Assembly: GCA_016192705.1 (NCBI GenBank)
Contig: JACPTQ010000078.1
Span: 1-50,164, forward strand
Origin: Deltaproteobacteria bacterium
Lineage (GTDB): Bacteria; Myxococcota; JACPTQ01
Direction: 5' to 3'
DNA: 50,164 nucleotides
Shown piece after piece: positions 1 through 50,164 of the stretch. Every line of letters starts with the position of its first letter. Position 1 is the stretch's first letter. The notes beneath the pieces were generated by a model, which was given only the letters and a program-made list of their open reading frames with translations, did not search any database and was not told the origin of the DNA. A program made the translations under genes and the position numbers.

Positions 1-28
1 ATTGTTGCCCGTTATCCGGGAATCAGGG
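1..28. repeat. Fragment of dispersed modular repeat (distal end)
   Basis: Bases 5-28 match the reverse complement of 46396-46419 at 23 of 24 positions. That second site is the outer end of a large modular repeat found between the two NHL lipoprotein genes. The sequence contains a small CCCG/CCGGG self-complementary core. It lies at the window edge, so the copy may continue leftward out of view. Confidence 0.6.
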
Positions 29-50
29 AATCGCACTGAGACCGCTTTTT

Positions 51-79
51 TTGCCTTCATCCACCTACATCCCTATAGT
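51..79 (+). promoter_or_regulatory. Putative sigma70-type promoter of the maf operon
   Basis: TTGCCT (51-56) and TATAGT (74-79) are separated by exactly 17 bases, matching a -35/-10 pair at 4/6 and 5/6 positions. The predicted transcription start, near base 86, is only a couple of bases before the GTG start of maf. The message would be leaderless or nearly so if both assignments hold. Confidence 0.4.
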
Positions 80-87
80 GGGAGCGC

Positions 88-729
88 GTGGAGAGGAGGC
101 TCGTGCTCGCATCGGCATCACCCAGACGTCGGGAAATGCTCGAACGGATTGGAATTTCGTTCGACGTCCGACCCGCGCACATCGACGAAACGCCGCGCGG
201 GGGCGAGCCTCCGCTCTCGTTCATTCGGCGACTCGCGTTCGAGAAGGCGGCCGCCGTCCGCACGTTGATTGAGGCCGACGCCGAGCGGACTCGGAACGCG
301 ACGGCGTTTGTCCTCGGGGCCGACACCGCTGTGATCGTTAACGACACGGTGTTCGGGAAACCAATGAACAACGCGGAAGCGCACGCGATGCTCGCACAGC
401 TTTCGGGGCGTATGCACACCGTCGCCACGGCTTATGCCATCGTTGCCGCGCGCGAAACCGCTTCGGCCATCGAACGCACCGTCGTGAGCGAGGTGACGTT
501 TCGGAAGATGCGCGACGACGAAATCGCGGCGTACGTCGCGACGGGCGAGCCCCTTGGGAAAGCGGGTGCCTACGCGATTCAGGGCGCTGCGGCGGTGTTC
601 GTCAAATCGGTTTCTGGATCGGTCACCAACGTCGTCGGGTTGCCGCTCGCAGAAGTTGAGGAAGACCTCGCCGCCTGTGGAGCGATCGATTGGCCGGTTT
701 GTTTGAAAAAGAAAGGGAGGGCATCGTGA
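88..729 (+). CDS. maf: Maf-family nucleotide pyrophosphatase
   Basis: A 213-residue protein of normal Maf length. The N-terminal signature LASASPRR (residues 7-14) and the later GADTAV segment, with its conserved acidic residue, are diagnostic. Maf/YhdE enzymes hydrolyse non-canonical or canonical nucleoside triphosphates to monophosphates in the cytoplasm and are linked to septum formation. The GTG at 88 gives the usual few residues before the LAS motif. A GTG at 103 has a purine-rich GGAGG just upstream but would cut into the motif, so 88 is preferred. It is the first gene of a tightly packed operon, and its TGA overlaps the next ATG by one base. Family assignment is firm; the substrate is not known from sequence. 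Confidence 0.93.
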   Translation: MERRLVLASASPRRREMLERIGISFDVRPAHIDETPRGGEPPLSFIRRLAFEKAAAVRTLIEADAERTRNATAFVLGADTAVIVNDTVFGKPMNNAEAHAMLAQLSGRMHTVATAYAIVAARETASAIERTVVSEVTFRKMRDDEIAAYVATGEPLGKAGAYAIQGAAAVFVKSVSGSVTNVVGLPLAEVEEDLAACGAIDWPVCLKKKGRAS

Positions 730-959
730 TGAAACGTCTTGTAATCCCGGGTCGAACGAAGTTCGTCGCGCTTGAAGTTGCGATCGCGCTTCTCGTTGCG
801 GCGACCGTTGGCGGAAGCGCCTTTGGCGAATGGGGGAGCGTTTACTTGGGCGCGCTCCTCGCGGTGATGATCGTTGTCGCGAACCTCATGTACGACATCA
901 CGATCGCGCCGATGAGAACGCCGCTCGCGCCGCGACGGGCCGACGACTTCGAAACGTGA
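729..959 (+). CDS. Small two-helix membrane protein
   Basis: A 76-residue protein, not recognised as a named family. It has a short basic N-terminus followed by two hydrophobic segments (about residues 12-32 and 36-58) separated by a Gly-Ser turn, and an Arg/Pro-rich polar tail. This is the pattern of a two-pass inner-membrane protein. The ATG at 729 overlaps the maf stop (TGATG), and its own stop overlaps the GTG of yggS (GTGA). It is therefore almost certainly translated as part of the operon. An upstream in-frame ATG at 690 lies inside maf and is less likely. Function unknown. Confidence 0.7.
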   Translation: MKRLVIPGRTKFVALEVAIALLVAATVGGSAFGEWGSVYLGALLAVMIVVANLMYDITIAPMRTPLAPRRADDFET

Positions 960-1681
960 CGCATGATGAGCCAACCAAAGTCGCGGTGGCCCTTAGCGAT
1001 GTTCGGGCTCGAGTGGCGGCGGCGGCCGCGCGCGCGAATCGCGACGCGTCGACCGTTCGCCTCGTCGCCGTCACGAAGACGATTGCGGTCGAGCGTCTCC
1101 GCGAAGCCCTGGTGGCCGGAGCCCACGATTTCGGAGAGAACTACGTTCAGGAGTGGCGCGGCAAAGCAGACACCCTCGCGGAGGAATCAGCAACCGGCGC
1201 CATCGCGTGGCACTTTGTCGGTCGCCTCCAGCGAAACAAAGTCAAATACGTCGTCGGGCGTGTCGCGCTCGTCCACGCAATCGACTCGCTGGAGCTCGCG
1301 GAAGAGTTGGCGAATCGGGCCGCGGCTCGCGGCGTCGTTCAAACCGGACTCGTCGAAGTGAACGTCGCGGGCGAGACCACGAAGGCCGGGTTCGAGGTGA
1401 CTGAAGCCGTACGCGCACTTCGCAAGATGCAGTCTCTCGCGGGCCTTCGCGTCGCGGGGTTCATGACAATGCCGCCGCCGACAGAAAACCCAGACGATTC
1501 GCGCGGGTCGTTTCGCGCGCTTCGAGAGCTGCGCGACCGCGCCCAAAACGAAGTGGGCGTCGCCTTTCCCGAATTGTCGATGGGAATGAGCGGCGACTTC
1601 GAAGTCGCGATCGAAGAGGGCGCGACGCTTGTTCGCGTCGGGACGGCAATTTTTGGCGCTCGGGTGCCACGCGAGGTTTGA
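956..1681 (+). CDS. yggS: YggS/PROSC-family PLP-binding protein
   Basis: A 241-residue PLP homeostasis protein with an alanine-racemase-like barrel. The PLP lysine is K41 in VAVTK, and the family hallmarks HFVGRLQRNK, GFMTM and LSMGMSGDFEVAIEEGATLVR are all present. These proteins buffer cytoplasmic pyridoxal phosphate and influence amino-acid metabolism. The start is the GTG at 956, which overlaps the previous stop by four bases and gives a normal N-terminus. The neighbour proC is the usual partner in many bacteria. Confidence 0.95.
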   Translation: MTHDEPTKVAVALSDVRARVAAAAARANRDASTVRLVAVTKTIAVERLREALVAGAHDFGENYVQEWRGKADTLAEESATGAIAWHFVGRLQRNKVKYVVGRVALVHAIDSLELAEELANRAAARGVVQTGLVEVNVAGETTKAGFEVTEAVRALRKMQSLAGLRVAGFMTMPPPTENPDDSRGSFRALRELRDRAQNEVGVAFPELSMGMSGDFEVAIEEGATLVRVGTAIFGARVPREV

Positions 1682-2502
1682 TGGCGCTCAAGGTTGCACT
1701 CATCGGCGCGGGAAAAATGGCGGGGGCGCTCGCAGATGGGCTTGTCGGACGAATGCTCGTCGGCGTTGCCAACCGGTCGCCGCGGCGACTCGACGCCTTC
1801 GTCGCAGCGCATAAGGGCGTTCGACGATTTGCGTCTTACCGCGAAGCCGTGAAGGGCGCGGACGTTGTCATCATCGCTGTGAAACCCGATGGCGTCCTTA
1901 GCGTCATTGACGAAATACTTGAAACGCTCGCGATCGGGAAAACCATCGTCTCGGTCGCAGCCGGGCTGCCGCTCGACGCGCTCGAAGCCGCCCTACCTAA
2001 AAGCGTCGGCGTCGTGCGCGCCATGCCAAACCTCGCCTCAGCGGTGCGCGCCGGCGCAACGGGCCTTTACGGAGCGCGAACAGCGCAGGCGCGAAAAGCC
2101 GTCGAGAATGTCTTTAGCGCGGTCGGGCGAATCTATTGGTGCGACAGCGATGCCGCGATCGACTCGCTCACCGCGGTGAGTGGAAGCGGGATCGCGTATG
2201 TCCTCGTTTGGCTGGAGGCGCTCGCCGATGCCGCGGTGCGCCTCGGCATGGAGCGCGCGCGCGCCATCGACCTATCGGCGACGACGATTGCTGGGGCGGC
2301 CGCACTCGTGCACTCAACACGCCGACATCCGGCCACGCTGCGCGATGAAGTCGCTTCGCCCGGTGGTACAACGATCGCCGGGCTCACCGCGATGGAGGCG
2401 GCCGGTGTGCGTGGCGCCATTTACGCGGCGGTTGAAGCCGCCTATCTTCGTGCGCGAGAACGATCCGGAACTTTTCGACCATCCGAAGGAGGGCTGAAAT
2501 GA
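1681..2502 (+). CDS. proC: Pyrroline-5-carboxylate reductase
   Basis: A 273-residue enzyme for the last step of proline synthesis, NAD(P)H-dependent reduction of pyrroline-5-carboxylate. It has the N-terminal Rossmann motif GAGKMAGAL (about residues 9-17), the VKP segment and the C-terminal signature around VASPGGTTIAGL. The SGSGIAYV stretch begins the dimerisation domain. The ATG at 1681 overlaps the yggS stop, and the stop overlaps the start of the DivIVA-like gene. The yggS-proC-divIVA-yggU order is a conserved cell-division-adjacent arrangement, so co-transcription is expected. Confidence 0.95.
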   Translation: MALKVALIGAGKMAGALADGLVGRMLVGVANRSPRRLDAFVAAHKGVRRFASYREAVKGADVVIIAVKPDGVLSVIDEILETLAIGKTIVSVAAGLPLDALEAALPKSVGVVRAMPNLASAVRAGATGLYGARTAQARKAVENVFSAVGRIYWCDSDAAIDSLTAVSGSGIAYVLVWLEALADAAVRLGMERARAIDLSATTIAGAAALVHSTRRHPATLRDEVASPGGTTIAGLTAMEAAGVRGAIYAAVEAAYLRARERSGTFRPSEGGLK

Positions 2503-3035
2503 AGATCACACCGCTTGACATCCAGCAGCAGGAGTTTCGACAAACCTGGCGCGGTTACGACGCAAGCGAGGTGCGCGCGTTCCTCGAGGTCGTGCGTGGC
2601 GCCGTTGAAGAAGTCGTACGTGAAAACGCCACGCTTCAATCCGCCATTGCGGCGCGCGAAGCGGAACTCGCCGAACACCGCGAACGCGAGCGCGTCTTGC
2701 GCGAGACGCTCGTTACGGCGCAGCGCGTTTGCGAAGACTTGAAGAGCGCCGCGAAAAAAGAGGCGGAGATTGTGATCGGCCAAGCCGAGCTTCAGGCCGA
2801 GCGGCTCGTCCACAACGCACAAGCACGTCTCGCCCGCGTCCTCGACGACATTCGTGAAATGAAACGTCAGCGCATGATGTTCGAGGAAGAGTTGCGCAGC
2901 ATCCTCGCGTCACACGGGCGTCTCGTCGATGCGACGGCCGCAGCGCAGAAGGACGAAATCCCGATTGAGGAGAACGTGACCGCGATGCCACCGCGCGCTG
3001 TGAATGCGAAGCCGGGCGTTGCACGCGGGGGCTAG
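2499..3035 (+). CDS. DivIVA-domain coiled-coil protein
   Basis: A 178-residue cytoplasmic protein. The N-terminal ITPLDIQQQEFRQTWRGYD is the DivIVA/GpsB membrane-targeting signature, including the conserved RGYD turn. A heptad-rich Glu/Arg/Ala coiled coil follows to about residue 145, then a short Pro/Ala tail. DivIVA-like proteins oligomerise, sense membrane curvature and recruit polar or septal partners; the partner here cannot be read from sequence. The start overlaps the proC stop (ATGA). Placement between proC and yggU matches the gene order around divIVA in other bacteria. Confidence 0.88.
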   Translation: MKITPLDIQQQEFRQTWRGYDASEVRAFLEVVRGAVEEVVRENATLQSAIAAREAELAEHRERERVLRETLVTAQRVCEDLKSAAKKEAEIVIGQAELQAERLVHNAQARLARVLDDIREMKRQRMMFEEELRSILASHGRLVDATAAAQKDEIPIEENVTAMPPRAVNAKPGVARGG

Positions 3036-3044
3036 GAAGCCAGA

Positions 3045-3365
3045 TTGCGAGAACGCCTGAGCGGCGACACTGATTCCGGTGCTGTCCGAGATTCGGGGGG
3101 CGTCGTCACGGTCCGTGTTGTCGCTAAACCGCGGGCGTCGAAAACTCGTCCCCGCGGGCTCGTGGGTGACACCGTCAAGATCGACGTCGCGGCACCGCCC
3201 GTCGATGGCGACGCGAATCGCGCGCTGATCGAGTTTTTCGCGCGCGGGCTCAAGATCCCCAAGGCCAACGTCGAAATCCTTGTCGGTGAGAGCGGCCGCC
3301 GAAAGGTCGTTCGCCTTACAGGGGCAACGGTCGTGGCCGTCAAATTGCTGTTACAGATTCCATAA
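3045..3365 (+). CDS. yggU: YggU/DUF167 family protein
   Basis: A 106-residue protein of the small alpha/beta DUF167 family. The core runs from [14 protein letters not shown] through [14 protein letters not shown] to [16 protein letters not shown], all typical. The only useful start is TTG at 3045, 9 bases after the DivIVA stop. The first 20 residues are variable, so a later start is possible. The 3' end overlaps the 3' end of convergent trmFO by 26 bases. Molecular function of the family is unknown. Confidence 0.85.
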
Positions 3366-4659
3366 CGCTCGCGATCCAGCGGCCGTAATCGCGGCGCGCG
3401 CGTTCGAGCGTCGCCAGGCGGCGATCCCGCTTCGGCACGTCTTCGCCGAGCGGCGGGATGAGGCCCCAATTCACGTTCATCGGCTGAAAGTCCCCGTGGA
3501 GCGGTCCCTCCGTCACGTACTGAACGAGCGCACCGACCGCGCACGTCGGGGGCGGCGCCGTGAACGGGCGCCCCGCGCTCTCAGCGGCGAGCGCAACGCC
3601 TGCAACAAAACCGATCGCGGTCGACTCAATGTACCCTTCGACACCCGTGAGCTGGCCCGCGAGCCGAACATTCGGCCGCGCACGAAGCCGCAGCTCCGCA
3701 TCAAGCACCTTGGGCCCATTCACAAACGTGTTGCGATGAACCGACCCGAGCCGCAAAAACTCGGCACGCTCAAGTCCCGGGATCATCCGAAAGATCCGCG
3801 TCTGCTCGGGCCATTTGAGCTTCGTTTGAAATCCGACCATGTTGAATGCCGTGCGCTCGCGGTTCTCCGCGCGCAACTGCACGACCGCATGGGGCCGCCG
3901 ACCCGTGCGCGGATCACAGAGCCCGACCGGCTTCATCGGCCCGAAAGCAAGCGAATCAAGTCCCCGCGCCGCCATCACCTCAACGGGCAAACACCCCTCG
4001 AAATATTTCGCCTCCTCAAAATCGTGCGCCGCGACCTTCTCTCCCGCGAGAAGCGCCGCGACAAATGCTCGGTACTCCGACTCGTTGAGCGGACAATTCA
4101 AATAGTCATCGCCCCCCTTGTCGTAACGCGACGCCGCAAACGCCACCGCGCGATCGATCGTCTCCGCGTCCACGATCGGCGCAATCGAATCGTAGAAATA
4201 CAGCTGCCCCGCACCCGTCGCGCGCGCGATGTCCAGAGCGAGAGCCGTCCCCGTCAGCGGCCCCGTCGCAACGATCGCGGGTCCATCCGGCAATGCGCGC
4301 GCCTCGTCACGTCGCACGACGATTCGCCGGTGCGCCTCGATCGCCCGCGTTACCGCCTTCGCAAACGCGACGCGATCGACGGCGAGCGCGCCACCCGCGG
4401 GAACGCTCGTTTCCGCGGCTGCCCTCAAAATGAGCGACCCCGCGCACGTGAGCTCCTCTTTCAAAAGGCCATGCGCATTCTCCGGGTCGCGCGACTTAAA
4501 CGAATTCGAACAAACGAGCTCGGCAAGGTCACCCGTCGCATGCGCCGCAGTCGTCGCCGCCGGCCGCATCTCAACGAGCCGAACATCAACGCCACGCTCC
4601 GCGAGCTGCCACGCCGCCTCGCATCCCGCGAGCCCGCCCCCAACAACCGTTACCGTCAA
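3340..4659 (-). CDS. trmFO: Folate/FAD-dependent tRNA (uracil-54-C5)-methyltransferase
   Basis: A 439-residue flavoprotein that makes 5-methyluridine at tRNA position 54 using methylenetetrahydrofolate. The N-terminal FAD-binding [11 protein letters not shown] motif is followed by [10 protein letters not shown], whose C50 is one conserved cysteine. YFEGCLPVE supplies the second, C223, matching the two catalytic cysteines of the family. The C-terminal [12 protein letters not shown] is also diagnostic. The start is TTG at 4659; upstream ATG triplets are out of frame. It follows topA by 18 bases, the classic topA-trmFO operon. Confidence 0.95.
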
Positions 4660-4677
4660 GACATCATCCGCGCCGCG

Positions 4678-7002
4678 TCATGATGCGGCCTTTGAATCTC
4701 CCGCGCCCGCCTCCGCCCCCTCGCCCGCCGCTTCCGCCGCCGCCTCAACATAACCACACTCTTTGTTCGCGCACTTCACCTGCGCCCCAAATTTCTTTGT
4801 GTACTTCTGCACCAAGAATTTCGCGCCGCACGTCGGGCATGGCCGCGCGACCGGCCGGTCCCACAACGCAAACTTACAATCGGGGTAACGATTGCACGAA
4901 AAAAACGCCTTCCCGCGACGCGACATCTTCTCAACGAGTTCACCCTGCCCGCCGTCATCCGGGCATTTAACCCCCGTCGAAATCGACTTTCGCCCCGTGC
5001 ACTCCGGATACCGCGAGCACGCGTAAAACCGCCCGAACTTCCCGCGCTTCAACACCATCGGCGCCTCGCACGTTGGACACTTCTCATTCGTCGGCTCGTC
5101 GACAACAATCCGAATCGACCCGTCCTCGTTTCGCCGAAACTCCTTCGTGTTCTTACACTCGGGGTATCCCTGGCACGCGAGAAAACTCCCGTTCCGCCCC
5201 CACTTAATCACCATCGGCTTCCCGCACTTCTCGCACACATGTTCCGTCGGGATCTCTTCGGCCTTCACGTTCCGCATCTCGACGTTCGCCTTTTGAATCT
5301 GCTCATGAAACGGCCGGTAAAAATCGCCGAGCACGTTTTGCCAGCCCACCGTCCCCTCCTCAATGTCGTCGAGGCGCTCCTCAACCTGCGCCGTAAACTC
5401 AACATCAAGAATCGACGGGAAACTCTTGACGAGAAGCCCCGTCACGAGCGTCCCAAGCTCCGTCGGCGAAAACCGATTCTCGAGCTTCGCGACATATTCG
5501 CGGTCAACAATCACCGACATGATTGCCGCGTACGTCGACGGCCGCCCAATCCCGCGCTCCTCAAGCTCCTTCACGAGACTCGCCTCGGTGTATCGTGGCG
5601 GCGGCTCTGTGAAGTGCTGGTCCGGTTTCACCTCAAGCAGGTTTAGCTCTTCGCCCACGGCCACCGCCGGCAACGCATCGTCATGCGCGCCCTCGTCGTC
5701 GTCGCGAACATCGCGCACCGCCGTATCGTCGGCGTCCTCCATATAAACGCTCATGAACCCCGGAAACTTGAGCGTGCTCCCCGTCGCGCGCAGGTCGTAT
5801 TTCCCGGCCTTCACGTCGACCGTCGTCTGGTCATAAACCGCCGGCTTCATCTGCGACGCGACGAATCGATTCCACACAAGCTGATACAGCTTGAAATCGG
5901 GCTCCTCGAGAAACGGCTTCACGCGCTCGGGCGTCCACTCCATCGCCGTCGGCCGAATCGCTTCGTGCGCGTCCTGCGCACTCTTCTTCGTTTTGTACTT
6001 GATCGCCTCATCGGGCAAGTTCTCCTTGCCGTAAGTCGCAGCAACGTACTCACGCACCGCCAGGAGCGCCTCATCCGCTGTCCGCACCGAATCGGTTCGC
6101 ATGTACGTGATGAGACCCGTTGGCCCCTCTTCGCCGAGCTCGATGCCCTCATACAGCTTCTGCGCGATGCCCATCGTGCGCTTAGCCGTGAACCGCAACT
6201 TCCGCGCCGCCTCTTGCTGCAGCTTGCTCGTCGTGAACGGTGGCGTCGGATTGCGTCGGCGCTCCTTGGTTTCCACGTTCGCGACCACGCACGGCAACAC
6301 CTTCAGCTCGTCGACAATCGCGCGCGCCACATCGCCCGTCTCGATCGACGCCTTTTCGCCGCTCACTCTCATCAACCGCGCGCCAAAAGGAGGCGGCGTC
6401 TTCGCACCCAACGTCGTCTCGATCGTCCAATATTCGCGCGCGACGAACGCTTTAATCTCCTCCTCGCGCTCGACAACAAGCCGCACCGCGACCGACTGCA
6501 CGCGCCCCGCGGATAACCCCCGTCTCACCTTCCGCCAAAGCAGCGGCGACAGCTCGTAACCCACGATTCGGTCAAGCAAGCGCCGAGTCTGCTGCGAATC
6601 AAACTTCTTTTTGTCGATCGTCGTCGGCTTCTCGATCGCCTCCTTCACACCGCGCTTCGTAATCTCGTTGAACAGCACGCGAAAAATATTGTCGTTGACG
6701 CTGCGAAGCTCCTCGGCGATGTGCCACGCGATGGCCTCCCCTTCGCGGTCGGGGTCCGAGGCCAGGAGAATTCGATCGGCCGTCTCGCCCGCCTTCTTCA
6801 AATCGCTCAAGACTTTCTGCTTCCCGCGAATGACGGTGTACTCAGGCGTGAACTTCCCGCCCTTAATGGTGATTCCCATCTTCGACTTCGGCAGATCCTT
6901 CAAATGCCCGACGGAGGCCTTCACCTTAAACTGCGACCCGAGATATTTCCCGAGCGTCTTGGCCTTCGCGGGCGACTCAACAATCACAAGTGTTTTAGCC
7001 AT
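4678..7002 (-). CDS. topA: DNA topoisomerase I
   Basis: A 774-residue type IA topoisomerase that relaxes negative supercoils. The TOPRIM domain carries E9 (VIVES) and the D83-x-D85-x-E87 triad in SDPDREGEA. The active-site tyrosine is Y300 in ITYMRTDS. The last 200 residues contain four Cys4 zinc-ribbon modules, beginning CEKCGKP, CPTCEAP, CPDDGGQ and CPTCGAK. The ends are Ala/Glu-rich. The ATG at 7002 has a GAGGAG ribosome site seven bases upstream. It may be transcribed with the lipoprotein, dprA and dnaJ genes, since only 43 bases separate it from the lipoprotein stop. Confidence 0.97.
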   Translation of the reverse strand: MAKTLVIVESPAKAKTLGKYLGSQFKVKASVGHLKDLPKSKMGITIKGGKFTPEYTVIRGKQKVLSDLKKAGETADRILLASDPDREGEAIAWHIAEELRSVNDNIFRVLFNEITKRGVKEAIEKPTTIDKKKFDSQQTRRLLDRIVGYELSPLLWRKVRRGLSAGRVQSVAVRLVVEREEEIKAFVAREYWTIETTLGAKTPPPFGARLMRVSGEKASIETGDVARAIVDELKVLPCVVANVETKERRRNPTPPFTTSKLQQEAARKLRFTAKRTMGIAQKLYEGIELGEEGPTGLITYMRTDSVRTADEALLAVREYVAATYGKENLPDEAIKYKTKKSAQDAHEAIRPTAMEWTPERVKPFLEEPDFKLYQLVWNRFVASQMKPAVYDQTTVDVKAGKYDLRATGSTLKFPGFMSVYMEDADDTAVRDVRDDDEGAHDDALPAVAVGEELNLLEVKPDQHFTEPPPRYTEASLVKELEERGIGRPSTYAAIMSVIVDREYVAKLENRFSPTELGTLVTGLLVKSFPSILDVEFTAQVEERLDDIEEGTVGWQNVLGDFYRPFHEQIQKANVEMRNVKAEEIPTEHVCEKCGKPMVIKWGRNGSFLACQGYPECKNTKEFRRNEDGSIRIVVDEPTNEKCPTCEAPMVLKRGKFGRFYACSRYPECTGRKSISTGVKCPDDGGQGELVEKMSRRGKAFFSCNRYPDCKFALWDRPVARPCPTCGAKFLVQKYTKKFGAQVKCANKECGYVEAAAEAAGEGAEAGAGDSKAAS

Positions 7003-7045
7003 GGAGGGACTCCTCTAGCAGATGCCGAGGGGGATTGGGAAGCGT

Positions 7046-8140
7046 TTAAGGTATGTTGCGCGCAAAACCGGGGCTTTCGACCCGCGCCGTCGACGGCAAG
7101 CCGATGTTCGTTCCGCTGAGAACCGTCGAGAAATTCCCGGCGTCGAGCGTCGTTGTGAGCGTTGCGTGCGTCGCGCGTCGAATGACCGTTTGGCCGCTGA
7201 CGTTAAAGTGAACGTACGTCCAATAGAGGCCCGCATCGGCATCGTAGTGTCCCGCTGGTATTCCACCGTTGCCACCTGTGAGGTTTCCGCCCGGTGGGCC
7301 GCCATCGAGCGTGTAGCCCGACCTCAACCCGCCATCGACCGAGCGATAAACGAGGGTGTTGCTGCCCTGCGAAACATAAAGAACGTAACCCGTCTGGCCC
7401 GCGTAGATGTCTGGGTCGGAGTACGTTTGGCCGGTCGACAGTTGAATCGACGAACGATCGCCCGGGTCCTGCGTGAACTGCGTGCCGTCCGAGCCTGGAA
7501 TTTCCGTTGCGCTGTGGATCGCGCGGTTGCACGGGCCCGCCGCGCAGCCCGCGGGGTCCTGCCCCATGATTCCGGGAAGGTAGAAGAGGACGATGCCGCC
7601 GTCTTCAAGGAGGGGGCTCGGATCGACGTAACCGGCGCTGTCGGATCCGCCGGAGAGCGATACATTGAATGGCCCGGTTAGGACACCGGTCAGCATGTCG
7701 TAACGGCGAACCGTGTTGGGATTGTAGATGTAGAGCGTCGTGCCGCGACGAACGACGTCGGGAACGCTGCCTGAAAACGGTACCCAACTCGGAATGACCG
7801 ACCAGTTCGCGCCGTCATTTCCGTGCGCGACATACGTGATGTGGTTCGAGGGGCTGTTGCAATCGACGCTCGCATCGGGTGTGCACGCGTGAAACGCCAA
7901 AAGGTAGGCGCCCGTCACCAAGTTCGCGCCGGCATCGCCGCCCGCGTCGGCTCCCGTACCCGCATCCGCCCCCGCATCCGCTCCTGCGCCCGCATCCGCT
8001 TTCAAACCCGCATCCGCTCCCGCTCCTGCGTCCGCTCCCGCATCCGGTGTTGCAATCGGCCCGCTCGTCGTCGCGCTCGAACACGCGAAACCCACCGCAA
8101 GTGCCGCGGCCCACGTCCCGTTCATTCTGCTTCCGCTCAT
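7046..8140 (-). CDS. DAG-spacer lipoprotein, possible five-bladed propeller
   Basis: A 364-residue predicted lipoprotein. A short basic N-terminus and hydrophobic stretch end at GFAC, a loose lipobox. A 40-residue Asp-Ala-Gly spacer (about residues 32-73) follows, then a globular domain. That domain repeats motifs of the type VDPSPLLEDGG and YSDPDIY followed by aromatic beta strands, which resembles five-bladed beta-propellers of arabinanase-like glycosidases. I cannot assign a catalytic triad. The ATG at 8140 overlaps the dprA stop by four bases and has GGAGG nine bases upstream. It interrupts the usual dprA-topA neighbourhood. Surface exposure is inferred. Confidence 0.75.
   Translation of the reverse strand: MSGSRMNGTWAAALAVGFACSSATTSGPIATPDAGADAGAGADAGLKADAGAGADAGADAGTGADAGGDAGANLVTGAYLLAFHACTPDASVDCNSPSNHITYVAHGNDGANWSVIPSWVPFSGSVPDVVRRGTTLYIYNPNTVRRYDMLTGVLTGPFNVSLSGGSDSAGYVDPSPLLEDGGIVLFYLPGIMGQDPAGCAAGPCNRAIHSATEIPGSDGTQFTQDPGDRSSIQLSTGQTYSDPDIYAGQTGYVLYVSQGSNTLVYRSVDGGLRSGYTLDGGPPGGNLTGGNGGIPAGHYDADAGLYWTYVHFNVSGQTVIRRATHATLTTTLDAGNFSTVLSGTNIGLPSTARVESPGFARNIP
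7924..8047 (-). repeat. DAG-coding tandem microrepeat
   Basis: Degenerate tandem units of 6-12 bases encode Asp-Ala-Gly/Ala runs in the lipoprotein spacer. On the + strand they read as recurring cccgcatccgct. Such tracts are prone to length change by slippage without breaking the frame. Confidence 0.7.
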
Positions 8141-8913
8141 TCCGCTTCTCCTCCCACTCGATGATACCGGCCGTCCGACGCACGCCGCACAACCCCGCGC
8201 ATCTCCCGAGACGTCAACATCGCCATCGCCACTCCCGCCGCGAGACCCGTCCGCTCCGCGAGTTCGTCAACCGTCGCAGGCCCACGCGACAAGGCTCGCG
8301 CGATGGGGTCGGCCTCCTGCGAAACCGCCACAGCATCTCGCGTTGATAGGCCGAGCGCACCAAGAAATCCTTCGACCGACTCGACGAGGGTCGCGCCCTC
8401 ACGAATCAATCTGTGCGGCGCGGCACAGAGCGGCGACCCGACATCGCCCGGCACCGCAAAGAGGCGACGACCGAGTTCGCGTGCAAACCGCGCCGTGATG
8501 AGCGCGCCCGAGGCCAACGTACCCTCGACAACGACGACCGCTTCGCTCATCTCGGCGATCACGCGGTTTCGCGCATGGAAGTGGTGGCGCCGCGGCGTCG
8601 TCCCGTTCGGGTACTCGGTGACGAGGGCGCCCGACCGCGCGATGCGCTGAAAATCGGCCGCGTGCGCCCGCGGGTACGGCACGTCGAGCCCCGACGCAAG
8701 CACCGCGATGGTCCGTCCGCCGGCCGCGAGCGCCGCGCGATGCGCCGCAATGTCGACGCCGCGTGCGCCGCCCGACACAACCGTCACACCCGACCGCGCA
8801 AGCCCCGTCGAGAGCGCACCCGCCCAATGCACACCGTACCCGCTCGCCGCGCGCGCCCCAACAATCGCGACGCGCCGTCCTTCGCCGATTTCGCCCGCGA
8901 CGAACACCGTCAC
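8137..8913 (-). CDS. dprA: DprA/Smf DNA-processing protein
   Basis: A 258-residue Rossmann-like protein that loads RecA on incoming single-stranded DNA during transformation. Family motifs are [57 protein letters not shown] and [13 protein letters not shown]. The C-terminal 60 residues form the winged-helix DML1-like domain. It is shorter than many DprA proteins because the N-terminal SAM-like domain is absent: the GTG start at 8913 sits just before the Rossmann fold. It overlaps dnaJ by four bases and the lipoprotein by four bases. Confidence 0.93.
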
Positions 8914-10073
8914 TCGCCCATCAACTTCTCAAAGAAGCCCTTTTTTTTCTCCTTGGTCTCTTTGGGTTCCTTCGTGTCCTTTACGTCTCGGCCCTTGAAC
9001 GTCGTCCCGAGAGCCTCGAACAACTCGCGCTGCTTCTCGGTCAGCTTCGCCGGAATCTCGACCGTCACGTGCGCGACAACATCGCCCGCGGGTCGCCCGC
9101 GCACCGCCGGCACGCCTTTCCCCACGAGCCGCACCGTCTGTCCCGACTGCGTCCCCGCTGGAAGCCGCACCGCTTCCGGCCCATCGAGCGTCGGCACGTC
9201 GACCTCCGCACCCAGCGCGGCCTCCGCGACGTTGACCTTCACCTCGCAGTGCAGGTCGTCGTCGTGACGCTCAAAAACCTTGTGGCGCTTCACGTCGAAC
9301 TGCAAATACAAATCGCCCGGCGGCCCGCCGTTTTCGCCGAGATCGCCCTTCCCTTCGAGGCGCAGTTGAACGTCGTTTGATACGCCCGCGGGAATCGTGA
9401 CGGTGAGCTTGTCCTCTTCGGCGCGCTTCCCCGTCCCACGGCACGTCGCGCAACGATCCCGCAGCACCTCGCCCGCACCGCCACACGTTCCGCACGTTGT
9501 CGAAATAATGAACGGCCCGCCGCCCCGCACAACCTGCCCCTCGCCCCGACACGTTGGGCAGGTCGCCGTCCCATTTTTCGACCCCTTGCCACCACACGCG
9601 TCGCACGGCACATGGCGCGGCACGCGAATCTCCTTCTTCGCCCCGCGCACCGCCTCCTCGAACGTGAGCGCCATCCGAAACCCGATGTCTTCCCCCGCGC
9701 GCGGCCGGTGTCGTCCGCGCCGCCCACCTGCGCCCGCGCCGCCTCGCCCGAAGCCGCCCATCCCGCCAAAAAAATCGCCGAAGATGTCGCCAAACCGCGC
9801 GAAAATGTCCTCGACGCCGCCGCCCGTAAACCCGTGAAACCCGCTCCCCTCAAGCCCCTCGTGCCCATATCGATCGTACGTCGCCCGCTTCTCCGCGTTC
9901 GACAATACCTCGAACGCCTCGCTCGCGACCTTAAACCGCGACTCAGCCGCCTTGTCGCCCGCGTTCCGGTCGGGGTGGTTTTCGAGCGCCTTTTTTCGGT
10001 ACGCCTTTTTTATCGTCTCGTCGTCGGCGTCGCGCCCAACGCCAAGCACTTCGTAGTAATCTGGTTTTGACAC
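8910..10073 (-). CDS. dnaJ: Chaperone DnaJ
   Basis: A 387-residue type I J-domain co-chaperone of DnaK. The J domain holds the HPD motif at residues 33-35. A Gly/Phe-rich linker spans about 75-130, and the zinc domain (about 156-214) has the four motifs [24 protein letters not shown] and CATCRGTG. The C-terminal substrate-binding and dimer region ends in a Lys/Glu-rich tail. The start is GTG at 10073. A good promoter lies just upstream, and the gene leads a - strand block with dprA and the DAG lipoprotein. Confidence 0.97.
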
Positions 10074-10094
10074 GATCGATGAATTCCCGCGTTC

Positions 10095-10123
10095 AACCTA
10101 AGCACTCGCCTGAAAGCTGTCAA
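10095..10123 (-). promoter_or_regulatory. Putative sigma70-type promoter of dnaJ
   Basis: On the - strand, TTGACA (10123-10118) is separated by 17 bases from TAGGTT (10100-10095). The predicted start point, near 10088, leaves a leader of about 15 bases before the dnaJ GTG. No CIRCE-like inverted repeat was seen, so heat control, if any, is not visible here. Confidence 0.5.
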
Positions 10124-10176
10124 GGAAATCGGTGCAGCACATTGCGCGAATTGCGCGGTTGTGCGATGGAAACACA

Positions 10177-11382
10177 GTGAGTCGCGTTGCCCATCTCGCC
10201 TTGTCAGCAGCCCTCGCGCACCTGGCCGCTTGCGCGACCGCAAGCTCGCCCCAACCTCCTCCTCGGCTCGCAGCGATCCGGCTCGAAGCGCTGAACATTC
10301 AGAAACTACTTAGCGAAACGCTCCAAACGAGCGGCATCCCCGGGATCGCCGCTGCCGTTGTGCGAAGCGAAGGCCCCGTGCGCGCGGCCGCCGTCGGCGT
10401 TCGCTCCACGAATGGAAAAGACCCCGTCCGCCTCGATGACCCATTCCACATCGGCTCCTGCACGAAGTCGATGACCGCGACCCTCATCGCCCTTCTTGTC
10501 GAAGAGGGGCGCCTCGCGTGGGACACGCCACTCGCCAAGCTTTTGCCAAGCATCGCGCCCGCGATGCGTGCCGTGTATCGCCACGTAACGATACAGGATC
10601 TTCTCACCCACGCGTCCGGCCTTCCGCCCGTCAAGCAGCCGACGGCCGACGAAATCGCGTTTCTCACCGGACTTCGCGGCTCGCCGCGCTCGCAACGTGA
10701 GGAGTTCGCCCGCTGGGTCCTCCAGCGCGCCCCCGTCTTCACGCCTGGAAAGGGCCACGCGTACTCGAACGCGGGCTACGCCTTACTCGCGCACATCGCG
10801 GAAGTCGCTACGAGCCGGAGCTACGAGGAGCTCATGCGCCAGCGCGTCTTTTCCCCGCTCGGCCTTCGCTGCTTCTTCGGTTGGCCCGCGACGCCCGAGC
10901 GACCTCACGCGCCGCACGGCCATTGGCGAAAGCAAGGGGCCTTCGTCCCTCTCGCGCTCGACGATCCGTACCGATTGCCGCCTGCCCTCGTGTCCGCGGG
11001 CGATGTGAGCTGTGCGATCGCGAGCTTCGCCGAGTTCGTGCGCGCCCACTTGAGGGCGTTGCGAAATCTCGAGGCGGCGCTCCCTTCAAGGGCGGTTCAG
11101 GCGCTGCACCGCGCGCGTCCACTCGCGAAAAAGATGCCGGCGAAGGTTGAGAATTACTTTGGAGAGACGGCGGGGATCGGCGGCGGATGGTACATCTTCA
11201 ATCGCAGCGAGAAGCGAACCGTGAGCTGGCACAACGGGAGCGCGGGAACCTTCTTCACGTGGATGCTCGTTCTCCCGCACGACGACGTCGCGATCGTCGT
11301 TGCAACGAACGCGGGCGGGAGCGAGCCGACAATTGCGCGGGTCGCCGCTCGAATCCTCGACCGTTTGATGGTGTCCCGCTAA
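10177..11382 (+). CDS. Serine beta-lactamase-fold lipoprotein (PF00144-like)
   Basis: A 401-residue predicted lipoprotein of the class C beta-lactamase/D-Ala-D-Ala peptidase-like serine hydrolase superfamily. The signal peptide ends at LAAC (C19). The catalytic SxxK is S94-C-T-K97, the second motif is Y196-S-N198 in HAYSNAGY, and the third is H352-N-G354 in place of KTG. HxG is common in esterase-like members, so a peptidase, amidase or esterase is as likely as a true lactamase. The GTG at 10177 is chosen because it begins the signal peptide; an upstream in-frame ATG at 10132 would spoil it. It is followed after 17 bases by an AlkB-like gene. Confidence 0.85.
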   Translation: MSRVAHLALSAALAHLAACATASSPQPPPRLAAIRLEALNIQKLLSETLQTSGIPGIAAAVVRSEGPVRAAAVGVRSTNGKDPVRLDDPFHIGSCTKSMTATLIALLVEEGRLAWDTPLAKLLPSIAPAMRAVYRHVTIQDLLTHASGLPPVKQPTADEIAFLTGLRGSPRSQREEFARWVLQRAPVFTPGKGHAYSNAGYALLAHIAEVATSRSYEELMRQRVFSPLGLRCFFGWPATPERPHAPHGHWRKQGAFVPLALDDPYRLPPALVSAGDVSCAIASFAEFVRAHLRALRNLEAALPSRAVQALHRARPLAKKMPAKVENYFGETAGIGGGWYIFNRSEKRTVSWHNGSAGTFFTWMLVLPHDDVAIVVATNAGGSEPTIARVAARILDRLMVSR

Positions 11383-11399
11383 TCGCCAGAACGCGATCG

Positions 11400-12275
11400 A
11401 TGCGAACACGCTTGATACGACCACTTCTGAATCACCGCGGTCCAAGACCACGGGCGGGCACACGAATCGCGGGGCTCTCTTATGACGGGCGCTTTGTCGG
11501 CGCCCACGATCGGCGCGAAATCCTCGAGGCCCTCGCGACGCTGCACCCGATCTGGGAGGAACGCTATGCGCCGCATCATCCACCGCCCGCTGGCGAACAA
11601 AACCGCAAGCTCCTTCGCCCCATCTACTGGCTCGGCGATTGGCAGTTCGCCTGCCTCGGTTACTACCGACCACCGCGCGCGACACGCGACTGCGCCGTTC
11701 GCGCCGAGCCGTTTCCACCTGTGCTCGCGCGCCTCGTTTCTGATATCGAATCGCGCACGCGCCGCCTCTTTGCCCCACGCGACATCCCGCGCGGATGGCA
11801 CTTGAACACCTGCCTCATCAACTATTACGGGAGCCGCATCGAAAACGGGAAACGAATCGACGTCGCCCGCGTCGGCGAGCACAAAGACTTTGAGCCCGGC
11901 CCCGTCGCGTCGGTGTCGCTCGGTGAGCGCGCGCTTTTTCAGTTTATCGCGAGCCGCAAAAAGGGCGAGCGCGACCGCGTCGTTCACGAAATGTGGCTCG
12001 ACGACGGGTCGCTCCAAATCTTCGGCGGCCCGCGGTGGAAGTCCGAGTTTTTTCATCGCGTGCAGCGCGTCGATCGGCGCGCGGGTGCGCACTTCGACAT
12101 CGCCGTCGACAACTTTGACGTTCGGCGCATCAACTTCACGTTTCGATTCGTGCCCGACGCCGACATCGTCGCGTTCGCGAAACTCGATGCTGCGGCGCGC
12201 GACGATGTGACGAGATACGTTACACAGCTCGCCGAGCACTCGGCGTTTTGGCGGGCCGCAGCCGAGCGACGATGA
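11400..12275 (+). CDS. AlkB-like Fe(II)/2-oxoglutarate dioxygenase
   Basis: A 291-residue cytoplasmic protein. NTCLINYYG and GEHKDFEPGPVASVSLGE reproduce the AlkB core, giving metal ligands H161-x-D163. The distal histidine is H219 in FFHRVQRV, and the 2-oxoglutarate clamp is the RxNxTxR motif at R243-N245-R249. AlkB enzymes oxidatively remove alkyl lesions from nucleic acid bases, and some act on RNA or proteins. The first 100 residues are an extension with no recognised motif. The ATG at 11400 lies 17 bases after the hydrolase stop, and the gene's stop overlaps the next ATG, so the three genes form an operon. No Ada-like regulator is nearby. Confidence 0.85.
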   Translation: MRTRLIRPLLNHRGPRPRAGTRIAGLSYDGRFVGAHDRREILEALATLHPIWEERYAPHHPPPAGEQNRKLLRPIYWLGDWQFACLGYYRPPRATRDCAVRAEPFPPVLARLVSDIESRTRRLFAPRDIPRGWHLNTCLINYYGSRIENGKRIDVARVGEHKDFEPGPVASVSLGERALFQFIASRKKGERDRVVHEMWLDDGSLQIFGGPRWKSEFFHRVQRVDRRAGAHFDIAVDNFDVRRINFTFRFVPDADIVAFAKLDAAARDDVTRYVTQLAEHSAFWRAAAERR

Positions 12276-13867
12276 CAGCGCGATTGAAAATAACGGCCGG
12301 ATGGTTGGCACTCGGAATCGCGTGCAAGAACGACCCGGTCGGGACAGCGCCGCCCGTCGACGCGGCGGCGACCGCGCGATGCAGCGGCGATGCAAGCGGA
12401 CCCGACTGTCTCTTTGACGTCGCAGCGATTTCAAACGACGCAACGCTCGGCCTCGCGCTCGATGGCCCCATCGCTGTGACGAGCGTCGCGGGCGTGATGG
12501 TTGCTGAAGTCCCGTTTCGCTTCGTCGGCGCACCGTGGCACAGCCAAGCCTGGTCGCACCGCGCAAGTCTTTTTCTCCCAGACCCGTATGGCGACGCGGG
12601 CTGGAACGCCGCAGCCGTTTACGCCGAGGTGAACGACGACGACGGCGGCGATCGCCCGACCGCGTTTGTTCTCGACCTCTTTGGGCGCGAGACCGCTGCC
12701 CGCACGCGCGTTCCGGTCGCGGTGTTCGCGAGCGCGCCCCCACGGCCGAGCGTCATTTCGACCGATGGCAGCGTCGAGAACGCCGCGGTGAAACTCGCGC
12801 ACCCGACCGTCGCCGGCTGCTTCGATGTCCCGCTCGATGAGAACCCCTGGAAAGATTGCGCCTGGTCGATTATCGATGCGACACTCGATTGGACCTGGAT
12901 CCCCTGGACCGCCATCGCCGCATCGTACCTGCGCACCCTGCACGCGCTCACTCGCCTCGACGCGACGTGGCGCGCCGCCGACGCAGGACTCGACATCGCG
13001 GTGTTCGCGCCGACCCGCTTCGCGACGGGCGGCTACTCAAAGCGCGGCATCGCCCAGTGGTACGTCGCCGCGATGGACGCGGGCGTCACGGCGATCTGGG
13101 TCGGATCGGGCGAATGGCTGAGCATCCAAACGATGTTCCAATCGATGATCGACGACTGGGGCGATGACGGCGGCCTTCGCGCGTCGTACGTCGCGTTTTA
13201 CGGTACCCCCCTCGGCGATCAATTCCGCGGTGTCGTCGACCCGATAAAATGGGCGTCGCGCCTCGCGGGCGTCGCGGTGACGCCGCTTCGCGGAAGCGAC
13301 GACGAAATCTGGCCGCAAAACCACCTCTCGACCTACGCGAGCGCGTTCCCGCGCCTCGTCGCACCCGGCTTCGTCGGCGATGCCATGCACGTGCAGCGCG
13401 AGAGCGGCGAATACATTCTGACGAGCGCCGAATCGGTCGGCTCGTGGCGCGGCGTCGTCGCGCGCTTACGCAGCGCGGATGCCGTGGCCCCATTTGTGGC
13501 TACGCTCGACGCATCGTTTGATCTCGCGGCGTCGCCCATTCGCGCAACGGCAACTGCCACGGGCGCCGACGCGGGCGCGCTCGTTCGCGTCTGGTGGGGC
13601 AGCGCGCTCGACTGCACGCCACCCATCGGCAACGTCTACGACACCTTCCCTGCCTGGGGACGCGACGACCGCGACATGCGCGATCTTTCGTGGACTTCGC
13701 TCACGATGGCAAAAGACGGCGGCGTCTATTTCACCGATCTTCCCGTCGGCCGCGACGCGCTCCCGCGCGACACGCAGCTCTTCATCGACCTTCTTGACAG
13801 CGACTCGTTCGCATCGACCATTCCCCTTCGCCTCAGTGACGCCGGCGTCGACCGCAGCTGCCCGTGA
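12272..13867 (+). CDS. PqaA-like (PhoPQ-activated) alpha/beta-hydrolase lipoprotein
   Basis: A 531-residue predicted lipoprotein with lipid cysteine C18 (LALGIAC). The central GGYSKRGIAQW, with S256 in the nucleophile-elbow position, and the following AAMDAGVTAIW are the signature of PhoPQ-activated pathogenicity-related proteins. So are the preceding segment with repeated tryptophans and the GSDDEIWPQNH segment. The family is thought to be alpha/beta hydrolases, but the substrate is unknown. The start is the ATG overlapping the AlkB-like stop (ATGA). The 3' end converges with the next gene, only 4 bases apart. Outer-membrane placement is inferred. Confidence 0.75.
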   Translation: MTARLKITAGWLALGIACKNDPVGTAPPVDAAATARCSGDASGPDCLFDVAAISNDATLGLALDGPIAVTSVAGVMVAEVPFRFVGAPWHSQAWSHRASLFLPDPYGDAGWNAAAVYAEVNDDDGGDRPTAFVLDLFGRETAARTRVPVAVFASAPPRPSVISTDGSVENAAVKLAHPTVAGCFDVPLDENPWKDCAWSIIDATLDWTWIPWTAIAASYLRTLHALTRLDATWRAADAGLDIAVFAPTRFATGGYSKRGIAQWYVAAMDAGVTAIWVGSGEWLSIQTMFQSMIDDWGDDGGLRASYVAFYGTPLGDQFRGVVDPIKWASRLAGVAVTPLRGSDDEIWPQNHLSTYASAFPRLVAPGFVGDAMHVQRESGEYILTSAESVGSWRGVVARLRSADAVAPFVATLDASFDLAASPIRATATATGADAGALVRVWWGSALDCTPPIGNVYDTFPAWGRDDRDMRDLSWTSLTMAKDGGVYFTDLPVGRDALPRDTQLFIDLLDSDSFASTIPLRLSDAGVDRSCP

Positions 13868-13871
13868 TAAG

Positions 13872-14534
13872 CTACTGCTGCGACGGTTTATCGATCCCTT
13901 GACGGACGACAACCTCAGGTTGCCCGTTCGCGCCGTTGCGAACGAAAAGCCCTTCGCTGTTCGCGTGTTCGGGCGTCTGGAGTCGCGGGTCCTTCGTCAG
14001 AACGTCGAGCGTCTCCTTGAGCGCCGGGTTCGACGTGCCCGTGCCGTCGCCACCGAACACAACGACGCGCGCGCCTTCACCAACCGACTTGAGCGCCGCC
14101 GTCAGCGTGCCCGCGATGTCGTCGGACCCCGACGCAAAGTGAAACACGTAAACGTTGTGGCAATCGTAAACGATGACGCCGATGCACGGCCCCGCGCCGA
14201 ACGTTCCCACGAGGGTTCCGTTAGGAATTTCCGAAACCGGAACCACCATGTGTTCGCCACCATTCACCGTAGACTGCTTCGACCACTCATCGATCCCAAC
14301 GCCTTTCGGCGTTACCGATTTCGTTCCTTCGAGAAGCTGCGACTTCGATGGCCCGTTCGCCGCCGCCGCTTCACGCCCATCACCCAACTTCGCGTTCTCC
14401 GCCTTCGTCCCGAGAGCCACCTCGCGCGAGGCAAGCAGATCGTCCGCGCCGTCCATCCCACACGCAACCACCGTAAGCACGAGCACCGCCGCCAAAACCT
14501 TCGAGACCGTTTTCGAATTCTTCTTGTTCAACAT
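13872..14534 (-). CDS. Lipoprotein with possible CNF1/CheD-like deamidase core
   Basis: A 220-residue predicted lipoprotein: basic N-terminus, hydrophobic core and lipobox VVAC with C25. A linker of about 70 residues follows, then one compact domain. That domain has GTFGAGPC with C117 and a histidine H132 in VYVFHFASG exactly 15 residues later, each on a predicted beta strand. A Gly-Cys/strand/His arrangement is typical of the CheD and CNF1 glutamine-deamidase superfamily, but the match is a pattern only. The ATG at 14534 has GGGAG upstream; earlier in-frame starts lack a signal peptide. It is divergent from the sulfatase-fold gene, with about 245 bases between that hold no other obvious feature. 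Confidence 0.65.
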   Translation of the reverse strand: MLNKKNSKTVSKVLAAVLVLTVVACGMDGADDLLASREVALGTKAENAKLGDGREAAAANGPSKSQLLEGTKSVTPKGVGIDEWSKQSTVNGGEHMVVPVSEIPNGTLVGTFGAGPCIGVIVYDCHNVYVFHFASGSDDIAGTLTAALKSVGEGARVVVFGGDGTGTSNPALKETLDVLTKDPRLQTPEHANSEGLFVRNGANGQPEVVVRQGIDKPSQQ

Positions 14535-14778
14535 TGTTTTCGTTTCTCCCGCCTTGACGTAAGAGCACGCGCGGTGCCAGCGAAAAACCGCAGTCGCCGC
14601 GGAATCTGAATCGCCGTTGCGTGTCGCTGTCACGGATGAACGCTCCATCATTCATCTGTAGGGGGCGGCCCACGTGACGCAGCAACGGAGTGGAGGTGGG
14701 ATGAAATCGTACTCGCGTCAAGGGGCGACGCCATCCAAAATCTGACATTTCCGCGACGAGTCCTTAATATTGAGGCTG

Positions 14779-16593
14779 ATGCGAAGCGACAACGCACAAC
14801 GACGCGTGCGCGCGAATCTCGGAAGCCGTGGGCGCTTTTGCGTTGCCGGTGTTGCCGCGGGCGTCGCAATGGGATGCGCTGAGGGGCTGCGGCTTCTTCT
14901 CATCGACGGCGGCGCGACATCGGTCGTTTCTGCGACGAGCCATCTTGCGCTGTCGGTCGGCCTTCTCGCGCTCGGCTCGTTGGTCGTGTGCTTCGCTCTG
15001 TCGTGGGTGGTTTCGCGGCTCTCGGCGCGCGTTTGGTACATTTTGGGATCGTTGGCGGTTATGGGTCTCGCGGTCGCAGAGGCGCTGCGGCCCGAGGAGT
15101 TTCGCCTTCCGTGGGGGCACATCCTTCTTGTGGTTCTTGGCGTCGGTATCTTCGTCGCAACAATCTCGTGGCCATGGCAACGGGTTCTTCCCGCGCTTCT
15201 ACCCGCCGCGGTCACGCTGTCGCTCGGCGCCGTCGTCTTCGGCGCTACGAGCGAGGAAGCGTGCGATCGATTCGAGGATCGGGGGCTCCTTACGGCGCCG
15301 CTCGTTTCGCTTGCGCGCCATGGGTTCGAGCGGTCGGCTGACACGTCCGCTCCCGCCTCCTCGCCCGCAGGGGATTTCAACGCCAAGGCGCCAAGCCGCA
15401 AAGACCCAAAGAAAGAAGTCTCTTCACTTGGCGTCTCCGCGCCCTTGCGTCAAATCTCTGCCACCCCTCGCGCGGTCATCCTCATCACAATCGACTCGCT
15501 TCGCGCGGACCACGTCGGCGCCTACGGATACCGCCGCAACACAACGCCCGCGATCGACCGCTTCGCAAAGTCCGCGCTCCGCTTTGAATCGGCGTACGCG
15601 CAAGCCCCGCACACGTGGCGTTCAATCCCGTCGCTCGTAACCGGCCGCTATCCGTCGCACGTCGCCATGTCACGCGCGCGGCCGCCTGTCGTCTACGAAA
15701 ACAACCCGATGCTCGGCGTCGAGCTCACGCGCCTCGGCGTCACGCCTGAAGCGGTCCTCACGCACTGGCTCTTCGATCCCAAGTACGGTCTCGCGCGCGG
15801 CTTCGCTCACTGGAATCTCGACGTCGCAACACGCAATCGCGCAAAAACCGCATCACAGCCGACCGCCGGCCGCGCCATCGACATCGCGCTTGCCCGCTTC
15901 GCTCGCTGGGAAACCGACGCCAACGCGCGACCACTCTTTCTCTGGGTCCACATCTACGATCCGCACGCCCACTGGATTCGCCACGCGGGCATTCGCTCCT
16001 TCGGCGACGAACCCAAAGACCTCTACGATCACGAAATCGCTTACAGCGACCACCACGTCGGCCGTCTCCTCGATCGCCTCCGCGCATCGCGCCAAGCTCG
16101 CGACATCGGCGTCATCATCACGAGCGACCACGGCGAAGGGCTCGGCGACGGTGACCACGGCGTTTGGTACCACGGCCAAGCGCTCTTCGATCACCAGATT
16201 CGCGTGCCACTTCTCATTGCGGGCCCCGGCGTCACGCCCGGCGTCGAATCACGCCCCGCAGGACTCATCGACCTTGCCCCAACGATCGTAAGCTGGTTTG
16301 GTGGCGCCCCGATCGCAGCGCACGAGGGCGTCGATCTCATCAGCCGCCGCGAGGCCCTCGGCGATCGTCGCCTTTACAGCGAACTTCTCACGGGCCCAAA
16401 TAGCGAGCCGATGCAAGCGGTCATCGACGGCCGCTGGAAGCTCATCCGCTGGTCGAAACTCGGCCGGGCGCGCCTCTACAACCTCGACGCCGATCCCCGC
16501 GAATGGCGCAACCGAGCGCGTCGCGACGCCGATGTTCACGCGCGCCTCGACGCCGCGCTTTCGGCCTTTAACGAAGCCGGTCAAGCGTATTAA
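14779..16593 (+). CDS. Membrane-anchored sulfatase/alkaline-phosphatase-superfamily protein
   Basis: A 604-residue protein with about five N-terminal transmembrane helices (to about residue 155), a linker, and a sulfatase-fold domain from about residue 230. Metal-site motifs are TIDSLRADHVGAYGY and IITSDHGEGLGDGDHG. The nucleophile segment aligns as T279-W-R-S-I-P-S-L-V-T-G, so threonine replaces the formylglycine Cys/Ser. This suggests a phospho- or lipid-headgroup transferase or hydrolase rather than a classical sulfatase. The linker (about residues 200-225) is encoded by a palindromic repeat. The ATG at 14779 is chosen because GAGG lies just upstream; TTG at 14770 is an alternative. Confidence 0.85.
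   Translation: MRSDNAQRRVRANLGSRGRFCVAGVAAGVAMGCAEGLRLLLIDGGATSVVSATSHLALSVGLLALGSLVVCFALSWVVSRLSARVWYILGSLAVMGLAVAEALRPEEFRLPWGHILLVVLGVGIFVATISWPWQRVLPALLPAAVTLSLGAVVFGATSEEACDRFEDRGLLTAPLVSLARHGFERSADTSAPASSPAGDFNAKAPSRKDPKKEVSSLGVSAPLRQISATPRAVILITIDSLRADHVGAYGYRRNTTPAIDRFAKSALRFESAYAQAPHTWRSIPSLVTGRYPSHVAMSRARPPVVYENNPMLGVELTRLGVTPEAVLTHWLFDPKYGLARGFAHWNLDVATRNRAKTASQPTAGRAIDIALARFARWETDANARPLFLWVHIYDPHAHWIRHAGIRSFGDEPKDLYDHEIAYSDHHVGRLLDRLRASRQARDIGVIITSDHGEGLGDGDHGVWYHGQALFDHQIRVPLLIAGPGVTPGVESRPAGLIDLAPTIVSWFGGAPIAAHEGVDLISRREALGDRRLYSELLTGPNSEPMQAVIDGRWKLIRWSKLGRARLYNLDADPREWRNRARRDADVHARLDAALSAFNEAGQAY
15380..15450. repeat. In-frame palindromic repeat inside the sulfatase-fold gene
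   Basis: The left half is rich in CGCCAAG and CGCAAAG words; the right half is rich in their complements, CTTGGCG and CCTTGCG. Together they form an imperfect inverted repeat of about 70 bases. It is translated as the Lys/Ser-rich linker between the membrane and catalytic domains. Confidence 0.5.
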
Positions 16594-16759
16594 GAGAAGA
16601 GAAACCACAGAGGCACTGAGTTCACAGAGTTCGGAGGAGTAAGAGATTTTCGTCATAAAAAAAGAAATGAACGAGTTTCTTCGACCGTCTGCGGTCCCCC
16701 AGTTTTTTTATTTCCTCCTCAGACCTCCTTACCTCTGCGTCTCTGTGGTTTCTCTTCTC
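16594..16759. repeat. 166 bp CACAGAG-type element with perfect 19 bp inverted ends
   Basis: GAGAAGAGAAACCACAGAG at 16594-16612 is perfectly inverted at 16741-16759. Inside the left end are further CACTGAG and CACAGAG words, and inside the right end CTCTGCG. The element begins directly at the stop codon of the sulfatase-fold gene. It contains the start codon and most of the signal peptide of the next gene. It encodes no transposase and looks like a MITE or other non-autonomous dispersed repeat. Confidence 0.75.
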
Positions 16760-17230
16760 CTTTCTTCATCTTCCTCCCTCGCCCAAGTCCCCATCCCCGG
16801 CGAGCTGTCGCTCTCACCACGGCTCGGCGCATCAGTCGGCATCGTCGGCGAGAAATCACTCTTCGCAATGGGCCTCGACGTCGAGACGTCAAAAACCGGT
16901 CCCCTCTATCTTTCGTTTCACTCCGACATCGCGTTTGCGAAAGACGCTTTTCGCTTCCTGGGCGGCGGCGGCGTCAAATACAAATTCGTCATCAAGCGCA
17001 AACCGATTGTTCCGTACGTCCGTGGCCTCATGACGATCGGTTTTTCCGTTGGCAAGAAAGGCTCCAACCTCGAAATGATTCCCCGCGCGGGCGGCGGCTT
17101 TCGCGTACACGCTTACGAAAAACTCGCATTCGGGATGGAGACGCTTTTCAGTTTCGGTGGACGCGTTGGCGCCGAAACAGGACCGTCCGTCGTCTTTGAC
17201 GCCGTCGCTTGCGCGGAGTTTATTTTTTGA
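16667..17230 (+). CDS. Small outer-membrane beta-barrel-like protein
   Basis: A 187-residue protein with an N-terminal signal peptide (cleavage expected after SLA at about residue 39). About ten alternating amphipathic strands follow, and it ends in Phe (FIF), as outer-membrane barrels do. Gly/Phe-rich strands such as FLGGGGVKYKFV and GLMTIGFSVG fit an 8-10-stranded barrel. The start codon and signal-peptide core lie within the CACAGAG-type element, so the secretion signal was probably gained from the repeat. It sits six bases before the next gene. Function unknown. Confidence 0.65.
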   Translation: MNEFLRPSAVPQFFYFLLRPPYLCVSVVSLLLSSSSSLAQVPIPGELSLSPRLGASVGIVGEKSLFAMGLDVETSKTGPLYLSFHSDIAFAKDAFRFLGGGGVKYKFVIKRKPIVPYVRGLMTIGFSVGKKGSNLEMIPRAGGGFRVHAYEKLAFGMETLFSFGGRVGAETGPSVVFDAVACAEFIF

Positions 17231-17236
17231 CGTGCG

Positions 17237-17815
17237 ATGCGGATCTTAACCATTGCAGTGTTCGCGTGTGCCTCGCTCGTCGCGTCGCCAACGACCGCCA
17301 ACGCCGAGAGCGCCTCCTTCGGCATCCCGTGGCGCATTCCGCTCGTGCGACTCTCGAAACATTTCGGCCGCGACGCGATGAAAGGCTTCCTCCGTCCACT
17401 CGTTCACGGCTACATCGAATTCATGCGCGACGTCGCGCTCAAAGACGCGCAACCCCTGACGACCGCCGAAAAGAAACACCTCGCTGAATTCTTCCCCTTG
17501 CGCCTCATCGACAGAGTTCGCGTCACCCTGCTCGGCGTCGCCGGCCTCGGCAACAGCTCCGCGGGTGCAGCGGCCTACGGCCCCGACCTCATCGTCGTGA
17601 AACGCGGCCACCGGACTCTCGCTGTCCTCAAGCACGAAATGGTTCACATCTGCCAATACGACAAGCTCGGCATCGCCGCGTTTGCGCAACGATACGCGGA
17701 ACAGCTCGTCGACACCGATTTCGTTTACGGCAAAGTCCCATTCGAGGTTGAAGCCCATCGTTTTACGGCCAGCGGCCGGGGCCGCTTTTCGGGAATCTTG
17801 GGGTCGTGCGAGTAG
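17237..17815 (+). CDS. Secreted HExxH protein, putative zinc metallopeptidase
   Basis: A 192-residue exported protein with a signal peptide ending at ANA (about residue 23). It has the zinc motif H133-E134-M-V-H137 in LKHEMVHICQYD. The conserved VPFEVEAHRF at about 168-176 offers a third ligand. The HEMVHxxQY arrangement is seen in DUF4157-like predicted peptidases. It follows the barrel gene closely, so the two may be co-expressed. Proteolytic activity is inferred from the motif only; the small size suggests a minimal catalytic domain. Confidence 0.7.
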   Translation: MRILTIAVFACASLVASPTTANAESASFGIPWRIPLVRLSKHFGRDAMKGFLRPLVHGYIEFMRDVALKDAQPLTTAEKKHLAEFFPLRLIDRVRVTLLGVAGLGNSSAGAAAYGPDLIVVKRGHRTLAVLKHEMVHICQYDKLGIAAFAQRYAEQLVDTDFVYGKVPFEVEAHRFTASGRGRFSGILGSCE

Positions 17816-17890
17816 GGCGAACCGTTCCCATCCGAGACAAGTTCACCTGACACCGTCTGACGCACTGTGACAGCGCGAGGACGTAATTGC

Positions 17891-17906
17891 TCGGTTTTCA
17901 AACCGA
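17891..17906. promoter_or_regulatory. Short perfect palindrome upstream of Kazal lipoprotein
   Basis: TCGGTTT-TC-AAACCGA is a perfect 7 bp inverted repeat with a two-base centre. It lies about 50 bases before the ATG of the Kazal-domain lipoprotein. It could be an operator or chance; the loop is too short for a terminator. Confidence 0.25.
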
Positions 17907-17955
17907 CCAACCCCTCGCACGCGTGGCATGTGGGTTGCGTACGTACATTGGCACC

Positions 17956-18975
17956 ATGAGCTTCATAAGACAGATGCGCTCGATAGCTCCGGCTCCTCAA
18001 CTCGTTTTCATCGCATTGGCGATTGCGTGCGGCTCAACGCCGCTCGGTGATGATCCGACTGATCCGTGTGCACTCGACCCGACAGCGCGCGGGTGCCTCG
18101 ATCGCCGCGTCGTCGACGCCGGGCCGTTTCCAGATGCGGGCCCGACGCCGGTTGATGCCGGACCAGACGCGGGTCCGCCGCCACCACCGCCGCCACCACC
18201 ACCCGTCGACGCCGGGCCTCGCACGTGCCGGTCGTCCGGCGATTGTGGCCGCGACGAAATCTGCGAGCAAGCGATCGGCGTTTGCGACCGAACGCCAACA
18301 CCAACGGGTGTCTGCAGACCGAAGCCAGACTCATGCGCGACGATTTACGACCCAGTCTGCGGATGCGACGGTCGCGACTACGCGAATTCGTGCGAAGCGC
18401 GCGCGGCCGACGTCGGCATCGCGGAGCGCGGGAAGTGCGGGCGACGCCTCTGTTCGACCGACGCCGACTGTTTCACCGGAACCTATTGCCGATACCGAAC
18501 CGCAAACGACTCGTCGTGCGAGGACTGCTCGAACCTCACGCGCCGCTGGCAATGCGAGCAGCACCCGAACAACTGTTCGTGGAAAAACAACCACTGCACG
18601 ACGCACATCGAGCCGCCGCCTCCACCGCCACCCGTTGACGCGGGCGTTTGCGAGCGCGGCCTCCTCGACAAATGCATGACGTGGACCGACTGCGTGGGAA
18701 GTGCCTGCGTCACGCGCGACAACTGCGGGACAGGGTTTTATTGCGAAAGTGAGCCGCACTCTGGCTTGCAGTGGTGTTCGAAGGTCTGCCAAGCCGACAG
18801 CGAATGCGGCACGGGCAACGTTTGTCGCGGCAACCGCTGCACGCGCGCTTGTAGCCCATGGCTCATGATCGAACAGTGCGCGCCACGATGCGGTGGCGGA
18901 ATCACCGGGTTTTACTGCGGAATCGAAAATGTCGACGGCGGAACGGGCGGTAGCTGCTGGATCGGCATCATGTGA
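17956..18975 (+). CDS. Cys-rich lipoprotein with Kazal-type inhibitor domain
   Basis: A 339-residue predicted lipoprotein (C25 in LAIAC). An Asp-Ala-Gly/poly-Pro spacer leads to several small disulfide modules. Residues 120-161 form a Kazal-like serine-protease-inhibitor domain with six cysteines (C120, C127, C135, C137, C146, C161), including the DPVCGCDGRDYANSC signature. Flanking modules resemble the Cys-rich CxxxxDC repeats common in myxobacterial surface proteins. A second poly-Pro run (about 217-223) separates N- and C-terminal Cys clusters. A protease-inhibitor role is plausible but unproven. The ATG at 17956 is the first that gives a signal peptide. Confidence 0.75.
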   Translation: MSFIRQMRSIAPAPQLVFIALAIACGSTPLGDDPTDPCALDPTARGCLDRRVVDAGPFPDAGPTPVDAGPDAGPPPPPPPPPPVDAGPRTCRSSGDCGRDEICEQAIGVCDRTPTPTGVCRPKPDSCATIYDPVCGCDGRDYANSCEARAADVGIAERGKCGRRLCSTDADCFTGTYCRYRTANDSSCEDCSNLTRRWQCEQHPNNCSWKNNHCTTHIEPPPPPPPVDAGVCERGLLDKCMTWTDCVGSACVTRDNCGTGFYCESEPHSGLQWCSKVCQADSECGTGNVCRGNRCTRACSPWLMIEQCAPRCGGGITGFYCGIENVDGGTGGSCWIGIM

Positions 18976-18987
18976 CGCACGATTCGC

Positions 18988-21672
18988 TCATCGCCCTACT
19001 TCGATTCGCACGACCCGCTTGTTTCCATGATCGGCCACATAAAGCTGCCGGCCGCTCGAATCGATCGCGACGTCGAATGGCTCATTCATAGATGATGCGG
19101 ATGTGCCACCATCACGAGCCGACATCGACACCTGCCCGAGGACGTTAACGGCCGCCTCCCCATTATCGAGTTGCGAGACGTCGTAGACAATCACGCGATT
19201 GAATCCGGTGTCGGCGACAAAAAGCAGGTTTTCGGCCGCGCTCCACGCGAGCCCGCGCGGCTGCGACAGAATCGATTCGTCTGTCGTCGTGCCCGCCGAT
19301 GTGGAGAATCCCGGCGCACCGAGCACAAACGACGCGGCTTGCCCGGTCGACAGCGACGTAACGTCAAAGACCATCACGCGATTCTCGCCGCGACTTGAAA
19401 CGAAGAGGTGGTTCGAGCCCGGACGAAACGCGAGCCCAGCCGGTTCGACGAGGCCCGTCGCGCCGCCCGCGTCTATCCTCGAATTGAAGTCTGTCTGTCC
19501 GATGACATTGATGGCCGGGGGAACCACTACCCCGCCCGGATAAACCATCACGCGGTTGTTGTAACTGTCGGCAACGAAGATCCGATTAACGTTGTCGACA
19601 AGTATGGCCCGCGGACCACAGAGCCCGCCTTCCGTTGTTTGACAGATTGATGTTGTGTAGCTCCCGTTTTGCCCGATGATGTTCGTAGCCGTCAGCCCGG
19701 AGAGAGAACCCTCGATGTTGAATTCAAGCGCGCGATTGTTCGAAAAATCGGCGACCCAAAGTCGTCCGCCGTCAAAACTGAGCGCGAGTCCCGCCGGCTG
19801 GTTGAGGCCGGCTTGACTCGTCCCAGGCGCGCACGTCGTGAAGCCGGGCTGGCCGATCACGGCGAAGGCGTTTCGCGAAATCGCACGGCTCTGTCCATCG
19901 AGGCTGTAGACGAGAATGCGGTTGTTAATCACGTCCGATACGAAAAGCCGGTACCGCACCGAATCAACAGCGACACCCGTCGTGAAACTCGTTGCAGCAC
20001 CGAGCGGTTCGCCAACACACGACGAAAGATAACTTGTGCCGCCACCATCCGTGTCGACGTGACCCAAAAGACTTGTCGCGACTTCGCCATTCGATATCGT
20101 CGATACGTCAAACTCCAACGCGCGGTTGTTGCCCGTATCGGCGACCCAGAGCAATTGGTACTGGGATAAGAATGCGACATCCCTGGGAGCAGACAACCGC
20201 GACGCACCCAACCCCGCCGAAGCATCCAGGAAGTCGGATTGCCCGAGCACGGCGACCGCCGGTGCGCCGCTCGTCACGTCGTCGACGACAAAAAAGAGCA
20301 CACGATGGTTGTCGGTATCGGCGACCGCAAGCTGCTTCGACGTCCCCGGCATGTACCTCACGCCCCGCGGGGCCCGCATCCCAACCGAAGTTGCCGCCGC
20401 AACGCCCGCGTCCATGTCGTCTTGCCCGAGAACACCCGTCGCATTCGCAAGACCGACACCGATAGGCGTTTGAAACACGAGAACGCGGTTGTTCCACGTG
20501 TCGGCGACGTAAAGCCTTCCGGCATCGCCGTCGACCGTCACGCCGCTCGGTCCCGAGAGCTTGTTCGCCGATCGTCCGCTGCCACTCGAGAGAAAATCGG
20601 GCTGTCCGATCAACCCGACCGCGGCCTGGCCGTTCGATAGGCCGCCGTCGAGATTGTACGCGACGACGCGGTTGTTGCCGTAATCGGCGATGTAAAGGAT
20701 GCGCGCGGGAATATCGACCGCGAGCCCAGCGGGTTGGTTGAGCCCCCAAGCCGATGTCGACGCAAGGCCGAGCGTAAAAACTGTTTGACCCAAAACGGTT
20801 GTCGCCGCGAGCCCGCTCGACACAGCGTCGAGGTCAAAGACGAGCACCCGATTGTTCCAGGTGTCCGAAACGAACAGCCGGCGTCCGATGGAGTCGATGG
20901 CAATACGCGCGGGATAGTTCATTTGCGTTGCCGATAAGCCAGGGTCACACGAATCGAACGACGATTGGCCGAGAACGAATTCGGCCGGTGCGTCAACCGC
21001 ATGCCCCGCGCTCAGCGAGTGCACCACGACGCGATGGTTGTGCGTATCCGCAATGAACAACCGACCCGGCTGCGAACCGACGGCGACGCCCTCGGGGCCC
21101 CAAAGCCCCGTGGCGCCGACCACGTTCACGCAGGTGCTCATCGAACCGGCATCAGCCCCGCGACCAAGAATGTCCGTCGACGGTACGCCCATCACAAAGA
21201 GGCGTTGCCCTCCGTCGGGGATTTCGACGTTTCCCGCATCGTCCGTCCCCCGCGACAAAATCCGGTGCTCAAACCGACTCGCGGTGAACGACCCCGACCA
21301 AGAGTTGGTTCCTGTTGCGAGCGTCCACGTCGCGCCGTTGTCGACCGAGTATTCGACGTAAAGAACTCCCGCCGTGGGATCGTTCGTCACGGGATCGCTA
21401 CAGTAACCAGAGATAAAGATCCCGGCGTCAACGGGCGCAGGTCCGACGATCGCGTTGATTATCGAGTACGGAGGAGTCTTGTCACCGCCGTCGATTACCG
21501 ATTCCGACGCATCGCCCGCGTCCTTTCCAGCGTCCGCGCCGGCATCAGCGTCCGCACCCCCATCCGCAACTCCCGCATCGGGCAGCCAAAGGTGGAGGGG
21601 GGTCCGAAGACACGCGGCATTTGCAATTACAACCAGAACGACCGCACGACGCGTGGAGCGAAGACTCCCCAT
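18988..21672 (-). CDS. NHL-repeat lipoprotein with DAG spacer
   Basis: An 894-residue predicted lipoprotein with lipid cysteine C21 (IANAAC) and a DAG/GGA spacer to about residue 60. A small beta-sandwich-like region follows, with ideal-spacing motifs such as VEYSVDNGATWTLA. The rest is NHL-type beta-propeller repeats: about ten copies of the pattern LxxPxGxAVD...LYVADTxNNRVLVF, each with VLGQ at the blade end. Such propellers bind ligands or proteins; no catalytic residues are evident. The ATG at 21672 is preferred because it begins the signal peptide. It is related in architecture to the two lipoproteins at the right end of the window but lacks their IPT/TIG domains. Confidence 0.8.
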   Translation of the reverse strand: MGSLRSTRRAVVLVVIANAACLRTPLHLWLPDAGVADGGADADAGADAGKDAGDASESVIDGGDKTPPYSIINAIVGPAPVDAGIFISGYCSDPVTNDPTAGVLYVEYSVDNGATWTLATGTNSWSGSFTASRFEHRILSRGTDDAGNVEIPDGGQRLFVMGVPSTDILGRGADAGSMSTCVNVVGATGLWGPEGVAVGSQPGRLFIADTHNHRVVVHSLSAGHAVDAPAEFVLGQSSFDSCDPGLSATQMNYPARIAIDSIGRRLFVSDTWNNRVLVFDLDAVSSGLAATTVLGQTVFTLGLASTSAWGLNQPAGLAVDIPARILYIADYGNNRVVAYNLDGGLSNGQAAVGLIGQPDFLSSGSGRSANKLSGPSGVTVDGDAGRLYVADTWNNRVLVFQTPIGVGLANATGVLGQDDMDAGVAAATSVGMRAPRGVRYMPGTSKQLAVADTDNHRVLFFVVDDVTSGAPAVAVLGQSDFLDASAGLGASRLSAPRDVAFLSQYQLLWVADTGNNRALEFDVSTISNGEVATSLLGHVDTDGGGTSYLSSCVGEPLGAATSFTTGVAVDSVRYRLFVSDVINNRILVYSLDGQSRAISRNAFAVIGQPGFTTCAPGTSQAGLNQPAGLALSFDGGRLWVADFSNNRALEFNIEGSLSGLTATNIIGQNGSYTTSICQTTEGGLCGPRAILVDNVNRIFVADSYNNRVMVYPGGVVVPPAINVIGQTDFNSRIDAGGATGLVEPAGLAFRPGSNHLFVSSRGENRVMVFDVTSLSTGQAASFVLGAPGFSTSAGTTTDESILSQPRGLAWSAAENLLFVADTGFNRVIVYDVSQLDNGEAAVNVLGQVSMSARDGGTSASSMNEPFDVAIDSSGRQLYVADHGNKRVVRIEVGR

Positions 21673-21725
21673 CCTTCGATTGTAGCGCCCGGCCGACGGC
21701 GAGTGAAACTCAACCGACTCGGGAC

Positions 21726-22871
21726 TCAGAGTCCCGACAGCTTCGAGATGATCTCTTTCATGATTTCGCTCGTGCCGCCGCCGATCGTGAGAAGCCGCAT
21801 GTCTCGATACGCGCGGCAGATATGGTACTCCTCGATGTAGCCGTACCCGCCGTGAAGCTGCAGACAGCGATCGACGACGTGGATCGCCATCTCGCCGCAA
21901 AACAATTTCGCCATCGAGACTTCTTTCGTGCACTCGACGCCGCGGTTGTAAAGGTCGGCCGCGTGGTACGCGAGGCGACGCCCTGCTTCGATCTGCGTGA
22001 GAAGGTCGGCGAGAAGGTGCCGCGTCGTCTGAAACTTCGCGACTGGCCGCCCAAACGCGTGCCGTTCCGACGTGTACTTGACCGTCTCATCCCAGCAAAG
22101 TTGCGCTCCCTGCGTTCCGCCAAGCGCCGCGACAAGCCGCTCGCCCTGGAAATTCTTCATCAAGTAGTAAAACCCCATGTTCTCTTCGCCGAGCAGATAG
22201 CGCGCGGGGATTTTGCAATCGTCGAACGCCAGCTCCGCCGTGTCGGACGTGTGGTTCCCCATTTTTCTGAGCGCGCGCCCAATCGTGTACCCCTTCACGT
22301 CGGTCGGAAACAAAACGATCGAAATCCCGCCGTAGCCTTCGCCGCCCGTCCGCACCATGAGCGTGATGAAGTCGGCGCGCGTCCCATTCGTGATAAACGT
22401 CTTCGCGCCATTGATGACGTAGTCGCCGCCCACGCGCCGCGCGGTCGTGCGCAAATTCGCAACGTCGCTCCCCGCGCCCGGCTCCGACACCCCAAGCGCC
22501 GCGATCTTGTCGCCGCGAATCGCCGGCGCCAGGAACTCGCGCTTCTGCTCATCGGTGCCAAGGTCGTTGATGACCGGTGTCGCCATGTCGCTTTGCACCA
22601 TGATCGACATGTTGAGCCCCGCCATTTGCGACCGGCAGAGCTCCTCGACGTACGCGACCGTGTACCAATAATCGAGCGCGCTTCCACCGTACTCTTGCGG
22701 GTATCGAATCCCGAGAATACCGAGCTCGCCGAAGCGCTTAAACACCTCGCGCGGAAATCCGCCGCGCTCTTCCCACTCCTCCGAATGCGGCGCAAGCTCC
22801 TTCTCGACAAAGTCGCGCACCGTCTTTCGAAACGTCTCGTGGTCGGGTGTAAAAAACCGATCGTCGCTCAT
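21726..22871 (-). CDS. Acyl-CoA dehydrogenase
   Basis: A 381-residue FAD enzyme of fatty or branched-chain acyl-CoA beta-oxidation. Family motifs are GVSEPGAGSDVANLRT, the FITNG segment, ERHAFGRPVAKFQ and the C-terminal LQLHGGYGYIEEY and GGGTSEIMKEII. The usual YEGT glutamate of short/medium-chain enzymes is replaced by Gly (GGGT). That is typical of long-chain and isovaleryl types, where the base lies on another helix near the ERL...WDET segment. The ATG at 22871 gives the normal N-terminus. An inverted repeat and promoter-like hexamers lie upstream. No electron-transfer flavoprotein gene is adjacent. Confidence 0.92.
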   Translation of the reverse strand: MSDDRFFTPDHETFRKTVRDFVEKELAPHSEEWEERGGFPREVFKRFGELGILGIRYPQEYGGSALDYWYTVAYVEELCRSQMAGLNMSIMVQSDMATPVINDLGTDEQKREFLAPAIRGDKIAALGVSEPGAGSDVANLRTTARRVGGDYVINGAKTFITNGTRADFITLMVRTGGEGYGGISIVLFPTDVKGYTIGRALRKMGNHTSDTAELAFDDCKIPARYLLGEENMGFYYLMKNFQGERLVAALGGTQGAQLCWDETVKYTSERHAFGRPVAKFQTTRHLLADLLTQIEAGRRLAYHAADLYNRGVECTKEVSMAKLFCGEMAIHVVDRCLQLHGGYGYIEEYHICRAYRDMRLLTIGGGTSEIMKEIISKLSGL

Positions 22872-22936
22872 CGTAGACCTCCCATCATCGGGCAAGCCCA
22901 AGGCTCGCCTCGGGCCCACCGTCGTAAAACCCGGCG

Positions 22937-22982
22937 ATGATCGCGCTGCATCTCGCTTGTGTCAATTGGTTCGTATGCGAAC
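22937..22982 (-). promoter_or_regulatory. Putative promoter and operator of the acyl-CoA dehydrogenase
   Basis: On the - strand, TTGACA (22965-22960) is 17 bases from GATCAT (22942-22937). Immediately upstream is the perfect inverted repeat GTTCG-tatg-CGAAC (22969-22982), a size and symmetry typical of TetR-family operators. No regulator gene is adjacent, so the pairing is speculative. Confidence 0.4.
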
Positions 22983-23020
22983 TATTTGGTCCCGAACGAG
23001 TCGATCCGCCAGAGCCGCTA

Positions 23021-23470
23021 TCAAATCGTCGCTTCCGGGCGCTCGCTCGCTCGGCGCCGCCACGCGTCGAGGGAGAGTGGACCGGCGCCAAACGCGACGA
23101 ATGCGAATAGGCCGCCGATGATCGCGAGGTTTTTGAGGAGCTGGATCGTCTGCATCCGGGCCTGCATCTCGTCGAGCCCCGACGGATTATGGAAAATGAT
23201 CGTCGTGGGGATCATGAAGGCGATGAGAGCAATGGCACCCGCGCGCGCGAAGAGCCCGAGCGCGAGTGCCAGGCCACCCACGGCTTCCACGACGCCCGCA
23301 CCGACAGCGGCGATCATCGGAAGCGGCAACCCTTTCGACCCGATGTAGCCTGCTGTTGCGGCTGGGTCGGCAAGTTTTCCGATTCCCGAGTAAATGAAAA
23401 TCACCGCAATCAGGATGCGTCCGACGAGCGGCGCAACCTGTTCCATCTGTTTTGTCACAGCGGTCATCAT
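23021..23470 (-). CDS. DoxX-family membrane protein
   Basis: A 149-residue inner-membrane protein with four predicted transmembrane helices. The N-terminal LVGRILIAVIFIYSGIGKL segment and the GYI...GLPLP stretch are typical of DoxX/YphA. Family members are linked to thiol or electron-transport stress responses, but the reaction is unsettled. The ATG at 23470 overlaps the yceI stop (ATGATG), so the pair is one transcript. The divergent LysR gene is the likely regulator of both. Confidence 0.88.
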   Translation of the reverse strand: MMTAVTKQMEQVAPLVGRILIAVIFIYSGIGKLADPAATAGYIGSKGLPLPMIAAVGAGVVEAVGGLALALGLFARAGAIALIAFMIPTTIIFHNPSGLDEMQARMQTIQLLKNLAIIGGLFAFVAFGAGPLSLDAWRRRASERPEATI

Positions 23471-23994
23471 TTTTTCACCGCCTCGATTTCGATATCGACG
23501 TCGACGCGGTCTCCGATGAGGAGCCCGCCCGCCTCCAAAACCTGGTTCCACTTGAGGCCAAACTCTTTTCGGTCGAGCGAGGTTCGTGCGCAAAGGCCGA
23601 TGCGCTCGTTTCCCCACGGGTCCTTGGCACGCCCGCCCTCCTCAACGTCGAGGGTTACCTCGCGCGTGACGTCACGAATCGTGAGGTCGCCGACCACGCG
23701 CGAAACCTTGTCGCCCTGCCGCTCAATTTTGCGACTGCGAAAAAGGAGAGCCGGATACTTCTCGGCGTCCAAGAAATCTCCCGAGCGCAGGTGCGCATCG
23801 CGGTCTGGGACGCCGGTGTCAATGCTGGCCGCGTCGATGCTGACCGCCACGCTCGCCTTCGCCAGATCGTCGGCCAGGTTGACGGAGCCGCTCCATTTCG
23901 CGAATCGGCCCCGCACCTTTGAGATGACCATGTGCCGCACCGAGAAATTGATCCCCGAGTGAGCGGTGTCGATGTTCCATTGGCTCAAATCCAT
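23467..23994 (-). CDS. YceI-family protein (lipid-binding fold)
   Basis: A 175-residue YceI-like beta-barrel. WNIDTAHSGINFSVRHMVISKVRGRF and the later FRSRKIE, TIRDVTREVTLDVE and LDRKEFGLKWN segments are characteristic. YceI barrels bind isoprenoid lipids. Most are periplasmic, but this copy has no signal peptide, so a cytoplasmic location is expected. The ATG at 23994 has GGAG seven bases upstream. It forms an operon with doxX, and the divergent LysR gene shares a palindromic intergenic region with it. Confidence 0.9.
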   Translation of the reverse strand: MDLSQWNIDTAHSGINFSVRHMVISKVRGRFAKWSGSVNLADDLAKASVAVSIDAASIDTGVPDRDAHLRSGDFLDAEKYPALLFRSRKIERQGDKVSRVVGDLTIRDVTREVTLDVEEGGRAKDPWGNERIGLCARTSLDRKEFGLKWNQVLEAGGLLIGDRVDVDIEIEAVKK

Positions 23995-24047
23995 TGTTCT
24001 CTCCTCGTCGTTATGGCTTTCGCCGTTGACGAACCCAACTTACGGCC

Positions 24048-24103
24048 GTTCCATCTAATACACTAGATACAATTATCTATATTTACTGTTCATTAGATGG
24101 AAC
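24048..24103. promoter_or_regulatory. Nested palindromic LysR-type operator, divergent promoter region
   Basis: GTTCCATCTAAT (24048-24059) is perfectly inverted as ATTAGATGGAAC (24092-24103), 32 bases apart. Between them lies TAGATA-caat-TATCTA (24064-24079), another perfect palindrome of the T-N(n)-A kind bound by LysR regulators. The stretch is AT-rich against the surrounding GC-rich DNA. The right arm sits at the lysR ribosome site, and the left arm is about 54 bases upstream of yceI. Confidence 0.7.
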
Positions 24104-24113
24104 AATTGAATCC

Positions 24114-25019
24114 ATGGATCTCAATGAGCTCTTCATCTTTTCCAAGGTTGTCCAGTGGGGGAGCTTCACGCGCGCAGCGCGGGAGCTGGATCGGCCAAAA
24201 TCGACGGTTAGCCGCAAAATCGCCGATCTCGAAGAACGACTCGGGACGCGGCTCTTGCAGCGCACGACGCGCAAGCTGAGCCTCACCGATGCCGGGCGCG
24301 CCTACCACGAGCACTGCGCCCGCATAGTCGCTGAGATTGACGAGGCGAACCGCAACGTCGGGCACTTTCAAGCGGCACCGCGCGGACGGTTGCGGGTCAC
24401 GACGCCTCTCAATTTCGGCTTTATGGGTCCGATCGTGAGCGATTTTCTGCGGCATCACCCGGCCGTCGAAATCGATATTGTTTGCGCCGACCGCGTCGTC
24501 GGACTTGTTGAAGAAGGGTTCGACGTCGCAATTCGCGCGGGGCGGCTCAGCGACTCAACGCTTGTCGCACGCCGCTTGGCACGCCTCTCGAGTTTCCTCG
24601 TCGCGAGCCCGAAATACCTGAAATCGCGCGGACTCCCGCGAACGCCCAACGACCTTCGCAAACACGACGGAATTCTCTTTGGCGCCGGAGCAAGCCGTGG
24701 CGGCTGGCGCCTGCAGCGCGGAGCGAAGTCGATCGCGGTCACCCCCCGCGCGCGCCTCACCGTGAACGACTTCGACTTCCTTTACGAAGCCGCCGTGGAA
24801 GGTCTTGGCGTCGCACTCATTCCCGTCTTCCGTTGCGCAAATGACCTTCGCCTACGTCGTGTACAACGCGTTTTGCCGAGCTGGGAGTCACCGGCCGCGT
24901 CGATCCAGGCGGTCTACCCAAGCCAACGCCACCTCTCGCCCACACTCCGCGCGTTTCTCGACCACGTCCAGATGCGTATGACACCACCCCCGTGGGAAGT
25001 CGGCCCGGTTCCTCAATAG
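24114..25019 (+). CDS. LysR-family transcriptional regulator
   Basis: A 301-residue regulator. The N-terminal winged helix-turn-helix (about residues 1-60) includes FTRAARELDRPKSTVSRKIADLEERLGTRLL. The effector domain begins RGRLRVTTPLNFG and continues with VDIAIRAG-like strands. It is closest in style to the DsdC/PtxR-like 'one-domain oxidised target' group often paired with pirin, doxX or yceI genes. It most likely senses redox or electrophile stress, but this is inferred from neighbours. Transcription diverges from yceI-doxX, and the nested palindrome between them is the expected autoregulatory site. Confidence 0.92.
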   Translation: MDLNELFIFSKVVQWGSFTRAARELDRPKSTVSRKIADLEERLGTRLLQRTTRKLSLTDAGRAYHEHCARIVAEIDEANRNVGHFQAAPRGRLRVTTPLNFGFMGPIVSDFLRHHPAVEIDIVCADRVVGLVEEGFDVAIRAGRLSDSTLVARRLARLSSFLVASPKYLKSRGLPRTPNDLRKHDGILFGAGASRGGWRLQRGAKSIAVTPRARLTVNDFDFLYEAAVEGLGVALIPVFRCANDLRLRRVQRVLPSWESPAASIQAVYPSQRHLSPTLRAFLDHVQMRMTPPPWEVGPVPQ

Positions 25020-25031
25020 GAATCCCATTAT

Positions 25032-25430
25032 TCAGAGCGACAACAATAAAACACCAACCCGCCGCATCTCGGAGAAGTGACCGTCGTACGTCACAATGGT
25101 CGCGCCTTCGCGGAGGGCTACTGCGGCTATCCAGATGTCGCTCGTCGGGAGCGGGGTTCCCGACTTACGAAGTGAAACGACGAGGTCGGCGTAGTGGGAT
25201 GCCGCTTCGTCATCGACATCGAGAATCTCGACGACCGGCGCCGCGAGGAACTCCGAAAGCGCGCGATCGTTTTCGGCGGCGCGGCGACCCAGCTTGAAAC
25301 CCGCGCGCAACTCACCAAGAACAACGCTCGGAACGAAGATCGAACGCGCAGATGTAATGACCTCGACAGCACGCGAATGGCCGCGGCGAAAATGGCTGTA
25401 AGCCGACGTGTCGAGGCAAAGCCGGCTCAC
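25032..25430 (-). CDS. vapC: VapC/FitB-family PIN-domain toxin
   Basis: A 132-residue PIN-domain ribonuclease toxin. The four acidic metal ligands are D7 (LDTSAY), E40 (LGELRAG), D98 (SDIWIAA) and D116 (TYDGHF). PIN toxins cleave specific RNAs, often tRNA or rRNA, when the antitoxin is lost. The GTG at 25430 overlaps the antitoxin stop (GTGA) and gives a canonical N-terminus, so it is preferred over the upstream TTG at 25436. All catalytic residues are intact. Confidence 0.9.
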   Translation of the reverse strand: MSRLCLDTSAYSHFRRGHSRAVEVITSARSIFVPSVVLGELRAGFKLGRRAAENDRALSEFLAAPVVEILDVDDEAASHYADLVVSLRKSGTPLPTSDIWIAAVALREGATIVTYDGHFSEMRRVGVLLLSL

Positions 25431-25702
25431 CGCCAAAGCTCGGGGTCGATCTGTTCAAACGATTTCGTCGCGCGCTCGAACTCGCGCAAGTCCGCATCGC
25501 TCCAGTCTCCGGCGAACTTCCCAAGGCCATTGTCGCGCTTCGCGTCCGCTGTGATTCCGAGGCTCTGCCGCAGCAGATCTTTCACCGTCTCATTAAGCGA
25601 TTTGCGGCGCCGCGTTTTCTCGCGCTCGAGCGCGCGCGCGACGTCGGTCGAAAGGCCTCGGACCGTCAGGTGGGTTGCGGACTTACGCTGCGGTGCATTC
25701 AC
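25427..25702 (-). CDS. vapB: FitA/VapB-type ribbon-helix-helix antitoxin
   Basis: A 91-residue antitoxin. Residues 8-50 (ATHLTVRGLS...LNETVKDLLRQSLG) fit a ribbon-helix-helix DNA-binding domain of the FitA kind. The acidic C-terminal half (GDWSDADLREFERAT...) resembles toxin-neutralising tails that wrap the PIN active site. The GTG at 25702 lies within the right arm of the operator and close to the -10 hexamer, so the message is probably leaderless. The toxin gene overlaps by four bases. Confidence 0.85.
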   Translation of the reverse strand: MNAPQRKSATHLTVRGLSTDVARALEREKTRRRKSLNETVKDLLRQSLGITADAKRDNGLGKFAGDWSDADLREFERATKSFEQIDPELWR

Positions 25703-25738
25703 GATCTGAATTGTATGAATGCACTATGATGCTGTCAA
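25693..25738 (-). promoter_or_regulatory. Promoter and operator of the toxin-antitoxin pair
   Basis: On the - strand, consensus TTGACA (25738-25733) is 17 bases from TACAAT (25715-25710), an excellent sigma70-type promoter. A perfect 9 bp inverted repeat, GTGCATTCA (25693-25701) and TGAATGCAC (25716-25724), brackets the -10. One arm covers the antitoxin start codon. Binding of the antitoxin dimer pair would block both the polymerase site and the start of the message. Confidence 0.75.
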
Positions 25739-25744
25739 TGGCGG

Positions 25745-27154
<1,410 letters not shown>

Positions 27155-27313
27155 CGCGCACCTCCTCTATGGATACGCGGACGCATAGCCGCGCGACATA
27201 ATTGCGTCAAGCTGAAGTGAATATTCAAAGACGCGCCACCGTCTACTATGATGTAGGGCGTTTGGCAGGGTGGTGTGGAAGTGCTCGCGAGGCGGCTCGC
27301 GGTGGAGGATCCA

Positions 27314-30300
27314 ATGAGGCGCGGATTTCAATTGAGCGTGGGTTCGCTTTTCCTGGCGACGTTCCTGGCGATGTCGGGAAACGCCCGCGGGGCCAGCATC
27401 GAGAGCAACTTTAAGAAGTGGATTCGAACGGGCCAGGACGGACTCGAGAAGTGCGTCAAGGACCTGGTTGTTTGTTACCGGGCACTCGGGAATTCGCGCG
27501 CAAACGATATCCAGAAGCGTTACGACGCGATCATGAGAGAGGCGGACAACGTCCGAAAGAAAATGAAGGGCGACGCTGTATTCGGTAAGTCCGACGAGAA
27601 GAGACGGAACGAGTTCCATAAGAACCACCTAAAAACCTTCCCGAACGAATGCAAAGCGGAACTTCCAAAATGTCTCGACGATAAGCGAAAGACCGAAGCG
27701 ACGAATCGCGCGCTGCAGCAGGGGAAAACGACCGAAGACAAAGCGAAACACGTCGAGGACCTCGCGAAGGGCGGGGGCGCGGTGTCCGTCGGGGCGCCAT
27801 CGGGAACGCGGAGTCTCCGCTCGGGGATTCGCTTGTGGCGGCGCGTGCGGACGGGCGCATTTGTGCGCGGGTTCGATGTCTCGCGCGTAAAGAGCGTCAT
27901 GACATCGGCGGCGTCGACTTCGACGGCGGAAATCCCGAGAGCCGCAACCGCCGCGCAGAACCCAGCGGCGACATCGAGCTCGACCGCGCCCACAGCCGAA
28001 CCGCGCGTTTACATCACGCTCCCGAGCGATGCGCCGCTCAAACTCACGAATCCACCGTCATCCGACGCGGAAACCGCCGTGCAAATGATTTTGAAAAGCA
28101 AAGAGCTTCGCGACGAACGCCTCCGCGCCATTGCGTCGCGCGACAGAGAGGAGCTCGACATCGAGCGAATGATGGGACTGGGACCAACGCAGTTTTGTAC
28201 GTCAGCTGGCCGCTGCTTCTCGAAGCTCAACGAGATCGCGAACACGCTTTACGGCAGCGCCACAAGCGGGTTGTCGGTGTTTTGTGCGCCGCGAAAAACC
28301 GGTGCGGCGACACAGGCGGGCGGCGGCTGGGACGCATCGAAAGTCCACTGCTCGACGAACTGGGTCGACACGCTCGGCGGTTGGCAGCCCTGGACACCAT
28401 CGAGCGCCGAAGGTGACCGCGGTCGCCTGGTCGCATCGAAAGCGCCGGAGCCCGGCGTCATTCCGCCGTACGCTTGTTTCGGAAACGCCAACATGAACGC
28501 GTTCGCAACGCTGCCACAGGGCGGCGAAGCCGGTTGGAGCGGGTTTAAGTGTCGCAAGCGCGTTTTCCGAATTCTCGCGACCGACGCCGCGATGAACCAG
28601 GCCGACGAAAACAAAGCGATCGTCAACATGTGCACCGAGATGCGGCAGCAGGTTTGGGCCGAGAAATACGCGAACATCAACGCCGAATACCAGAAGTGGT
28701 GCCGCACCGACCCCGCGCGCGTCAAAAAAAACCTGTGCCTGCCGCCGCCCAAAACCGAAGACGGCGACGAAGCGACAGCGAAGCAGGAGCCGCTCCCGTT
28801 CATGCTCTTGACGCGCGAAGAGATGCTCTACTTTTACGGTCACCGTGAAGTTTTTTGCCGCGGGGATCGCTCGGGCCTCACGCACTTCCTTTACAACGAC
28901 AAATGGGCCGACACGTTCACGTGCGGCATCGCGCGCGGGCTGCTCGAGGCCGGGCCGTTCGAAGAGGGCGTGCAGGCGTGCGCGATTTCGCCTTACGTCG
29001 GCGAGCCAGGGAAGCGCGGATCGCTGACGCGAGACGACGCGAAGGCGCGCCTTCACTGCTGGAAGTTCACCCGGCCAACGTGTGAGGAAGTTTCCATTTC
29101 GAAATCGAAACAAGAAGAGCTCGACAGCCTGCATCGCAGCAATGTGTTCGACGCGTACGACGCGTTTCGCGAGTATCGGCGCACGCAAAACAAGGACGTG
29201 CTTGAACTTCTCGACATGAAAGACGCCGAGAAGGTTCGCGATTTTACCGACCAGATTTCGTACTCAGACTCGGAGAAGGACGAAGGAACGCTCGACGTCA
29301 AGGACTTTTGTCGATTCGTCGGCGACACGTCGAAGATACAGTGCGGCTACGGGAAGGCGTCGATGGCGGCTTGGTACGAGGCGCGAAAAGACGAAGCGCC
29401 GGCGGCCTGCGACAGCGGCGTCTGTGCGCGCGGGGCGTACAAGCGTGGATATATGTGCGGCGTCTTTTCGTCGGAGAAATACTTCGAAGGCAAACCGCAG
29501 TGGGTGTGCGGCGTCGACGTGGGACCGGCTGGGCAGCGGCTTATCGCGGGGGCGTCGGCGGTTTGCGTCGGTGGCGCGCGGGCGCGCGAATTCCAGAGTG
29601 CGCGCGGAGATACGGGGTCACTCCAGTGTTACGAGCGGCGCTTTAAGTGGGCCGAGTCGCAGGGGAGTGCGACGATCGCGGGGCGGCTCGTGGCGCTTTG
29701 GCCGGATGCGATTCGGGGTGCCGCGGATGAAGTCGCAAAGGACAGCGCGACGTTTTTCGACCCGTGGCTCGCGGGCGGCAAGCAAAGCCTCGATTTGCGC
29801 GACAAACTCCTTGAGGAGAAGGCGAAGGCGGCCGCGAATAAAGATGCGAACGGCGTTTCGAATGCGAACAATAAATTGGGCGTTCTCGTTGGGTGGTGGG
29901 AGACGGCGCTCAAGAAATTCGGCGACACCTGGAAGGCCGATACCAATGACATCGTAAAGTGGGCGAGCGACACGGGGAACACGCTTGGGCACCGCGCGAG
30001 CGCGTGGAAGCTGCTCATGTCGTCGAACCTCAAAGCGATTAACGATTTCAAAAACCTGTCGACGCCGATCGGTACCGCGGGGCTTGTGGGCTCGAAGTAT
30101 GAGTATGCGCCGCTCGGATCGCGGACGGGACAAGGGATTTCGCTCGTGACGCAGAGCGATTCGGACGACCCTAAGGAGCGAAAGGATTTCAAGGTCGTGA
30201 CGAAAGACGGCGTCCAGCAGCTCAAGGACCTCGTCGACGAAGTCGTGAACGGCAATCGCCCGGCCGACGACAAGTGGTACGCTGAATTCCGCTCAGCGGC

Positions 30301-32725
30301 GACGGAAGACGCCATGCTGCGGCTCACGCCCGAAAGCTTTTCGACCGCGCTTCGTGCCCATCATCTTTTCGAAGTCGTCGAAAAGGCGCGGCGCGTCGTT
30401 TTGCGCGAGGCGAAGGCGTATCACCAGGCCGTCCTCCGAGCGGCGCGCGAGCGGAAACCGATGACGCGGCTTGAAATGCACGAGATGGCGCGAACGACGG
30501 CGCTTCCGGCGGGCCTTGCGGGAAGCGTCTTTTGTGTGGCGGCGAAAGACCGTTACACATCGACGGGGCGCACGGAGTACGTTTGTGCGTCGTCGCCCCT
30601 TTTAATGGCGGGCGCGGTCGAATCGTTTGCCACGGCGCCGCTCGCGGGCGGGCCATCGCCAACAGCGGAGGCCGAAGTGCAGAAGCTTCGCCTGCAGGCG
30701 AAAACCGATTGGTGCTACGGGTCGGCGCAAGGAATGGGCGTTTACGGCGCGTATTCAAAGCAGACGCTCGTTGAAGGCGCAGGACTCGCGTCGCCGTTCG
30801 AGATGGCGCCGCCTGAGAGTGTCTGCACGGAGCGCAAGAAGGGTGCAAGCGGGCAAGAGAACGCGTGCGCACCAAAGGCGAAGAGCGCGGCGAATTGGCT
30901 CAAGTGTGCGGGGTTCCAGTACTCGGACCTCGATTGGTCGACGACGGTTGGGAGCGCGCGGAGCTTGCAGATGGCGTCGCAAGACGCGTCGGGGGTTTCG
31001 CGTGAGGAGCAGATTCGGCTTGAAGATGCGTCGCGCAAGGCAAAGGCCGAGGCCGAGAAGGCCCAGCAAGATGTCGAGGGCGTGAAGGGTGCGATCGCCG
31101 CCGAGAAGGCAAAGCTCTCGAAGTTGAAAGGCGTTTCGGTCGCTGTGGTCGCGGGAAAAGTCGCGTCGCTCCAGGGGCAGCTCTCGGGGCTCGAGCGAAA
31201 AGCCAAAGACCTCCTCGACAAGGCAAACCGCGCGGCGCAGGCGCTCCTCGCGACGGGGAAACGGATCATCGGCGCGGCTAAGGCCGGGGTCGACAAGGTG
31301 AGCGCGGTTGGCGACAAAGTTGTCGCGGGCGTGAGCGGTGCGAAAGAAACGGCGGAGAAGGGGAAAGAGATTCTCCAAAAGGTTTCGGGGATCATCGCGC
31401 CACTCCTCGACCTCGTTTCGCCCAAGCTCGCAAAGGCGGTCAAGTCGATCGAAAACGTCGCGCACACGTCGCTCGAATTTATTCGCGAGTGGGCGGGGAA
31501 AATCGAGGACATCATTCGGCCGGTCTGGGAAAAGGTGAAACAGTGGGGGAACGACGCGGTTAAGGCAGCCGAGGATGCGCTCGCGCTTGCTGAGAAGACG
31601 CTCAACGAAGCGAAGGAAAAGGCTTACACCTTATATAAGGAGGCGCGCGAGGGCGCCGAAAAGCTCGTGACCGATGCGCGTGACAAGGTCGAGAAGGCGC
31701 TCGTGAAAGAGGCGGGCGCGGCGGCGCAGATGAAGGAGGCGGCGGCACGAGAAGCGGCGGACCTCAAGCAGAAGCTGCAGGACGCGAAGAAGGCGGCGAG
31801 CGAGCTGATTAAGGGGAAAGAGAAGGAAGGGAAAGCGCTCGCGGATGGGGCGAAGAAAGTGTTTGAGGGGAAGCAGGGCGACTTGAAGAAGCTGGTCGTG
31901 GGGCTCGCGAAGATGCTCGCGGAGAAGGCGACCGAGTGGATCGCGACGGAGGCGCAAAAGAAGATCGGCGGATTCATGGACAAGATCCTCGACGATTTGA
32001 TGAATCTTGTTTCGTCGCGCGTGATGGAGCTGCTTGAGCCGGGCGTGCGCAACCTGCTCGCGCAGGGATTCAAGTTTGTGCGGAGTGTGCTCGGGCCGAT
32101 TGCGAAGGCGATCATCGGTGCACTTGCGTCGGTGCCGTTTGTGGGCGGTGCGCTCGCGCCCGTCGGGCAAGTGCTCTACGACTTTGGTATGAACAAGCTC
32201 GAGGACTTGGCGTTTGATCTGCTGCGCGGCGTGGTCGAGCGGTTTTTTGGGAAGACGGTGCGCGGGTTCCTCGCGAAGGTGTTTAAGGCTTTCGAGAAAC
32301 AGTTGAAGAGTTTCATCGCGGCCGGGTGCTCCAAGCTGGGATTCGGCGATGTTTGCAAGCCGCTCATGAAGATTCAAATGTTCGCGATGTTGCCCGAGCG
32401 GCATCAGTGGCTCGCGCGGGCCATCAACTGCAAGGAGCGACCGCTCATCGACGAGGCGATGCACAAAAAGGCGTACGCGGCGCGGCAAAAGATTCTGCGT
32501 ATCGGAAACGAGATGCGGCGCGACGTCGAGCTTTATGCGCGCGCGATCGCCGACCGGCAGCTTGCGAAGTTTGGGCTTTCGTACGACGGGCTCATGGCGA
32601 TGAAGCGTGGCCCGGCGCCGATCGACGTTCTTGCGGCGGCCGACGCGGCGAACGCAGCCATCGCGCGCAACGTTGCAAAGGCGCGAAACACGGTCGACGC
32701 CCGACGCCCGAAGATGCGGAACTGA
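27314..32725 (+). CDS. Giant secreted Cys-module and helical-repeat protein, no known family
   Basis: A 1803-residue exported protein I do not recognise. The ATG at 27314 has a perfect GGAGG five bases upstream and starts a Sec signal peptide (cleavage near residue 27). Residues about 290-1200 hold at least six modules of the form C-x(14-24)-C, many with an aromatic residue just before the second Cys, such as ...PQWVC and ...TEYVC. Residues about 1225-1560 are Ala/Lys/Glu-rich amphipathic helix with LEA/apolipoprotein-like periodicity. A hydrophobic stretch at about 1590-1617 (AIIGALASVPFVGGALAPVG) could insert in a membrane. The basic C-terminus has more helices. It stands alone as a transcript. 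Role unknown; a surface fibre, adhesin or envelope-spanning scaffold are guesses. Confidence 0.85.
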   Translation: MRRGFQLSVGSLFLATFLAMSGNARGASIESNFKKWIRTGQDGLEKCVKDLVVCYRALGNSRANDIQKRYDAIMREADNVRKKMKGDAVFGKSDEKRRNEFHKNHLKTFPNECKAELPKCLDDKRKTEATNRALQQGKTTEDKAKHVEDLAKGGGAVSVGAPSGTRSLRSGIRLWRRVRTGAFVRGFDVSRVKSVMTSAASTSTAEIPRAATAAQNPAATSSSTAPTAEPRVYITLPSDAPLKLTNPPSSDAETAVQMILKSKELRDERLRAIASRDREELDIERMMGLGPTQFCTSAGRCFSKLNEIANTLYGSATSGLSVFCAPRKTGAATQAGGGWDASKVHCSTNWVDTLGGWQPWTPSSAEGDRGRLVASKAPEPGVIPPYACFGNANMNAFATLPQGGEAGWSGFKCRKRVFRILATDAAMNQADENKAIVNMCTEMRQQVWAEKYANINAEYQKWCRTDPARVKKNLCLPPPKTEDGDEATAKQEPLPFMLLTREEMLYFYGHREVFCRGDRSGLTHFLYNDKWADTFTCGIARGLLEAGPFEEGVQACAISPYVGEPGKRGSLTRDDAKARLHCWKFTRPTCEEVSISKSKQEELDSLHRSNVFDAYDAFREYRRTQNKDVLELLDMKDAEKVRDFTDQISYSDSEKDEGTLDVKDFCRFVGDTSKIQCGYGKASMAAWYEARKDEAPAACDSGVCARGAYKRGYMCGVFSSEKYFEGKPQWVCGVDVGPAGQRLIAGASAVCVGGARAREFQSARGDTGSLQCYERRFKWAESQGSATIAGRLVALWPDAIRGAADEVAKDSATFFDPWLAGGKQSLDLRDKLLEEKAKAAANKDANGVSNANNKLGVLVGWWETALKKFGDTWKADTNDIVKWASDTGNTLGHRASAWKLLMSSNLKAINDFKNLSTPIGTAGLVGSKYEYAPLGSRTGQGISLVTQSDSDDPKERKDFKVVTKDGVQQLKDLVDEVVNGNRPADDKWYAEFRSAATEDAMLRLTPESFSTALRAHHLFEVVEKARRVVLREAKAYHQAVLRAARERKPMTRLEMHEMARTTALPAGLAGSVFCVAAKDRYTSTGRTEYVCASSPLLMAGAVESFATAPLAGGPSPTAEAEVQKLRLQAKTDWCYGSAQGMGVYGAYSKQTLVEGAGLASPFEMAPPESVCTERKKGASGQENACAPKAKSAANWLKCAGFQYSDLDWSTTVGSARSLQMASQDASGVSREEQIRLEDASRKAKAEAEKAQQDVEGVKGAIAAEKAKLSKLKGVSVAVVAGKVASLQGQLSGLERKAKDLLDKANRAAQALLATGKRIIGAAKAGVDKVSAVGDKVVAGVSGAKETAEKGKEILQKVSGIIAPLLDLVSPKLAKAVKSIENVAHTSLEFIREWAGKIEDIIRPVWEKVKQWGNDAVKAAEDALALAEKTLNEAKEKAYTLYKEAREGAEKLVTDARDKVEKALVKEAGAAAQMKEAAAREAADLKQKLQDAKKAASELIKGKEKEGKALADGAKKVFEGKQGDLKKLVVGLAKMLAEKATEWIATEAQKKIGGFMDKILDDLMNLVSSRVMELLEPGVRNLLAQGFKFVRSVLGPIAKAIIGALASVPFVGGALAPVGQVLYDFGMNKLEDLAFDLLRGVVERFFGKTVRGFLAKVFKAFEKQLKSFIAAGCSKLGFGDVCKPLMKIQMFAMLPERHQWLARAINCKERPLIDEAMHKKAYAARQKILRIGNEMRRDVELYARAIADRQLAKFGLSYDGLMAMKRGPAPIDVLAAADAANAAIARNVAKARNTVDARRPKMRN

Positions 32726-32776
32726 GACGACGCAGATCTCATCCTGAAACAGGAAACGAAAACAAAGTGGTCCCGG

Positions 32777-32977
32777 AGGGTTGCTCAAAAACGTCCAGAT
32801 GCAAGGCAGGCGCGGAAAGCCGTGAGCGAACGCTGTACTCAGGGGTACGCGGTAGCGAGCGGCGCCGCGCCAACGCCATCGAGATGAAGCGAGAATTTCG
32901 CGATACCAATGATCGCTTTGCGCGAATGAAGTTGGTGTTGCGGCAGTGCCGCATAGATGGGCGTTTTTCAGCAACCT
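32777..32977. repeat. Long imperfect stem-loop element downstream of the giant gene
   Basis: GGTTGCTCAAAAACGTCC near 32779-32796 pairs with GGGCGTTTTTCAGCAACC (32959-32976), 16 of 18 positions. Further inside, GC-rich segments around 32804-32820 and 32861-32880 are also complementary, and GTAC...GGTAC forms the centre. It fills most of the 259-base gap between the giant gene and the amidotransferase gene. It resembles dispersed intergenic repeats with AGCAACC ends known from many proteobacterial genomes. Confidence 0.6.
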
Positions 32978-32984
32978 GCTAACG

Positions 32985-33734
32985 ATGCCGAATATTCTCG
33001 TCTGCCAACACGTTCCTCACGAACTTCTTGGGACGCTGAACCCGCTCCTCAAGTCGCGCGGCTTTCGGATGAAGTACGTGAACTTCGGGCGTCACCCGGA
33101 CGCGCGCCCCTCGCTCGCGGGGTACGACGGCCTTGTGATTCTTGGCGGCCCAATGAACGTCGACGAGGTCGCGAGGTTTCCGTTTCTCGCGCATGAAGTC
33201 GCGCTCGTACATGAGGCGCGCGATGGCGAACAGCCGGTCTTGGGGATTTGTCTCGGTGCGCAGCTCGTGGCGAAGGCGCTCGGCGGCGTCGTTTCAAAAG
33301 CGCGCGAACGCGAAATCGGCTGGTACGAACTTTCGCTTACGGCGGCCGCCGGTCGCGACCCACTGCTTCGGCACTTTGGCGGCGTCGAGCAGGTCTTCGA
33401 GTGGCACGGCGACGTGTTTTCAGTGCCGCCGGGGGCGGAGCCATTGGCGTCGACAGCGGGGTGCGCAAACCAGGCGATCCGCTTCGGCGAGAGGATCTAT
33501 GGATTGCAGTTTCACCTCGAGGTCGACGAGCCGATGATCGAGCGGTGGCTCCGCGTGCCCACGAATCTCGTCGAACTCGCGGAGCTGAAGGACCGCGGCA
33601 TTACGGCCGAGAGCATTCGGGCGATTACGCCACGCCACATCGCGCGCTTGCAGGAGCTCGGGCGGGAGACGTTTACGGCGTTTGCTGGGCTCTTTGGGGA
33701 GTCGCGACGATTGCGGCTCTTGCCTTCGCGATGA
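32985..33734 (+). CDS. Class I glutamine amidotransferase (GMP-synthase-like)
   Basis: A 249-residue cytoplasmic glutaminase-fold protein. The nucleophile is C89 in GICLGAQL, and the His/Glu pair is H177-x-E179 in YGLQFHLEV, so the triad is complete. The N-terminal ILVCQHVPHELLG and the LGGPMNVDE loop match the stand-alone 'GATase1_GMP synthase-like' group, whose acceptor partners are usually unknown. The ATG at 32985 is preferred; an upstream in-frame ATG at 32946 lies in the stem-loop repeat. No synthetase domain is nearby. Confidence 0.9.
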   Translation: MPNILVCQHVPHELLGTLNPLLKSRGFRMKYVNFGRHPDARPSLAGYDGLVILGGPMNVDEVARFPFLAHEVALVHEARDGEQPVLGICLGAQLVAKALGGVVSKAREREIGWYELSLTAAAGRDPLLRHFGGVEQVFEWHGDVFSVPPGAEPLASTAGCANQAIRFGERIYGLQFHLEVDEPMIERWLRVPTNLVELAELKDRGITAESIRAITPRHIARLQELGRETFTAFAGLFGESRRLRLLPSR

Positions 33735-33765
33735 GGGGAAACCAAACAATGCTTTTTTCCCAAAG

Positions 33766-33793
33766 GAGGAAAACCGGACAGGTCGGTTTCCTC
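33766..33793. terminator. Hairpin between convergent genes, possible bidirectional terminator
   Basis: GAGGAAAACCG (33766-33776) pairs with CGGTTTCCTC (33784-33793) with one bulge and a seven-base loop. It sits between the stop of the amidotransferase gene and the stop of the convergent TPR gene. No clear U-run follows on either strand, so it is only a possible terminator. Confidence 0.45.
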
Positions 33794-33794
33794 G

Positions 33795-34819
33795 CTAATC
33801 CGGGCACGCTGCGAGCATCGATTCCGATCCCAAGTTGTAAGGCGCGACGGTCTTTCCGGTGTTGCGTTCGAGTGTGTCGATTGTGCGAAGTTCGGATTTG
33901 GCGATGCGGCTCGCCGGGTCGAGCGACAACGAGTCGAGGTACGCGGTCCGCGCTTCAGCGAGGCGACCCATCTCCACGAAGATGAATCCTCGACGTCTCA
34001 GGATAACGGCCTTGAGACAACGGTTGGATGCGGTCTCGAGTGCTTGGTCAACCTCCAGCAGAGCCTCGGTGAAACGTTTTTGTTTTGTGAGGACGTGTGC
34101 AAGCTCGACGCGAGCCGCTGCCTTTAGCGGGTTGAGTCGGATCGCCGTCCGCAAGCGCCGCTCGGCGAGCTGAAAGTCGCTCATGTGCGCAGCGCAGAAT
34201 CCCGCCCGATAGTAAAACGTCGCGACTTTCGGCGAGGCCTGGATGATGTCGCGCAACGCCTTCGCATTGTTTCTCTCGAGGAACTCGAGGAACTGCGTCC
34301 TCGAATCGAGTGAGACGACATCAAACTTCTCTATCAATCGCCGCTCGATCGATTTCCAGCGTTCCTCGTTGGTCTTTGCGACTCGGCCGATTTGCATGCA
34401 GTCTGCAGCGCCTCGAAGCTGCGGCACGTCCAGGTCCGCGCCTGGACCATTGTTTGGCAAGTGCTCGCGTCTTGTCCAAACCGGTCTCACGATCTTGTGC
34501 TCTTTGAGGTTCGACTCGGCCCACGCGCGATACGCCCGAACCCGCAGCGTCCTCAGGTCCTTAAGCCTGATTCTCCATCCTGGAACTGAGAAGTGGGCGA
34601 TGATGTATTCCTTTTCAACAAGAACCTGCCTGATACCTGAAGCCGATCGAGCTCGCCGGCCTTAGCCGATAAGTTGACCCGATCCATCTTGTCGCGCGAC
34701 ACCTGAGCTCGATCGATTTCGTCCTTGATCATTTTCCGGTGGCTGGGTGCATTCGCGCATGCGATGCCCAACACGGCGAGGAGAGAGAGACGAAAATTTT
34801 CTGCGATTCGATCGATCAT
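33795..34819 (-). pseudogene. TPR lipoprotein gene interrupted by a -1 frameshift
   Basis: Two reading frames together encode one plausible protein of about 340 residues. Frame one (34819 to stop at 34553) begins with a lipoprotein signal (VLGIAC) and a charged helix to about GELDRLQVSG. Frame two is open from 34661 down to 33795. It continues with VLVEKEYIIAHFSVPGWRIRL and RVRAYRAWAESN, then a TPR domain (about four helix-turn-helix units, e.g. AERRLRTAIRLNPLKAAARVELAHVL). The shift of one base must lie within 34556-34661. A real mutation, a sequencing error or programmed slippage are all possible; only the first makes it a true pseudogene. If unshifted, frame two could start at the GTG near 34490 without a signal peptide. 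Confidence 0.65.
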
Positions 34820-34912
34820 ATTTTCCTCCGGCGGCCGCTTAAAACCGTGCGGGGCGTCGCGGTCAAGGGTGTGGCGAGGCGAGGGTTGGAAAACGAACGC
34901 TGTTTTTTCCCC

Positions 34913-35431
34913 TCAAAGCCGAAACCCGACGACGACGCCGAGATGGAGAAGCGCGAAGTTTTCGTAAGCGATTTCGGCACTTAGAAACCAGTGATGCGAC
35001 AACGAGAAGCGCGCGTCGAGCGCCGCAAAGCCATACGGCGCAACGGTTCCGTCGGCGCGAAGCTCGGTGTGCAGGATGTCGGCGTCTGACCCGAGGCCGA
35101 ACGCGAGCCCCGCCCCAAGCGAGAAACGCCGCGTCGCGATGACCGCGAAACGCGCGTGCGCCAAGAACCCGAGGACGCGGTAGTGCTCATTTGTATCGAG
35201 AAGTGCGGTGAATGCGCCTCCCACTTCGAATCGCTCGCCGAGCGTCGCGCGACCGCCGAGCCGCAAGGTCGGCTTAAAGAGGTGCTCGAGCGCCGTCGAC
35301 TTTGAGCGCGTCATCCACGCAACGCCGAGTCGCGCGTCGACGACGGCATCTGCGGACGCTCCTCGACTCGACGCAACGACCGCGATCGCAACCGCCGGCA
35401 AGAAGAGAGCTGTTTGTTTGCAGCAAATCAC
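34913..35431 (-). CDS. Small outer-membrane beta-barrel-like protein
   Basis: A 172-residue exported protein. The signal peptide ends near ASA (residue 27). The mature part alternates Gly-rich amphipathic strands such as RFSLGAGLAFGLGSD and HWFLSAEIAYENFALLHLGVVVGF and ends in FRL, fitting an 8-stranded barrel. No enzymatic motif. It is divergent from the P460-like gene, with 47 bases between their starts. It shares its general design, not obvious sequence, with the barrel at 16667-17230. Confidence 0.6.
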   Translation of the reverse strand: MICCKQTALFLPAVAIAVVASSRGASADAVVDARLGVAWMTRSKSTALEHLFKPTLRLGGRATLGERFEVGGAFTALLDTNEHYRVLGFLAHARFAVIATRRFSLGAGLAFGLGSDADILHTELRADGTVAPYGFAALDARFSLSHHWFLSAEIAYENFALLHLGVVVGFRL

Positions 35432-35478
35432 AACGCGTCTGGATTCTAATGGTAGTCGGAGATAGATTAAAGTGGTCG

Positions 35479-35919
35479 ATGAAGCTGCGAATCTTTTTCA
35501 TGGTCGCCGGTTTCGCCGCGCTCTCGTGTGGGGGCGGCGGCTTGCCGGGCGATGTCCAGCGCTTCGAATCGCGCTGCGTGAAAATGAACGCGAACCCGAT
35601 TGCGATTCGCGTGAACGACCCGCACCCGGGCACAAAGGACGTCTACGCGTGCAATCTCGACGCGGGCACCGTCAAAGCCAACACGCGGCCGTTCCCGGAC
35701 GGCACGCTCATCGTGAAGTCGTCGACGCGCATCGGCGAGGACTTCATCTGGCTCGTCGCGACCGCTCGCAAACAGGCAGGCGAGTGGCAATGGGACGAAT
35801 ACACGCGCAACTTCTCGAACGAAACGTTCGCGCGCGTTCCCGTGAGCGAGTCGACGTGCACCGACTGCCACGCGACGGTCGCAACGTCCGACTGGATTTA
35901 CACGACCGCGGCGCCGTGA
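35479..35919 (+). CDS. Cytochrome P460-like lipoprotein
   Basis: A 146-residue predicted lipoprotein (C17 in ALSC). It ends with a single heme-c motif C127-T-D-C-H131 followed by DWIYT, the C-terminal signature of cytochrome P460-type proteins. The strand FPDGTLIVK (about 72-80) carries a lysine (K80) in the region where P460 cross-links its heme, but equivalence is not proven. P460 proteins oxidise hydroxylamine or handle NO in the periplasm. Here it precedes a GH57 lipoprotein by 70 bases on the same strand without evident link. The ATG at 35479 gives the lipoprotein signal. Confidence 0.75.
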   Translation: MKLRIFFMVAGFAALSCGGGGLPGDVQRFESRCVKMNANPIAIRVNDPHPGTKDVYACNLDAGTVKANTRPFPDGTLIVKSSTRIGEDFIWLVATARKQAGEWQWDEYTRNFSNETFARVPVSESTCTDCHATVATSDWIYTTAAP

Positions 35920-35989
35920 GCGGCGGTTGACGAATCGATCGTAAATCCGTATCATTCCGCGCTTTCGTAACCAGCGAGCGAGGTCCAGC

Positions 35990-38900
35990 GTGTCAAAGAA
36001 ACTACTTCTTGCGCTCTTCGTCTGTGGCTGCGTGACAACGGGGAATTCGAAGCCGGGCGGCGGGGGAGGAACCGGATTGCCGCCGGGCACGGGCGGCGGC
36101 GGTGACGGTGGGGGCGGCAGCGGGGGAGGAACGGTTGCGGATGGCGGCGGCGCGTGCGAGAGCGGGAGCGGCTGCGGGACTGATGTCGATGCTGGGCCGG
36201 ACATAGCGGGCCCGAAACTCGTCAATGCGATGAGCCCCGATGGCACGAAAATCGTCGCGCGCTTTGACGAGGCGATCGCACTGGCGTCGGTCACGGCGGC
36301 GGCGACACAGTTTAAGGTCAAGGGGTCGGACAACTCGCTCTTGACGGTCGAAAGCGTAGCGGTGACCGGGAAGTTCGCGACGGTAACGCTCGCCGCAGGG
36401 CAACCGATCGACCCACAACTTTCGTACGAAATCCTCGTCACGGGAGTGACCGACACGCTCGGCAATTCGATCGACCGCGCCTTCAACCGCGCGCCCGTGA
36501 AGCGCAGTGTCTACCTCGCGATCGTGTGGCACCAGCATCAGCCGTTTTACCTCGACCCCGCGAAAGACGAGCTGTCGGGGCCGTGGGTGCGCAAACACGC
36601 GACGAAGGACTACTACGATATGGCGGCGATGCTCGGCACCGAGCCGAACGTTCACTTGACGATCAACATAACGCCCGTGCTTTTGACGCAGCTTCAGATG
36701 TACGTCGATCGGCTCACGCCGTTTCTCGACAAAGCGACGAACCGCATCAAGGGCGCAGAATTCCTCGCGGCGTGGCGCGGAAAAACCGATCCGTGGGTCG
36801 ACCTGTTGCTCACGCCGACGCCCGAACCCGACGCGATGGACGAACGCACGCGCGGCCTCTTCTATAAGGAGGCGTGGGCGACGGTCTCGACGGCCGACCC
36901 GATTGCGAAGCGATTCCCCGAATATAAAGCGCTCATCGAAAAAAATCGCGCGACCTACACGAAGGCCGACCTTTTGAATTTGAAGATTTGGTTTGAAATC
37001 GCCTGGTTCGATCCCGACTTTTTGCGCGGTCCGGTCACGCTGCCGGATGGCGCGATCGTTGATTTGACGGACCTCATCGAACTGCGCGCCGACGAAAAAT
37101 ATTACGCGAAGCGCGCATTCACGGAGGACGACGCGAATCGCCTGCTCGCCGAAAACACGAAGGTCATGGCGAACGTCGTTCCGATTCACCGGCAGCTTCG
37201 CTACAAGCCTGTGTCGCGCGAGGGCCAAATCGAAATCATCACGACGCCTTACTATCACCCGATCTTGCCGCTCCTCGTCGACAGCGATCTCGCGCGCGCC
37301 GGGCAGCCGCTCGAACCGATGCCAAGCCCCGCGTTTCGCTTTCCGGCCGACGCCGACGCGCAGGTCGCGAAGGCCGTGCGCATGTACACCGACATGTTTG
37401 GCGAGGCGCCGCGCGGGATGTGGCCGGGCGAAGGTTCGGTCGCCGAGGCGGTCGTCGGGGCGTTCGCGCGAAACGGCGTCAAGTGGGTTGCGACCGACCA
37501 GCACGTCTTAGAGCGATCGCGCACCGAGCGCGCCGACAAGCCGACGTACTACCCGTATCGCGTCGATGTCGATTCGGCGTTTGGCGCCGCGACCAGCCCC
37601 GACGGGCAACTCCTCGTTTTGTTCCGTGATAACGCGCTCTCCGACAAGGTCGGTTTCGCGTTTCAAAACGTGCCGGGCGCGGCGGCCGCCGACCAGTTCA
37701 TCGGCGAAGTGCTCGCGCAGGCGCCGCCGTTTGGCGCCGAGACGCGACTCGTGACGGTTGTGCTCGACGGCGAAAACGCGTGGGAGCAGTTTAAGGAGCA
37801 CGACGGCAAACCGTTTTTCCGGGCGCTCTACCGAAAGCTCGCCGAGGCGTACGACACGGGCGAAATCGTGACGGTCGCGGTGTCGGAATATATCGACGGC
37901 AATCCGGGGCGCGGCGTGACGGCGCATCCCGTAGAGGCGCACCGCGAGATCGAGCCGCTTTGGGCGGGGTCGTGGATCGATGCGTCGTTCTCGACGTGGA
38001 TCGGCGAGTCGGAAGAGAACCAGGCGTGGGGCTATTTGCTGCGTGCGCGAAACGACCTCGAGCGTTCGGGGTTGCCACGACCGAACCCGGCGGCGGCGGC
38101 GCCCACCGATAAAACGTCGCGCGCCTACTACATCTATAGAGCGTGGGAAGCGATGTATGCGGCCGAGGGGTCGGACTGGTTTTGGTGGTACGGGTCGGAC
38201 CAGACGTCGGCGGCGAACGACGATTCGCCGTTTGACCGGGCGTTTCGCGCGCACTTGGCAGGGATGTACACGTTCGCGAATTTGGCGGGCGCGGCGATGC
38301 CGGTGCCTGATTTCGCGCCGATCGTGCAGCCTGAGCCGCAGTCGATTCGTGGGCCGTTCGTCACGGCGCCGACGCTGGATGGCGCGTTCACGCCAAACGA
38401 GACCGAGTGGATCGGGCAGGGCGGTTTCTTTTTCGACAACGACTCGCCGGGCGCGGTGAAGTCGCCGGACGACGACATCGCGGTTGTCTACACGGGTTTT
38501 GACAGCGCGGCGTTTTACGTTGGGATTCTCGCGAACGAAGACCTCGGCGCAAAACTCGGCAGCGCGTACACACTCGCGGTGTACGTTTCGCAAAAGCACG
38601 TACTCGACGCGGCGACGGGGCAGGTCGTGACGGAGCCCGCGAACACCGTGTCGCGTTACGGCGACGACTTGCAGTTTCAGATGGGCGCGGCGCGCGAGCT
38701 GCGACTCGATTTTGCGGGCGCGGCACTTGCGGTGCGCTGGGCGAAGGCGACGGGGTGCGGCGGTGCGGCGACTCCATGTGGCGGTGCCGCAGCGGACTGG
38801 ACAACGGCGACGCACGCGATCACCGTCGGCGGGCCGGTGCGCGGCGGGCGTCTCGTCGAAGTGCGCATCCCGTGGGCCGATCTCGCGATGGCCGAAGGCG

Positions 38901-39439
38901 ACCCGCTCGAACTCGCCGTCTACGCGGTCGAAGGCACGCGCATCGTCGATCGCGCGCCGTTCACCGGCTCGAAGGTCGTCTTCGAAGACCGCTCGAACCT
39001 CGTCTACGTCACGTTCGAATGCGACGTGTCCGGCGCGCAGGTCGCCATCGACACCTACATCTCGATCGCGAATCCGCCGACGCCGCGCGGCACCGGGACC
39101 GTCTTCATCAGCGGCAACCACGACAAGCTCGGCAACTGGCGCGCGAACAAAATCCCGCTTCGCGACGACGGCGTCCTTCCCGACCGCGTCGCGGGCGACA
39201 ACATTTGGACCGGCACGTTTGGCCTCCCGCCCCTCACGCAGCTCAAATACAAATATACGATCGGCTTGCCGTCCGATTACGACCGGTGGACGAGCACCGA
39301 AGAATTCCCCTTAACGAACCGCGGCTTCACCGTCGAAGACGCCGACCACGACCGCAAAGTTCTCATCCGCGACACCTTCGCCGATCGCCCGCAGCCCTCC
39401 GGCACAACCGGGCGCCTCTCCGTCATGTCGAATCGATAG
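35990..39439 (+). CDS. GH57-family alpha-glucan hydrolase lipoprotein with CBM20
   Basis: A 1149-residue surface enzyme. The lipoprotein signal ends VCGC (C14), and a Gly-rich linker leads to a beta-sandwich (about residues 75-165). The GH57 catalytic region begins VWHQHQPFY (about 176-184). It has nucleophile E481 in MWPGEGS, the WVATDQ strand, and acid/base D593 in VVLDGENAWEQ. A beta domain follows (about 775-1000) with glucodextranase-like character. The C-terminus (about 1005-1110) is a CBM20 starch-binding domain (SGNHDKLGNW...KYKYTIG). The likely role is debranching or hydrolysis of starch/glycogen (amylopullulanase-like) at the cell surface. The start is GTG at 35990. The next genes downstream are other alpha-glucan enzymes. 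Confidence 0.88.
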   Translation: MSKKLLLALFVCGCVTTGNSKPGGGGGTGLPPGTGGGGDGGGGSGGGTVADGGGACESGSGCGTDVDAGPDIAGPKLVNAMSPDGTKIVARFDEAIALASVTAAATQFKVKGSDNSLLTVESVAVTGKFATVTLAAGQPIDPQLSYEILVTGVTDTLGNSIDRAFNRAPVKRSVYLAIVWHQHQPFYLDPAKDELSGPWVRKHATKDYYDMAAMLGTEPNVHLTINITPVLLTQLQMYVDRLTPFLDKATNRIKGAEFLAAWRGKTDPWVDLLLTPTPEPDAMDERTRGLFYKEAWATVSTADPIAKRFPEYKALIEKNRATYTKADLLNLKIWFEIAWFDPDFLRGPVTLPDGAIVDLTDLIELRADEKYYAKRAFTEDDANRLLAENTKVMANVVPIHRQLRYKPVSREGQIEIITTPYYHPILPLLVDSDLARAGQPLEPMPSPAFRFPADADAQVAKAVRMYTDMFGEAPRGMWPGEGSVAEAVVGAFARNGVKWVATDQHVLERSRTERADKPTYYPYRVDVDSAFGAATSPDGQLLVLFRDNALSDKVGFAFQNVPGAAAADQFIGEVLAQAPPFGAETRLVTVVLDGENAWEQFKEHDGKPFFRALYRKLAEAYDTGEIVTVAVSEYIDGNPGRGVTAHPVEAHREIEPLWAGSWIDASFSTWIGESEENQAWGYLLRARNDLERSGLPRPNPAAAAPTDKTSRAYYIYRAWEAMYAAEGSDWFWWYGSDQTSAANDDSPFDRAFRAHLAGMYTFANLAGAAMPVPDFAPIVQPEPQSIRGPFVTAPTLDGAFTPNETEWIGQGGFFFDNDSPGAVKSPDDDIAVVYTGFDSAAFYVGILANEDLGAKLGSAYTLAVYVSQKHVLDAATGQVVTEPANTVSRYGDDLQFQMGAARELRLDFAGAALAVRWAKATGCGGAATPCGGAAADWTTATHAITVGGPVRGGRLVEVRIPWADLAMAEGDPLELAVYAVEGTRIVDRAPFTGSKVVFEDRSNLVYVTFECDVSGAQVAIDTYISIANPPTPRGTGTVFISGNHDKLGNWRANKIPLRDDGVLPDRVAGDNIWTGTFGLPPLTQLKYKYTIGLPSDYDRWTSTEEFPLTNRGFTVEDADHDRKVLIRDTFADRPQPSGTTGRLSVMSNR

Positions 39440-39443
39440 AGGA

Positions 39444-41117
39444 TTAGTCTTTCTTTTCTTCTGAGCCGCCCGAGCTCTCTTCGGGCTTGGCCTCGTCGGG
39501 CTTGGCTTCTTCCGCCGGCTTTTCCTCCGGCTTCGCCTCCTCGGTCTTGGCGTCGCTTTCCGTCTTCTCAGCCGCCTTTTCTTCAGCCTTCTCCTGCGTC
39601 TTCTCCTCCGTCGCGGCGGCCGTCGCCTCAGTCTTGGCCTCGGTCTCTGTCTTCTCGGCCGCCTTCTCCTCGGTCTTTTGCGCCGCCTCTTCCTTCTTCG
39701 CCTCCGCCTTGACCTCGATCTCGGCCGTCTTCGTCGCCGCCTCGCTCGCCTTCTCGGCCTCCTTCTTCACCTCTTCCTTCGCCGTCGTTGTTGCCTCGGA
39801 CGTCGTCGCGGCTGGGGCGGTTGCGGTCGCATCCGGCGTTGCCGCCGCAGGAGCCGCCTTTGCCGTGGGTGCGGCCGTACCCGCCTTGGCAAGCCTCAGC
39901 GCCGTCGCCCGAACCACAGCACGACAAACGGAGACGACGTACGACTCGGCCCGCTTGCGCAGCCTGTCAGTGAACTCCGTCGACGCCTTGGCCACGGTCT
40001 CCTTGGCCTCCGTCGCCGCCACCTCGGTCGCCGCCGCCGCGACCTCTTTCGTCTGGATCTCTTGGGTTTGGGCGACGGTGCTCTTCGTTGCGGTTGTTGC
40101 GTGCGCCTTAACCTCTTCGAGGCGCTTGGCAGCCGCCGCGATCACCGCGTCGATGTCGCCCTTCACCGCGGCCAGAACCTTTTCGCTTACGACCTTGGTC
40201 GCCGCCGCTTGATCGAGCCGGCCGTTCTTAACGTTTCCCTTCGTCAGCTCGACGAGGTCAATCCCCTTGATGGCGTTCCGCACCGGTGTGCGCAGCTTCG
40301 CGGCCATCTCCCCGTAAATCGGTGACGCCAGCCCCGCCAGTTTTCCGCGAACATGCCGAACCGCCGCACCCTTCGCGATCCGATGCGCAAGCGCCGCGCG
40401 ATGGCTCAGCCCGTGGCCGGCGAACCGCTCCTTCGCCCGGATATACGCCATTCTGAGGCGACCCACATCGGCCCGGGCCGCGCCCCTCTGTTGAGCGCCG
40501 CACGACGCCCGCACCATCGTCTCGCGCCCGTAGTTGCCCCCGACAATTCGCGCGCGCCCGGCGCCTGTCCGCGAAGGCTGCACGGCTGGTCGACGACCCA
40601 GAACGGGCCGCCGAACCTCGGTCGGGCGTTCACCTGAGGCCGGTCGCTGCCCCATCGATGGTCGTTGCTGACCCGGCGCTGCCGGCCGATCCACGCGATT
40701 GCCCCTTGCGACGGGCGGCGCGACGGTCGTTGCGCGAGGACTCAACTGCGCGCTTCTCCGCGGGGCGCATCGCGTAACACCCGAAAGGGCGTCAAAGTAA
40801 GCCCTCCGCGCGGCCTCAAGCGAGCGCGCCGAACTCCGGACGAAGCCCCCCGTCTTTCTGTGATCGAACGCCCCCGCGCGAATCCGAGCCGCGCTCACGG
40901 GCCGCAGCTTCGGCTTTACGAGAACTTTCTTCTTCTCCGCTGCGACGACTTCAGTTGGTTTTGCGGTCTCCGCCGGCGGCTTGGTGTCGGCCGGCGCCGC
41001 GGTTGTCGTCTCTTCGGGTGCCGAGGGAGGCGTCGTCGATGCGCTCTCATCCTGAGCAAACGCCGTTGGAGCCGCCAAAATCCCAAGGAAACACGCAGTG
41101 AAATACCTCTTGTTCAT
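39444..41117 (-). CDS. Secreted Ala/Lys/Glu-rich protein of unknown function
   Basis: A 557-residue exported protein with signal cleavage near AFA-QD (about residue 20). The N-terminal third is Pro/Thr/Arg-rich and basic. The middle (about 215-395) is predicted helical with two or three cysteines. The C-terminal third (about 425-557) is a low-complexity Lys/Glu/Ala/Thr tract of TolA- or LEA-like type. I do not recognise a family. The ATG at 41117 is chosen because GGAGGA precedes it by about seven bases; the ATG at 41123 touches that site. It is convergent with the GH57 gene (4-base gap) and divergent from the GH13 gene. A glucan-locus role is only positional. Confidence 0.7.
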   Translation of the reverse strand: MNKRYFTACFLGILAAPTAFAQDESASTTPPSAPEETTTAAPADTKPPAETAKPTEVVAAEKKKVLVKPKLRPVSAARIRAGAFDHRKTGGFVRSSARSLEAARRAYFDALSGVTRCAPRRSAQLSPRATTVAPPVARGNRVDRPAAPGQQRPSMGQRPASGERPTEVRRPVLGRRPAVQPSRTGAGRARIVGGNYGRETMVRASCGAQQRGAARADVGRLRMAYIRAKERFAGHGLSHRAALAHRIAKGAAVRHVRGKLAGLASPIYGEMAAKLRTPVRNAIKGIDLVELTKGNVKNGRLDQAAATKVVSEKVLAAVKGDIDAVIAAAAKRLEEVKAHATTATKSTVAQTQEIQTKEVAAAATEVAATEAKETVAKASTEFTDRLRKRAESYVVSVCRAVVRATALRLAKAGTAAPTAKAAPAAATPDATATAPAATTSEATTTAKEEVKKEAEKASEAATKTAEIEVKAEAKKEEAAQKTEEKAAEKTETEAKTEATAAATEEKTQEKAEEKAAEKTESDAKTEEAKPEEKPAEEAKPDEAKPEESSGGSEEKKD

Positions 41118-41156
41118 CGCCATTCCTCCACGCCCTATTTGACGAACGAGCCTCGG

Positions 41157-41162
41157 ATTATA
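41157..41162 (-). promoter_or_regulatory. Consensus -10 element for the Ala/Lys/Glu-rich gene
   Basis: A perfect TATAAT on the - strand lies about 40 bases upstream of the ATG at 41117. The leader would be about 33 bases and includes the GGAGGA site. No good -35 hexamer was found 16-18 bases upstream. Confidence 0.35.
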
Positions 41163-41211
41163 TTCAATGCCTTGACGAACTCCGCGCAAGCGGCCATCCT
41201 CGCTCGCTTTC

Positions 41212-42561
41212 ATGTTCTTACCCGTCGCCACATGCGCGTTGATGAGCCTCTCGCAAACCGCGACGCCGTTCGATTGGCGCGACGCGGTCATCTATCACGT
41301 CGAAACCGACCGATTCTTCGACGGCGACCCGAAGAACAATGCGAACATCGAGAAGCGGAACCCGGCCGGCTGGCACGGCGGCGATTTTCGCGGGCTCCTC
41401 GCGAAGGTCGATTACTTGAAGGCGCTCGGCGTCAACGCGGTTTGGTTTTCACCCGTCGCGAAACAGGTCGAGAAGCCGCACCGCTCCGCGAGGCTCACGC
41501 ACTGGCCGTTTCACGGCTATTGGCCCGCGCGCTTTGACGAAGTCGAGCCGCGCTTTGGTTCGCGCGCCGATCTGCTCGCCCTCACAAAGGCGCTGCGTGG
41601 CGCCGGGATCCGCATTGTGCTCGACGTGGTCCTAAATCATGTCGGCTACGGCGCCGTACACGCGGGAATCCGTACCCCGTGTGGAAAGGACGACATCACG
41701 AAGTGCCTCTTCGGCCTCCCCGATTTGCGAACAGAAGACCCCGCCGTTTGGGAACCGCTCGTCAAATCAACAAAGCAGCTCGTCGACGAAACCGGCGCCG
41801 ACGCCGTCCGCCTCGACGCCGCAAACCACATCGGCCCGACCGAGTGGCGAACCTTCCGACGTGCGATCCCCTCGCCCCTCCTCATTGGCGAGCTTTGGGG
41901 ATTCGACGCCGCCGAAAAGAAAAGCTGGGACGGCCTTCGCGCGCGCGACTTGGACACCGCGTTCGACTTCGCCTTCGCTGACCTCGCGCTTGGCTGGGTG
42001 ACCGGCCGCCTCGCGACCGACTCGCTCGCCAAGCACCTCGCGAAACGCGACGCCGCCATCGCCGGCGCAGCCGTCCCGCCGATTCACTTCCTCGACACCC
42101 ACGACACCGAACCGTTCCTCTCGCGCGCCCGCGGCGACAAGGCCGCGCTCAAACTCGCCGCCGTGCTGGAGTTCGCCGTGAGCGGCATCCCACTCATCAA
42201 CTACGGAAACGAGGTTGGACGAAAAGGCGGACGCTGGCCGACAAACCGCGGCGATATGCCGTGGGGCGCCGCACAAGACAAACGCCTCCTCGAATTCTAC
42301 AAGCGGCTCGTCTACGCGCGCCGCATCGACCCCGGCCTTCGTCGCGCGAAATCGATCGTGAGCGCCCTCTCGCGCGACCTTCTCATGGTCATGCGCGGCG
42401 AAACCGTTGTCCTCCTTAACCGCGGGCGCCGCCGCGAAATCGCAAAGGTTGACGTCGCAAACGCGAAAAGCTGGGTCGATGTTCTCTCCGAAAAGAAACT
42501 CGCCGCCAAGAATCTCACCGTCTCGCCGCGCAGCGCGCGCATCCTCGTGAGGGCGGAATGA
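41212..42561 (+). CDS. GH13 alpha-amylase
   Basis: A 449-residue alpha-amylase family enzyme. The four conserved regions are DVVLNH with D138, ADAVRLDAANH with nucleophile D202, LLIGELWG with acid/base E227, and FLDTHDTE with D298. The N-terminus is hydrophobic and may be an export signal, but no clear cleavage site is seen. An upstream start would overlap the divergent gene. The last 80 residues are the beta domain C. It retains the whole catalytic set, so endo-hydrolysis of alpha-1,4-glucans is expected. The ATGA overlap with the next gene shows an operon. Confidence 0.9.
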   Translation: MFLPVATCALMSLSQTATPFDWRDAVIYHVETDRFFDGDPKNNANIEKRNPAGWHGGDFRGLLAKVDYLKALGVNAVWFSPVAKQVEKPHRSARLTHWPFHGYWPARFDEVEPRFGSRADLLALTKALRGAGIRIVLDVVLNHVGYGAVHAGIRTPCGKDDITKCLFGLPDLRTEDPAVWEPLVKSTKQLVDETGADAVRLDAANHIGPTEWRTFRRAIPSPLLIGELWGFDAAEKKSWDGLRARDLDTAFDFAFADLALGWVTGRLATDSLAKHLAKRDAAIAGAAVPPIHFLDTHDTEPFLSRARGDKAALKLAAVLEFAVSGIPLINYGNEVGRKGGRWPTNRGDMPWGAAQDKRLLEFYKRLVYARRIDPGLRRAKSIVSALSRDLLMVMRGETVVLLNRGRRREIAKVDVANAKSWVDVLSEKKLAAKNLTVSPRSARILVRAE

Positions 42562-43430
42562 GGGCCACGCTCGGTGTCTTCCTCTGTGTACTCAGTGCCT
42601 CTGTGGTGCATCTTTTCTTCTCTTCGCCGGCATACGCCGACATCGTCCTCACCGACGCCCGCGGCGACACTCGCAACACCGCGCCCGGCGGCGACTTTTA
42701 CCGCCAAGACGCGTTCGACATCACCGAACTTCGCATCGCCGAAAAAGGCGCCGACGTCCTCGTCACAGCGACGTTCGCGGCCCGCGTGCCACTCCGCCAC
42801 AACGTCCGCCTCTCCCGCGAAACCACGGCAACGCTCTTCCCGATGAACATCGAAATCTACATCGACCAAAAGCCGCTCATCGGTTTCACGCGCACCCTCC
42901 CCGGCCGCCGCGTCGAGATCGCGCGCGAATCGGCGTGGGACGTGGCTCTCGTGCTGACCCCGCAGCCGCGCGAATTCGCGGGCGAGCTCCGCCGCATCGA
43001 CGCCGAACTCGCCGACCGCACCCATTTCGCCGCCAAACCTCGCGTGCGCGGTCGCACCGTGTCTGGCCGCTTCCCCCGCGCGCGCATCGGCGAACTCACG
43101 CCCCACATGGGTTTCGTCGTCCTCGTCACGCCGGCCGCCTTCCGCTCGACGTTCCAACTCTTCGGCGAGCACCTCCTCTTTATCGCCGACGTCCGCGCCC
43201 GCGCGACGAGCTGCTCACTTGAATCTCCCGACTCGACCGGCTGCGCATTTGGCGGCTGCAAACCTTGCGGCGACCACCCGCGCGTTATCGACGCCATCGT
43301 CGCAAAAGACGCGAATGAACTCGAACTCTTCGGCGCCTATTCGAGAGGCCGTTTCGTAAACGTTCCGGCACGCGTCCCTAAACCGCCCGCGCCGAAACTC
43401 CGCTCGCAGCAGCCGCCGATCGAATTGTGA
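42558..43430 (+). CDS. Exported glucodextranase-C-like protein
   Basis: A 290-residue secreted protein with cleavage after AYA (residue 27). The mature part resembles the C-terminal carbohydrate-associated domain of glucodextranase and amylopullulanases: LTDARGDTRNTAPGGDFYRQDAFDITELRI with acidic calcium-type residues, then alternating beta strands. A short Cys cluster (about 218-236) may be disulfide-linked. The start overlaps the GH13 stop. The signal-peptide core at residues 9-17 is encoded by a half-copy of the CACAGAG-type repeat. A role in binding glucan for the amylase is inferred. Confidence 0.7.
   Translation: MRATLGVFLCVLSASVVHLFFSSPAYADIVLTDARGDTRNTAPGGDFYRQDAFDITELRIAEKGADVLVTATFAARVPLRHNVRLSRETTATLFPMNIEIYIDQKPLIGFTRTLPGRRVEIARESAWDVALVLTPQPREFAGELRRIDAELADRTHFAAKPRVRGRTVSGRFPRARIGELTPHMGFVVLVTPAAFRSTFQLFGEHLLFIADVRARATSCSLESPDSTGCAFGGCKPCGDHPRVIDAIVAKDANELELFGAYSRGRFVNVPARVPKPPAPKLRSQQPPIEL
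42582..42606 (+). repeat. Half-copy of the CACAGAG-type repeat inside a signal peptide
   Basis: These 25 bases match the reverse complement of 16605-16629 at 24 of 25 positions. They encode residues 9-17 of the glucodextranase-C-like protein, its hydrophobic signal core. Confidence 0.75.
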
Positions 43431-43452
43431 TGTGAGCGCGTTACGCACATCA
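43428..43452. terminator. Hairpin overlapping the stop codon of the glucodextranase-C-like gene
   Basis: TGATGTG (43428-43434, containing the TGA stop) is perfectly inverted as CACATCA (43446-43452), with extra CG pairing after a small bulge. It is a plausible end-of-operon structure, but no T-run follows. Confidence 0.35.
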
Positions 43453-43545
43453 CCGGCAAAGTGTCGTGCGTCCCTTGATTAACAGGTGCCGCCCCCTACC
43501 ATAGAAGAAGAGCCGCCCGCTTCTGCTGTAGAGGGGACACGTCAG

Positions 43546-46392
43546 GTGAAGCATCGAGACTGCCACTTTGCGTTTCTTATTCCGCTTAGCCTCGCGGTCG
43601 CGTGTACGGGGATTGCCCCGCGCGGGCCCAAAGCGGGACCGGATGCGGGTGCGGACGCCGGTGCGGACACGGACGGCGGCGATGCGGGCGCGGACGATAG
43701 CGACGCCGGCGCGGACGGCGGCGATGCGGGTGCGGATGCCGACGCTGGTTCAGATGCGGGCGACGCGGGAGTTCCCAGCTATTCTCTCTCGATTTGGTCG
43801 GCTTCCCCTTCGACCGGCCCGTCAGACGGCGGGACATCGGTTACGATCTACGGAAGCGGATTTGTCGCCGGCGCGTCCGTCACGTTTGGCGGAACGCCGG
43901 GTGCGGTTTCGATCTTTTCCGGGGGAAACATTGCGGTCACGACCCCAGCCCACGCTCTCGGAACGGTCGATATCGTCGTCACAATTCCAGATGCATCCGC
44001 GACTCTGTCGAACGGCTTCACATTCTGCAACTCGCTCACGGTCACGTCGGTGAATCCGACGTTTGGCCCCGCGGCCGGAGACGCATCGGTCGACGTCACG
44101 TTTACAGGGTACGGCCCCGACGCATCTGTCTTCTTTGGAGATAAGAGCGCCACGATAACCGTGCGAAGCAATGGCGCGAACTTCACGACTCTCACCGTGC
44201 GAACCCCGCCCGGCCGCATCCTCGAAACCGTGCCGGTCAAAGTCGCGACCACCTGCGGCACGGCGGAAACAGCTAACGCCTACGCGAACCTCCCGCGCAT
44301 CACGACCTACGCGGGCGGCGGCACCGGCGCGAACCTGCCCGCAACCACCGTCGCAATTCGTCAGCCCGAACACGCCGTCGTCGACGACGCGGGAACCGTT
44401 TACGTCTCCGACGCCAAGCGCCACCGCATCTACCGAATTAGGCCGGACGGCGGCATCTTAAAACACTTCGCCGGTTCAGGCGAATCGTGGTCTGGACCCG
44501 ACGGCCCCGCGGTATTGGCCGCCATCCACGAGCCAGCGGGTCTCGCGCTCGCGTCAGACGAAACGCCCTATTTCGCCGAAACATCCGGCGGGCGCGTTCG
44601 TCGATTTGGCGCCGGATCGGTCGAAACAGTCGCGGGCACCGGCTCGAAGTCAGACCCTGACGCTGCGGCACTCGATATCAAACTCAACGCACCGATCGGA
44701 CTCGCGTTCGACTCGCAAGGTCGCCTCCTCATCACCGACCGCGACGCGCATGTCGTTCGACGCCTCGACCTCACGACCAATCGCATTCACCTCGTCGCGG
44801 GAACGGGCGATGCGGGCTTCAGCCCCGACGCGTCGATTGCTACACAGGCGAACCTCAACAGCCCGATCGGCATTGTCGAATATCCGCCCGGAACGTCTGG
44901 ATTTGCATTCGCCGAAAATGGCAACCACGTTGTTCGATGGGTCGACGGCGACGGCGGCACGTCGATTCTCGTTGGAGGCGGCACCGAAGAGCTCGACGCG
45001 GGCCTTATCCCTGCGCGCGCGGTGCAACTGTACGGCCCGTACAGCGTCGCACGAGATTCGACCGGGACTCTTTTCATTTCTGAAGTCGGCGCCAAACACC
45101 GAGTCTTCGGCTACAGCCCCACATTCGATACCGTTTTCCCTCTTATAGGGACCGGAAGCTCGGGCCCACCATCGCCCGACGGAACGGTGCTCGGGAGCGT
45201 CAATCTCGGCGCGCCGCGCGTCGCGACGTCACCCAAGGGTCCCATCTACGTTCTCGAAGCCAATAACCAGTGGATTCGCGTGGTCGATGCCGGCTCGGAC
45301 GGAACGCTCGCTCTCTTCCGCATCGGCGGTACGGGGCTCAACGGCCCGAATTACTTCGGCGACGACGCGGGAGCAACGTCCGCGGGATTTAGCTCCCCAT
45401 CCGGACTTGCAGTCACTGGAACCGCGGATATGCTCACTTTGTCGATCGCCGACGCGCTCAACAACCGGATTCGACAAGTCAGCGCAACCGGGATTATCAC
45501 CACGTATACGGGCAACGGCGACGCGGGATTTTCCGATGGAAGTGGCGACCTCCTCGACGCCCAATTCAACCAGCCGCGCGGCCTTGCATACAATTCAACA
45601 ACTCTTCTCGTGTCCGATACGTTGAACAACCGCGTTCGGGAGATCACATGGGTTTTCGACGCAGGCCCCGTGAAGACCAAGGCGGGCAACGGCGATGCGG
45701 GGTACTCGGGCGAAGGCGGCCTGGCAACCTCGGCGTCGTTTGGGTCGCCCAGTGGGCTTGCGGTGAGACTCGGGACGCCCGAGATCTACTTCGCATCGTG
45801 GACACACCACGTGGTCCTCAAGGTCGACTGGGCTGGAAATATGGTCCGGGTTGCTGGAATCCCTGGTCAGCCGACGCCAAGCAGCGATGGGGGCGTCTAC
45901 GGTATCGACGCGGGCGACGGTGCGCTTGCGACAAACGCTACGCTCAACACCCCCACCGGAATCGCCTTTGACAATGGGGGCAAAACCCTCTTCATCGCCG
46001 ACCTCTCGAACCACCGCATCCGGCGCATCAATCTGATGATGGGTGGCGTCATCGAAACCATCGCGGGCAACGGAATCGCGGGTTCCTCAACCGCGACACT
46101 CGTTGCCATCGACGCCGGAATCGATTCGCCCTTGGGCATTTGCGTCGACAGCGCCGACCGAATCTTCTTCACCGAAAGCACCACCGGCCGCGTGCGCATG
46201 ATCGCAAAAAACGACGCCGGCATCGAAATGATTTCCATCGTTGTCGCGGCGCCACTTGGCCGCGGCTTTTATGGCGATAATGGCTACGCCGGCGACGCGG
46301 GTTTCTTGAACCCGGGCGCAATCGCGTGCGGAAGCGACGATGCCCTCTACATTTCGGACGCCGAAATGGACCGCGTGCGCCGAATCCGGTGA
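43546..46392 (+). CDS. IPT/TIG-NHL surface lipoprotein (paralogue 1)
   Basis: A 948-residue predicted lipoprotein with lipid cysteine C20 (LAVAC). A DAG spacer runs to about residue 80, then two IPT/TIG immunoglobulin-like domains (about 82-165 and 166-245; STGPSDGGTSVTIYGSGF is diagnostic). A long NHL-type propeller region fills the rest. The repeat unit is of the kind (A)GNGDAG(F/Y)SG...A..A.L..P.G(L/I), followed by VSD...HRIR. The GTG at 43546 has GAGGGG nine bases upstream and starts the signal peptide. The second copy of this architecture follows at 47078. A ligand is unknown; such proteins may anchor polymers or partner cells. Confidence 0.82.
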   Translation: MKHRDCHFAFLIPLSLAVACTGIAPRGPKAGPDAGADAGADTDGGDAGADDSDAGADGGDAGADADAGSDAGDAGVPSYSLSIWSASPSTGPSDGGTSVTIYGSGFVAGASVTFGGTPGAVSIFSGGNIAVTTPAHALGTVDIVVTIPDASATLSNGFTFCNSLTVTSVNPTFGPAAGDASVDVTFTGYGPDASVFFGDKSATITVRSNGANFTTLTVRTPPGRILETVPVKVATTCGTAETANAYANLPRITTYAGGGTGANLPATTVAIRQPEHAVVDDAGTVYVSDAKRHRIYRIRPDGGILKHFAGSGESWSGPDGPAVLAAIHEPAGLALASDETPYFAETSGGRVRRFGAGSVETVAGTGSKSDPDAAALDIKLNAPIGLAFDSQGRLLITDRDAHVVRRLDLTTNRIHLVAGTGDAGFSPDASIATQANLNSPIGIVEYPPGTSGFAFAENGNHVVRWVDGDGGTSILVGGGTEELDAGLIPARAVQLYGPYSVARDSTGTLFISEVGAKHRVFGYSPTFDTVFPLIGTGSSGPPSPDGTVLGSVNLGAPRVATSPKGPIYVLEANNQWIRVVDAGSDGTLALFRIGGTGLNGPNYFGDDAGATSAGFSSPSGLAVTGTADMLTLSIADALNNRIRQVSATGIITTYTGNGDAGFSDGSGDLLDAQFNQPRGLAYNSTTLLVSDTLNNRVREITWVFDAGPVKTKAGNGDAGYSGEGGLATSASFGSPSGLAVRLGTPEIYFASWTHHVVLKVDWAGNMVRVAGIPGQPTPSSDGGVYGIDAGDGALATNATLNTPTGIAFDNGGKTLFIADLSNHRIRRINLMMGGVIETIAGNGIAGSSTATLVAIDAGIDSPLGICVDSADRIFFTESTTGRVRMIAKNDAGIEMISIVVAAPLGRGFYGDNGYAGDAGFLNPGAIACGSDDALYISDAEMDRVRRIR

Positions 46393-47077
46393 GGGCCCTG
46401 ATTCCCGGATAGCGGGCAAGATTTGCGTGGGGTGGGCGGGGTTGGGCTCGCTCCGGCTCGCAAAAGTCCTCGGGTCTGACATGAAATGTGAGTCTGCACG
46501 AAACGAATTAAACATCATGAGAACGGCAATCCCACGCCCCATCGGCACCTCATCCCCTGCGGACGCGACCCGGAGCAAGCCCAATCCCCGCCCGCCCAAC
46601 CAGACCTCGGCCGTTTTCCTGAAACGGCGGTTAAGAGACTTGGGGGTCGATCGATCGTCAGCCGACACCCAGCGGGTGAAATCTTCGTACCGCCCTCAAG
46701 CCCAGAAAACACGTCTCCGGAAAGCGGTCCGCCCGGATTTGCGTAGGGTCGGCAGGGCGCCGCGCAGGCGCGCCTATTCCGCGAGCAGTCTGTCGGCAAG
46801 CCAGCGGCTTGCCGGCGCGAGCGGAATGGCGAGGGCGACGGAACGGAGCCCGCAGCCCGACCTTCGTGCAGGGTCTGCAGCGCGATATCGGCTGGGACCA
46901 GCGAGCTTTCGCGCGCCTCTGAACCGCGGATCGTTCGCGCGTCTCAAATCAGACCCGAGGACGTCGGCGCGCCGAAGCGGGCTCCTGTCGACCCTCACGC
47001 TCACGAGCGAACGAACCGCTTAACCGGTGAGAGGGTGCAAACATGAAATCCCGCGGCTGGGTTGCTACATTATAGAG
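46393..47077. repeat. Modular intergenic repeat between NHL paralogues (copy 1)
   Basis: This 685-base gap holds no convincing gene; a 227-residue open frame across it is composition-driven. Repeat content starts at 46396, three bases after the stop of paralogue 1, and extends to 47026. Module C (46511-46568, 58 bases) is identical, inverted, to 50107-50164. Module G (46915-47026, 112 bases) is about nine-tenths identical, inverted, to 49996-50106. Bases 46396-46419 recur, inverted, at 5-28. The word GTCCTCGGGTCTGA appears at 46466-46479, inverted at 46949-46962, and again in copy 2 at 50059-50072. The 346 bases between modules C and G are absent from copy 2. Confidence 0.85.
46776..46827. 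repeat. Nested REP-like hairpin inside the modular repeat
   Basis: ATTCCGC (46776-46782) pairs with GCGGAAT (46821-46827). Inside, CGGCAAGCC (46794-46802) pairs perfectly with GGCTTGCCG (46806-46814) around the loop AGC. It lies within the 346-base block present only in copy 1. Confidence 0.75.
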
Positions 47078-49984
47078 GTGAGAATACGCCTCGGTGAGCC
47101 ACCCCGAAACATCTTAGCGATGGTGTGTGTCGCGGCCGCCTTAGCGTGCACCGGCCAGCTCACGCCACGAATCTTTTGCGGCCCGAACCTACCGCCTTGC
47201 AATCAGCCCCTCGTTTGCACAAATCCTGACAGCGGCGGCGTTTGTGTCGTCGACACGTGGAAGGGCGATGCCGGACTCGATGCGGGGACCGACGCTGGCC
47301 TCGATGCGGGCGACGCTGGCCTCGATGCGGGGACCGACGCCGGTCCCGACGCGGGCGACGGCGGCACGACGGACGCGGGGTTACTCAGCATCTCCAACTT
47401 TTCACCCACTCGGGGTTCATCCAAAAGTTTTGTAACGTTGGTCACGGTGTGGGGCACCGGATTCGACTCTGGCGTGACTTTGCAGTTTGGTGAAACACCT
47501 GGAACATCAATTACCGTATGGAACGACACGGCCCTTCAAGTGACCGCGCCAGCCCTTCCGCGCGGACCCGTTAATATCGTGGTCACGTCGCAATCGCTTG
47601 ATGCGTCGGCGATCGGACCGTTTCCATTTACTTATTACGACCCCGTCTCGGCATCTGCCATTTCGCCCGATGCCGGACGCGCGACGGGCGGCGAGACTGT
47701 CACGATCTACGGTTCCGGTTTTGTGCCTGACGACGCCGGCGTCTGGTTCGGTTCCAACCTCGGCACGATCGTCTCCATCGACCCCGACGGCGGCTCGCTT
47801 CAGGCGCTCACCCCAGCGGGCCTCGCTTACGATCCGGTCGACGTCGTCATCTCAAACCACAACGGCTTCGCCACGCTTCCACTCGCGTTCGACTATTACT
47901 CCATCCTCTCGACGATCGCAGGCGGCGGCGGCGGCACGGACACGGAGGCCCGGCTCGTCCACCTCGGCGATACGACGTTCGCCGCCATAAGCACGGGTGG
48001 CGACATTTACGTTTCATCGGCCGACCTCCACCGCATCTACATCATCTATCCGAATGGGCGCCTAACCCATATCGCCGGCACCGGGGTCTACGATTCAGGC
48101 GCCGACGGGCTCGCGCTCACAACGGACATCGCAAGCCCGCGCACGGTCGCCGTCACAGCGGATGGAACGGTTTATTTTGCGGAGTACGGCGGAAATCGCG
48201 TTCGGAAGATTGTTGCGGGTGGAATCGTCACCGTCGCCGGAAACGGAGTTGCGGCGAGCAACGGCGACAACGGCCTTGCGACCAGTGCGTCGGTGTTGAC
48301 TCCATTTGGCGTCGCGCTCGACACGGCCGGACGCCTCTTCATTACCGAGCAGCTCGCGCATATCGTTCGACGCGTCGACCTCGACGGCGTTATCCGGGTC
48401 GTCGCTGGAACGCGGCAAGTCGGGTTCGACGCCGGCGCGAGCCTTGGGGAGTACACGCGAATCGCATTTCCCAGCGGCATTGTCGAATGGCCCGTCGGCA
48501 CGGGCGGCGTCGCCTTCGCCGAGTATGGAAACGGCATCGTTCGTCACGTCGACCGCGACGGCGGCACGCGCATCCTCGCGGGCGGCGGCTCGACGACCTT
48601 CGATTCCGGCATCGCCGCCACGGCCGCGTTGCTCCCCGAAACCCTTTGCGTTTCGCGTGGCGCTTCGGGCACCCTTCTCGTTTCTCAGTACGCCGCATCG
48701 TGGGCCAGTAACCGGTCACGCGTTTTAAGCTACGTCGAGGACGCGGGAATCGACGGTGGCGCACTTTACGCCGTCGCCGGAACGGGAAACCCCGGTTTAT
48801 CAAACGATGGCGTCTTAGCGACATCGAACCCCATCTGGGCGCCTTGCGTGTTTTCGAACAGCGCCGGCCAACCGTTCTTCACGGACTACTCGACGTCAGG
48901 AAGCCGCATTCGCACGATCGACAGCGGCGCGCTCCTCACCGTCGGAGGAAGCGGCAACGAGGCGACGAACTTTTTCGGCGACTTGGGACCCGCAACTTCA
49001 GCGGGCATCGGCGGCGCCATATCCGTCGCCTTCGACAGAACCAGCAACCGGCTTTTTATTGGCGACACGCGAAATCATCGAATCCGCGTCGTCGAAACCG
49101 ACGGAGTTATTTGGACGTTCGCCGGGAACGGCGACGCGGGTTTTACGGGTGAGAACGGCGAGGCCGTCATCGCGTCACTGTTCCAACCGCGCGGAATCAT
49201 CGCCGACTCGAGCGGCACAATTCACTTTTCGGATAATCGCAACAACCGCCTGCGTTCGATCGTCCAGGCCAACCCCCCGCCCATCATTCAGCTGCTCGCC
49301 GGCGATGGAACGACCGATAATCCCAGCGACTACTCAGATACGCCAACCGCGAAGTTGAACGCGCCCCGCGGCCTCGCCATCACGGCCGACGGCACAATTT
49401 ATGTTGCGGATTATGGAAACCACGTTGTGCGCCGTATAACGCCAGACAGACTCTTCATCTCCCGCTTCGCGGGACAATTCGACAAACCCACCGACGCAGG
49501 GGTTCCGCTCGGCGACGATGGCGGCGCCCTCTTTGCAACTCTCAGCGGTCCGACGGATGTTGCGGTCGACAGCCAGGGGAACGTCTACATCGCCGACAGC
49601 AATAACCATCGCATCCGCCGTGTCCGCGATGGCGGCGAAATCATCGAAACCGTCATCGGTACGGGGGTCGCCGCAACCTCCGGCGACTTCGGGCCGGCGG
49701 CCCTCGCATCGCTCAACAACCCAACGGGCATCTGCGTCGACGAAAAAGACCGGCTCTACATCGCCGAGCGCAACGGTTTCGTCGTTCGGCGCGTCTGGAA
49801 GAACACGCAGGGCATTGAAATCGTGCGCGTCATTGCGGGGCGCGCCGACGCGGGCCTCTTCAACGGCGACGGCTGGCCATCGACGGTTGGAACGCTCACC
49901 GATCCAAATGACGTCGAGTGTGGCCCGAACGGGACGCTGTACGTCACCGAGCCCGCTATCGATCGCGTTCGCATCATTAAGTAG
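47078..49984 (+). CDS. IPT/TIG-NHL surface lipoprotein (paralogue 2)
   Basis: A 968-residue predicted lipoprotein with lipid cysteine C24 (AALAC). A short four-Cys stretch (FCGPNLPPCNQPLVC...) leads to a tandemly repeated DAG/DAGLDAG spacer, two IPT/TIG domains and a long NHL region ending in VTEPAIDRVRIIK. The order of domains and many blade motifs match paralogue 1, pointing to gene duplication. GTG at 47078 is the chosen start; ATG at 47120 would also leave a signal peptide but no basic N-region. The gene is flanked by inverted copies of the modular repeat, which could allow inversion of the segment. Confidence 0.82.
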   Translation: MRIRLGEPPRNILAMVCVAAALACTGQLTPRIFCGPNLPPCNQPLVCTNPDSGGVCVVDTWKGDAGLDAGTDAGLDAGDAGLDAGTDAGPDAGDGGTTDAGLLSISNFSPTRGSSKSFVTLVTVWGTGFDSGVTLQFGETPGTSITVWNDTALQVTAPALPRGPVNIVVTSQSLDASAIGPFPFTYYDPVSASAISPDAGRATGGETVTIYGSGFVPDDAGVWFGSNLGTIVSIDPDGGSLQALTPAGLAYDPVDVVISNHNGFATLPLAFDYYSILSTIAGGGGGTDTEARLVHLGDTTFAAISTGGDIYVSSADLHRIYIIYPNGRLTHIAGTGVYDSGADGLALTTDIASPRTVAVTADGTVYFAEYGGNRVRKIVAGGIVTVAGNGVAASNGDNGLATSASVLTPFGVALDTAGRLFITEQLAHIVRRVDLDGVIRVVAGTRQVGFDAGASLGEYTRIAFPSGIVEWPVGTGGVAFAEYGNGIVRHVDRDGGTRILAGGGSTTFDSGIAATAALLPETLCVSRGASGTLLVSQYAASWASNRSRVLSYVEDAGIDGGALYAVAGTGNPGLSNDGVLATSNPIWAPCVFSNSAGQPFFTDYSTSGSRIRTIDSGALLTVGGSGNEATNFFGDLGPATSAGIGGAISVAFDRTSNRLFIGDTRNHRIRVVETDGVIWTFAGNGDAGFTGENGEAVIASLFQPRGIIADSSGTIHFSDNRNNRLRSIVQANPPPIIQLLAGDGTTDNPSDYSDTPTAKLNAPRGLAITADGTIYVADYGNHVVRRITPDRLFISRFAGQFDKPTDAGVPLGDDGGALFATLSGPTDVAVDSQGNVYIADSNNHRIRRVRDGGEIIETVIGTGVAATSGDFGPAALASLNNPTGICVDEKDRLYIAERNGFVVRRVWKNTQGIEIVRVIAGRADAGLFNGDGWPSTVGTLTDPNDVECGPNGTLYVTEPAIDRVRIIK
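47276..47344 (+). repeat. Minisatellite in the DAG spacer of paralogue 2
   Basis: Three direct units of 24, 21 and 24 bases start at 47276, 47300 and 47321, each beginning CTCGATGCGGG and encoding Leu-Asp-Ala-Gly-(Thr)-Asp-Ala-Gly. All are multiples of three, so copy-number change keeps the reading frame. Confidence 0.75.
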
Positions 49985-49995
49985 CCCCCAATCCT

Positions 49996-50164
49996 CGGTT
50001 AAGCGGTTCGTTCGTTCGTGAGCGCGAGGGTCGGCAGGTGCCGCTTCGGCGCGCCAACGTCCTCGGGTCTGAACTTACTCGCGCGAACGATCCGCGGTTC
50101 AGAGGCTCGCGTCCGCAGGGGATGAGGTGCCGATGGGGCGTGGGATTGCCGTTCTCATGATGTT
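49996..50164. repeat. Modular intergenic repeat (copy 2, inverted, truncated by window end)
   Basis: It begins 11 bases after the stop of paralogue 2. Bases 49996-50106 match 47026-46915 inverted, and 50107-50164 match 46568-46511 inverted with 58 of 58 identity. The two modules are directly adjacent here, so the 346-base spacer of copy 1 is missing. The copy continues past the window end. Confidence 0.85.

Follow-up and report, generated by a model that had tools for sequence, protein, structure and literature searches.

The repeat that flanks the second of two paralogous lipoprotein-like genes in the 50,164-nt stretch analysed here (the window; positions 1-50164 of contig C24, which spans 53,859 nt) is very probably a MITE, that is, a family of non-autonomous DNA transposons, and its two copies beside these genes are then two ordinary insertions. 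This identity follows from three properties taken together: terminal inverted repeats, 8-bp target duplications and a non-coding sequence. The family is a new one of a known kind of element, with an unusually clear gene-boundary distribution. Its host is a deep, uncultured lineage, Myxococcota-related or myxobacterium-like, whose genome (G000) comprises 5.21 Mb in 88 contigs, is 96.65% complete and has 63% GC. The nearest matches of the host DnaE are Deltaproteobacteria/Myxococcales MAGs, with at most 53% identity, and the set searched contained no close relative.

The following features lie in the window:

1-28, minus strand: left end of another MITE copy, at the point where the contig begins (C24:9-26 has no mismatch to the left-end pattern).
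43486-46392, plus strand: paralogue 1, a lipoprotein-like host gene with IPT/TIG and NHL repeats.
46388-46395: putative target duplication GGTGAGGG on the left of copy 1, with the stop codon (TGA) of paralogue 1 inside it (7/8 match).
46396-47025, plus strand: MITE copy 1, a long form whose extra hairpin module, of 92 nt, is at model position 381, recognised as a genome-wide repeat and by its ends and model match.
47026-47033: putative target duplication GGTGAGAG on the right side of copy 1 (7/8 match to 46388-46395).
47080-49984, plus strand: paralogue 2, a lipoprotein-like host gene with IPT/TIG and NHL repeats; its start codon was estimated by eye, in an ORF open from 47027.
49977-49984: predicted duplication TTAAGTAG of copy 2, with the stop codon (TAG) of paralogue 2 inside it; its partner is hidden by the gap.
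49985-50164, minus strand: MITE copy 2, internally deleted, recognised by its inverted arms and deletion junction; it runs into the gap.

Copy 1 is one contiguous element, of which ~10 bp of the right end have apparently been lost. In copy 2, model position 180 is joined to position 427 with an 11-bp microhomology, and a scaffold gap of 17 N (50165-50181) cuts the copy right after the window. The sequence-only reading had described an inverted, modular repeat. Its repeats are real, but not the division into separate blocks: the modular look of the repeat stems from copy 2, which lacks the element's interior and is cut by the gap. The inverted arms align 46511-46571 with 50104-50164 (98% complementary over 61 nt) and 46910-46980 with 50041-50111 (90% over 71 nt), and a third pair aligns 46980-47038 with 49984-50042 (85% over 59 nt). 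Bases 5-28 do match 46396-46419 at 23 of 24 positions, and another copy, extending off the contig start, has its outer end at bases 1-28. A block of 58 bp had been singled out for its identity between the two window copies, with gene conversion as one possible cause. It is in fact common property of the family: two or more other copies have it unchanged, and 14 more have it with at most one mismatch. Gene conversion between the window copies was rejected on this ground.

Copy 2 as assembled might be a chimera formed at the scaffold gap, with no real internal deletion. Its position next to the 17-N gap and the microhomology at its junction are in line with such an origin, as is the finding that ~60 of the 176 contig ends in the assembly fall within MITE copies. 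The boundary with paralogue 2, on the other hand, is unique sequence at a stop codon, as elsewhere in the family, and similar deleted forms occur within contigs (L105, L124, L058). We consider a chimera unlikely, though not negligibly so, and treat copy 2 as a true deleted insertion. Contig ends C24/C67, C35/C44, C61/C84 and C8/C65 pair by matching 9-11 bp duplications, which suggests that each pair is bridged by a single MITE copy and can be scaffolded; C24 ends and C67 starts in copies that have the duplication TCGTATAGG in common. This has a practical use, as target duplications let contigs broken at MITE copies be joined.

The sequence 46396-47026 is repeated as a whole in the host genome, with 247 candidate places. 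Forty of them were scored and all 40 match it, with best segments of 84-100% identity. The 27-nt core CGCCCCATCGGCACCTCATCCCCTGCG has 103 genome matches at no more than 3 mismatches and the left-end pattern 101 at no more than 2; controls, with the reversed pattern in the case of the core, gave 0 in both searches. A spreading repeat with many intergenic copies, for which a genome search had been proposed, is thus what the genome contains. Locus-level counts were taken over 117 sampled MITE loci, and the sampled copies make up ~1.1% of the assembly.

A profile built from 23 main-form copies provides a 552-nt model of the element, whose core is ~550 nt long. The terminal inverted repeats are imperfect: CCCTGATTCCCGGWTAACGG on the left and, as reverse complement, CCCCAATCCCCGGTTAAGCGG on the right. 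Complete copies measure 126-886 nt, mostly 540-560. The long forms are extended by hairpin modules, at ~175 or ~381 of the model; a module at one position is nearly the reverse complement of that at the other, and the two positions mirror each other in a roughly palindromic element. Long copies such as L078, L113 and L039 carry a mirrored, opposite-orientation module at 175/381, with nested inserts, as if the interior had inverted or the arms had been exchanged. No reading frame of the element has coding character, and a Pfam search with its longest ORF returned no match. At L050, L066, L069 and L125 both MITE ends enclose an unrelated interior (TTTGATAGGTCGTCGGCTGTCCGAGAGTCG...); these four copies are a second subfamily that uses the same ends.

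Inverted repeat ends and a fixed 8-bp duplication are the hallmark of DDE transposases. Among the copies with both ends (n=83), 60 have an 8-bp target duplication at a flank score of at least 7. When the flank pairs were shuffled 200 times, 0.9 such copies were seen on average and never more than 5. The AT content of the flanks is 52-70% across exactly eight positions and falls back outside them. From the 63 best duplications emerges a weak and palindromic target preference, WTTRYAAW; TTGAC, tested as a -35 box that could serve as target, occurs in only 3 of these 63 (p ~0.04). Neither window copy has an unambiguous full duplication, copy 1 with a 7/8 match and an eroded end and copy 2 being cut by the gap. 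The duplication of copy 1 was identified by eye, outside the automatic scoring, which missed it because the right end is eroded. Separately, the complete copy L087 (C48 ~31480-31957) has no duplication of its own, and its left flank equals the right flank of another copy (start of L079, on C20) over 12 bp: either recombination between copies or a chimeric join would account for this.

The element therefore has the terminal inverted repeats, the fixed-length duplication and the many dispersed copies of a MITE, and is short with no transposase gene. MITEs are typically shorter than 500 bp and AT-rich (PMC10969869). Against the assignment, the present element is GC-rich and long by comparison: in size it comes near the upper limit of what is usual, and its consensus has 63.9% GC, AT-richness being a typical but non-defining trait. 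Also against it, no autonomous partner or transposase was found. DDE_Tnp_1, Transposase_mut, IS66, IS1595 and ISL3 were not detected in the host genome, with working controls, and searches of the draft assembly by terminal repeat and by these five families gave no autonomous partner with the same ends. Orphan ends were also considered as candidates for such a partner; the ends fetched were variants of the same element or chance matches. The autonomous element has therefore been lost, is of another family, or is missing from the assembly.

Outside the host, 194 further genomes of the phylum all lack the terminal repeat. The 96 relatives searched gave weak matches only, to part of the hairpin module: four in number (best E ~2e-4), restricted to the GC-rich module and treated as chance. 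Core patterns had no match in public genome contigs, viral contigs or plasmids, sets that may leave out near-identical records.

Several known systems offer points of comparison. The Correia element duplicates TA, in difference from the 8 bp found here, and REP/BIME palindromes leave no target duplication. REP/BIME elements with RAYT transposases are dispersed intergenic palindromes, as is the present family, but an element of ~550 nt with 8-bp duplications is not of their kind, REPs being 20-40 bp long (PMC3733652). The Correia element of Neisseria, of ~200 bp, carries promoters and an IHF site (PMC10969869). It resembles our family in having >100 copies, in being palindromic and in its frequent position upstream of genes, and differs from it in that copy 1 lacks a sigma-70-like promoter. 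The Chunjie MITE of Geobacter uraniireducens, of 178-235 bp, has 38 copies with both ends and 57 partial ones (PMC10969869). Like Chunjie, the element is non-coding and multicopy, ends in terminal inverted repeats, is flanked by direct repeats and lies mostly between genes, many of its copies being truncated; unlike it, it measures ~550 nt, has other ends and exceeds 100 copies. QMITE2 of Coxiella burnetii (~190 bp at full length, 78 copies; PMC10969869) resembles the family in its internally truncated copies and in its location, mostly in 3' untranslated regions. It differs in that the sites described here fall directly on the stop codon or between divergently oriented genes.

Intergenic insertions number 68, at 40 divergent, 24 co-oriented and 4 convergent sites. 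Sampled intergenic bases divide 28 : 55 : 16% in the same order, an excess of divergent sites (p ~1e-7) that is measured against a small baseline of 14 kb, with approximate gene calls and start codons estimated from codon usage. Twelve sites lie inside called genes; the genes that first-look calls showed as interrupted were mostly an artefact of stop-to-stop ORFs. At 16 of the 24 co-oriented sites the insertion is near the stop codon of the upstream gene (6.6 expected, p ~5e-6), in a span of -11..+10 nt that was picked after the data were seen. Three successive copies on C24 are situated in this way, at the stop codons of paralogue 1, paralogue 2 and the next gene, dnaE, and each time the codon falls within the duplication: TGA in the putative one at paralogue 1, TAG in the predicted one at paralogue 2 and TAG of dnaE in the one joining C24 to C67. 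The gene would survive the insertion because the duplication recreates its stop codon.

These locations are most simply explained if the target leans towards AT in a genome of 63% GC and gene-breaking insertions are lost, so that target preference and purifying selection would be their cause. In the mechanism that we propose, a transposase, presumably of DDE type and acting in trans, would cut the MITE at its terminal inverted repeats. The MITE would then enter an 8-bp WTTRYAAW-like target, which becomes duplicated. Such targets, in this genome, would cluster at gene boundaries, namely divergent promoters and stop codons, and insertions there would persist, the duplication keeping the gene end or the promoter intact. 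It is conceivable, but rather improbable, that an undescribed type of transposase targets stop codons and divergent promoters directly and requires the long hairpin arms, insertion then being harmless by design and not through selection alone.

Copies differ from each other by 17% on average. The recognised duplications show 19 changes in 63 x 8 positions, an underestimate, since pairs with more mismatches were excluded, and a copy has ~1.5% private variants (316 singletons over 37 copies). With so little change in duplications and private variants against 17% divergence, the insertions seem much younger than the divergence of their source lineages. The best identity between assembled copies is 93.8%; very similar assembled pairs may be absent because many contig ends fall in copies.

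The predicted fold consists of two long hairpins closed by the ends of the element (z = -6.2). With the structure derived from the alignment, standard pairs fill 96.9% of pair cells (38-45% in slid controls), and 16 pairs show double changes; the structure was taken from the same alignment used to test it, which makes these values circular. In a test with less circularity, across eight single-sequence folds, shared variants per column are 0.55-0.64 in stems versus 0.85-0.97 elsewhere, while private variants are 0.52-0.58 versus 0.56-0.68, with no clear depletion in stems. The chi-square for the contrast in stem depletion gave p = 0.012 for one fold. We infer that the structure is required during propagation and is under little constraint later: selection for mobility, not for host function.

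A host-maintained structured element at gene ends and promoters, such as a regulatory RNA, a terminator or an mRNA stabiliser, would also explain the strong fold, the conserved stems with double changes and the placement at gene boundaries. It is very unlikely, since the target duplications show transposition, stems show no clear deficit of private variants, and the two classes of sites, upstream of genes and at stop codons, argue against one common function. Rfam 15 covariance models over 46300-50164 gave no match up to E = 5, and a search of copy 1 found neither a sigma-70-like promoter nor an excess of terminator-like sites, which speaks against this explanation too. Individual copies of the MITE may nonetheless have been co-opted by the host.

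The family has no general link to lipoprotein genes. An NHL-lipoprotein-like ORF occurs at only 1 of the 117 sampled loci, the one that holds both paralogues, so the association is coincidental, and the expectation of copies beside lipoprotein genes genome-wide did not hold. Nor is the repeat specific to the gene that would be switched, as expected of an invertible segment. The 7/8 duplication suggests that the flanks of copy 1 are still original neighbours, with no inversion separating them. Recombination across the inverted pair, flipping paralogue 2 and phase-varying a surface lipoprotein, is favoured by the 98% (61 nt) and 90% (71 nt) inverted arms, which lie 3 kb apart and could in principle undergo homologous recombination, but we judge it extremely improbable: the family has >100 copies, copy 1 seems to retain its own flanking duplication, swapped duplications between the two window copies were looked for and not found, and a promoter between copy 1 and paralogue 2 would flip along with the gene, being inside the supposed invertible segment. 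The window copies are independent insertions of a family with 8-bp duplications, and their inverted orientation has no special role.

A second inverted-repeat family, AACCACAGAG/CTCTGTGG, is present in the window at 16594-16759, a 166-bp palindromic unit between two genes, and at 42582-42619. A related stretch at L026 (~11936-11995) runs in frame within the dnaE ORF (RGKREEKPQRHRAEEIGRADQG).

These results correct an attractive phase-variation story for the lipoprotein pair, and they add a high-copy MITE family from a lineage in which five common transposase families are undetected. Its gene-boundary sites, together with stems that are conserved among source lineages but near-neutral in their private changes, make it a testable case of a selfish element spreading densely in a compact GC-rich genome.
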